A program made the position numbers and the translations under genes. 43,935 nucleotides of DNA from Holophagaceae bacterium. Its GTDB lineage: Bacteria; Acidobacteriota; Holophagae; Holophagales; Holophagaceae. The notes beneath the pieces were generated by a model, which was given only the letters and a program-made list of their open reading frames with translations, was not told the origin of the DNA and did no database searches. This document shows, piece after piece, positions 1 through 43,935 of this stretch; position 1 is the stretch's first letter, and each line of letters starts with the position of its first letter. The stretch lies in assembly GCA_023257195.1 (NCBI GenBank), contig JALRCU010000019.1:1-43935 (forward strand). The letters run 5' to 3'.

Positions 1-116
1 CTGAAGGGGCACCTCAGGGACCTGGAGTGAAATTTAATTGGCAAGGTGTAATACAATTCAGGGTTGCCAAACTAAATTCCACCTGAGCACCGTGCCGACG
101 TACAGCGCAACTTCAG
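1..116. repeat. Imperfect long palindrome at the left edge
   Basis: No gene is seen here. The two halves can fold on each other: CTGAAG (1-6) with CTTCAG (111-116), CTCAGG (13-18) with CCTGAG (82-87), a run around 28-37 with 71-81 (mismatched), and TTGGCAA (38-44) with TTGCCAA (64-70), leaving a loop at 45-63. It could be a structured RNA, the end of a mobile or repeated element, or a fold-back assembly artefact at a contig end. Confidence 0.45.
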
Positions 117-121
117 AGCAC

Positions 122-148
122 AAAAAAAGGGGATGATTTCTCATCCCC
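122..148 (-). terminator. Rho-independent terminator of the small minus-strand ORF
   Basis: An 8-bp perfect stem (129-136 with 141-148) has a 4-base loop and is followed, read on the minus strand, by seven T. It lies about 35 bases after the stop codon of the ORF ending at 185. A second hairpin (155-162 with 184-191) overlaps that stop codon. Confidence 0.8.
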
Positions 149-184
149 CTTCCCGAAGTAGTAGTTAAATACCACTAAAGACAA

Positions 185-433
185 CTACTTCACATACTCT
201 TTAATTCTTTCGATTCGGTTGTCAATGATTTCCGCCAACATGTCAAACCAAATTCCGTCAATGGTTTCTTTCAAATTTCCATGTGTGGAGATAATGTGAA
301 CTTTGTACAAATCTTCATACCCCAAAGTTACAAACACATAACCTTTGTGGTGGTGTCCGTTTACTTTCATTAGTAAACCTTTGTTGTCAATGTTTACCAA
401 CTTGGATACTCCCCAACTCCAATACATAGTCAT
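185..433 (-). CDS. Unrecognised small protein (82 aa), possibly foreign
   Basis: I do not recognise this protein. It is about 82 residues from the ATG at 433 (another ATG lies at 427), with a His triplet (GHHHKG) near residue 26 and an acidic, Ile-rich C-terminal half ending in RIKEYVK. The protein-like composition begins only near 427; extending the frame upstream gives sequence that shadows the export gene. It overlaps the end of the neighbouring ORF by about 47 bases in another frame and has its own terminator. Codons are more A/T-rich than in the rest of the window. The style recalls small phage or Bacteroidota hypothetical proteins, but that is an impression. The start is uncertain because only a G-run lies upstream. 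Confidence 0.45.
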   Translation of the reverse strand: MTMYWSWGVSKLVNIDNKGLLMKVNGHHHKGYVFVTLGYEDLYKVHIISTHGNLKETIDGIWFDMLAEIIDNRIERIKEYVK

Positions 434-776
434 CGCTGATTCCCCCGTCAGTGGCCGATGACATGGGTTGGCGATATTCAAAGAGATCCGCTGCAAATTG
501 TCGCGGTTTATTTTTTTTATCCAACTTCTTGAAGGCCTTAATCTCATCCTCTAACTTTGTATCAACACTCTTTAAGGCCAGATCCGCTCCCGCTGAAGAC
601 TCTTTGACGGGGGAGGATAGCGGAACTTGCTGGGGGGTCGGGGCAGTAGATTGGGCTTGGGCATTCGCGATAGCCTGAACCATATCTTGGGGGGTTTGCG
701 CTAAAAGTGAATGCGCGCCTCCCAAAAAGAATAGAGCATATGAAAGAAAAATATTTTTCATAGATTGGGTTATCGA
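387..776 (-). pseudogene. Polysaccharide export protein (Wza/SLBB type), N-terminal fragment only
   Basis: A 129-residue ORF begins with a signal peptide (MSITQSMKNIF, a hydrophobic core, then a cut near SLLAQ). A low-complexity Ala/Gln/Pro/Ser linker follows, then a segment with F-A-A-D-L-F, A-T-D-G-G and S-D-D-Y-V-L. In outer-membrane polysaccharide export proteins such a segment comes just before the G-P-G-D start of the Poly_export domain. Here the frame leaves the family pattern right after DDYVL and stops 10 codons later, so the export and SLBB domains are missing. The start at 776 is chosen because AGGA lies six bases upstream; ATGs at 803 and 761 are alternatives. Neighbouring wecA-like and wzz-like genes support the role. 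The product would not be functional as an exporter. Confidence 0.6.
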
Positions 777-822
777 CATTGAAAATCCTAAGAGTCTATT
801 CATAAAAGTTACTGCTCTTTCT

Positions 823-878
823 ATTATAGAGGTCTCCTTTCAAAGTCCCCCAAAGTGAGCAAGATAGGGTCCCCAAAG
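823..878 (-). promoter_or_regulatory. Promoter of the export gene with upstream direct repeats
   Basis: A perfect TATAAT is at 823-828 (minus), 47 bases before the chosen start. No good -35 box is at the right spacing. Instead two direct repeats, CTTTGGGGGAC (855-845) and CTTTGGGGAC (878-869), lie upstream, about 23 bases apart; they could bind an activator. Confidence 0.5.
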
Positions 879-896
879 CCTAAGAAATCAGGCTCA

Positions 897-2051
897 TTAG
901 TTTTTGCGGAGAGGAGCTGTTTTTTCGTTGATCTGAACGGTAAACGAAAACATTAAAGCGATAGCCAGTAAACCCATACCTACCGAGGACAGGTTTTGAT
1001 ACAAAGGGGCCCCCCATAATCGCAACATGGGGAGAAATCCAAGCAGCCATAGTATGGGAAGGGTCCATTGCAGTTTTTTACCGGTTTGCCTATAAACAAA
1101 ATGATGGAAATGACAGCTATCACCCTGACCTATCGGTCGCTTCTGTTTTAACCGAATAAGGATGACATGGAGTGTATCCAAGATGGGATAGGCGAAAAGA
1201 AATAAAAAGTTTTCAAGGTGATGCGGTTGGATATACATGAGAGACACGATGGCTAGAAAAAGACCCATGCTTAACGATCCTGCGTCACCAAGAAAGTGAA
1301 TTTTGCGCAGATTCAAATAGAGGACCATTGCCCAAAGACCCCAAAAGAAAGGGCCGGGGATGAGATATCCGTTTGGTAATCGCATCGCTACGAAAATAAC
1401 CATTCCAAAATAGCCCATCGCCAAGCCATCGATACCATCGATTAGATTAAATAAATTGGGCATGGCCCAGCAGAGCAGGGCTATCCCTATAAAAAGGACT
1501 GAGTAGAGCGATGGAATGTCGTAACCAAAAAAACTATAGATCATATCATCGGATAGATACCACTGCGGAGCGAGGATCATCTTCTCGGGGTCCGAGAAGA
1601 TGATTGACAAGATTCCAGATCCGGAGATCTGGGGCCACAAAAGCCCAACGCTAGTAATCAACGCAACACCCAATGAGTATTTAGACTTAAATCCTGCGTT
1701 GATGTATGAAAGAGGTTGTTCACGATTAAAATCGTCGGCCAACCCTAGGAGACCCATAAATCCTATTGATCCCCAAAGCAGGGTATTGATAAAGGGCAGC
1801 GTAATGAATCCAAATTGATGGCCAATAAAAAGGGTCAACATGAATGCAAGGCCCGCGGTTCTTGGCACACGTTTTTCATTATTTGTTCGATCCTCAGACG
1901 GCAGATCATAAAATCCAATAGGAGCTACCCGAGAAATCATAAGGCGCGACATCAGGTACCCGATCCATGCACCCAAAAACAGGAGTATCCAATGGATTTG
2001 ACCACTCACTAAAGAAATTGAAGATTGAATCCCAATTAAATTAAAAGACAT
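897..2051 (-). CDS. WecA/TagO-like undecaprenyl-phosphate glycosyl-1-phosphate transferase
   Basis: An inner-membrane enzyme of the MraY/WecA family (glycosyltransferase 4), which loads a sugar phosphate from a UDP-sugar onto undecaprenyl phosphate, the first step of many surface polysaccharides. It has 384 residues and about ten hydrophobic segments. Family motifs in order are ADD at 105-107 (Mg binding), NLIDGIDGLA at 202-211, FLGDAGS at 253-259, and a HFHH box at 314-317 typical of the WecA rather than MraY branch. An extra loop lies at about 140-180. Genes for export and chain length lie on either side on the same strand, so it probably starts an exopolysaccharide or O-antigen. The sugar specificity cannot be read from the sequence. 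Together with the pnp leader it borders a 277-base gap. Confidence 0.88.
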   Translation of the reverse strand: MSFNLIGIQSSISLVSGQIHWILLFLGAWIGYLMSRLMISRVAPIGFYDLPSEDRTNNEKRVPRTAGLAFMLTLFIGHQFGFITLPFINTLLWGSIGFMGLLGLADDFNREQPLSYINAGFKSKYSLGVALITSVGLLWPQISGSGILSIIFSDPEKMILAPQWYLSDDMIYSFFGYDIPSLYSVLFIGIALLCWAMPNLFNLIDGIDGLAMGYFGMVIFVAMRLPNGYLIPGPFFWGLWAMVLYLNLRKIHFLGDAGSLSMGLFLAIVSLMYIQPHHLENFLFLFAYPILDTLHVILIRLKQKRPIGQGDSCHFHHFVYRQTGKKLQWTLPILWLLGFLPMLRLWGAPLYQNLSSVGMGLLAIALMFSFTVQINEKTAPLRKN

Positions 2052-2117
2052 ATACGTAGTTTAACTTGAAAACTATTTTATACCTCAAGGCTAGGGAATT
2101 GTGGGGCTCGAATGCCT

Positions 2118-2149
2118 TTGTACAAATCAAATCCCCTTGATGCTATACT
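2118..2149 (+). promoter_or_regulatory. Promoter for pnp (extended -10)
   Basis: TATACT at 2144-2149 is preceded by TG at 2141-2142, an extended -10 element. A weak TTGTAC is at 2118-2123 with a long 20-base spacer. Transcription would start near 2156, leaving a leader of about 170 bases before pnp. Confidence 0.6.
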
Positions 2150-2155
2150 GACCTC

Positions 2156-2321
2156 ACCCCAATCTTTCTTCGATGGGTGGCGACCTCTGCAGGAAGCCCC
2201 TTCCCTTTTTTTGAAGGGTTTCATGGAGCGATCGCTCGTGTTCTTCCCTCTTGGAAGCACGATGAAGAACCGCCTAGGGCCGGAAGCCCACCTACCTTTA
2301 AGTGGCCTTTAGGCCCTGGAG
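2156..2321 (+). promoter_or_regulatory. Multi-branched structured leader RNA of pnp
   Basis: The leader can fold into a closed junction. The closing helix pairs 2175-2182 (GGGTGGCG) with CGCC at 2271-2274 and ACCT at 2290-2293. Inside are hairpins 2193-2222 (about 10 bp with one bulged C), 2226-2237 (GAGC GATC GCTC) and 2240-2270 (GTTCTTC with GAAGAAC). A small hairpin at 2277-2289 (GGGC, CGGAA, GCCC) sits on the 3' side. A further hairpin, GGCC TTTA GGCC (2304-2315), lies just before the GGAG ribosome site at 2318-2321. GTGG at 2302-2305 could instead pair with CCAC at 2288-2291 and break the closing helix. In E. coli the pnp leader is folded and cut for autoregulation; this shape does not look like that simple hairpin. 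Folding was done by eye. Confidence 0.5.
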
Positions 2322-2328
2322 TATATAT

Positions 2329-4443
2329 ATGAATTTGAATACCCTCGCTTTTCAACCCATTCAGCAATCCATTAATTTGGGTCAAGGGGCTGAGATCTCA
2401 ATCGAAACCGGCCGAATTGCAAAACAGGCTGCGGGCGCTGTGGTGATCCGACAGGGAGACACCATGGTCTTAGTGGCGGTTTGTCACGCTGTTCCCCGTC
2501 AAGAATTAGACTATTTCCCTTTGTCCGTGGATTATCGTGAAGCAGTGTTTGCTGCGGGAAAAATTCCTGGGGGTTGGTTTAAGCGAGAAGGTAAGGCTAC
2601 CACCAAAGAAACGCTCACATCCCGTCTCATTGATCGGCCTCTACGTCCTCTTTTTGAGGAGGGCTACAATGCCGAAGTCATGGTGACTGCACAAGTGATT
2701 AGCTACGACGGGATTCATGCACCCGAGACCTTGGCGATGACCGGGGCATCGGCAGCATTAATTATTTCAGAAATTCCATTCCATCAGCCCGTAGGTGGTG
2801 TGCGAGTCGGTCGTATCCAGGGTCAATTCGTGATAAATCCTACCATCATCCAACGTAAAGAAAGTGATTTAGACCTTCTGATTGCAGGTACGAAAGACGC
2901 GATTGTGATGGTGGAATGTGGCGCCCAAGAAGTGGATGAAACCGACATGGTTCAAGCGCTTGTCTTCGGACATAACCATATAAAAACACTTGCTAAGTTT
3001 CAAGAGGATTTCAAAGCAAAAGTAGGCAAACCAAAGGTTAAAGTTGAGAAGAAATCGATCGATACAACATTACTCCAAACTATCAGCTCTACCTATCGTG
3101 GGGATTTACTAACGGCCCTGACTCTCAAAAATAAACTTGAAAGCTACAAAGCAATCGATCAGCTCAAGGCGACGGTTGTGGAAACCCATACCGCTGAGCA
3201 ACCTGAACGCAAAGGAGAAGTGAAAGCCTGCTTTGATCATCTAAAGGAATCCATTTTCAGAGAAATGATCTTACAAAAAGGCGAGCGCTTGGATGGTCGT
3301 CGATTTGATCAAATTCGACCGCTCAATATTGAAGTCGGTCTTCTTCCTGGAGCCCATGGCTCTGCCTTATTTACTCGAGGAGAAACCCAAGCCCTTGTTA
3401 CCACCACATTGGGTACTCAAGATGATATTCAGACCATTGAGGGTCTCGAAGATGAAGTGAAGAAGTCTTTTTATCTTCACTATAATTTTCCAGGCTATTC
3501 AGTGGGGGAATGCAAACCCAATCGAGGTCCTGGGCGACGAGAAATTGGTCATGGTATGTTGGCGGAACGTGCGTTAGCAGCCGTGTTGCCGGATCGCAAA
3601 GAAAACCCCTACACCGTTCGCGTGGTGAGTGATATCACCGAAAGTAACGGCTCCTCATCTATGGCCACCATCTGTGGAGGATGCCTATCTCTTATGGATG
3701 CAGGCATTAAATTAAAAGCGCCGGTAGCCGGCGTGGCAATGGGTTTAGTCAGCGGGGAAGGACAATTTGTGGTCCTCACGGATATTGCCGGGCAAGAAGA
3801 TCACTACGGTGATATGGATTTTAAAGTCGCTGGAACAACCCAAGGCATCACGGCTCTTCAAATGGATATTAAAGTTGGTGGTATCACAACCGATGTGCTC
3901 ACTCGAGCTCTCGATCAGGCTCGCAAAGGCAGATTGGAACTCTTGGAATCCATGGGCGCGATATTAGCAGCCCCGCGATCATCTTTCGCTAAGAATGCTC
4001 CCCAAATGGCTTCGATACAGTTGCCCAAAGACAAGATTCGTGACGTCATTGGTAAAGGAGGAGCTACGATCCGAAATATCATCGAAGTTTCTGGATGTGA
4101 AGTCAATATCGATGACAATGGTCTCTGTCAAGTTGCGGGTCCTAATCAAGAAAAACTCCAATCTGCATTAAAGATGATCGGTGATCTCATTCAAACCGCT
4201 GAACTGGGTAAATCTTACCTAGGTAAAGTCGCTAAGGTTGTAGAATTTGGTGCTTTTGTTACCATCCTTCCGGGTCTCGACGGACTTTTGCATGTGAGCG
4301 AAATGGCCGCTCATCGCGTGAAGAATCCATCGGATGAGGTCAGTGAAGGTCAGGAGATCTTAGTGAAGTGCATTGGCATCGATGAAAAGAGCGGGAAGAT
4401 TAAGCTTTCACGCAAAGCACTCTTACCACCGGCCACCGAATAA
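2329..4443 (+). CDS. pnp: Polyribonucleotide nucleotidyltransferase (PNPase)
   Basis: A 3'-to-5' phosphorolytic exoribonuclease that degrades RNA in the cytoplasm, commonly in a degradosome. It has 704 residues, the normal length. Two RNase PH-like domains (about 12-230 and 325-540) flank an all-helical linker. The catalytic second PH domain carries GDMDFKVAGT. They are followed by a KH domain with VIGKGGATIR and an S1 domain (GKVAKVVEFGAFVTILPGLDG) reaching almost to the C-terminus. The ATG at 2329 is chosen because GGAG lies seven bases upstream and the family begins there; an upstream in-frame ATG at 2302 lies inside the leader hairpins. rpsO, often just upstream of pnp, is absent. Confidence 0.97.
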   Translation: MNLNTLAFQPIQQSINLGQGAEISIETGRIAKQAAGAVVIRQGDTMVLVAVCHAVPRQELDYFPLSVDYREAVFAAGKIPGGWFKREGKATTKETLTSRLIDRPLRPLFEEGYNAEVMVTAQVISYDGIHAPETLAMTGASAALIISEIPFHQPVGGVRVGRIQGQFVINPTIIQRKESDLDLLIAGTKDAIVMVECGAQEVDETDMVQALVFGHNHIKTLAKFQEDFKAKVGKPKVKVEKKSIDTTLLQTISSTYRGDLLTALTLKNKLESYKAIDQLKATVVETHTAEQPERKGEVKACFDHLKESIFREMILQKGERLDGRRFDQIRPLNIEVGLLPGAHGSALFTRGETQALVTTTLGTQDDIQTIEGLEDEVKKSFYLHYNFPGYSVGECKPNRGPGRREIGHGMLAERALAAVLPDRKENPYTVRVVSDITESNGSSSMATICGGCLSLMDAGIKLKAPVAGVAMGLVSGEGQFVVLTDIAGQEDHYGDMDFKVAGTTQGITALQMDIKVGGITTDVLTRALDQARKGRLELLESMGAILAAPRSSFAKNAPQMASIQLPKDKIRDVIGKGGATIRNIIEVSGCEVNIDDNGLCQVAGPNQEKLQSALKMIGDLIQTAELGKSYLGKVAKVVEFGAFVTILPGLDGLLHVSEMAAHRVKNPSDEVSEGQEILVKCIGIDEKSGKIKLSRKALLPPATE

Positions 4444-4449
4444 ACTTTT

Positions 4450-4490
4450 CTCGTCAAAAGTCTGGGCTAGTCGCCTAGGCTTTTGACGAG
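4450..4490. terminator. Hairpin between convergent pnp and wzz-like genes
   Basis: A perfect 11-bp stem pairs CTCGTCAAAAG (4450-4460) with CTTTTGACGAG (4480-4490). It starts seven bases after the pnp stop and contains the stop codon of the minus-strand gene. There is no clear T-run on either side, so it may be a weak two-way terminator or an RNA 3'-end protector. Confidence 0.5.
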
Positions 4491-5474
4491 GAGGGCTTTC
4501 AATTCATGTCGACGCATCCATCCGAGGGTCCCCAAAAAAGCCAACACCCCCATCAGTAGGGCATTGGTGGCTCGTTTGGGACGAGATTTATTCATCGGCA
4601 AATTACCCTCATCTAAAATATTCAAGATCGGCATATCATTTTTTTCTTGGAGCAATGCATCCTCGCGAGATAGGGCTAACGAGGTGACTAATTGTGTTTG
4701 AAGTTTGAGCTCATTCTCTAGGCGGAGCCCCTTGAGACGCACTTCGGGATCCGGGCTAACAGCATAATTGCGATTGATAGTAAGGAACTTTCGAAAGGTC
4801 TCTTCTGCGCGGTCGAGTTCTGCACGACCTTCCTGCAGTCGCTTTTCTGAAAAGCTTGCCTTCACGCTGCCCTTTGTTTGTGATTTAGTCAGTAAGAAAT
4901 CATTCAATAACTGGACTAAGCGCTTGGCAATTTGCTGGCTAAGTTGCGGACTCTTCGTTTCAACTTGGATGGTTAATATTTTGGTCTTAAGGTCTCGAGT
5001 GATAGTAATAAACTCACGGGTAGTCTTCACGGCATTATCCATATTGGAAGCACGGAGATAGCGGTAGAGAGTTTGTTGGCGCGGACGATTAATATCCAGA
5101 TAAAAATATTTAATGTTGAAATCAAAAACGGTATTGAGCAAGGCCTCTCGTACAGGTCGGCTGTTTAAAATATCCACATAGGCACTATCTGAACTATCCT
5201 GTCCGGGAACCGAAATACCTAATGCTGAGGCTGCGGCTGCCGCACCTCCAAGACTGCCCAACATACCACCTGATTTGGAATCAGCTGGGAGAATAATGGC
5301 GGTAGAGGTGTAGTGATTCACTTGCGTAAGCGAATAAAGGACCGACAATCCCACGGCTAGGATTCCATGTTTAAGCGGGAGACTCCAACTTCCTGACACA
5401 TAACGATCCACAAAGGACGCTTTGCTAAGACTCCATTGATAAAAATGATTGAGACGGACGATCCAGGATTGCAT
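4467..5474 (-). CDS. Wzz-like polysaccharide chain-length / co-polymerase protein
   Basis: A 335-residue inner-membrane protein of the polysaccharide co-polymerase (Wzz) family, which sets polymer chain length together with a Wzy polymerase. The layout is typical: a short cytoplasmic N-terminus, a membrane segment at about 34-50, a large periplasmic helical part with coiled-coil character (about 195-280), and a second membrane segment at about 302-320. A proline-containing stretch (LPMNKSRPKRAT) comes just before that segment. There is no C-terminal tyrosine kinase domain, so this is the kinase-free form. A Gly/Ala-rich loop near 68-90 (GGMLGSLGGAAAAAS) is notable. It lies downstream of the rpoC terminator on the same strand, so it should have its own promoter in 5475-5545; I could not place one with confidence. 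Confidence 0.8.
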   Translation of the reverse strand: MQSWIVRLNHFYQWSLSKASFVDRYVSGSWSLPLKHGILAVGLSVLYSLTQVNHYTSTAIILPADSKSGGMLGSLGGAAAAASALGISVPGQDSSDSAYVDILNSRPVREALLNTVFDFNIKYFYLDINRPRQQTLYRYLRASNMDNAVKTTREFITITRDLKTKILTIQVETKSPQLSQQIAKRLVQLLNDFLLTKSQTKGSVKASFSEKRLQEGRAELDRAEETFRKFLTINRNYAVSPDPEVRLKGLRLENELKLQTQLVTSLALSREDALLQEKNDMPILNILDEGNLPMNKSRPKRATNALLMGVLAFLGTLGWMRRHELKALLVKSLGD

Positions 5475-5545
5475 GAAGAATCTCTTTAGAAGGTTATGAA
5501 TTTTAGTGTATCGACTCTAGGGGCGGTCCCCTATGGCTTTCCATT

Positions 5546-5571
5546 AAAAAAGCCCCCGAAGGGGCTTTTTT
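5546..5571. terminator. Rho-independent terminator at the end of the rpoBC cluster
   Basis: GCCCC/GGGGC stem (5552-5556 with 5561-5565) is flanked by six A and six T, which extend the pairing, so it can work in both directions. It lies 14 bases after the rpoC stop on the minus strand. Confidence 0.93.
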
Positions 5572-5584
5572 AAGATAGGGAAGT

Positions 5585-8500
5585 TTAAATCTCTTCCCCT
5601 TCTACCTGAGTCAGACCATCAAGCTGTTCGATGCGGGCAGCCATCATGCTGTATTCGTCATCAAACTCCTCATCCGTATAATTTGAGGCGACTTGGGGCT
5701 CGGGGTATTGACCTTCTTCAATCTCGAGATTGCGATAAGCCGTCATACCCGTTCCAGCAGGGATGAGGCGACCTAAAATCACATTCTCTTTTAGCCCTCG
5801 AAGATAATCCACTCGGCCTTCCATGGCTGCTTCGGTTAAGACACGCGTGGTCTCTTGGAAAGAGGCAGCAGAGATGAAACTCTCTGACGTAAGGGAGGCT
5901 TTGGTGATCCCAAGCAACAAAGGAATACAGGTGGCGGGCTTTTTGGCCGATCCATCTTCATTCAGCTCCTTAGTCGTAGCGAGATTAATCTCTTTAAAGC
6001 GATGCTTATCAACCTTCTCTTCAGCAATGAGGGGGGTATCGCCCACATCCTCGATTTGGACCCAGCGCATCATCTGCCGAATGATCACTTCAATGTGTTT
6101 ATCATTGATGGTCACACCCTGAGCTCGATAAACTTCCTGAACCTCATTAACCAAATAGGCGCAAAGGGCTTTTTCCCCTTGAACTTTTAGAATATCTTGC
6201 GTTGAAATAGGTCCTTCGGTAAGTTTATCTCCCGCCTTCATCTCATCGCCATCTTGAACTAAGATATGCTTTCCCCGAGGGATCAGGGCTTCAAAGGTCT
6301 TCTCGCCTTCTTTGGCGTTAGCGGGGGCAACAATCACCTTTTGATTGCCGCGAATACGCTTGTCAAATTTCACGATACCTGCAATTTCAGTGATGATCGC
6401 AGGTTCTTTGGATTTTCGACCTTCAAAGAGTTCCGTGACGCGGGGTAAACCACCGGTGATGTCGCTGGTTTTAACCTGCTGTCGGGGAGTTTTAGATAAT
6501 ACATCTCCGGCCTTTACCCCTTGGCCATTTTCCACTTCAAGGTAAGCATCGGTAGGGATGTTATAGCGTCGAAGGATCTTGTTGCCCGACCCTTTGATGT
6601 TGATATGAGGATGAATCTTATCATCAGTAGGATCAATGACTTTCTTTCGGAAGTTTCCAGAAATAGGATCCTTCTCTTCCTGATAAGAAATATTTAGTTC
6701 TAATTCTTCGAAAGCGACTGTACCATCCTCTTCGGATAGAACGAGATCATTGTAGGGATCCCATTCAGCAATGGTCGTTTTAGGTTCGATTTTGTCACCC
6801 TCTTTAACCTTGAGAACAGCTCCTGACGTGATTTTGTAACGCTCGCGCTCATTGCCCTTGGCATCCGTCAATAAGACATAGCCATTACGGGTTAGGGAGA
6901 CGACTTGACCGAGACGATTCGTGACAAAACGGCCCTTGAGTCCTTCGAATTTAATGACGCCACCAATTTGAGATTCGTGGGTGCTCTTCTCGCTGGTTCG
7001 ACTTGCGGCACCCCCAACGTGGAAAGTACGCATTGTCAATTGGGTTCCGGGTTCTCCAATACTCTGAGCAGCTACGACACCAACCGCTTCGCCAATATCG
7101 ACCATACGACTTGTACTCAGGTTGAGTCCGTAACATTGAACGCAAACTCCTCGACGGGCTTCACACGTGAGAACCGATCGAATATTTACTGAGACAATAC
7201 CACTGGTTTCAATGGCAAAAGCAGCATCTTCAGAGATAATTTCGCCCGACTTCACATAGACTTTAGTCTTGTCGTAGGGATCCACAATGTCGTGAAGTGT
7301 GACACGGCCCATGATGCGATCGCGCAGTCGAGAACGAACAGAACCATCCGCCATAATAATGGCAGCGACCTCAATGCCGTCGACGGTCTGACAATCTTGC
7401 TCATTAATAATCACGTCTTGTGCCACATCGACCAATTTACGAGTCAGATACCCGGAGTCGGCAGTTTTCAAAGCAGTGTCCGCCAGTCCTTTTCGGGCTC
7501 CGTGGGTAGAGATGAAATAATCGAGGACCGAAAGACCTTCCTTGAAATTCGCAGTGATGGGTGTTTCGATGATATCGCCGCTGGGACGAGCCATCAAACC
7601 ACGCATACCGGCCACTTGTCGGATCTGAGTCTTGGAACCACGAGCGCCTGAATCGGCCAAAATATAAATCGAGTTCAGGTAGCGATTACTTTCGTTTTGA
7701 TGCTCGAGTTCTTTCATCATATCTTGAGCCACTTGTTCGGACGTCTTGCCCCAGACTTCAAGAATTCGATTGTAGCGAGTCGCACTGTCGAGGCGACCTT
7801 CGTAAGATTCTTTTTCAATCTCGCGAACTTCTTTACTCGCCTTATCCAAAAGGCTCGATTTAGAGGCCGGCACAACGAGGTCGTCAATTCCCACGCTCAC
7901 ACCCGCCTTCATGGCCCATGTAAAGCCGGCTTCCTTCATGGCATCCAGCATTTCAATGGTCATCTCTGGACCCTTCGTCTTATAGCTGCGAACAACGAGG
8001 GATAAGAGACCATCCTTCTTGAGAAGTCCATTGATGTAGGGGAAGCCCTTAGGCAGAGCACGATTGAAGATGACCCGTCCAACAGTAGTTTCGATCATGT
8101 CATTAGTCTTCATTTCAGAGGGACATTCGAACACTTCTTGTTCTGAATTTTTCTTAGGATCTTTCAAATACCAAGCTTCCGTGTCAACTAACTCTCCGGT
8201 ATATCGAAGTTTGATAATGGCGTGCGTATCTAATAACCCTGCTTCATGGGCGGACACCACATCATTCATAGAGCCAAAGGATTTTCCTTCGCCCTTACGA
8301 TTCTTTCGCTTCTTAGTTAAATAATAAGCACCTAAGACAATATCCTGACTAGGAACCACATTGGGGCGCCCGTTCGCAGGATTTAAAATATTCTGCGTAC
8401 TCATCATAAGAACCTTGGCTTCAATTTGAGCCATGGGACTCAAGGGAACGTGGACGGCCATCTGATCTCCATCGAAATCCGCATTGAAAGCAGTACATAC

Positions 8501-9844
8501 AAGGGGATGGAGTTGGATAGCTTTGCCTTCAACTAGCACCGGCTGAAAGGCCTGAATGCCTAAACGATGGAGTGTTGGTGCACGATTAAGCAGGACGGTA
8601 TGCTCACGAATAACTTCTTCGAGCACATCCCATACCTCTGGGCGGCCTTCTTCTACTAGTTCTTTAGCTTGACGAATAGTGGCCGCATGACCTTTGTGTT
8701 CCAGTCGATTAAAGATAAAGGGCTTGAATAACTCAAGTGCCATTTTCTTGGGGATACCACATTGATGTAATTTAAGATCGGGACCCACGACAATGACCGA
8801 GCGTCCGGAATAGTCGACACGTTTGCCGAGGAGATTCTGGCGAAAACGACCCTGTTTACCCTTGAGGGCATCAGAGAGGGATTTGAGGGGTCGATTCGAA
8901 ACGCCACGAAGAATTCGGCCTCGCTTGCCATTCTCAAACAAAGCGTCAACGGATTCTTGGAGCATACGTTTTTCATTACGCACGATCACTTCAGGTGCTT
9001 TGAGTTCCATGAGTTTTTTTAGTCGATTATTGCGATTAATAACCCGACGATAAAGATCGTTTAAATCAGAGGTGGCAAAACGACCGCCATCAAGGGGTAC
9101 CAAAGGGCGCAGTTCGGGGGGAAGCACGGGAACTACATCTAAAATCATCCACTCGGGACGATTACCCGAGCGAACAAAAGATTCTGAAACCTTAAGACGC
9201 TTGGCCAACTTACTACGCTTTTGAAGCGAAGGTTCGGATTTCATTTCGGCACGAAGAGCGATGGAAAGAGCACCAACATCAACCCGTCGCAAAAGTTCTT
9301 TGATAGCTTCAGCACCCATCTGGGCCTTAAAAGCATCCCCATAGAGCGATCGATACTCGCGGAATTTATCTTCATTGAGAATCTCGCCTTCTTTGAGCGG
9401 AGTGCCTCCATTATCCGTAATGGTATAGGCCTCGAAATAAAGAATTTTTTCGAGATCCTTGAGGGGAATATCGAGCAAATACCCAATGCGACTCGGAACC
9501 CCTTTGAAGAACCAAACGTGACTGACGGGTGAAGCCAGTTGGATATGGCCCATGCGTTCACGTCGAACTGATTTTTTAGTTACTTCAACACCGCATTTGT
9601 CACAAATAACGTTTTTAAATTTCTGTCGTTTATATTTACCGCATAAGCATTCCCAGTCACTCACGGGTCCGAAAATACGAGCACAGAAGAGTCCATCACG
9701 TTCGGGCTTTAGAGATCGATAATTGATCGTCTCAGGCTTCAGGACCTCTCCTCGTGACCACTGACGAATACGATCAGGGGAGGCAAGAGAGACTCGGATA
9801 CATTCATAGGCGTTGATGTTTTGAACTTCTGGAAACATGGGCAA
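5585..9844 (-). CDS. rpoC: RNA polymerase beta' subunit
   Basis: The largest core subunit of RNA polymerase, carrying the catalytic Mg site. It has 1419 residues, close to the E. coli length. The N-terminal zinc-binding domain has C66, C68, C81 and C84 (C-x-C-x12-C-x-x-C). The catalytic NADFDGD lies at 454-460. The second zinc site uses the Cys in EQDCQTVDG and the cluster [11 protein letters not shown]. The trigger-loop region [10 protein letters not shown] is intact. It follows rpoB with a 55-base gap and is closed by the terminator at 5546-5571. Its N-terminal zinc domain matters for the odd insertion in the neighbouring RpoB. Confidence 0.99.
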
Positions 9845-9899
9845 CCTTTTTTAAACGAGAAAAAATGAAGGAAAAAGAAGGAACGAGTAAAAAATAAAG

Positions 9900-12800
9900 T
9901 TAAGCATCAAGCGAGAAGGCCGTGGGGTCTTCCTGCATCGATTCGGGATCAAGTTGATCTTGAGTCAACATCTCGACATCGATGCAAAGGGCATTCAGTT
10001 CTTTGCGAACTACGTTGAAGCTTTCAGGAAGACCGGGGTCCTTAATAGGCTCACCCTTAATGATGGCTTGGTAAATTTGAGTTCGGCCAAACATATCATC
10101 AGATTTATAAGTTAGAAGTTCTTGAAGAACATGGGCGGCTCCATAGGCTTCAAGGGCCCAAACTTCCATCTCCCCAAAACGCTGGCCACCAAATTGAGCT
10201 TTTCCACCCAACGGTTGTTGCGTGATCAATGAATAGGGTCCAATGCTTCGAGCATGAATCTTGTTGTCGACTAAGTGATGGAGTTTAAGCATATAGACGC
10301 AACCAACCGTGACAGGTTGTTCGAAAGCTTCGCCCGTAATGCCATCCAAAAGAAGAGCCTTGCCATCGGGCATATTAATGACTTCTTTCTCACCAGTAAA
10401 AAGATTCATTCGATCGATACTGACATTCACACCGGGACCTACGGGCATCTTGTCATGGGCTTTTTTAAGGGCGCTTTTAATATCGGACTCGCGAGCACCA
10501 TCAAAAACAGGGGTTGCAAAATGAACGCCAAGAACTTTACCGGCCCAGCCCAAATGACATTCTAGAACCTGACCGATATTCATACGGCTAGGAACGCCCA
10601 GGGGATTAAGCACAATATCTACAGGGGTACCGTCAGATAAATAGGGCATATCTTCAATCGGAAGAATGCGCGAGACCACGCCCTTGTTTCCATGGCGGCC
10701 AGCCATCTTATCGCCCACTTGTAATTTACGCTTTACCGCAACATAGACTTTGACGGTCTTGAGAACACCGGGCATTAATTCATCGCCGCGTGTTAAGCGA
10801 TCCCGGCGATTGTTAAGGTTATCTCGAAGTACCGCAAGTTTACTTTTAGTTCGGTTGAGTTCCTCATGAACCTGGGTCTCAATACGCTCTTTACCGGCGA
10901 CTACACTCACATTTTCGAATGCATGATACGCGATAACTTCGAGCATATTCTGAGTGAGTTTCTTTCCCTTGGGAAGAATTTCTCTACCTTCGTGATCCAG
11001 AAGTGCTTTATCGAGTTCTCGCCCTTTGAGTAGATTGATGATCCGTTTTTTGGCTTCAGCACGGGTAATGCGTTCTTCGTCGGATAAGTCTTTTTCCCAC
11101 TTTGCCATAGTTTCGGATTCAATAAATTCCGTACGAGCATCTTTCTTTTGGCCCTTGCGGGTGAAAACCTTAACATCGACCACTGTTCCTTCAATCCCCG
11201 GAGGGAGCGTAAGGCTTGCATCTTTTACATCACTAGCTTTTTCACCAAAAATAGCCCGAAGCAGTTTTTCTTCGGGAGACAGTACCGTCTCACCCTTGGG
11301 TGTTACTTTGCCAACAAGGATATCCCCATGTTTGACGGTGGCACCAATGTGAATGATCCCGCTTTCATCGAGGTTTTTAAGGGCTTCTTCTCGCACCTGT
11401 GGAATATCTCGCGTGATCTCTTCGGGACCGAGTTTTGTATCACGAGCATGAATTTCAAATTCTTCAATATGAATAGAGGTGTAAAGGTCCTCTTTAACAA
11501 CACGTTCGCTGATCAAAATAGCGTCTTCAAAGTTGTATCCTCTCCAAGGCATGTAGGCTGCTACGAGATTGCGACCTAAGCTCAGCTCGCCCTGGTCAGT
11601 GCACGGACCATCCGCAATGATTTGTCCGGACTCGACAAATTCACCTTTTTGGACGAGTGGCTTTTGATTGATGCAGGTATTTTGATTGGATCGAGCAAAT
11701 TTAACGAGGGTGTAAATATCTACGCCACTCTCTTCACCGGAAGTATCGGGATCATCTTCAACCCGAACCACGATACGGTTTGCATCGACCGTTTCCACAA
11801 TACCTGAGCGGCGACAGACCACACATGCGCCTGAATCTTTTGCCGCCGTATATTCCATGCCCGTACCAACAATGGGAGCCTCGGTACGAATCAAGGGAAC
11901 AGCCTGACGCTGCATATTTGCACCCATCAGGGCTCGATTCGCATCGTCATTTTCCAAGAATGGAATGAGGCTAGCGGCAACCGACACCACTTGTTTGGGG
12001 CTTACGTCCATTAAAGTGACGCGCTGTCGCTCAATGATTTTGGTTTCTCCGGCGATACGAGCCGTGACAAATTCATCGAGAATCTGACCCGCTTCATTAA
12101 CATTGATATTGGCTTGGCCAATGATGTGCTCATCTTCTTCCCATGCTGAAAGATAAAAAGCGTGAATTTCATACTTAGCGGGACGTTTACCATTTTTATC
12201 AAGGGTACGATTTAAGGTTTCAAGTTCCTGAAGTGAGACGACTTGTTTGTAGGGCGAATTAATGGCTTTGATCTCTTTGTCACTTAGAGGAAGACCGGTT
12301 TTAGGATTAACCAAAGTAATGTCTTTAGTTGTGACATCCCCCACTGAAGTGATGCGGGCGAATTGCAAGATCTTTCCATCTTGAACCTTAAGGTAGGGTG
12401 ATTCGATAAAACCAAATTCACTAATACGGGCGTAACAACTTAACGAACTAATAAGCCCAATATTTGGACCTTCGGGTGTTTCGATGGGACAAACGCGCCC
12501 ATAGTGAGACGTGTGGACGTCTCGAACTTCGAAGCCCGCTCGATCGCGACTAAGACCACCCGGTCCAAGTGCTGAAAGGCGGCGCTTGTGGGTGATTTCG
12601 GAGAGGGGATTGGTTTGATCCATAAATTGAGAAAGCTGACTGGATCCAAAGAACTCTTTCATTGCAGCAATCACGGGTTTGCTATTAATGAGATCTTGGA
12701 CTTTCAATGGGTTATTAGGGTCTTGCGCTGCTGAGAATTTCTCTTTAATGGACCGCTGAACTCGAACGAGGCCTACGCGGAAACTATTTTCTAGAAGTTC

Positions 12801-14420
12801 GCCCACGCTTCGAACACGACGATTGCCCAAATGATCGATATCATCAGCGCGGACCGGTGCTATTTCACCGAAGTCTTGACGAGTCGTGTCATATTTCTTC
12901 AAGCGAAGAAGATAATGAATCGTTTGAATGAAGTCATTAGCGGTGAGCGTGCGTTGCCCAAGATCTGTGGTGAGGCCCAATTTGGCATTGAGTTTGTGGC
13001 GACCCACTTTACTTAGGTCATACTTATCAGAATCAAAGAACATACCATACAGTAATTTGCGACTTGAGTCTGTGGTCGCGGGCTCTCCTGGACGAATTTT
13101 TTTAAATATTTCCTTGGCGGCCTCTTCTGGGTCTTCGGTGTGATCTTTAGCTAAACTTTCAGATAAAACCTTACCCGTCGGATCATTCTCTGGGAAACAG
13201 ACGGAGAATTCGTCGATGCTATTCGCCATCAACATTTCAAGATGAGTCTGGAGAAAGGGCTGATTAGCCTCAAGGAGAATTTCTCCTGTTTTCATATTGA
13301 CGATATCTTCGATAACCACGGCTCCGTCAAGCACATTGCGATTCACGGCAATTTCATCAATACCGGCTTTGAGAATTTGCTCCATTACACGCTTGGTGAT
13401 CTTTTTACCTTTTGCCACAAGGATTTCTTTTCCTTTTTTGCTTTTGACATTTTCCTCAACAGATTTTCCGATGATTGCTTCGCAGGGTTTAACAAAGAGC
13501 TCTTTTTTACGAATAGTGAATAGAGCTGATCCGTAGAAGTTTTTTAATAGCGAAGCATTATCAGCAAGAACGTCATCAAAAAGACCTAGGGCTCGAAGAA
13601 ACGTAGACCCTAAGAATTTACGCTTACGATCAATGCGCGCATACATGAGACCCTTGGTATCGAGTTCAAACTCAACCCACGAACCGCGATAAGGAATGAT
13701 TTGGGCACTGTAGATAGTTTTATCTTCGTTGATAGCAAAGAATGCACCTGGGCTTCGATGAAGTTGTGAGACGATGACACGCTCGGTGCCATTCACAATA
13801 AAAGTTCCACTATCGGTCATGACGGGTAGATCCCCGAAATAAACTTCAGCCTCTTGACTTTCTTTGAGTTTCCGTTTGCCCTTATCGTCTTTATCCCACT
13901 GAGTAAAAGCCACTTTAATTTTGATTGAAGCCGAAAGAGTCGCACCTCGCTCGCGACACTCCTCTGGACTCATTTTGTGCTTTAAGAAGACGGGGGATTG
14001 GCAAATATCGCAGATGGTTGCTTGATTCTTATTGCGAGTTCCGCAATTCGGACAATCAACTGCGGGATCCGTAGGGTGATCGGAAACAATACTGTGATCA
14101 CATTTTTTACATTTAGTTCGAAGATGTTCAAGCCCAGAGAATTTTTCACATTGGCAGGCCCAATGGCCGACAATGTAATCTTTGAATTGAACCATTAGGG
14201 TCGCATCACTTCCATCGGCTTCTTTTCCGTTGTGCACAGGGAACATCGATTCAAATACAGCTTTGAGTCCACGAACATCTCGCTCCGTATGCAAGAGATT
14301 CATTTGGACAAATTCATCATAGCTTTTCTTTTGGATATCGATCAGATTAGGGATCGGAACCAACGAAGGAATTTTGGAGAAATTTTTTCGTTGGCGATAA
14401 ATATTTTGCTGAACGCTCAT
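9900..14420 (-). CDS. rpoB: RNA polymerase beta subunit with an eight-cysteine insertion
   Basis: Core RNA polymerase subunit of 1506 residues, against about 1342 in E. coli. The rifampicin pocket is standard ([20 protein letters not shown] and the [10 protein letters not shown] stretch), as are [11 protein letters not shown] and [12 protein letters not shown]. Unusual is an insertion at about residues 84-148, where most beta subunits run straight to the 'EC.+RG.T' segment. It contains C89, C91, C104, C107, C123, C126, C137 and C140, which suggests two zinc ribbons. A KGKKIT module near 330-360 corresponds to the insert E. coli also has. A similar [12 protein letters not shown] module near residue 1150 has no E. 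coli counterpart that I recall. The start at 14420 fits the family (QRKNFSKIP near the N-terminus). Confidence 0.98.
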
Positions 14421-14719
14421 GGGTATGTCGCTCCAAGAACTGATCGGGTAGGATCAGGTGTGCCAAGATGCCGAACTAGAGAATAAAAAAACAAGGGATA
14501 GCAATAAAAACCCTAGGAGCCCCAAAGGGGTTCGAGAGTTAGACGCAAAAAATGTGTGAGCAGTTGTTGATGTATCGCAACCAAGGGCCTATCAAGCGGG
14601 GTTTACGAAAGGGCTTAAGTATGAATTAAACCAAGAATTAAGAATAACACTAGACGCCTTTAGGTCCTAGCCAGGAATCTAACAAACGATCCCTGGCTAG
14701 GCCCAATGAGGCCATTAAG
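14421..14719 (-). promoter_or_regulatory. rplL-rpoB intergenic region with two hairpins
   Basis: A 299-base gap holds no ORF that I can support. Right after rplL lies a perfect 10-bp hairpin (14666-14675 with 14692-14701; CCTAGCCAGG arms) without a T-run. Further on, read on the minus strand, CCCC TTT GGGG (within about 14515-14532) is followed by CTAGGGTTTTTATT, a possible weak terminator. In E. coli the same gap contains an attenuator and an RNase III site that set rpoBC levels below those of L7/L12; these hairpins may serve the same end. I found no convincing separate rpoB promoter. Confidence 0.5.
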
Positions 14720-15100
14720 TTACTTGATCGTAACTTTTGCGCCGGCGGCTTCTAGTTTTTCTTTCATCTTTGCAGCTTCGTCCTTGGAGAGCCCTGATTT
14801 GACTTCCTTGGGAGCGCCGTCAACAAGATCCTTGGCTTCTTTCAATCCGAGTCCTGAGACAACTTCGCGGATAGCTTTGATGACGCTAAGTTTGTTAGCG
14901 CCGCCATCCGTTAATTCGACTGAGAATTCAGTTTGTTCTTCAGCACCTGCTGAAGCAGCAGCTCCGCCCACTGGGGCAGCGACCGCAGCGGCAGCTGCTG
15001 AGACGCCAAAACGTTCTTCAAGGGATTTGACCAAGTTAGCCAAATCAAGAACGGTCATGGATTCAATTTCACTGATGAATTGATCCGAAGTGAGTGCCAT
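14720..15100 (-). CDS. rplL: 50S ribosomal protein L7/L12
   Basis: A 126-residue stalk protein that recruits translation GTPases. The N-terminal dimerisation helices are followed by an Ala/Gly-rich hinge (about 33-52) and the C-terminal domain with [26 protein letters not shown] and the ending [10 protein letters not shown]. It lies 49 bases after rplJ in the usual order. Confidence 0.98.
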
Positions 15101-15149
15101 GGTGGCCTCCTAAAAAATAAAGTGGTTGAGAAAATTAAAAAGGATTAAA

Positions 15150-15641
15150 TTATTGCCCTTGCTCTTTTTGCTTGCGGATTGCATCGAGCGTAATCGCAAG
15201 ACCCGAGATGGGGGATTTGATGAGGTATAGTAACTTTGCAATCAGGACTTCGCGACTAGGCAGATTCGCTAGTTGCTGAATGTCTTTGAGTGCTAAGGGT
15301 TTTCCATCGGACAGACCCGCTTTGAAAGTTACCGCGGGATTATCTTTCAAGAAATCGTTTAGAACCTTGGCAAAAGCCACCATATCTTCCTGGGTGGTTG
15401 CTACGGAACTCGCGCCTTTGAAATAAGGGGAAAGAGACTCGAATACGGTATCTTTAACCGCGAGCCGAAGAAGCGTGTTCTTACCCACTCGGTATTGACC
15501 TTTATGATCCCGAACAGATTTTCTAAATGCTGTGTCGGTTTCAACAGTCAGACCTTTGAATTCAAGGACGATCGCTGACTTGGCGATCGTAAACGTTTGC
15601 TTGAGTTCGGTGAGTTCGGTGACTTTTTTATTTTTTTCCAT
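15150..15641 (-). CDS. rplJ: 50S ribosomal protein L10
   Basis: Base of the ribosomal stalk, binding L7/L12 dimers through its C-terminal helix. About 163 residues with the family's VLEFKGLTV, FRKSVRDHKGQYRVGKNTLLR and C-terminal LDAIRKQKE. ATGs at 15644 and 15641 are adjacent; 15641 gives the better spacing to GAGG. It begins only about five bases after the rplA stop, leaving no room for the long L10-binding leader found in many bacteria. Confidence 0.97.
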   Translation of the reverse strand: MEKNKKVTELTELKQTFTIAKSAIVLEFKGLTVETDTAFRKSVRDHKGQYRVGKNTLLRLAVKDTVFESLSPYFKGASSVATTQEDMVAFAKVLNDFLKDNPAVTFKAGLSDGKPLALKDIQQLANLPSREVLIAKLLYLIKSPISGLAITLDAIRKQKEQGQ

Positions 15642-15649
15642 CATCTACC

Positions 15650-16345
15650 TCACTTCGTCTCAAAATTGGTTGTAGATAAAGCCACCGAGGGTCCCATCGT
15701 TGATGCGATGAAGGCGGTCTTAACATATTTACCCTTCGAGGAAGCAGGTTTTGCTTTCACGACAGCATCGAGAAGGGCCTGAGTATTTTCTTGTAGTTTT
15801 TCAATCCCAAAAGACAATTTGCCGACTGGGGCATGAATAATGCCGTCCTTATCAACGCGGTACTCCACTTTACCCGCTTTGATATCTCTGACTGCCTTAG
15901 CCACGTCAAAGGTAACGGTTCCGGTCTTGGGATTCGGCATGAGACCCTTGGGACCCAATACTTTTCCCAAGCGCCCTACCCCTTTCATCATGTCAGGGGT
16001 CGCCACAAGTGCATCAAAATCAATGAAGCCCCCGGCGATCTTTTCTACTAGGTCATCTCCACCTACTAGATCAGCTCCCGCTGATTCAGCTTCTTTAATT
16101 TTTTCTCCAGTAGCAACAACAGCCACTTTCATGGACTTTCCAGTTCCATGGGGAAGGACAATCGTGCCGCGTACCATTTGGTCAGCTTGTCGTGGATCAA
16201 CACCAAGACGCATGTGAATCTCAACGGTTTCATCAAACTTGGCAAAGGCCACATCTTTGACGACCGATAAGGCTTCCTTAAGGTCATGGGGGCGATCAGC
16301 AACTTTGGAGGAGGCCGCCAAGTATTTTTTACCTGTCTTTGCCAT
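15650..16345 (-). CDS. rplA: 50S ribosomal protein L1
   Basis: 231 residues from the ATG at 16345, preceded by AGGAGT; an in-frame upstream ATG at 16402 is not needed. Motifs include [22 protein letters not shown], split over the RNA-binding domain, and the conserved segment [12 protein letters not shown]1 forms the mobile E-site stalk and usually also represses its own mRNA. Confidence 0.98.
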
Positions 16346-16426
16346 CAAATACTCCTTTTTTTGATCTCCCGCAGATCGGTGCGGTAACCGGGGGAAAAGC
16401 ACGTCGCTCTTCCACCAAATAGATAA

Positions 16427-16858
16427 TTAATCGACGACATCCACACCCATAGAGCGCGCAGATCCAGCGATAGAGCGCATGGCAGCTTCGAGACTGCCTG
16501 CATTCATATCAGCCATTTTAGTTTTTGCAATTTCTTCAATTTGTTTTTTAGTAATAGTTCCAACCTTCGTTTTATTCGGCGTAGGACTCCCTTTCTCAAG
16601 GCCAATCTTCTTTTTAATTAAAACGGCCGCAGGAGGAGTTTTTAAAATGAAACTAAAGGATCTATCGGCATACACCGTTATCACGCAAGGAAGGGTAGTC
16701 CCTTTTTCGGTCAGCGTTACTGACTTGGCATTAAACTGCTTTACAAACTCCATGATATTGACACCGTGTTGACCCAAGGCAGGACCAACCGGAGGAGCGG
16801 GCGTTGCTTCACCTGCAGGCAACTGCAGTTTGATATATGCTGAGATTTTTTTAGCCAT
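16427..16858 (-). CDS. rplK: 50S ribosomal protein L11
   Basis: 143 residues from the ATG at 16858 ([16 protein letters not shown]); the in-frame ATG at 16891 is ignored because the family starts here. The N-terminal domain has [19 protein letters not shown] and the C-terminal 23S rRNA-binding domain has the [10 protein letters not shown] ending. It is part of the GTPase centre and is needed for RelA-type stringent signalling in bacteria that have it. Confidence 0.98.
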
Positions 16859-16884
16859 GTGTACTTGCCTTCCTGCGAGAGATT

Positions 16885-16940
16885 CCATCAAATGATGGCA
16901 ACAACCGCCTTAAAAGTGTGGAGGGGGGGACCCCAACACC
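16885..16940 (-). promoter_or_regulatory. Leader hairpins between nusG and rplK
   Basis: Two hairpins can form on the minus strand: one at 16940-16916 (GGTG...GGGG with CCCC...CACAC, imperfect) followed by TTTT, and CCATC ATTT GATGG at 16898-16885, close to the rplK ribosome site. They could be the L1 autoregulatory site or a partial terminator; this was not tested. Confidence 0.35.
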
Positions 16941-16974
16941 ACCAGGTTGAAATGAGAATGAAAATGTCTAAAAA

Positions 16975-17592
16975 CTAACGTTTTTCGACTTGAATAAAAT
17001 CGAGTTCCACAGGGGTACTTCGACCGAAGACCGTCACCATGACACGCACGGTAGATCGCTCTTCTTGTATTTCTTCGACATCTCCTTCGAAATTAGCGAA
17101 GGGACCATCAATGATACGAACCTTTTGACCTTTTTCAAAGGAAAATTTAGGTTTGGGCTTCTCTTGGGTCTCCACTTGATGATGCATAATCTGGCTAACT
17201 TCATCTTCTGTCAAGGGAACAGGGCGTTTTTTATTGGGGCTCACAAAACTAGTAACCTTGGGGGTATTGCGTACCAAATGCCAGTCCGTATCGGACATTT
17301 CCCAAGCACCTGACTCGGTTTGCGTCACGGCAATTTGAACTAAAACATAACCCGGGAAAGATTTTCGGGTCTTAGTAACGCGCTCTCGTTTGCCCGTTTT
17401 AGAATCCTGTTTCATTTCTTCATAAGTTTCTTCGGGTACGTGAAGATCCCCGAAGTGATCTTGGCGAAGTTCCATCTGAATTCGCTGTTTTAGTTGAGCA
17501 ACCACCTTGGTTTCATACCCGGAATAGGTATGAATGATAAACCAAGCTAGTTTCTTCCCCTGGATCACTGTCTCGTTCACTGTATCTGACAT
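16975..17592 (-). CDS. nusG: Transcription elongation/antitermination factor NusG
   Basis: Binds RNA polymerase and links it to Rho or the ribosome. 205 residues: an NGN domain with WFIIHTYSGYE at the N-terminus and FPGYVLV, and a C-terminal KOW domain (KGQKVRIIDGPFANFEG, then VTVFGRSTPVEL). A charged stretch (about 55-75, EEMKQDSKTGKRERV) is a mild extension. It follows secE with 24 bases between. Confidence 0.98.
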   Translation of the reverse strand: MSDTVNETVIQGKKLAWFIIHTYSGYETKVVAQLKQRIQMELRQDHFGDLHVPEETYEEMKQDSKTGKRERVTKTRKSFPGYVLVQIAVTQTESGAWEMSDTDWHLVRNTPKVTSFVSPNKKRPVPLTEDEVSQIMHHQVETQEKPKPKFSFEKGQKVRIIDGPFANFEGDVEEIQEERSTVRVMVTVFGRSTPVELDFIQVEKR

Positions 17593-17616
17593 GAGTGCCT
17601 CTAAAATCCTGAGCGT

Positions 17617-17808
17617 CTAACTTTTAGGAAGAAAATAACCGAAGCTTCGAGAAAATATCCAATCGATGCTCCACAGAAAAAGTCCAACAAAGACCGAGAT
17701 CGAAATAACTGTCCAAGATGCACTCCTCACTTTTGATTGGCTCGGCCAATCAACATGACTGAGTTCTTCCATGAAATCGGCTGTTTGTTTTTTAATCAAA
17801 GAAATCAA
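17617..17808 (-). CDS. secE: Preprotein translocase subunit SecE
   Basis: 63 residues with one membrane segment (about 30-52), the short form normal outside enterobacteria. The amphipathic helix carries FMEELSHVDWPS, matching the family's conserved E-x-x-K/H-V-x-W-P. It supports SecY in the inner-membrane translocon. Confidence 0.95.
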   Translation of the reverse strand: MISLIKKQTADFMEELSHVDWPSQSKVRSASWTVISISVFVGLFLWSIDWIFSRSFGYFLPKS

Positions 17809-17833
17809 ATGTGGCTCCGTATATGGGATAAGT

Positions 17834-17909
17834 TGGCAGGGGAGACAGGAATCGAACCCGCGACCGTCGGATTTGGAGTCCGAAGCTCTACCAACTGAGC
17901 TACTCCCCT
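17834..17909 (-). tRNA. tRNA-Trp (anticodon CCA)
   Basis: A full cloverleaf on the minus strand: acceptor AGGGGAG (17909-17903) with CTCCCCT, an anticodon stem TCGGA/TCCGA around the loop CTCCAAA, the T arm GGTTCGAATCC, and an encoded CCA (17836-17834). It sits between rpmG and secE. Confidence 0.97.
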
Positions 17910-17951
17910 AAAAATCCAACGAAAAGACCTAAAAGGGGTTGCATCGCAAGC

Positions 17952-18104
17952 CTAGGCTTTAGTCTCGCGATGCACCGTGACGCGCTTGAGTCGACGACAA
18001 TACTTCTTCAACTCAATTTTTTCAGTGTGAGTTCTTCGATTTTTTGTGGTGGTGTAATTTTTATCACCACATTCTTGGCACTGAAGGGTAATGATTTCGC
18101 GCAC
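17952..18104 (-). CDS. rpmG: 50S ribosomal protein L33
   Basis: 50 residues, starting with GTG at 18104 after AGAGG. The sequence [23 protein letters not shown] and KIELKKYC fits L33. The first zinc pair is intact (C-x-x-C at 9 and 12). In the second, the expected C-x-x-C reads C-R-R-L, so one of four cysteines is missing; this may be an intermediate form between zinc-binding and zinc-free L33. Confidence 0.95.
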
Positions 18105-18133
18105 GTTAAACCTCTAAAAGGAGAAGATCGATT

Positions 18134-19336
18134 TTAAGCGATGATGTTACTCACATTACCGGCACCAACCGTACGTCCACCTTCACGAATGGCGAACTTG
18201 AGGCCTTTGTCCATAGCAATAGGAGCAATCAATTCGACTTCGAGCGTGATGTTATCGCCGGGCATAACCATTTCTCGTCCTGCTTCTAGTTTGATCGAGC
18301 CGGTCACGTCAGTAGTTCGGAAATAGAATTGAGGACGGTAATTGTTAAAGAACGGAGTATGACGTCCGCCTTCCTCTTTGGTCAGGACATAGATTTGAGC
18401 TGTGAATTTGGTGTGAGGGGTAATACTGCCGGGTTTAGCGAGAACTTGGCCGCGTTCAACGTCTTTACGTTCAACACCGCGAAGCAAAATACCAGCATTG
18501 TCACCGGCCTGACCTTCGTCGAGGCTCTTACGGAACATTTCGACTCCTGTCACAACCTTCTTTTCGGTTGCCTTAAGGCCGATGATTTCAATTTCTTCCC
18601 CGACTTTCACGACACCCGCCTCAATACGACCCGTCACAACGGTTCCTCGACCCGTGATAGTGAAGACGTCCTCTACGGGCATGATAAAGGGTTTATCAAT
18701 ATCGCGCTTGGGAGTGGGAATGTATTTGTCGACTTCAGCCATCAAATCCAAAATACACTTGCATTTAGGATCGTCAGGATTACCGGTAGCAGCAATAGCA
18801 TCGAGGGCTTGACGAGCTGAACCGCCAACGATGGGAATTTCGTCTCCAGGGAATTGGTAGGACTTGAGTAAGTCACGAATTTCTTCTTTGACAAGATCCG
18901 CTAACTCAGGGTCAGCGATATCCATCTTGTTCAAGAAGACCACCATCGCTGGCACACCGACTTGGCGAGCCAAGAGAATGTGTTCCCGTGTTTGAGGCAT
19001 CGGACCGTCCGTGGCTGCAACAACAAGAATTGCACCGTCCATCTGAGCAGCACCGGTGATCATGTTTTTCACATAATCGGCGTGACCTGGGCAATCCACG
19101 TGGGCATAATGACGAGCTTCCGTCTGATATTCCACATGAGCGGTGTTAATGGTGATACCACGAGCTTTTTCTTCCGGAGCAGAGTCGATCTGTTCATAGG
19201 ATTTAGTTTCGCCACCAAATTTTTTGGAAAGCACGAAAGTAATCGCAGCAGTGAGAGTCGTCTTACCATGATCAACATGGCCGATGGTGCCGATATTGAT
19301 ATGGGGTTTAGAACGATCAAATTTTTCTTTGGCCAC
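18134..19336 (-). CDS. tuf: Elongation factor Tu
   Basis: Delivers aminoacyl-tRNA to the ribosome as a GTPase. 400 residues with [10 protein letters not shown] (P-loop), the switch Thr in [21 protein letters not shown], and the C-terminal barrel ending [10 protein letters not shown]. Only one tuf copy is in the window. It follows the tRNA-Tyr/Gly/Thr group. Confidence 0.99.
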
Positions 19337-19389
19337 AGGGACCTCCTAAAAAATAAAAGTTAAAAAAACAAAAAGATAAAGAAAACAAA

Positions 19390-19464
<75 letters not shown>

Positions 19465-19482
19465 CATAACACTTGGCAGCGA

Positions 19483-19558
<76 letters not shown>

Positions 19559-19586
19559 CTGATGCACAACGCAAGAAGTTTAATAA

Positions 19587-19674
19587 TGGTGCCGAGAGAA
19601 GGATTCGAACCTCCGTAGGGCGTCAGCCCGGCAGATTTACAGTCTGCTGCCATTAACCACTCGGCCATCTCGGC
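19587..19674 (-). tRNA. tRNA-Tyr (anticodon GTA)
   Basis: A class II tRNA with a long variable arm. Acceptor GCCGAGA with TCTCGGC, anticodon stem GCAGA/TCTGC around CTGTAAA, and an encoded CCA at 19589-19587. It is the first gene of the cluster. Confidence 0.97.
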
Positions 19675-19713
19675 ATTGCGCCTTCTGGAAGGGCATGATC
19701 GAAAGATACGGGC

Positions 19714-19774
19714 AAAAAACCACTTTGGAATCTCCTCGAAGATTCCAAATAACATTCTGAAATGAAGTCAGAAT
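19714..19774 (-). promoter_or_regulatory. Tandem hairpins with T-run in the tRNA-tuf leader (possible attenuator)
   Basis: Read on the minus strand: hairpin ATTCTGA/TCAGAAT (19774-19754), then a perfect 10-bp hairpin TTTGGAATCT/AGATTCCAAA (19749-19724), four bases, and six T (19719-19714). This is terminator-like and lies downstream of the likely start site but upstream of tRNA-Tyr. It may instead end readthrough from rlmB. Confidence 0.55.
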
Positions 19775-19794
19775 TTCCCATGCTGGGAATAGAA

Positions 19795-19823
19795 AATATA
19801 GCACTTAGCCTGCTCTTCCTCAA
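19795..19823 (-). promoter_or_regulatory. Strong promoter of the tRNA-tuf-nusG-rpl-rpo cluster
   Basis: On the minus strand TTGAGG (19823-19818), a 17-base spacer ending in TGC, and TATATT (19800-19795): a near-consensus sigma-70 promoter with an extended -10. Transcription would start near 19788. Confidence 0.75.
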
Positions 19824-19859
19824 GGGAAAAACAAATCTAATGGGTCTCCTGCCCAATCT

Positions 19860-20591
19860 TTATGGGCTCTTTGTCCTGACTGCAAGAACCCGAAAAAGGG
19901 CGATGGCTGTGGCCGCAGAGGCGTTCAAGCTCTCCGTGGACCCCGGCATTGGAATATGGAGGCGTCGATCACACCGTTCACTAATTTTTTGATGCAGCCC
20001 CTCGCCTTCCGATCCAATGACCAAAACAAGAGAGCGGTCAAAGGCCTCATTGAGGTAATTATCCGTTTCATCTCCCGACGATAATCCATAAATCCAAGCA
20101 CCTGCATCTTTGAGATCGTCGAGCGCTCGGCCTAAATTAGTGACACGAGCAATGGGTACACGACCGGCAGTTCCTGCGCTCGCTCGGACAGCGGATTCGG
20201 TAAGACTCGCCGAACGGCGTTCCGGGAGAATAACTCCATCGACTCCCGCTGCCGAACAAGTTCTCAGGATCGCACCTAAATTTTGTGGGTCCATGATGCC
20301 GTCGAGGGCAACGAGAAGGACTTGATTTTTCTTTGAATTCATCAAGGGGAAAAAAGTAGCCAGTTCAACATAGGCGATTTCAGAGCCCTCTCCAATCATG
20401 CCTTGGTGCCGGATCCCATTGGACTTGCGGTCAAGAGCTTCGGGGGGTTCTTGGTGGATCACGACGCGAGCTTCTCGGGCTAGTTTTCGAAAAGGAGTCA
20501 CACGATCCCAAATGGTTGACGAGATCCAAAGCGTGTGGAGTTCACCTCGATGAAGTGCCTCCTCGCATGCATGGGGGCCTAAGAATTTCAT
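19860..20591 (-). CDS. rlmB: 23S rRNA 2'-O-methyltransferase, RlmB/TrmH (SpoU) family
   Basis: A 243-residue knotted (SPOUT) methyltransferase. An N-terminal substrate-binding part (1-80) is followed by the three SpoU motifs: DPQNLGAILRTC near 100, LVLVIGSEGEGL near 195, and IPMPGSTESLNASAATAIALF, split around residue 220-235. The last usually reads SLNVS and here is SLNAS. RlmB methylates G2251 in E. coli; related TrmH enzymes act on tRNA, so the exact target is inferred. It starts only three bases after the stop of the porin gene, so the two are probably co-transcribed. Confidence 0.85.
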   Translation of the reverse strand: MKFLGPHACEEALHRGELHTLWISSTIWDRVTPFRKLAREARVVIHQEPPEALDRKSNGIRHQGMIGEGSEIAYVELATFFPLMNSKKNQVLLVALDGIMDPQNLGAILRTCSAAGVDGVILPERRSASLTESAVRASAGTAGRVPIARVTNLGRALDDLKDAGAWIYGLSSGDETDNYLNEAFDRSLVLVIGSEGEGLHQKISERCDRRLHIPMPGSTESLNASAATAIALFRVLAVRTKSP

Positions 20592-20594
20592 AAA

Positions 20595-21977
20595 CTAGAA
20601 GCGCGTCTTATAGCCGATAGCAATCATGTGCCCCATGCCTTCAACTCCGACCGGAGTTCCGGTGGGACTAAATCCGCCTGAATTCCAAGAGCCGTCTAGA
20701 GTCTTCGACTCGATGTCGCGAGATTGTCGAATTTGATAACCCAAATTCCACTCTCCACCCCACCCGATATAACTAAAGCCCGCAGAAAATGTCGAGCTCG
20801 CAGCTCCTCCCAAAATGGGATTTACATAAACATCGGAAAGTGTTGATTGATCCTGAGAAAATCCTGCGCGAAGAGTCCAGCTTTGATTCAGTGTGATATC
20901 TGCACCTAGGGAGAGCCCTATACTAGGCCGTCCACTGCGAAGGCTATTTGCGGACGGGGCAAAAGATAAAACGGAAGGGGTACTGATGGTTCCCGAAACG
21001 TTTACTAAAGACGGCCAATCGGGAATGGAAAAATTACCAAACATTCGTCGTACATCTAATTCCATCGTGAAGGTTGTATTAGGGCGAAACCTTATGCCCC
21101 ATGTTAGGCGACTTGGAAGTTCTAGGCTCCCCGTGCCGGGTCGCGATGTGGTGTTAGCCGTGAGAGTCAAGCCCGACGCAATTCCACCAACAAGGGGGTT
21201 GCCGAAGCCAGTATTGGAATAAAAGAGCGGGGCGCCTGACAGTGTTGAAGAGAGAGGCAGAGACTTTTGGAGGCCTGATTGGTAAGCAAAACCCATACTC
21301 CATCTTGAATTTATGGCCCATCGACCACCAACTTGAAAAACAGGACTGCTTATCGATGCGGATTGCATTAGACGCTGTTCAAAAACTCCAAGCGAAGGGT
21401 TCACTGCGGAAACGGGAGCGTTAGGATTGGAGGGAATAACCCCTCGTAATGAGAGACCGCCAATATAATCCGTGGTAAGCATCCCCATGCCTATACCCAA
21501 AGAAAATTCAGGATGCGTTGAGGGAGAAAAGGCAATTTGAGCGAGAGTTTGTCGACCCACAAGAGATAGTCGATCTCCGAAAAAGCGAGTAAAGGATCCA
21601 CTCCCAAAATCTAAGTGTCTCGAGAATGTACTTTCAGAATGAAGACCCAAGCTCCATGAAGGATTAAGTTTCCAAGCTAATCCAAAGGCGGGGATGGATC
21701 GATTACGGTCTGAAGAATAGAGGGTGGTTTGATTTGATTGGAGTGTTTGCTGAGTGGATTGCATTTCCAAACCGAGCGAAATAAATACTGATCGACTGTC
21801 TTGAAGAGTGGTGAGCAAAGCTGGATTGAAAGTTGATGCCTCAAGGCTTCTTCCATAAGAGACCTGAGCTCCTGAACGGGCAATGCCCACAGGGTCCGAG
21901 GTTAATAACCAAGGAGACTGTGCACAAAGAACCCCTGATACAAAAGTGAAGTAAAAATATTTTAGGTGGCGCTGCAT
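20595..21977 (-). CDS. OmpP1/FadL/TodX-family outer-membrane protein
   Basis: 460 residues with an N-terminal signal peptide (cut near VLCAQS). The conserved start of the FadL family follows: a Gly/Ala-rich segment with ASTFNPALLT resembling the N-P-A motif. Alternating beta strands run to a terminal strand ending in YKTRF, with the C-terminal Phe typical of BAM-inserted barrels. FadL proteins move hydrophobic compounds such as long-chain fatty acids across the outer membrane; the substrate here is unknown. It stands directly before rlmB. Confidence 0.8.
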   Translation of the reverse strand: MQRHLKYFYFTFVSGVLCAQSPWLLTSDPVGIARSGAQVSYGRSLEASTFNPALLTTLQDSRSVFISLGLEMQSTQQTLQSNQTTLYSSDRNRSIPAFGLAWKLNPSWSLGLHSESTFSRHLDFGSGSFTRFFGDRLSLVGRQTLAQIAFSPSTHPEFSLGIGMGMLTTDYIGGLSLRGVIPSNPNAPVSAVNPSLGVFEQRLMQSASISSPVFQVGGRWAINSRWSMGFAYQSGLQKSLPLSSTLSGAPLFYSNTGFGNPLVGGIASGLTLTANTTSRPGTGSLELPSRLTWGIRFRPNTTFTMELDVRRMFGNFSIPDWPSLVNVSGTISTPSVLSFAPSANSLRSGRPSIGLSLGADITLNQSWTLRAGFSQDQSTLSDVYVNPILGGAASSTFSAGFSYIGWGGEWNLGYQIRQSRDIESKTLDGSWNSGGFSPTGTPVGVEGMGHMIAIGYKTRF

Positions 21978-22073
21978 GAATACCTCAATAAGTAAAGACT
22001 AACTAAGTAATGCTTGAAATTAAACTTCTGTTCCTTAGAGGGATTTTGCCGAGGATCTCTATGAAACGGTCCT

Positions 22074-22376
22074 TTAGCGGCGGGACCCCCGAGAGACGCT
22101 TATAAGTACAAGACTAATGAGTTCCCATAGTTCGATAAGGGCTGCGGTACATAAAAGGACACCCAACCCTAGGAGAATGCCATTCCCCCAGAGCGAGGTG
22201 AAGAGATATACAAGGGGGGTATGGACAACAAAGGACGCCACTTCAAGATGTGGGCGGCCAAAAAGTATCAGCATGACTAGTAGAATGCCTCCCCAAGCGA
22301 GGTATATAAATCTCATAAACTTTATAATTAACTCTAGGACAAACCAACCTTCGGAAGATTTCTTTAGTTTTGCCAT
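22074..22376 (-). CDS. Small membrane protein of unknown function
   Basis: 100 residues, not recognised. A basic start (MAKLKKSSEG) is followed by hydrophobic stretches at about 12-43 and 52-95, giving two or three membrane passes, and a basic tail (RGSRR). It sits 33 bases after a TauE/SafE permease gene on the same strand and could be co-transcribed with it. Confidence 0.6.
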   Translation of the reverse strand: MAKLKKSSEGWFVLELIIKFMRFIYLAWGGILLVMLILFGRPHLEVASFVVHTPLVYLFTSLWGNGILLGLGVLLCTAALIELWELISLVLISVSRGSRR

Positions 22377-22409
22377 GGGTGCCTATCGCTTTTTTTCGGA
22401 CAGTAAATT

Positions 22410-23192
22410 TTAGGTGTGCTGAAAAATAGTTTGCCAGATCAATCTTGCAACGAGAACCGTCACAACAATAATGAAAACTTTGCGAACCCATGCGCTACCT
22501 TGTTGAATGGCAAATCGGGCCCCCACCCAACCGCCTATTCCATTGGCAACAGCCATCGGTAAAGCCACCTGCCAAATCCAACTTCCCCGAGAGACAAAGA
22601 TAACCAAACTCGCTATATTGGACGCCCAGTTCACCGATTTAGCCATAGCGCTGGATCGTAAAAAATCAAACCCCAAAACAGCGACAAATAAAAAGATAAG
22701 GAGGGAGCCTGTTCCAGGTCCAAAAAAACCATCATACCCCCCCATAATAAAAGCGATGAAATTAGTCGCTATTTTTTCACGGGTGGCGGATAGCTTTGGC
22801 TCATGGTGTCTTCCAGCGGAAGGTTTAGCCATGGTGAAGATCAACATCGAGATGAGTAAGATTAAAATAATAGGTCTCAGAAGTTGTGGGTCGAGTTTAT
22901 AGGCTAGTTGGACCCCTAGCGTAGCTCCCGTCATGGCGAATAGAATGGGTGCCACCATGGATTGCCATGGGATGATTTGGCTTCGAATAAATTTGAGAGC
23001 AGCCATCGTGGTACCGGTCCCGGCCAAAACTTTATTCGTTCCCAAGATCGTCGGTAGGGGGGTCGAAAAAGGCAAGCCGGCCATCAAAGCAGGGATCGTA
23101 ATTAATCCACCGCCCCCCACAACCGCATCAAAGAATGCAGCGGCAAACGAGGCCAAGCAAAGAAGACCCAGCACCCAAAAAGATATTTCCAC
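22410..23192 (-). CDS. TauE/SafE-type (TSUP) membrane permease
   Basis: 260 residues with about eight hydrophobic segments and two related halves. The family signatures are DAVVGGGGLITIPALM near residue 22 and GGYDGFFGPGTGS near 150. TSUP proteins carry sulfite, sulfonates or other organic anions across the inner membrane; the substrate cannot be told from sequence and no sulfur genes are nearby. It follows frr with 21 bases between. Confidence 0.88.
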   Translation of the reverse strand: MEISFWVLGLLCLASFAAAFFDAVVGGGGLITIPALMAGLPFSTPLPTILGTNKVLAGTGTTMAALKFIRSQIIPWQSMVAPILFAMTGATLGVQLAYKLDPQLLRPIILILLISMLIFTMAKPSAGRHHEPKLSATREKIATNFIAFIMGGYDGFFGPGTGSLLIFLFVAVLGFDFLRSSAMAKSVNWASNIASLVIFVSRGSWIWQVALPMAVANGIGGWVGARFAIQQGSAWVRKVFIIVVTVLVARLIWQTIFQHT

Positions 23193-23213
23193 AAAAATCC
23201 TAGGAGAAAAGTT

Positions 23214-23783
23214 TTAGATCTTAAGAATCTCAGTTTCTTTATGTTTTATAACCTCGTCCACTTCCTTAATGTGAGCATCGGTCGTTCGTTGAATATCTTC
23301 AAGCGCTTTTTTTGCGGCATCCTCACTCAAACCTTGCGTTTTATCCTTTTCTATACTTTTAATATCGTCATTGGCATCTCTTCGAACATTACGAATCGCA
23401 GTTTTGATGTCCTCGCCCATTTTATGAAGGGTTTTAACTAGTTCTTTACGTCGCTCTTCTGTAAGAGCAGGAATGGGAATTCTTACCACGTTTCCGTCGC
23501 TACCGGGATTCAGTCCTAGTCCGCTTTTTTGGATCGCAAGCTCAATGGCTTTAATTGCAGTTTTATCAAAGGGGGTGATCACAAGAAGCGATCCTTCGGG
23601 CACACTCACATTGCCCATTTGGTTGATGGGTAACATTGACCCGTAATATTCGACTTGGACGCTATCAAGTATGGAGGCATTGGCGCGACCTGTTCGCACA
23701 GTTGCCATTTCTTTTTTTAACATCTCTATCGACGCCCGCATTTTCTTTTTAGTATCTTGAAGAACATTGTCCAAGGTATTCAC
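23214..23783 (-). CDS. frr: Ribosome recycling factor
   Basis: Splits post-termination ribosomes together with EF-G. 189 residues, close to the normal 185. It has VRTGRANASILD, YYGSMLPINQMGNVSVPE and the C-terminal helix with LTEERRKELVKTLHKMGED and IRNVRRDAND. pyrH and tsf, often upstream, are not here; purM precedes it by 13 bases. Confidence 0.98.
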   Translation of the reverse strand: MNTLDNVLQDTKKKMRASIEMLKKEMATVRTGRANASILDSVQVEYYGSMLPINQMGNVSVPEGSLLVITPFDKTAIKAIELAIQKSGLGLNPGSDGNVVRIPIPALTEERRKELVKTLHKMGEDIKTAIRNVRRDANDDIKSIEKDKTQGLSEDAAKKALEDIQRTTDAHIKEVDEVIKHKETEILKI

Positions 23784-23796
23784 GATTACTCCTGAC

Positions 23797-24840
23797 TTAA
23801 GATTGAAACTTCACAAGACCCGTACCTGCTTTGAGGCGTCCTAAAACCCAAGCCCCGCTCTGCTGTGATTGTAAGTGATCTAACACCGGATTGGATTGAT
23901 CTTTATCCACAATCACCACCATACCCACCCCTAAGTTAAAGGCCTGCGACGCTTCTTCCATAGATAAGCGTCCCTCCTCAATTAAAAAGCGAAAGAGCGG
24001 GGGGATCTCCCACGAACTTCGTTGGACTTCCGCATCAAGGTGCGAAGGAAGTACTCGAGGAATATTGTCGGTCAGCCCTCCTCCGGTGATATGAGCCATG
24101 CCTTTAATTTTTTGTCCTTCAATCAGGGGCATCAGGGGAGTTAAATAACTCCGATGAACGGCGAGAAGTAGATCTCCAATCAATTCGTTGGTTCCAGGTA
24201 GGACCTCGTCTACTCGAAACTGTTTTAATTCAAAGATAATTTTTCGAGCCAAAGAATAACCATTCGTATGTAGTCCTGATGAAGGGAGAGCGATCAAACA
24301 ATCTCCTTCCTTCATGGCTTCGGGTAGAGGAAGAAGAAGCGGCTCGTCGACCACTCCCACAATAGTTCCTGCGACATCGATTTCTCTAGAGGCATAAACT
24401 CCTGGCATCTCGGCTAGTTCACCGCCAATTAGAGAGCAGTTTGAGGCTCGACAGGCGACCGCCATACCACTCACGATCGATTCAATGATCTCGGGCTCTA
24501 AACGATCACTGGCAATATAATCGAGAAAAAATAAAGGACGGGCGCCCTGAACCAATATGTCATTAATGCAATGGTTGACAAGATCTTGCCCAACGGTATC
24601 CCAACGATGGGCAAGCCGAGCGACCTTCATCTTGGTTCCAACCCCATCCATCGAACTGACTAAAATAGGCTTGGTTTCTGAGAATTGAGCCGCAAATAGA
24701 CCACCGAATAAACCCAGATCGCTTCGAACGTTGGGAGTCTTGGTAGTTTTAACTATGGGTTTGATCCGACGAAGGGCTTCATCTTGTCGACTAATGTCGA
24801 CACCGCTTGAGGCATAATTTACACCTTTGTCATCGCTCAT
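23797..24840 (-). CDS. purM: Phosphoribosylformylglycinamidine cyclo-ligase
   Basis: The fifth step of purine synthesis: ATP-dependent ring closure of FGAM to AIR. 347 residues with YASSGVDI, the SMDGVGTKMKVA loop, GGELAEMPGVY and HITGGGLTDNIPR. The start at 24840 is preferred over the in-frame ATG at 24846 because AAGGGG lies six bases before it. It is divergent from folE with only 29 bases between the two start codons. Confidence 0.97.
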   Translation of the reverse strand: MSDDKGVNYASSGVDISRQDEALRRIKPIVKTTKTPNVRSDLGLFGGLFAAQFSETKPILVSSMDGVGTKMKVARLAHRWDTVGQDLVNHCINDILVQGARPLFFLDYIASDRLEPEIIESIVSGMAVACRASNCSLIGGELAEMPGVYASREIDVAGTIVGVVDEPLLLPLPEAMKEGDCLIALPSSGLHTNGYSLARKIIFELKQFRVDEVLPGTNELIGDLLLAVHRSYLTPLMPLIEGQKIKGMAHITGGGLTDNIPRVLPSHLDAEVQRSSWEIPPLFRFLIEEGRLSMEEASQAFNLGVGMVVIVDKDQSNPVLDHLQSQQSGAWVLGRLKAGTGLVKFQS

Positions 24841-24869
24841 TCTCATCCCCTTTATCGTAGGATTTTCCC

Positions 24870-25412
24870 ATGACCTTCAATGATTCCCAAGTACTCCAAT
24901 CTATTGAGAACCTTTTAAGAGGGATGGGCTACGACTTTACGAGCCCAGAAATGAGAGATACCCCTATGCGAGTCAGGGATTATTGGAAAGAGCGGCTTTC
25001 AGGAAGAGAGATTGATCTCTCTAAAGAGTTAGTTGCCATGCCTGGTGAGTTAACTCCTTGCCCCATCATTCTTGAGCATGTCCCCTTCACTTCCACTTGT
25101 GAGCATCATCTGGCCCCTTTTGAGGGTGAGGTAACTTTAGGTTATCTTCCGGGAACTCATGGGATTGTCGGGCTATCGAAGTTGGTTCGAATTGTTCAAG
25201 CTTTTGCTTGGCGACTGCAAGTACAAGAGCGAATGACCCACCAAATAGCCCATGCTCTCGAAAATTATTTAAGCCCTGAGGCCTGGGCCGTTAAGGTCAT
25301 AGGTACCCATACCTGCATGAGCCATCGAGGCGTCAAGACACCGCATGTGCCTGTCACCACTGTGGTTTTGGGTGGAGGCTGGAAAGAGGATCCTCCTTCT
25401 CAGTTCACCTAA
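24870..25412 (+). CDS. folE: GTP cyclohydrolase I
   Basis: Makes 7,8-dihydroneopterin triphosphate from GTP for folate or queuosine-type pathways. 180 residues. The zinc ligands are visible: C77 and H80 in TSTCEHHLAPF, and C149 in HTCMSHRGV. The N-terminal helix is short compared with E. coli (222 aa) but normal for many bacteria. An AGGA site lies nine bases before the ATG. Confidence 0.97.
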   Translation: MTFNDSQVLQSIENLLRGMGYDFTSPEMRDTPMRVRDYWKERLSGREIDLSKELVAMPGELTPCPIILEHVPFTSTCEHHLAPFEGEVTLGYLPGTHGIVGLSKLVRIVQAFAWRLQVQERMTHQIAHALENYLSPEAWAVKVIGTHTCMSHRGVKTPHVPVTTVVLGGGWKEDPPSQFT

Positions 25413-25419
25413 GATTCTC

Positions 25420-25449
25420 GGTTAAGACTAAACTAAGAGTAATTTAACC
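25420..25449 (+). promoter_or_regulatory. Inverted repeat before the superoxide dismutase gene
   Basis: GGTTAA (25420-25425) pairs with TTAACC (25444-25449) in the 55-base gap before sod. It could be a weak hairpin or operator; nothing more can be said. Confidence 0.25.
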
Positions 25450-25467
25450 ATTTACTTAGGAGTTTAT

Positions 25468-26052
25468 ATGGCGCATCAAGCAAAGAATTTCGACAACCTT
25501 AAAGGGGGAGTTTTACAAGGGCTATCGGATGCTCAACTCGATCAGCATTTCACACTCTATAAGGGATACATCACGAAGCTAAATGAGATTGAAGAAAAAT
25601 TAAGTGGGATGGATAACACTAAGTCAAACTATTCATTCAATGAGTACAGTGAACTGAAACGCCGTGAAGCGGTGGCCTTCAATGGATCTTTTTTGCATGA
25701 GCTTTACTTTGAAAATCTAGGTCAAGATGACAAGATTTCTTCTGATCTACAAGGAGCCATGGATGCTCAGGGAGGCAAGGATAAGCTTATTGCTGATCTC
25801 AAGTCCGCAGCCATGTGTGGCCCCGGCTGGGCTGTTCTATCTCGCAATCGTCGTGATGGAAAATTACACACTTACTTTTTTGCCGAGCATCACCTGGGTC
25901 TTCCTATTGAGCAAGATCTTCTTATTGTTTTAGATTCATGGGAACACGCTTTTATGGTGGATTACGGCATTGCGCGAGCCAAATACCTAGATGCTTTTGT
26001 TCAAAATATCAAATGGAGTGAAGTGTCGCGAAGGTTTTCTTCCCGCACTTAA
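25468..26052 (+). CDS. Superoxide dismutase, Fe/Mn family
   Basis: Converts superoxide to peroxide and oxygen. 194 residues. The four metal ligands are present: H27 (DQHFTLYKGY), H77 (GSFLHELYF), D156 and H160 (LDSWEHAF). The sequence is divergent from E. coli SodA/SodB, with an HFTLYKGYITKLN first helix. Iron or manganese preference cannot be read. No signal peptide, so cytoplasmic. It follows folE with 55 bases between and has a good AGGAG site. Confidence 0.9.
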   Translation: MAHQAKNFDNLKGGVLQGLSDAQLDQHFTLYKGYITKLNEIEEKLSGMDNTKSNYSFNEYSELKRREAVAFNGSFLHELYFENLGQDDKISSDLQGAMDAQGGKDKLIADLKSAAMCGPGWAVLSRNRRDGKLHTYFFAEHHLGLPIEQDLLIVLDSWEHAFMVDYGIARAKYLDAFVQNIKWSEVSRRFSSRT

Positions 26053-26058
26053 TTCCCG

Positions 26059-27111
26059 CTAGAGCCCCAATTGCTCTCTCAGATTGCTGGCAATCAATTC
26101 GAATGCTTTTGACTGAGGACTGTCGGGATGTGCTTCCACTAGTGGGATGCCCGTATCACCCCCAATTCGAATTTGGAGATCAATAGGAATTTCTCCTAAA
26201 AAAGGAAGGCTCATGTCCTTCGCAGATTTTTTAACGCCCCCGTGACCAAAGATATTCGATCCAACGCCGCAACTGGGACATAAGTAAGAACTCATGTTTT
26301 CAATCAGTCCCAGGATGGGGACCCCCACTTGAGGACTTTTGAACATTCCAATGGCTTTCTTAGCGTCTAAAAAGGCCACGTCTTGAGGGGTCGACACGAT
26401 GACGGCCCCGCCCACGGCAGGAAGATTAATTTTTTGAATCAAACTGATTTGAATATCACCCGTTCCAGGCGGCAAGTCGATATAAAGAACATCTAAGTCG
26501 CCCCAGAGTACATCACCCAAAAACTGGTCGAGCGCCTTATTCAACATAGGTCCGCGCCAAATTACGGGCCGATCGGCATCAATTAAAAAACCAATTGACA
26601 TCAATTTGACGCCAAATTTTTCGATAGGTTTAATTTTTCCGTCGTCGGTGCCTTCAGGTTTTTCCGTGATACCAAACATCATGCCCATGGAGGGTCCGTA
26701 AAGATCTGCGTCGAGCAACCCAACTTTCATTCCTTGTCGGGCGCTCGCGACGGCAAGATTTGACGCTACGGTACTCTTGCCCACGCCTCCCTTACCACTC
26801 CCGATGACAACACATCGTTTGACGGTAGGAATCAGATGCTTAAATTCAACCTGAGGAGTAGGCTGCCAGTGAAAAAGAACTTGGACGTGGCTCACGCCAG
26901 GTACCTGAAGGATTCGCTGCTCTAGATCATTTTGAATTGTTTTTTCTCGATCCCTATAGGCATCCATCAACATAAGTTTTAAAACGACTTTAGTGTCTTC
27001 GACTTCGATGGATTGTATCGACTTAAGCTGAATTAAGGTGGCCTGTACGCCCGGAACGGTATAGTGGTTCACAACATCAAAAATAGCGGCTCGCGAAATG
27101 GCTGAACTCAT
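26059..27111 (-). CDS. Mrp/ApbC-family iron-sulfur cluster carrier ATPase
   Basis: About 350 residues from the ATG at 27111 (MSSAISRAAIF), after a GGGAG at longer spacing; in-frame ATGs at 27144 and 27231 would add up to 40 residues. It has an N-terminal MIP18/DUF59 domain (about 1-75), then a P-loop ATPase domain with GSGKGGVGKST near residue 105, DADLYGPS, and YIDLPPGTGD. The C-x-x-C in YLCPSCGVG is where a bridging 4Fe-4S cluster binds in ApbC and Nbp35 relatives. It probably delivers clusters to target enzymes in the cytoplasm. Confidence 0.92.
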   Translation of the reverse strand: MSSAISRAAIFDVVNHYTVPGVQATLIQLKSIQSIEVEDTKVVLKLMLMDAYRDREKTIQNDLEQRILQVPGVSHVQVLFHWQPTPQVEFKHLIPTVKRCVVIGSGKGGVGKSTVASNLAVASARQGMKVGLLDADLYGPSMGMMFGITEKPEGTDDGKIKPIEKFGVKLMSIGFLIDADRPVIWRGPMLNKALDQFLGDVLWGDLDVLYIDLPPGTGDIQISLIQKINLPAVGGAVIVSTPQDVAFLDAKKAIGMFKSPQVGVPILGLIENMSSYLCPSCGVGSNIFGHGGVKKSAKDMSLPFLGEIPIDLQIRIGGDTGIPLVEAHPDSPQSKAFELIASNLREQLGL

Positions 27112-27259
27112 AAAATCAAGAATCTCCCGTAAATAGTTTCGCATGAGCCCGGAGGACTTTTTAAGATTCACCACAAGCCTAAAGAATCGGTGAATAAACC
27201 TTTCATTGGTTTTTTTTAACTTTTCAGGCAAACTAAAAGATCAATCTTTATCAACCCAT

Positions 27260-27307
27260 GGCCTGCCCAGGCCTTTTTTACCAACGAGAGGGCAATTTAA
27301 AATTGCC
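27260..27307 (+). promoter_or_regulatory. Terminator-like hairpin and palindrome in the rplY leader
   Basis: GGCCT GCCC AGGCC (27260-27273) followed by six T looks like a small terminator, yet it lies upstream of rplY with no plus-strand gene before it. Eighteen bases further is a perfect palindrome GGCAATTTAAAATTGCC (27291-27307), directly before the ribosome site (27311-27316). Together they could form an attenuator plus a translational or protein-binding control element. Confidence 0.45.
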
Positions 27308-27323
27308 AGGTAGGAGGAATTAA

Positions 27324-28037
27324 ATGTCAAAAAATACCCTCAGTGTTCCCGTCCGTCCAAATGCGGGAAAAAGTGCGACGAAACAAATCCGTAAACAGGG
27401 TTTAATCCCGGCTGTGGAGTATGGTTTGGGCAAGCCCCCTGTTGCACTATCGGTGAACCCGAAAGATATTGCTAAAATTATTGCTTCTGATTCAGGGGTC
27501 AATACCGTAATCACGCTGCAGCGCGAGGGTGGACAGGGTGCCGAGTCGGTGCTCATTAAAGAGATCCAACGACACCACCTTACAGGACGTTTGCGTCACA
27601 TTGACTTTTTGAGGGTCGATACAAAAAAATCTGTTCGCGTTCGTGTTCCTGTTCGATTAATCGGTACACCCTATGGTGTTAAGACCGAGGGAGGGCTCTT
27701 AGAATTCGTTCATCGTGAGATTGAAGTCGAATGTCTCCCCACGAATATTCCTCCCCACATTGATGTAGATGTGACTGAATTGAAACTAAACGAAGCGATT
27801 CGATTCGATCAAATTGCTCTCAATGCTGACTATAAAATTGTCGGTGAAGCCCATGAGGTCATCGCAGCAGTAAACGAACGAGCTGAAGAAGAAATTGTCG
27901 CGCCGGTGGCGTTAGCCGCAGCGGATGGTACAACTCCTGCTGACGGTTCGACCCCTGCCGCAGGATCAACCCCAGGGGCTCCGACGGAACCTGAAATTGT
28001 CGGCAAAAAAGGCAAGAAGCCTGAGGAAGAAAAATAG
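27324..28037 (+). CDS. rplY: 50S ribosomal protein L25/general stress protein Ctc
   Basis: 237 residues, the long Ctc type. The 5S rRNA-binding domain (1-95) has RKQGLIPAVEYG and LRHIDFLRV. The TL5-type C-terminal domain (about 96-195) has KTEGGLLEFVHREIEVECLP, split around residue 135. A low-complexity tail follows, with repeats of (A)DGSTPA type, then GKKGKKPEEEK. It is followed by a strong terminator and pth, a common pairing. Confidence 0.96.
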   Translation: MSKNTLSVPVRPNAGKSATKQIRKQGLIPAVEYGLGKPPVALSVNPKDIAKIIASDSGVNTVITLQREGGQGAESVLIKEIQRHHLTGRLRHIDFLRVDTKKSVRVRVPVRLIGTPYGVKTEGGLLEFVHREIEVECLPTNIPPHIDVDVTELKLNEAIRFDQIALNADYKIVGEAHEVIAAVNERAEEEIVAPVALAAADGTTPADGSTPAAGSTPGAPTEPEIVGKKGKKPEEEK

Positions 28038-28055
28038 TTTAATTCTTTTTCTATC

Positions 28056-28085
28056 AAAAAAGGGTCTCTTAAGAGACCCTTTTTT
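28056..28085 (+). terminator. Rho-independent terminator after rplY
   Basis: Stem GGGTCTC/GAGACCC (28062-28068 with 28073-28079), loop TTAA, with six flanking A and six T that extend the stem. pth beyond it needs readthrough or its own promoter. Confidence 0.93.
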
Positions 28086-28123
28086 AAACCGATTAGTTTA
28101 TCGTGAGACACGGAGACGGATAC

Positions 28124-28705
28124 ATGACATGGGTCTTAGTTCCGCTTGGCAATCCTGGCGATGAATATGTCAAGACTCGTCATAATTTGGGTCGCTACCT
28201 ATTAGACTATTGGATCAATCAGCAACCAGACTCTTTAATGCTCATAAAGAACTATTCTCACGGGTCTCTCTGGAAGTTGAACTCAAATATCCGAATACTG
28301 CTCCCGGCCACCTACATGAACCTCTCCGGTCAATGTGTCAAAGAAGCCGTTCGGTACGGAGTATCTTTAAAAGAGCTTATTGTCCTTCATGATGATAAAG
28401 ATTTGGATCTTGGGGTTGGTCGCTTGAGACAAGAAGGCTCCGATGGGGGGCACAATGGGGTCCGATCTATTATTGAAGAAACGGGAACAGACCTCTTCAA
28501 TCGCCTCAGGTTGGGCATTGCTCCGTTCTCCCGTCCCTTAGATGAATTTGTTCTCGGCTCCTGGTCACCCTCTGAAATGAAAGTTGTGACGGGAATGCAT
28601 GGTGCATTTAATCAATTTATGAGACTTTTAGAATCTCCTCTCGAACTTTCAAAGATCATTAATCAAGTGAATACCAAGGGGTTTTGGCTTGACTCTCCTA
28701 GGTAA
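28124..28705 (+). CDS. pth: Peptidyl-tRNA hydrolase
   Basis: Releases tRNA from stalled peptidyl-tRNA. 193 residues from the ATG at 28124 with GGAG nine bases upstream. The active-site residues line up exactly: N10 (GNPG), catalytic H20 (TRHNLG), N66 (PATYMNLSG), D93 (LHDDKDLDLG) and H110 in GGHNGVRSI. A GTG at 28103 would add seven residues and is less likely. Confidence 0.97.
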   Translation: MTWVLVPLGNPGDEYVKTRHNLGRYLLDYWINQQPDSLMLIKNYSHGSLWKLNSNIRILLPATYMNLSGQCVKEAVRYGVSLKELIVLHDDKDLDLGVGRLRQEGSDGGHNGVRSIIEETGTDLFNRLRLGIAPFSRPLDEFVLGSWSPSEMKVVTGMHGAFNQFMRLLESPLELSKIINQVNTKGFWLDSPR

Positions 28706-28823
28706 TTAGAACTTGCTAGTTTTGTGTATTTAAGAGAAACTTATCTTTCACGCCTCTTTGATATTTTGTCAATGCAGGTCTTCCTTGCTCCGATTCGGGG
28801 CTTCATATCCATAAGGAGGAACG
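28706..28823 (+). promoter_or_regulatory. rpsF leader region
   Basis: A 118-base gap before rpsF holds a short hairpin GCTCCG ATT CGGGGC (28787-28801) 15 bases before a good AGGAGGA site. Many bacteria have an S6:S18-binding leader here; this may be a version of it, but I cannot match the consensus with confidence. No clear promoter found. Confidence 0.3.
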
Positions 28824-29210
28824 ATGCGTCACTACGAGACCATCTTTATCGCTTCACCGACCCTCACCGAAGAGCAAGCCGATGCGCTTGTTAAAACCTA
28901 TGAGGACGTTATTAAAGAGCAAGGTGGTGAATTGCTCAAAACTGAAAAATGGGGCCGTAAAAAACTAGCCTACGAAGTGCAGAAGTTTAGTGAAGGTTAC
29001 TATACGCTCTTCGATCTTCGAGCGGGCTCGCAATTGATCGCAGAATTAGAACGTCGTTTTAGAAATAATGATGCGGTCATCAAATTCTTATCTGTCCGAA
29101 TGGACGAAATTGAGAAATCAGCTGGAAGATCCAAACAGCGCTTTGAACGTGAATCCGTACGCAAAGCCAAGGCAGGTATCCAAGATACTCTTCCTGATGA
29201 GGTGATCTAA
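28824..29210 (+). CDS. rpsF: 30S ribosomal protein S6
   Basis: 128 residues with [15 protein letters not shown]-like [18 protein letters not shown] and [14 protein letters not shown]. It pairs with S18 on the platform of the small subunit. Its stop codon overlaps the rpsR start by one base (TAATG), so the two are translationally coupled. Confidence 0.98.
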
Positions 29211-29479
29211 TGAAAAAAAGAAATAGTCAAGATGCAAAAGCGAAGGCAAAGAAAAAGAAATCTTATGGCGCTAAGCGCCCTAAATTCTGCAAATTCTGCG
29301 TCGAGCGCCTAAATACCATCGATTATAAAGACGTCAAAACCTTGTCTTCATTCACGCCCGAGCGAGGTAAAGTGATGCCGCGTCGAACGAGCGGAGTCTG
29401 CGCCCGTCATCAACGAACCCTGGTAGTGGCGATTAAGCGAGCCCGCAATATTGCTCTTTTACCCTTCACCACGGACTAG
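29210..29479 (+). CDS. rpsR: 30S ribosomal protein S18
   Basis: 89 residues with a Lys-rich N-terminus and [17 protein letters not shown], then [25 protein letters not shown]. The C-x-x-C plus C-x-x-H pattern is that of zinc-binding S18. rplI, the usual next gene, is absent; an unrelated membrane protein follows. Confidence 0.98.
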
Positions 29480-29528
29480 GGCCAATCGCCGCTTGAGCTT
29501 CTTCGTTCTGAGCGAGTAGCCTAGCCAT

Positions 29529-30005
29529 ATGACTGAACCCCTGAAAGCACCCTTCCCTCTGCGTGGCCAAAAAGCTTGGCAGGCAAGTTGGAGAACCATC
29601 CTCAAGCAGTGGGTCCTCCCCGGCTGGGGGTATTGGGAATTAGGAGATAGGGTTCGAGCGAGAACTTTCTTTTTTGTTTGGTTGATCTTCACGCTTTTGG
29701 GAGCCCTTCAGTTATGGGCGGGCGGATCTGAAGCGGGATCCGTTGGTGGAATCTTTGCTTTTGAACCGACCTCTTGGCTTAAATCGTTGGGGGCTCTCGG
29801 AACGCTGGGCTTGGGTCCCCTTTATTTTCCCTTCGTTTATCTGTTCGGGGGAAGCACAGCCGAACCTATTCGCAACTTGATCCAAGAATATGGGGCAAGC
29901 TATCTCTTCATTATGGGCTTACTGAATTGGCTATCTTTTTTTGATCTCTTTGATCGTCGAACTGGTCGATGGTATTGGCGTCTTCCCGAGGATGAGCGTA
30001 ATTAG
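29529..30005 (+). CDS. Membrane protein of unknown function (158 aa)
   Basis: Not recognised with certainty. After a basic start it has VLPGWGYWELGDRVRARTFFFVWL, split around residue 30-50, the style of small membrane proteins in which a 'P-G-x-G-x-x-x-x-G' turn precedes a first membrane helix (about 46-65). Further hydrophobic stretches lie at about 82-107 and 125-142. It lies 49 bases after rpsR, in the place where rplI normally stands, and its stop codon overlaps that of the opposite-strand methyltransferase by three bases. Confidence 0.65.
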   Translation: MTEPLKAPFPLRGQKAWQASWRTILKQWVLPGWGYWELGDRVRARTFFFVWLIFTLLGALQLWAGGSEAGSVGGIFAFEPTSWLKSLGALGTLGLGPLYFPFVYLFGGSTAEPIRNLIQEYGASYLFIMGLLNWLSFFDLFDRRTGRWYWRLPEDERN

Positions 30006-30703
30006 TTTTTACGAAGAATTACCACGGTATCAGCCGAAAAATAATCATTCTTGTAGTGTGGAAGAAATAACTGCCGATAAATCCATTGTGCAATCTTTTG
30101 TATGATCCAATGGGTTGATTTGATCAGAGTAACAAAAGGGTTCGGATAGAAAATAACTTTTCGGGTCCCCCGAATTGCTACGATCTTCATTTTGGCCTGC
30201 TGGGCAAAGAAGGTCCATTTGTGATATCCAATGGAAGTCCGATGTGTAATGTCTCCATTTTGATGCATGAGGCCAAGGGGAGAATCTCCGTTGGGGAATT
30301 TAGCAATGAAATAGCCCCCCACGACGAGAGCATCACGGACATTCGAAAGAGCTGCTTCAATCTCATCATGGGACATATGTTCTAAGACATCCCAAGCAGC
30401 AATGAGATTATATTTTTCATGGCCGTATCCTTCTCCACTGGTTGACGTTGCAGAAAAACCCTTTTGAATCGCGATTTCAACCAAATGAGAATTCTTTTCA
30501 ATTCCGTCGATCTTATAATTTCTAGATTTTGCCCATCCCATAAAATGACCATGCCCAAACCCAATCTCTAAAATATGATCCGTTGGTTTGAGCTTCAACG
30601 ATTTTAACTCTAGGTGGAAACGCTTACTTTCTTTGGAAGTAAAGCAGCCGAACCTGTTCGGATCCCAATTTTTCCAACTTGAGTAATCATCATAGACCGG
30701 CAT
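30002..30703 (-). CDS. Class I SAM-dependent methyltransferase
   Basis: 233 residues. Motif I is ILEIGFGHGHFMGWA near residue 45, the acidic residue after strand 2 lies in DGIEKN, and motif IV-like AAWDVLEHMSHDEIEAAL lies near 105. This matches the UbiG/Methyltransf_23 type. The C-terminal 45 residues are amphipathic and aromatic (IIQKIAQWIYRQLFLPHY), perhaps for membrane contact. The substrate is unknown; similar genes often act on sugars, lipids or small molecules. Confidence 0.8.
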   Translation of the reverse strand: MPVYDDYSSWKNWDPNRFGCFTSKESKRFHLELKSLKLKPTDHILEIGFGHGHFMGWAKSRNYKIDGIEKNSHLVEIAIQKGFSATSTSGEGYGHEKYNLIAAWDVLEHMSHDEIEAALSNVRDALVVGGYFIAKFPNGDSPLGLMHQNGDITHRTSIGYHKWTFFAQQAKMKIVAIRGTRKVIFYPNPFVTLIKSTHWIIQKIAQWIYRQLFLPHYKNDYFSADTVVILRKN

Positions 30704-30754
30704 AAATAAAATTGTCCTCTAAATTGAAGTCTATCTATCCCAGAAAGTGAGTGA

Positions 30755-33223
30755 CTAATGAATTTCTTCTTCTAAATTTATCAGTGAGTCTTCGAGAGTA
30801 AAACCTCTTCCACTATTAAAAATCACACTGACGCTACTAAACATCATTGCGGCCGCGGCAAAGATAGGGTGAACCCGACCCGTGACTGCAAGAGGGATCA
30901 GGGCCATATTGTAGGCCATGGCCCATACTAAATTTTGCCGAACGCGGCGCAGAGACTGCCTTGCGATGACCAAGAAAGTGGGAATTTGTTTTAGTTGACG
31001 ATTGACGAGAATGACCCCTGCACTTTCGAGAGCCACCCCGGATCCATTACTCATGGCAATCCCAACGTTGGCTTGAGATATGGCGATGGCATCATTAATA
31101 CCATCTCCCACCATAGCGACGGAGCCCTTCTTCTGGAGTTCAATAATCTTTTCCTGCTTTTGGTGGGGTAATAATTCAGCCATCACGAACTTCGGCGAAA
31201 TACCTATGGATTTTGATAGCCAAAGACAGGCTTCAGATCGATCGCCGCTTAAAAGCCATACCTGAATTCCTCGACGCTTTAGGGATTGGATCATTTCTTT
31301 AGCGTCTTCCCTGATGCGATCGGTGAACTCCCAATACGCACAGGGGTATCCATTGAGTGCCAAAATCACCTGAGAGCCATATGAAGGATGAGCCGGTAGC
31401 AAGTGATCAATCTGCATGCCCATCGATTTCAACCAAGAGGGTCGTCCAATATGAATTTGTTGACCCTCTACCACGCCCTCAAGGCCTTGACCCGACTCCT
31501 GCTTCCATGACTCTACCGGAAGCAGGAGTCCCTCTCGATCGGTGTTTCGAAACGATCTTAAAAAAACCTGGGCGAGTGGATGGGTGCTGAGTTGCTCGAG
31601 CGAAGCAGCCAATTGATAAGCTTTGCGTTCATCCATGTTTTTGAAGTGTGAATAACTAATGTGAAGTTGACCCGTGGTCAAGGTACCGGTTTTATCAAAA
31701 ATCACATGCGTAATATGAGCGGCCGCCTCTAGGACTTCGCTATTCCGTAAGAGAAGACCTCGCTTGGCACTTTCCCCGACAGCATTAACGAGCACCAAGG
31801 GAGTAGCAAGGCCTAAAGCACAAGGACAAGCAACCACCAAGACCGATATACCCGCCATGAGGGAAGTTGTCAGCTGAAAGCCTTGGGCCCACGCCAAAAA
31901 GAAAGTCACGAGCGATAGTGAGACCACTAAAGGAAAAAACCAAGCAGCGATTCGATCAACCAAAAGTTGAATGTCCGTTTTGCTCGATAGCGTTCTTTTG
32001 ACGCGGTCAAGAATCGTAGCCAAAACGGTGGATTGTCCCACGATCGTGGCTTGCATCTCGAGGTAACCTTCTTGGCAAAGATATCCAGCGAAAACCTCTT
32101 GATCCTGCTTAATAGCGCGAGGCAAGGCTTCACCGGTGAGGGTGGATGTATCGATCCAACCTTCCCCTTCGCGAATAACACCATCCACAGGAACATGCTC
32201 GCCCATCACTACGCGAAGACGATCTCCGCTTTGAACTTCAGATGCCTTAATTGAAATCCACTGTCCTTGATGCCATCGTTGAGTCATCTTGCTTTCAGCC
32301 ATCAAAAGTCCCTGAATAAAACGCTGAGCCTTCTGTTTTGAATTTTTTTCAATTGATCGTCCGATGATCAATAAGCTAACCAGCATTGAAGCGGTATCAA
32401 AGTAAACGTGATGTGTTTTGAGAACAAGCGCTGAATAAATGCTTACGATAAAAGCGACTAAAGCTCCAAAGCCTACGAGAGTATCCGTATTAGGTTGGCC
32501 AAGCTTTAAACGGCGATAACCATTAAGAAGAATGGGCCATCCGCAATAAACCAACAAGGGAAGCGCGGTCAAACCGCTCACTAACGTGAATGCAGAACGC
32601 ACCCCTTCTGGTATAGGATTCGGTTCATAGACTTTTTCCATAAAAACAAGGTTACTGAGCCAATTTTGCCCCGTATCAAAGGCGTACGCTGCATAGATCA
32701 CCATGGCATTCATCATGGCGTTTGCGCCCAGCACGATTGCCAAAACTAACCTCACCGCTTCATGAATTGATTTCCGCTCTTGTGAATCAGGACTCACCTC
32801 TTGCGATAAGAACCCGAAACGATTAAGTCGCTGAATCAATAAATCTTGTCTCGTTAATTGAGGTGAAAAAATAATATGGGCCACTTCGGTAATGGGCTCA
32901 ACTACCGCCCGAACGACTCCCGGATCTTGCTGTAAAAGACCTTCTATGAGAGGGGTACAAGCACTGCAGACGAGACCATCAATCTTGATCCATGTTTCAT
33001 TGTAAGGGCCTGCAGGTAACACACTATTGAGCGAGCCTCCCTTAAGCGATGATCCTTGTCGCAGGGATTCCTCAGGACCCAAAATAGAAAAAACCTGTGC
33101 ACAAGCAGGGCAGCAAAAAAGATAGTGCCGGCCCTGATAGGTTCGTTTAGTTGTTCCCTCGGCTAACGTCGAAACGCACAGATCACAGTGCGTTTGTGGC
33201 TTGAAAGATTGAGAAGGATTCAT
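30755..33223 (-). CDS. Copper-type P1B ATPase, CcoI/FixI-like
   Basis: A heavy-metal pump of 822 residues. The N-terminus has extra cysteines (C13, C16, C37, C38, C41) in the metal-binding pre-domain found in CcoI/FixI proteins. An HMA domain follows with C86-S-A-C89, then eight membrane segments. CPC is at 466-468 in the transport site, the phosphorylated Asp is D510 in DKTGT, STHPLA forms the HP motif, and GDGIND is at 706-711. CcoI-type pumps supply copper for cbb3 or related oxidase assembly rather than detoxify. No cytochrome oxidase genes are in the window, so that role is inferred from the N-terminus only. Confidence 0.9.
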   Translation of the reverse strand: MNPSQSFKPQTHCDLCVSTLAEGTTKRTYQGRHYLFCCPACAQVFSILGPEESLRQGSSLKGGSLNSVLPAGPYNETWIKIDGLVCSACTPLIEGLLQQDPGVVRAVVEPITEVAHIIFSPQLTRQDLLIQRLNRFGFLSQEVSPDSQERKSIHEAVRLVLAIVLGANAMMNAMVIYAAYAFDTGQNWLSNLVFMEKVYEPNPIPEGVRSAFTLVSGLTALPLLVYCGWPILLNGYRRLKLGQPNTDTLVGFGALVAFIVSIYSALVLKTHHVYFDTASMLVSLLIIGRSIEKNSKQKAQRFIQGLLMAESKMTQRWHQGQWISIKASEVQSGDRLRVVMGEHVPVDGVIREGEGWIDTSTLTGEALPRAIKQDQEVFAGYLCQEGYLEMQATIVGQSTVLATILDRVKRTLSSKTDIQLLVDRIAAWFFPLVVSLSLVTFFLAWAQGFQLTTSLMAGISVLVVACPCALGLATPLVLVNAVGESAKRGLLLRNSEVLEAAAHITHVIFDKTGTLTTGQLHISYSHFKNMDERKAYQLAASLEQLSTHPLAQVFLRSFRNTDREGLLLPVESWKQESGQGLEGVVEGQQIHIGRPSWLKSMGMQIDHLLPAHPSYGSQVILALNGYPCAYWEFTDRIREDAKEMIQSLKRRGIQVWLLSGDRSEACLWLSKSIGISPKFVMAELLPHQKQEKIIELQKKGSVAMVGDGINDAIAISQANVGIAMSNGSGVALESAGVILVNRQLKQIPTFLVIARQSLRRVRQNLVWAMAYNMALIPLAVTGRVHPIFAAAAMMFSSVSVIFNSGRGFTLEDSLINLEEEIH

Positions 33224-33249
33224 AAAACCTAAAAAACTCGATGAGGTCG

Positions 33250-34362
33250 CTAAGAGGGAGAACGTGAGGCTTTAGCCAGGAGTTGACTTCGGATAAAGTG
33301 CTCGATGTCCCCATCGAGTACTTTTTGCGTTTGAGAAGACTCGACTCCTGTCCGATGATCCTTTACGAGTTGATAGGGAGCTAGTACGTAACTTCGAATC
33401 TGGCTTCCCCAAGCCACATCCGCTTTTTCTCCACTGGCTTGAGCAATTTTTTCTAAAAGTTTTCTCTGTTCTAACTCATATATTCGACCTTTAAGAATTT
33501 TTAGAGCAGTTTCTCGATTTTGAATTTGAGATCGCTCATTTTGACAACTCACAACAATGCCAGTAGGAAGATGGGTAAAGCGAACGGCTGACTCTGTACG
33601 ATTTACATGTTGCCCCCCTGCTCCGCTAGCCCGAAAAACATCAATTCTGAGGTCTTTTTCTGGAATCTCTATATCCACGGTTTCATCTAATTCTGGGCTT
33701 ACGTATACCGCGGCAAAACTTGTATGCCGCCTCTTCGCAGAATCAAAAGGAGAGATACGCACCAACCGATGAACACCTGCTTCAGCACGGAGATATCCAT
33801 AAGCGTAAGGGGCTTTGATAGATAAAGTGACACCTTTTAGTCCAGCTTCATCGCCGTCTTGGAGATCATGAATCTCTGCAGTCCAACCTTTCAATTCGCA
33901 AAAGCGAAGATACATGCGAAGAAGCATGGCCGCCCAATCGCAACTCTCCGTTCCTCCTGCGCCAGGACTGATCGATAAAATGGCATTATTAGCATCGAGT
34001 TCACCACTTAGCATCATCCGTAATTCAGAATCTTGAACGAGTTGCCGAACGACTCCCTCTAAGCGAACGGCTTCTGCGAATAAAGTAGCGTCCTCTCTGG
34101 AGAGCTCGATCGCATCCTCGAGGTCCGATAAAGCATCGATCAGACGTTTAGATAATTCGATGTCGGAAAGTAGAGCTGCACGACGCATCAAGAGTGGTTT
34201 AGATTTTTTCGGATCATCCCAAAAGCCCGGTGTGAGGGTTTGCGTTTCAATTGACGTCAGTTCTAAGTTTTTACTATCTGCTTTGAGATAAACCCTTAGC
34301 TGATCAAGCCGTGGCTTTAATTCATTTTTGGCCCTAATAAGGCTGTCTAAATCCATGCTCAT
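33250..34362 (-). CDS. prfB: Peptide chain release factor 2, without the programmed frameshift
   Basis: Reads UGA and UAA stop codons. 370 residues from the ATG at 34362 (another lies at 34356; ATGs at 34401 and 34422 would add residues not typical of the family). The stop-codon-reading SPF motif is in RISPFDSAKRRHTSF and the catalytic GGQ in GAGGQHVNRTESAVR. Where most bacteria have an in-frame UGA after a Shine-Dalgarno-like AGGGGG and TATCTT, this gene reads CTAAGGGTTTATCTCAAAG (34299-34281), one open frame through LRVYLKADS. The +1 frameshift control has therefore been lost while its flanks remain. Confidence 0.97.
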   Translation of the reverse strand: MSMDLDSLIRAKNELKPRLDQLRVYLKADSKNLELTSIETQTLTPGFWDDPKKSKPLLMRRAALLSDIELSKRLIDALSDLEDAIELSREDATLFAEAVRLEGVVRQLVQDSELRMMLSGELDANNAILSISPGAGGTESCDWAAMLLRMYLRFCELKGWTAEIHDLQDGDEAGLKGVTLSIKAPYAYGYLRAEAGVHRLVRISPFDSAKRRHTSFAAVYVSPELDETVDIEIPEKDLRIDVFRASGAGGQHVNRTESAVRFTHLPTGIVVSCQNERSQIQNRETALKILKGRIYELEQRKLLEKIAQASGEKADVAWGSQIRSYVLAPYQLVKDHRTGVESSQTQKVLDGDIEHFIRSQLLAKASRSPS

Positions 34363-34513
34363 ACACTCATCATCTCTACCTACTTTAACGCTTTGAGACA
34401 TAAAAAAGGTCCATGTCCTCACTGACCCAGGTCTTCATGTCTTAGAGAACTTCAAAAAAATAAGCCATACTTAATAGATGAGGCATGTTGTTGATCCCCG
34501 TTGGAGTCGAAGA

Positions 34514-35449
34514 ATGTTCGCTAGAAATACATCCCAAGCCTTGATCAGTCTTGTGATTACTCTGGGGATGATCGGATGCGGTTTCACAGCCACTTTTGAC
34601 CCACAGAAAGTGAATGCAGCTGAACTTTTCAATACCGCCCAAGAAGCGGCCAGTAAAGGCAAATGGACAGAAGCCAGGACTGCCCTCAAACAAATCGAAC
34701 AATATTTTCCAGGTTCTAGAGAATTTCCTAAGGCCAAACTTCTCATGGCTGATTCTTTTTTCTTCGATAATAGCCCCAGTTACCCTGAAGCACAGGTTGA
34801 GTACGAGAGCTTTCTCAATTACTTTCCCCGAAGTGAATCGAAAGATTATGTTCTATATCAGATCGCACTCTGCCAATACGCTTCCATTGAGAGTGCTGAA
34901 CGTGACCAGGCTCCTACCCAAAAAGCGATCAAGAGTTTCGAGCGATTAATTGCTGAGGCTCCAGGCTCTGTTTATACCTCAGATGCCCGATCTAAGATTA
35001 ATCAATGTAATCGGCGCTTAGCCGAACACGAACTGATGGTGGGTTTACTCTATCTCAATACTTACCATTTCTCAGGCGCCGAACGACGACTTAAAATGAT
35101 GCTTGAGCGGTATGCAGATTATGCCGATTTAGAGAGGGCTTACTATTATTTAGCTGAAGCTTTGCGACAAAAAGCCCCTACTCCTTTAGAAATCGAAGCT
35201 TATCAAAAAGAACAACTCAGCAACTTGGGTAAAGAGACTTGGGATGACGTACCTCAGAGTGACCAAGAGCAGTCCATTAAGGCCCTGGGAGACTGGATTG
35301 GTCAACAAAGGGAAGCTTACATCAAAGAGTCTAAGACTTATTATCAAAAGCTGACCGAAAGTTACCCTAATTCAGACTGGGGACGGAAAGCTAAAGATCG
35401 CTTAATTGAATTGGGAACGAGTATCACTAAATTAGAATTAGACAGTTAA
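34514..35449 (+). CDS. bamD: Outer-membrane assembly lipoprotein BamD
   Basis: A lipoprotein part of the BAM machine that inserts beta-barrels in the outer membrane. 311 residues from the ATG at 34514, with GGAG eight bases upstream; an in-frame ATG at 34478 is less likely. The signal peptide ends in a lipobox GMIGC with the lipidated Cys at 22. Tetratricopeptide-like repeats follow: ELFNTAQEAASKGKW, FPGSREFPKAKLLMADSFF, FLNYFPRSESKDYVLYQIALC. A C-terminal extension of about 60 residues ends in ESYPNSDWGRKAKDRL. It confirms a diderm host. Confidence 0.92.
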   Translation: MFARNTSQALISLVITLGMIGCGFTATFDPQKVNAAELFNTAQEAASKGKWTEARTALKQIEQYFPGSREFPKAKLLMADSFFFDNSPSYPEAQVEYESFLNYFPRSESKDYVLYQIALCQYASIESAERDQAPTQKAIKSFERLIAEAPGSVYTSDARSKINQCNRRLAEHELMVGLLYLNTYHFSGAERRLKMMLERYADYADLERAYYYLAEALRQKAPTPLEIEAYQKEQLSNLGKETWDDVPQSDQEQSIKALGDWIGQQREAYIKESKTYYQKLTESYPNSDWGRKAKDRLIELGTSITKLELDS

Positions 35450-35515
35450 GTCTTCTTGACTCAGGTAAGTTCAGGCCTTTTAAGCGACCGATCTATAATG
35501 AAATACGGAGTGCTT

Positions 35516-35818
35516 ATGGAACTACCTGAAAATGTAAAACATTTAGTAGAAGAGTTAGGGGACTCTTTAATGGAAGCGTTAGCGGAAAATCCAAAATGTA
35601 AAGAACTGATTCATGACATTCAAGCTCAGGAGTTTGATTTAGTCATGATGCTTGAAGCCACAGTGGCTCTTCGTAAAAAAGATAACCAAGCCGATCGAAG
35701 TGAATTTGAAGAAAGAGAATCTGCAAACTTCTCTCCCCAAACTAATGATCGTTCTGAGGGTTCTTGGTCTGAAGGCGATAAGCAGTTCTTAAAATCTTTT
35801 CGTATTCTTCCTAACTAA
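35516..35818 (+). CDS. Small hydrophilic protein of unknown function (100 aa)
   Basis: Not recognised. The ATG at 35516 has GGAG at a good distance; an earlier in-frame ATG at 35456 lacks one. Residues 1-55 look helical and acidic (ELPENVKHLVEELGDSL, then IHDIQAQEFDLVMMLEA). The remainder is charged and probably disordered, ending in KQFLKSFRILPN. It stands between bamD and rlmN, likely in one transcript, five bases before rlmN. Confidence 0.65.
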   Translation: MELPENVKHLVEELGDSLMEALAENPKCKELIHDIQAQEFDLVMMLEATVALRKKDNQADRSEFEERESANFSPQTNDRSEGSWSEGDKQFLKSFRILPN

Positions 35819-35823
35819 GCTCT

Positions 35824-36918
35824 ATGGTCTCTGCTTGGGATCAGCCCGCCCCAGAATTGAATGGGGATCTTGGGCGTTCGGATTTGCTCAGTTGGAGTCC
35901 CGAGGAATGTGTCAACTGGATGAGGAAATTGGGTCAACCAGACTATCGCGGAGATCAGCTTTTTCGGGGTATCCACCAACAGCGCTGGAGTAGATGGTCT
36001 CAATTCTCAATATTTCCCGAAGACCTCCGTACCGCTCTCGCAGGGCAAGGCAATATCGATTTTCCGGTTATCACGCTCAACCAATCCTCTCAGGATGGCT
36101 CGACGAAACATGTTTTTAAACTACGAGATGGCCTGGAGGTCGAGGGTGTTTTCATGCCGTATCCCAATCGCATTACACTTTGCCTATCAAGCCAAGTGGG
36201 TTGTGCGATGGGTTGCACGTTCTGTGCGACCGGGGATATGGGTATTAAGCGAAATTTAACGGCGGGAGAAATGATTGGGCAAGTCCTCGGAATGCTCGAA
36301 CACCACAGGTATAAAACGACTGGACGACCCACCGATACTCCTTTGAACATTGTTTTCATGGGCATGGGTGAACCGCTTCATAATCTAGATCATGTCATGA
36401 AGAGTTTTCATCTTTTGAGTCACCCTAAAGGACTCGGAATTTCGGCTAAGCGTATTACGCTCTCCACCTCCGGACTCGTTCCGGGTATTGATCGGTTAGG
36501 GACTTATTCACCCCGACCCAAACTTGCCGTTTCGCTGAACGGTTCACAAGATGACTATCGATCAAAAATAATGCCCGTTAATCGAGTTTGGAATTTATCA
36601 GCATTAAAAGAATCTATTTTAAGATTTCCTTTGGGTCCCCGGGAGTGGATTACTCTCGAATATGTCTTACTCAAAAATATAACCGATCGACCCTCAGACA
36701 TGCAGGGGCTGCTTCGATTTGCACACGATATTCCATGCAAGATTAATCTCATCCCTTTTAATCCCCACGAAGGATCAGGGTTTGAAACCCCTAGCGAATC
36801 CCGCATTTCTCAGTGCTGTCAAATTCTTGCCCAAACAGGTTTAATCGTGAGTGTTCGACGATCTCGGGGTCAAGATATTGCAGGAGCGTGTGGTCAACTT
36901 GTTCGAGAGGAAGATTGA
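35824..36918 (+). CDS. rlmN: Dual-specificity rRNA/tRNA adenine-C2 methyltransferase RlmN
   Basis: A radical-SAM enzyme that methylates A2503 of 23S rRNA and A37 of some tRNAs. 364 residues. The cluster-binding cysteines are C127, C131 and C134 in VGCAMGCTFCATG. The catalytic C-terminal Cys is C356 in GACGQL. Also present are VFMGMGEPLHN and ITLSTSGLVPGI. Complete and typical. Confidence 0.97.
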   Translation: MVSAWDQPAPELNGDLGRSDLLSWSPEECVNWMRKLGQPDYRGDQLFRGIHQQRWSRWSQFSIFPEDLRTALAGQGNIDFPVITLNQSSQDGSTKHVFKLRDGLEVEGVFMPYPNRITLCLSSQVGCAMGCTFCATGDMGIKRNLTAGEMIGQVLGMLEHHRYKTTGRPTDTPLNIVFMGMGEPLHNLDHVMKSFHLLSHPKGLGISAKRITLSTSGLVPGIDRLGTYSPRPKLAVSLNGSQDDYRSKIMPVNRVWNLSALKESILRFPLGPREWITLEYVLLKNITDRPSDMQGLLRFAHDIPCKINLIPFNPHEGSGFETPSESRISQCCQILAQTGLIVSVRRSRGQDIAGACGQLVREED

Positions 36919-36959
36919 ATTAGACAGATCAATAGAGAGATGGTGAAATCATCTTTACT

Positions 36960-37751
36960 ATGCGATTCGATTGTTTAACTCTATTTCCTGAATTCTTTGA
37001 GCTAGCCAAAATTGGGCTAACGGGTAAAGCATTCAGAGAACTCGGCCATACTCTCAACGTCCATTCGTTAAGACAATTTTCAGATAAAACACATGGACAC
37101 GTTGATGATGCTCCTTTTGGCGGAGGTCCAGGAATGGTTTTACGTCCTGAGATTCTCATGAAAGCGCTTCGTTCCGTTCCCCAATCTTCTTCGTCTCGGG
37201 TGATCCACTTTTCACCCAAGGGATCGACTCTCACGCACAATAAAATACAGAGTTTCTTAAAATATGATCATTTCATTTTAGTGGCCTCTCGCTACGAAGG
37301 TGTCGATGAGCGCGCCATCCAAATTGGAGTAGATGAGGAGATTAGTATCGGTGATTTTGTAATGAGTGGAGGAGAATTACCTGCCTTGATGTTCATCGAC
37401 GCCCTTGTTCGATGGTTACCGGGTGTACTCGGCAACAATTTATCGGCGCATGAAGATAGTTTCGTGACTGGCCTTTTAGATCATCCTCACTTCACGCGGC
37501 CTGAAATTTTTGAAGGGCGTTCGGTTCCCGAAGTGCTCGTATCCGGCGACCATGAAAAGATTAGACGTTGGCGACTCGAGAGAGCCATGAAGGAAACTAA
37601 ACTCAAGCGACCCGATTTATGGGTAACTTACTTACAGGATCGAATTCGAACTCAAGATCTTCCAACCCAATGGATGGCATGGTGCATTGAACATCCTGAA
37701 ATAGGTGATGCGGCTATGCCCAAAGGTTGGAAGGGTTGGCCACTTGTTTAA
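36960..37751 (+). CDS. trmD: tRNA (guanine-N1)-methyltransferase TrmD
   Basis: Makes m1G37 in tRNAs that read C-starting codons and so prevents frameshifts. 263 residues. LTLFPEFF, DDAPFGGGPGMVLRPE, the trefoil-knot part SRYEGVDERAI and ISIGDFVMSGGELPA are all present. rimM, usually directly before trmD, and rpsP are missing; rlmN takes that place, with rplS after it as usual. Confidence 0.98.
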   Translation: MRFDCLTLFPEFFELAKIGLTGKAFRELGHTLNVHSLRQFSDKTHGHVDDAPFGGGPGMVLRPEILMKALRSVPQSSSSRVIHFSPKGSTLTHNKIQSFLKYDHFILVASRYEGVDERAIQIGVDEEISIGDFVMSGGELPALMFIDALVRWLPGVLGNNLSAHEDSFVTGLLDHPHFTRPEIFEGRSVPEVLVSGDHEKIRRWRLERAMKETKLKRPDLWVTYLQDRIRTQDLPTQWMAWCIEHPEIGDAAMPKGWKGWPLV

Positions 37752-37783
37752 TCGGGGTTTCTTGGCTCTTTTATCCTTTTTAA

Positions 37784-37811
37784 TTGATAATCCAAGACCT
37801 TTAGGTAAACT
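37784..37811 (+). promoter_or_regulatory. Likely promoter for rplS
   Basis: TTGATA (37784-37789), a 16-base spacer and TAAACT (37806-37811) give a plausible sigma-70 promoter. The transcript would have a leader of about 57 bases with a small dyad GGTCA TTT TGACC before the AGGAG site. Confidence 0.45.
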
Positions 37812-37874
37812 GAGAGTTCGGTCATTTTGACCATCAAGAGTCACGTTCTCCAGAACCTCTGACCAGGAGTCTCG

Positions 37875-38240
37875 ATGAGTAATATTGTGAATAAAATCGA
37901 AAAAACCCTACTTAAAAAAGGGCTGCCGGCAATTACCCCAGGCGATACGGTCAAAGTATTTGTCAAGGTCAAAGAAGGAGAAAAAGAACGCGTTCAGCTC
38001 TTTCAGGGAGTTGTCATTAGCCTGAAGGGTGATGGCATGCGAACGATGTTTACGGTTCGTAAGATTTCAAGCGGTGTAGGCGTAGAGCGTATTTTTCCCC
38101 TTCACTCCCCGAGCATTGATAAACTCGAAGTTCTTAGAAGTGGAAAAGTTCGCCGAGCCAAGCTTTATTTCTTGAGAGAGAAACTGGGTAAATCTGGTCG
38201 ACTCAAAGAACGACAAGACGAAGCCTCGAGTGCGGAATAG
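37875..38240 (+). CDS. rplS: 50S ribosomal protein L19
   Basis: 121 residues, at the 30S-50S interface. The motifs PGDTVKVFVKVKEGEKERVQ (split), FQGVVISLKG, FTVRKISSGVGVERIFPLHSP and KLYFLREKLGKSGRLKE are those of the family. Its stop lies six bases from the stop of the opposite-strand ubiD, with no terminator seen between them. Confidence 0.98.
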   Translation: MSNIVNKIEKTLLKKGLPAITPGDTVKVFVKVKEGEKERVQLFQGVVISLKGDGMRTMFTVRKISSGVGVERIFPLHSPSIDKLEVLRSGKVRRAKLYFLREKLGKSGRLKERQDEASSAE

Positions 38241-38246
38241 TTCCCT

Positions 38247-39716
38247 CTAGAAACCGTAATCAGACCATTGCTGACTAATGCGCTTCTCGATTTCTTCGGG
38301 GAACGATAGGTCTTTAGGCCACTCTCTTTTGAATTGGTCATGGATGGAATTCTTTCGGGTAGCGTCAATCCCCACTTTGCTTCCAAAAGCAAAGCGATCC
38401 GATGAATGATCTAGGGCATCAAGAGGACCTTCCGAAAAGAGGAAATCCCTCTTGGGATCCACATTGCTAGTCACCCGAAAAAGGACTTCACCCAAGTCAC
38501 TTACGTTGATGTCATCATCTACGACGACGACACACTTAGAAAACATCAATTGGCCCGTCCCCCAAATGGCATTCATCACTTTCTGAGGATGGCCTGGAAA
38601 TTCTTTTTTTAGACTTACGATCACCAAATTATGGAACGCGCCAAAAGGTGGGAGATGCATATCCTTGATTTCTGGATGGACCATTTGAAGCAAAGGAAGA
38701 AAAATGCGTTCCGTAGCAAGTCCTAAATAAGCATCTTCCATAGGTGGGCGACCCACAATGGTGGCAGGGAAAACAGGGTTTCGCTTCATAGTAATTGCCG
38801 TGACATGGATGACGGGATACTGATCGGCCAAACTATAGTAGCCTGTGTGATCACCGAAGGGTCCTTCGGTCTCCTTTTCTCCGGGATTAACGTATCCTTC
38901 AATGACAATTTCAGAGTCAGCAGGTACTTCTAAATCCTGTGTGACACATTTCACCATTTCAACGCCTTCTCGACGCAAAAAACCCGCAAACATCATCTCA
39001 CTCAGAAAGGGAGGGAGCGGAGCAGAGGCAGCGAACAACAAGCTCGGGTGGCCTCCAAGGGAAATGGCCACAGGCATCTTCTCGTTTTGATCGTAGCCAT
39101 GGCGATTTCGAGCTCCATCATGATGCAGTTGAGTATGAAAACCAAGACGAGACGAGTCCTTTTTTTGAAGACGATACAGACCGGTATTGCGGTGGCCAGT
39201 CTGTTTGTTCTTCGTGTGTGACATTCCAAAGGTGATGTAGGGGCCCCCATCTTCAGGCCACGTAGTCAGAATAGGCAAACGATCTAAAGTAGCATCGGAT
39301 CCTTTATAAATTACTTCTTGGCAGGCACCCGACGAAACGGTTCGCGGCATCCACTCTCCAACTTCAGCAAGGAGGGGTAGTTTGGCAAGCTTATCAAAAA
39401 AAGATGTTCCTTGTTTAGGCATTGCTTCTTGAATGAGGTGTTTGATACGATCCGCAATGGCATCTAGCCCCCGAGGTTCTTCATCGACACCTAACGCCAT
39501 TTGAATTCGACGCGCACTGCCATACATGTTCATGAGAACGGGGATAGAATGACCTTTGGGATTTTCAAATAAAAGCGCAGATCCTCCCTGAGGCGACTTC
39601 ATTATTTTTTCTGCGATGGCACCCATCTCAAGATAAGGGTCAACTTCCACCCGAATGCGGTGTAACTCTCTCCGTTCTTCAAGACGGTTGATGAAATCCT
39701 TAAGGTCTTTACCCAT
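38247..39716 (-). CDS. UbiD-family prenylated-FMN-dependent decarboxylase
   Basis: 489 residues of the UbiD family, which decarboxylates 4-hydroxy-3-polyprenylbenzoate (ubiquinone) or a related step of menaquinone synthesis using prenylated FMN. It has the N-terminal LKDFINRLEERREL, the central region with AISLGGHPSL, and EGPFGDHTGYYS near residue 280, which carries part of the metal and cofactor site. The UbiX flavin prenyltransferase is not in the window. Which quinone pathway it serves is unknown. Confidence 0.88.
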   Translation of the reverse strand: MGKDLKDFINRLEERRELHRIRVEVDPYLEMGAIAEKIMKSPQGGSALLFENPKGHSIPVLMNMYGSARRIQMALGVDEEPRGLDAIADRIKHLIQEAMPKQGTSFFDKLAKLPLLAEVGEWMPRTVSSGACQEVIYKGSDATLDRLPILTTWPEDGGPYITFGMSHTKNKQTGHRNTGLYRLQKKDSSRLGFHTQLHHDGARNRHGYDQNEKMPVAISLGGHPSLLFAASAPLPPFLSEMMFAGFLRREGVEMVKCVTQDLEVPADSEIVIEGYVNPGEKETEGPFGDHTGYYSLADQYPVIHVTAITMKRNPVFPATIVGRPPMEDAYLGLATERIFLPLLQMVHPEIKDMHLPPFGAFHNLVIVSLKKEFPGHPQKVMNAIWGTGQLMFSKCVVVVDDDINVSDLGEVLFRVTSNVDPKRDFLFSEGPLDALDHSSDRFAFGSKVGIDATRKNSIHDQFKREWPKDLSFPEEIEKRISQQWSDYGF

Positions 39717-39719
39717 CCC

Positions 39720-39870
39720 CTTATTTTCTCACTCCTCAAGCCCTATAAAAGGACTTTTTACTTGTCATTGCTGCCTATTTCTGAGATTCTAATAGACCTG
39801 CTTGGTACGAGGCTTTAAGCGCTTCCCTCGGAATGCCGCCTCCATGCCGGTTTAATTCGTGAGGTTGTCT
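39720..39870 (+). promoter_or_regulatory. ubiD-rplU divergent region and rplU leader
   Basis: A 154-base gap between divergent genes. It contains a hairpin with CGAGG and CCTCG arms around 39808-39832, upstream of the rplU GAGG site. TTGTCA near 39761 with TCTAAT downstream has a poor spacing, so no promoter is called. L21 leaders are regulated in some phyla; that link is only a possibility. Confidence 0.25.
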
Positions 39871-40176
39871 ATGTTTGCAGTTATTCAAACTGGCGGAAAG
39901 CAATATCGAGTCTCGGAAGGCGATATTCTTCGTCTCGAACTTCTTGAAAACAAGGGTGCAGTTGAGTTTAACCAAGTCCTTATGATTGGGGACGGCGCTA
40001 AGGTCCAGATTGGGACCCCCCTCGTTAAAGGTGCTAAAGTTATGGGCGAAGTCATACGGGACGGTAAAGCCAAGAAGGTATTGGTCTATAAAAAGAAAAG
40101 AACGACCACCTATCAGCGTACAAAAGGTCATCGTCAGAGTTTTTCTGAAGTTCGTATCAAAAGTATCCAATCATAA
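39871..40176 (+). CDS. rplU: 50S ribosomal protein L21
   Basis: 101 residues from the ATG at 39871 (MFAVIQTGGKQYRV), with GAGG upstream; an ATG at 39859 is in frame but outside the family pattern. It has KKVLVYKKKRTTTYQRTKGHRQ near the C-terminus (split). It is followed by rpmA after 14 bases in the common rplU-rpmA-obg order. Confidence 0.98.
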   Translation: MFAVIQTGGKQYRVSEGDILRLELLENKGAVEFNQVLMIGDGAKVQIGTPLVKGAKVMGEVIRDGKAKKVLVYKKKRTTTYQRTKGHRQSFSEVRIKSIQS

Positions 40177-40190
40177 TCAAGGAGTAAGCC

Positions 40191-40451
40191 ATGGCTACCA
40201 AAAAAGGCGCCGGATCGACTAGAAATGGAAGAGATTCCCAATCAAAGCGATTAGGCGTTAAAGAGTTTGGTGGGGAATTGGTCCCTGCGGGTTCTATTAT
40301 TGTTCGTCAACGAGGTACCAAGTTTAAAGCGGGTATCAATGTTGGTATGGGAGTAGACCATACTCTTTTTGCCAAGGTTGATGGCAAAGTTCGTTTTCAG
40401 GACAAAGGACAACATGGCCGTTTTGTCCATGTTGATCCTCAGGATTCCTAA
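40191..40451 (+). CDS. rpmA: 50S ribosomal protein L27
   Basis: 86 residues starting [20 protein letters not shown], the conserved N-terminus that reaches the peptidyl-transferase centre. There is no N-terminal extension of the cleaved Firmicutes type. [23 protein letters not shown] is intact (split). An AGGAG site precedes it. Confidence 0.98.
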
Positions 40452-40469
40452 TCTCACTCCGCCCATTCA

Positions 40470-40506
40470 ATGCGCAATCCCGTAAAGGCGATTGCGCATT
40501 TTTTTT
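40470..40506 (+). terminator. Rho-independent terminator after rpmA
   Basis: A 10-bp stem ATGCGCAATC (40470-40479) with GATTGCGCAT (40490-40499) is followed by eight T, just before obgE (start 40518). obgE expression must come from readthrough. Confidence 0.9.
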
Positions 40507-40517
40507 GATTTTTCTCT

Positions 40518-41540
40518 ATGTTTCTTGATCAAATACAAATCGAAATCACTGCCGGGCATGGGGGGCCGGGGGCTACCAGCTTTCGACGAGAGAAGTTCGC
40601 TCCCCAAGGGGGTCCTGATGGGGGAGACGGAGGGGATGGAGGTTCTGTCTTTATTAGAGGCAATCGAAATCTCAATACGCTGAATCATTATCGAAATGCA
40701 CGGAAATTCTCAGCCGAGTCCGGACATAAAGGTGAGGGATCCATGCGGAGCGGTAAAGCGGGTGAAGATATCTACTTGGAGATGCCCCTAGGGGTAGTCT
40801 TAGTAGACAAGATGACAGGTAATAAGGTGGGAGAGATTCTCAGCCACGGAGAGACTTTATGCGTAGCAGTTGGAGGTCGAGGAGGTCAGGGCAATGCTCG
40901 CTTTAGATCGAGTACCAATCGCGCCCCTCGTCACCATCAACCCGGGGAACCGGGACAGGAATTCATACTCGATATTGAACTCAAAATGATTGCCGATGTT
41001 GGACTCATTGGATTCCCCAACGCTGGAAAAAGCACCCTTGTGAGTCTCGTCAGTGCTGCTAAACCTAAGATCGCAGACTATCCTTTCACCACCCTAGAAC
41101 CTCAGTTGGGAGTTGTGGATATTAAACGCTTTGGCTCCGAAGCCACCGACGGCTTTGTCATCGCTGATATACCCGGACTCATTGAGGGTGCGGCTCAAGG
41201 AGTTGGACTAGGAATCACATTCCTACGGCATATCGAACGAACGCGGATGCTGATTCATATGGTCGATCTCAGTGATACCACACAGCGCCCCGACGTAGCC
41301 ATTGGGATCATCGAAAAAGAACTTAGAGCTTTCAGCCAAACCCTTTCTCAGAAAAAAGTGTGGCTTGTTGGTAACAAAATCGATGCAGCACAGAATGATT
41401 CCAACATAAAATATTTTGAACAAGCTTGCGAAAAAAGAAATCAGACACCACGCCTCATTAGTTGCGCTACAGGAGAAGGTATTCGGGAATTAATGTTAGG
41501 GATTTTCAGAGATATTCAAGACGCGGATGTATCTCGATGA
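40518..41540 (+). CDS. obgE: GTPase Obg/CgtA
   Basis: An essential ribosome-associated GTPase. 340 residues. The glycine-rich Obg domain (1-158) has GGPDGGDGGDGG and GGRGGQGNARFRSSTNRAP, split. The G domain has the P-loop GFPNAGKST near 165, DIPGLIEGAAQG and NKID. The C-terminal OCT domain present in some relatives is absent, as in many Gram-negatives. The last codon overlaps the nadD start (ATGA). Confidence 0.98.
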   Translation: MFLDQIQIEITAGHGGPGATSFRREKFAPQGGPDGGDGGDGGSVFIRGNRNLNTLNHYRNARKFSAESGHKGEGSMRSGKAGEDIYLEMPLGVVLVDKMTGNKVGEILSHGETLCVAVGGRGGQGNARFRSSTNRAPRHHQPGEPGQEFILDIELKMIADVGLIGFPNAGKSTLVSLVSAAKPKIADYPFTTLEPQLGVVDIKRFGSEATDGFVIADIPGLIEGAAQGVGLGITFLRHIERTRMLIHMVDLSDTTQRPDVAIGIIEKELRAFSQTLSQKKVWLVGNKIDAAQNDSNIKYFEQACEKRNQTPRLISCATGEGIRELMLGIFRDIQDADVSR

Positions 41541-42115
41541 AATCGCAACGCATCGGTATATTCGGCGGCAGTTTCAATCCTCCCCATTTAGGACACCGCC
41601 GCTTGGCTGAGCTTGCCCTGCAACATCTAAATCTTCATGAACTTCGAATCATCCCAACTTATACCTCTCCTCATAAGGAGTCGTATCTTGCCTCAGCGGC
41701 TCAGCGGCTCAGGATGGTGGAGTTGAATTTCCATGATTTGGATCCGAGGATAAGCATATCCAAAATAGAAATTGATCGTTCTGAGCCAAGCTATACGTTT
41801 CAAACCCTAAAGCACTTCGCAGAAGAAGAGCCATATCACTCTTGGGTACTCATTCTTGGGTCGGATGCCTTAGACGGCTTTGAGCATTGGCAGCATTGGG
41901 AATCCATTCTAACCATATGCCAATTAGCCGTTGCCCCCAGACCCGACTGTACCCCCCAGATGAAGGTATCGATTCCTTATCAATTGCTTCCTAGCACTGA
42001 ACTCCCTTGGTCAAGTCGAACCATAAGAGATGAACTCAGAGAAGGGCGGCGGCCCCAAGGACTCAAACCCGAAGTATTGTCTTTTCTTCTTGATCAAGGG
42101 CTTTATACTGCATGA
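41537..42115 (+). CDS. nadD: Nicotinate-nucleotide adenylyltransferase
   Basis: Adenylates nicotinate mononucleotide in NAD synthesis. 192 residues from the ATG at 41537, which overlaps the obgE stop. The nucleotidyl-transferase motif GGSFNPPHLGH is at residues 9-19 and the second motif is LPWSSRTIRDELREG near 155-170. ATGA overlaps on both sides (obgE and rsfS) mark a tightly coupled operon. Confidence 0.96.
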   Translation: MKSQRIGIFGGSFNPPHLGHRRLAELALQHLNLHELRIIPTYTSPHKESYLASAAQRLRMVELNFHDLDPRISISKIEIDRSEPSYTFQTLKHFAEEEPYHSWVLILGSDALDGFEHWQHWESILTICQLAVAPRPDCTPQMKVSIPYQLLPSTELPWSSRTIRDELREGRRPQGLKPEVLSFLLDQGLYTA

Positions 42116-42495
42116 CTGAATCTCTACTTTCACTACCCATTCGACTCCGTGGGGCCATCATGGCCGCTCAGTCTAAGAAATCTTTCCGGATTAAAGTCTT
42201 ACACCTTCAACCCCTACAAGGATTTGCAGATTATATGATCTTCTTAGGAGGTGGAAGCGATCGACAAAATAGGGCCATCGCAGACGCTATTTCAGAGCAC
42301 TTCAAGGACCTCGGAGAATACCCGCTAGCGGTCGAAGGGATGGAAGAAGGCAATTGGGTTGCGCTCGATTTCAGCGATTTGGTTTTCCACGTTATGAATG
42401 AAGAAACGCGTCGCTTTTATGCCTTAGAAAACCTTTGGAAAGATGCCCCAAAGATCGAAATTCCGGAAGAAATTCCTCCGAACCCATTAAACTAA
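42112..42495 (+). CDS. rsfS: Ribosomal silencing factor RsfS
   Basis: Binds L14 and blocks subunit joining when nutrients are low. 127 residues; the DUF143 pattern is clear: FADYMIFLGGGSDRQNRAIADAI, split, then VEGMEEGNWVALDFSDLVFHV and YALENLWKDAP. The ATG at 42112 overlaps the nadD stop. A Pro-rich tail (IPEEIPPNP) ends it. Confidence 0.95.
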   Translation: MTESLLSLPIRLRGAIMAAQSKKSFRIKVLHLQPLQGFADYMIFLGGGSDRQNRAIADAISEHFKDLGEYPLAVEGMEEGNWVALDFSDLVFHVMNEETRRFYALENLWKDAPKIEIPEEIPPNPLN

Positions 42496-42527
42496 TAGCA
42501 AGCACAGAAAACTTAAGAGGTTAACCA

Positions 42528-43781
42528 ATGACCGATATTACGAATCCCTTTGAGGCTATGCAAAACCGCCTCAAGCAGGCTGCTGATATTTATAAGCTCG
42601 AAGATAATCTCTTCAAAGTATTTATGGCACCTGCGCGAAGCATGATCGTTAGTCTCCCGGTGCAGATGGATAGTGGCAAATGGGAGGTATTTACGGGTTA
42701 TCGTGTACATCACAATACAGCTCGAGGCCCTGCAAAGGGGGGTATTCGTTATGATCTTCATGTCAATTTGGATGAGGTGAAGGCTTTAGCCGCTTGGATG
42801 ACTTGGAAATGCGCCGTAGTCGATGTTCCCTTTGGCGGGGGTAAGGGGGGTATCCTCTGTGATCCCCGAACGATGAGCGCGGGAGAATTAGAGCGATTAA
42901 CACGACGATACATTTCTGAAATTATGGACATCTTGGGACCCGACCGAGATGTACCTGCCCCCGATGTGGGGACCAATCCACAAACAATGGCATGGATCAT
43001 GGACACTTATTCGATGCATGTCCGCCATGCTGAAAAAGGTATTGTTACAGGTAAACCACTTAGCCTAGGGGGGTCCAAAGGTCGCCTAGAGGCAACAGGA
43101 CGGGGTATTTTGATCGTGGCGCGTGAAGCTATGAGAAAAATGAACCGAGTACTCGAGGGATCAACCGCGGTGATTCAGGGATTTGGAAATGTAGGTTCCC
43201 AAGCGGCTCGATTGATGTGTGAAGCCGGAATCAAAATTATTGCTGTAAGTGATGTCAACGGTGCAATCGAAAATAAAAAGGGGATTAATATACCTGCTCT
43301 ACTCAAATATGTAGAGAGTAACAAGGGAAGTATTGTTGGGTTCAAAGAATGCGACCCGATTGATCCTCAAGAAATGCTGACACTAGAGACTGACATCTTA
43401 GTTCCTGCGGCTATTGAGAATCAAATTACTGAAGTCAACGCGTCAAAAATCAGAGCTAAGGTTATTGTTGAAGGTGCTAATGGTCCTACAACGCCTGCGG
43501 CCGATGCGATCTTGCAAGATAAAAATATCTTGGTTGTTCCCGATATTCTAGCTAATTCCGGAGGAGTCACTGTAAGTTACTTCGAATGGGTTCAAAATCG
43601 TCAAGGCTTCTATTGGCGTGAGCGAGAAGTAAATGAGCGGTTGACGGAATATATGGTTCATGCCTTTGAAAGCGTGACGGCAACACAAGAGAAATATAAG
43701 ACAAATCCACGCATTGCAGCCTATATTCTGGCCCTTGACCGCGTGACAGAAGCCATGCATGACCGGGGTTTCTACGCTTAA
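42528..43781 (+). CDS. Glutamate dehydrogenase (Glu/Leu/Phe/Val dehydrogenase family)
   Basis: Interconverts glutamate and 2-oxoglutarate plus ammonia. 417 residues, the hexameric small type. The substrate-binding part has GPAKGGIRYD and the active-site region VDVPFGGGKGGI, with PAPDVGTN and GGSKGRLEATGRG. The Rossmann part has AVIQGFGNVGSQAAR near residue 215, and VVPDILANSGGVTVSYFEW lies near the end. The fingerprint GFGNVG and a following SDVNG suggest NAD use or dual use, but this is not certain. An AAGAGG site precedes the ATG. Confidence 0.95.
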   Translation: MTDITNPFEAMQNRLKQAADIYKLEDNLFKVFMAPARSMIVSLPVQMDSGKWEVFTGYRVHHNTARGPAKGGIRYDLHVNLDEVKALAAWMTWKCAVVDVPFGGGKGGILCDPRTMSAGELERLTRRYISEIMDILGPDRDVPAPDVGTNPQTMAWIMDTYSMHVRHAEKGIVTGKPLSLGGSKGRLEATGRGILIVAREAMRKMNRVLEGSTAVIQGFGNVGSQAARLMCEAGIKIIAVSDVNGAIENKKGINIPALLKYVESNKGSIVGFKECDPIDPQEMLTLETDILVPAAIENQITEVNASKIRAKVIVEGANGPTTPAADAILQDKNILVVPDILANSGGVTVSYFEWVQNRQGFYWREREVNERLTEYMVHAFESVTATQEKYKTNPRIAAYILALDRVTEAMHDRGFYA

Positions 43782-43810
43782 ATCTCGATTGTCTAAAGAT
43801 TAAAAACTCT

Positions 43811-43935
43811 ATGAAATTTAAGGTGAAGTATACGACGCGAACCGGGGAAACCCTTCATCGTATCGCGGAGGGCTTAACTCCAAAAGAAGTTGAGGCACAG
43901 TTTAAAGCCCAGGGTTTCTTTGTTCTACGTATTGA
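43811..43935 (+). CDS. PilC/GspF-type inner-membrane protein, 5' end only
   Basis: Cut by the window edge after 41 codons. The visible N-terminus, MKFKVKYTTRTGETLHRIAE followed by LTPKEVEAQFKAQGFFVLRI, matches the start of PilC (type IV pilus) and GspF (type II secretion) proteins, with a tyrosine-rich strand, a Gly turn and an 'L..QG..V..I' helix. Without the rest the two systems cannot be separated. It starts 29 bases after the glutamate dehydrogenase stop. Confidence 0.65.
   Translation, partial: MKFKVKYTTRTGETLHRIAEGLTPKEVEAQFKAQGFFVLRI

Follow-up and report, generated by a model that had tools for sequence, protein, structure and literature searches.

The pnp locus and its leader

The window, by which we mean the whole 43,935-nucleotide stretch of DNA analyzed here, comes from a member of the Holophagaceae, a family of soil and water bacteria, and carries pnp on its plus strand (positions 2329 to 4443). 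The product of 704 amino acids is polynucleotide phosphorylase (PNPase), an RNA-degrading enzyme central to bacterial RNA decay; its translation and homologue matches agree on this assignment, with full-length matches in outgroup genomes at 51 to 55% identity. Upstream, a gene with its start codon at 2051 runs in the opposite direction and is presumably MraY-like. The pnp leader that follows is ~175 nt long, and all of its parts lie on the plus strand. An extended −10 promoter box, which an earlier note on this DNA had mentioned, is read at 2141 to 2149 (TGCTATACT), and an equivalent box (TGnTAnnnT) stands 37 to 48 nt 5′ of the conserved core in 30 of 35 leaders that share less than 90% identity, compared to 0.9 expected from shuffled sequences. 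Given this spacing, transcription probably begins near 2155, at the foot of the first hairpin, and the element would thus form the first part of the mRNA.

The architecture conserved in sequence comparisons is a predicted 5′ hairpin, a pseudoknot or closing helix, an invariant irregular hairpin, and a hairpin before the Shine-Dalgarno sequence. In the window, the 5′ hairpin P1 (2155 to 2179; CACCC/GGGUG plus AUC/GAU, with loop UUUCUUC) is drawn from the predicted fold and a permutation test, and the irregular hairpin P2 (2180 to 2235), the core of the element, from an alignment of 23 sequences, the family genomes, and the window fold. The loop of P1 holds the 5′ strand of the pseudoknot helix PK (UUCUUC, 2166 to 2171), whose partner GAAGAA occupies 2264 to 2269; both strands were assigned by permutation of genera. 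UUCUUC occurs twice in this leader (2166 to 2171 and 2241 to 2246), and either copy can pair with GAAGAA; a similar doublet is found in the other two members of the window's genus. The last hairpin, P3 (2304 to 2315), pairs GGCC at 2304 to 2307 with GGCC at 2312 to 2315 across a UUUA loop, directly 5′ of the Shine-Dalgarno sequence UGGAG (2317 to 2321, by direct reading). This GGCC hairpin at the ribosome site had been pointed out in the earlier note and is both real and conserved, and its position was likewise assigned by permutation of genera. A GGAG or GGAA serves as the Shine-Dalgarno sequence in 35 of 35 leaders. The apparent pnp start in one leader (L008, genome G006) is TTG rather than ATG.

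Two further hairpins are insertions. P2b (2236 to 2262; UCGUG/CACGA and CUUCC/GGAAG, from the fold) follows the core in Geothrix as well as the window's genus, and one same-genus leader (L003) has a different but equally placed hairpin there. Comparison also identifies P4 (2277 to 2289), a small hairpin of the window's genus (g1) and of genome G011 (genus g10), which appears as GGGC/GCCC in the window, GAGC/GCUC in L002, and GAGCC/GGCUC in L006. A larger insertion was observed in two genomes of genus g4, where a 270-base element (after 1575 on the plus strand in L057 and after 1575 in reverse in L052) separates the PK strand from P3, so that it is flanked by the core on one side and by P3 and the ribosome site on the other. 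Its inverted ends, GAGTGCCTAACA ... TGTTAGGCACTC, are reminiscent of integron attC ends.

Distribution of the leader across the Holophagaceae

A covariance model of the core (R1) matched 59 of 77 family genomes and 43 of the 48 good ones. Eighteen family genomes gave no core. Seventeen of these lack a full PNPase match: 16 yield short S1-domain matches only, accompanied in some by weak mid-protein PNPase matches (26 to 29% identical), and G032 yields none. In the remaining genome, G020, the contig ends within pnp, at PNPase residue 86. Since all 18 thus have no assembled pnp 5′ end, the core stands 5′ of pnp in every Holophagaceae genome in which that end is assembled. The earlier note had made its reading depend on conservation among near relatives, and the leader in fact extends across the family. 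It is retained in the window's own 1.2-Mb genome and in a 0.9-Mb relative (84% complete).

Outside the family, R1 had no match in 16 other genomes of the class, and a search of 396 genomes from across the phylum matched 38, of which 37 were Holophagaceae. The single match outside the family (G287, 33.7 bits) we attribute to chance, as it falls inside another gene on a 5.5-kb piece with no pnp. Weak R1 matches near pnp and rpsO in outgroup genome G042 lie on the opposite strand and were discarded. Searched at the DNA level, 24 of 60 related genomes gave matches, which beyond the window's genus are restricted to the core (about 2163 to 2238) or to the beginning of pnp. When one genome from each of 84,980 species was scanned with a pattern, 49 stretches were recovered, labeled Holophagaceae, Holophagales, Holophaga, Geothrix, or plain Acidobacteria/Acidobacteriota, with one labeled Bacillota (a 3,195-base contig, equal in length to the G009 contig of this family). 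The cultured species Geothrix fermentans is among the carriers. The same motif had no matches in viral contigs.

The element is closely tied to pnp. The gene lies 33 to 334 nt downstream in 47 of the 49 scan stretches, the other two ending before it could appear, and at the same distances in 74 of 75 whole-genome loci; at the 75th (L052) pnp was not found, and the contig ends at an ATG start. Each genome has one match, except for G030, which has two, both 5′ of pnp-like genes. The two G030 leaders (L059 and L060) differ, and their genes encode proteins that share 72% and 65% identity with the PNPase of the window in the aligned portion, reflecting either a mixture of strains or a true duplication. 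The earlier note had also entertained an independent small RNA. We reject this candidate, since no transcription terminator was found in the interval from the core to pnp and the element stays near pnp. The only terminator-like pattern (2192 to 2204 plus a T run) is inside the core hairpin, compared to 0.4 expected by chance.

A near-invariant core hairpin

The core alignment comprises 23 rows, obtained from 25 motif-bearing loci after removal of two identical sequences. RNAalifold folds these cores into a single long hairpin with regular 1×1 mismatches, in which GCGA.C.CU.CA.GAAGCCC pairs with GGGUUUC.UG.AG.G.UCGC (dots mark the mismatches). The near-invariant strands are GACCUCUGCAGGAAGCCC...GGGUUUCAUGGAG-N-GAUC; GACCUCUGCAGGAAGCCC and UUUCAUGGAG-N-GAUC are unchanged across all 23 cores, and 35 columns of the alignment are invariant, as in an aptamer-like core. 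What variation there is respects the helix: the outer C-G pair of P2 becomes U-A in four of 23 rows, and in genus g11 G.U is replaced by A-U, A-U by G-U, and G.A by U-A. The presence of G.U pairs assigns the structure to the pnp strand. One of 35 leaders (L045) gave no predicted P2 pairing at all.

How could such a core be explained? One possibility is that P2 and PK together form an aptamer for a small molecule signaling RNA turnover or energy state, binding of which would alter access to the Shine-Dalgarno sequence through P3 and PK. Long runs of near-invariant unpaired and mismatched positions in a pseudoknotted fold that adjoins a ribosome-site hairpin are consistent with this reading, and conservation of that kind is typical of aptamers. 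If true, the leader would represent a new RNA class, in which an invariant pseudoknotted core responds to a small molecule by switching the synthesis of PNPase, and it would be a riboswitch for an exoribonuclease, of which none is known to us. We consider this unlikely, however, as the element occurs before a single gene, once per genome, in one bacterial family, and resembles no riboswitch in Rfam. The Rfam scan of the window gave no match to the leader at gathering level and none that was convincing at E values up to 10, and scans of five relatives' loci matched no family, in keeping with the earlier note, which had recognized no known riboswitch class. A 6S RNA candidate elsewhere in the genome (G000:C54:57063-57233) scored 36.4 bits against a cut-off of 46.4 and was dropped.

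A second possibility is that the pseudoknot merely shields the 5′ end of pnp mRNA from RNase E or RppH and regulates nothing. The structured part does start at the inferred transcription start, but simple hairpins suffice to protect mRNA 5′ ends and an invariant core sequence would be unnecessary, which makes this explanation quite improbable. Scarcely credible is a small upstream reading frame that starts at an ATG in P2 and controls pnp by coupling or stalling. The ATGGAG of P2 is often preceded by a GGAGGG-like word, but this word is gone in genus g11, and across 35 leaders the frame falls in all three registers relative to pnp with a variable stop position. We reject this candidate because the frame is not conserved.

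Covariation between genera supports the pseudoknot and P3

There were 124 motif occurrences, in 11 of which no pnp start was located by pattern; the rest represent 55 distinct leaders, 35 of which remain at less than 90% identity. L008 and L065 were added back for the PK swap and permutation tests, giving 37 leaders from 11 genera. A first PK test with free placement returned many chance helices (own mean of 19.1, compared to 15.5 for swaps and 16.3 for shuffles), so narrower pairing windows were used instead, those for genus g1 and L006 being set by hand. Because the PK strand was misregistered in the MAFFT alignment, pairing was scored without column-wise pair counts. We then exchanged whole genera among the 11.

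PK is the predicted pairing of the P1 loop with a strand just 3′ of the core, as a pseudoknot or closing helix, and its two strands change together. The types include GCUCCC/GGGAGC (in many Geothrix), GCUUCC/GGAAGC, GUUCCC/GGGAAC, GCCCCCG/CGGGGGC, GCUCGCCCU/AGGGCGGGC, GCUCCUGAA/UUCAGGAGC, and the UUCUUC/GAAGAA of the window. None of 20,000 permutations reached the true score for PK (16.7, compared to a permuted mean of 13.7 with a standard deviation of 0.6) or for P3 (15.5 compared to 13.2). The arms of P3 were mis-cut in genus g11, an error that lowers rather than raises its score. The covariation that the earlier note had proposed as a check on its leader is thus present, and both PK and P3 are predicted helices established by comparison between genera. 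P1 is weaker than the other helices (355 of 20,000 permutations; 11.5 compared to 10.4): it is likely to form in several genera and is not clear in g2, g7, and g8. In leaders without P1, the PK helix simply closes over the core, and in g7 and g8 PK is short and resembles an extension of P2. Taken one at a time, eight leaders (L005, L009, L014, L016, L017, L065, L066, and L067) have PK scores that many swaps match. Within the window's genus, the evidence for PK comes from three near relatives, and a local helix is a competitor.

These helices differ from those drawn in the earlier note, which had described a closed junction with four inner hairpins. The leader does fold better than shuffled sequences (z of −2.3 for 2156 to 2321 and −2.9 for 2150 to 2340) and is conserved, but the junction was not confirmed. 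Its closing helix, which from the description we take to be GGUGG (2176 to 2180) with CCACC (2288 to 2292), overlaps conserved helices and is unsupported outside the genus. Similarly, the proposed alternative pairing of CCAC (2288 to 2291) with GTGG (2302 to 2305) does appear when the window is folded to minimum energy, but it is out of reach of both same-genus relatives: L002 lacks the two words at this place and L003 has CCAC without GTGG. Both relatives keep the pairing of P3 and P4 despite changed bases. We therefore reject these mutually exclusive helices. Folding energy alone cannot fix the strand, since the opposite strand folds as well (z of −3.5), and the case rests on comparison.

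Possible mechanisms of pnp control

We are almost certain that the element is a conserved, family-specific, cis-acting leader of pnp. The broader proposal of the earlier note, a leader that controls PNPase, holds in that the RNA is structured, conserved, and belongs to pnp, which it probably controls, but not in the exclusive helices named for the purpose. Control is rather likely to be exerted at translation instead of transcription. Across 35 predicted ensembles the Shine-Dalgarno sequence has a mean unpaired probability of 0.30, with its main partner being the 5′ P1/PK strand in 19, the P3 region in nine, the linker in six, and the core in one; translational control is thus plausible.

By analogy, the most likely role is autogenous control by PNPase, to which we would give about even weight. 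The leading place of this idea follows from the occurrence of the leader before one gene, in one copy per genome (two in G030), where the target is a nuclease that controls itself in E. coli. Confinement to a single gene would point to an autogenous operator rather than to a metabolite regulon. P2 would be recognized by a trans-acting factor, for which the best candidate is PNPase itself through its KH/S1 domains, perhaps assisted by RNase III or RNase E. Both RNase III and RNase E/G are usual helpers; the former is encoded in 15 of 15 genomes and the latter in 14. When PNPase is sufficient, translation of pnp mRNA would decrease or its decay would accelerate. PK might transmit P2 binding to the ribosome site, its making or breaking freeing or covering the Shine-Dalgarno sequence. 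This coupling is a weakly supported step in the model, as the folding calculations excluded pseudoknots and the PK strand varies between genera while the Shine-Dalgarno sequence is constant. A nuclease should not need so nearly invariant a sequence, which would be compatible with a small-molecule site as well.

Alternatively, another RNA-binding protein, such as ribosomal protein S15 or CsrA, may bind P2 and regulate pnp. The S15 gene, rpsO, normally precedes pnp, and in two outgroup genomes (G039 and G042) an rpsO match precedes that of pnp by ~40 and ~150 bases. Nine Holophagaceae genomes were searched for rpsO; G001 gave none, and in all eight genomes where it was found it is far from pnp or on another contig. 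A co-regulation lost through this separation might have been replaced, and P2 also contains GGA words of the kind that would suit this reading. However, 10 rpsO loci (eight from Holophagaceae) had no R1 match assignable to rpsO, only chance-level or opposite-strand matches. The csrA gene is missing from all three genomes in the window's genus as well as from G025, all four of which keep the leader, so CsrA cannot be the general partner and was rejected as the factor; the invariant positions would in any case be far beyond its needs. Altogether, we regard a protein other than PNPase as fairly unlikely.

From the separation of rpsO and pnp in this family we infer that pnp left the rpsO operon and gained its leader at the base of the family. 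The near-invariant core is a compact RNA amenable to testing, through which the cues that set PNPase levels could be identified.

Comparison with known pnp leaders

Our literature search, which did not extend to a 2017 candidate-RNA survey, found no earlier report of a Holophagaceae pnp leader, and the main text of two later motif papers does not mention pnp. Two known systems are comparable. Actino-pnp (RF01688) is described in its published entries as a conserved structured RNA in the pnp 5′ UTR of Actinomycetales (PMC2864571; PMC8079986), and Table 1 of the former lists it as RNA and cis-regulatory, not as a switch (PMC2864571). The Holophagaceae element similarly occupies the pnp 5′ UTR (the 74 of 75 loci above), but Actino-pnp belongs to Actinomycetales taxa and the Holophagaceae leader does not match the RF01688 model: in 14 genomes this model had no match at any pnp leader, and all of its matches were below the cut-off and elsewhere.

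In E. coli, autogenous control of PNPase is reported (PMC10362022, PMC3997798, PMC3328962); the enzyme targets its own message via the 5′ UTR, in part by binding it while leaving it intact (PMC10362022). Both systems have a structured pnp 5′ UTR, and we consider the E. coli leader a functional analogue. A leader of the E. coli type is controlled by RNase III cutting a duplex within it, after which PNPase acts. It differs in that the conserved part in Holophagaceae is a pseudoknotted, near-invariant irregular hairpin with its own promoter, away from rpsO; the rpsO-pnp context of the E. coli-type leader is not found in the eight Holophagaceae genomes where rpsO was located. The rne 5′ UTR, through which RNase E is described as controlling its own mRNA (PMC3997798), offers an analogy of nuclease self-control only, as the gene, enzyme, and RNA differ. 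We conclude that the Holophagaceae pnp leader is a different RNA from both the E. coli leader and Actino-pnp. It adds a third kind of structured pnp leader to the two known, one that apparently arose with loss of the rpsO-pnp arrangement and is kept even in genomes of ~1.2 Mb, which suggests repeated evolution of PNPase control through the 5′ UTR of its own mRNA.
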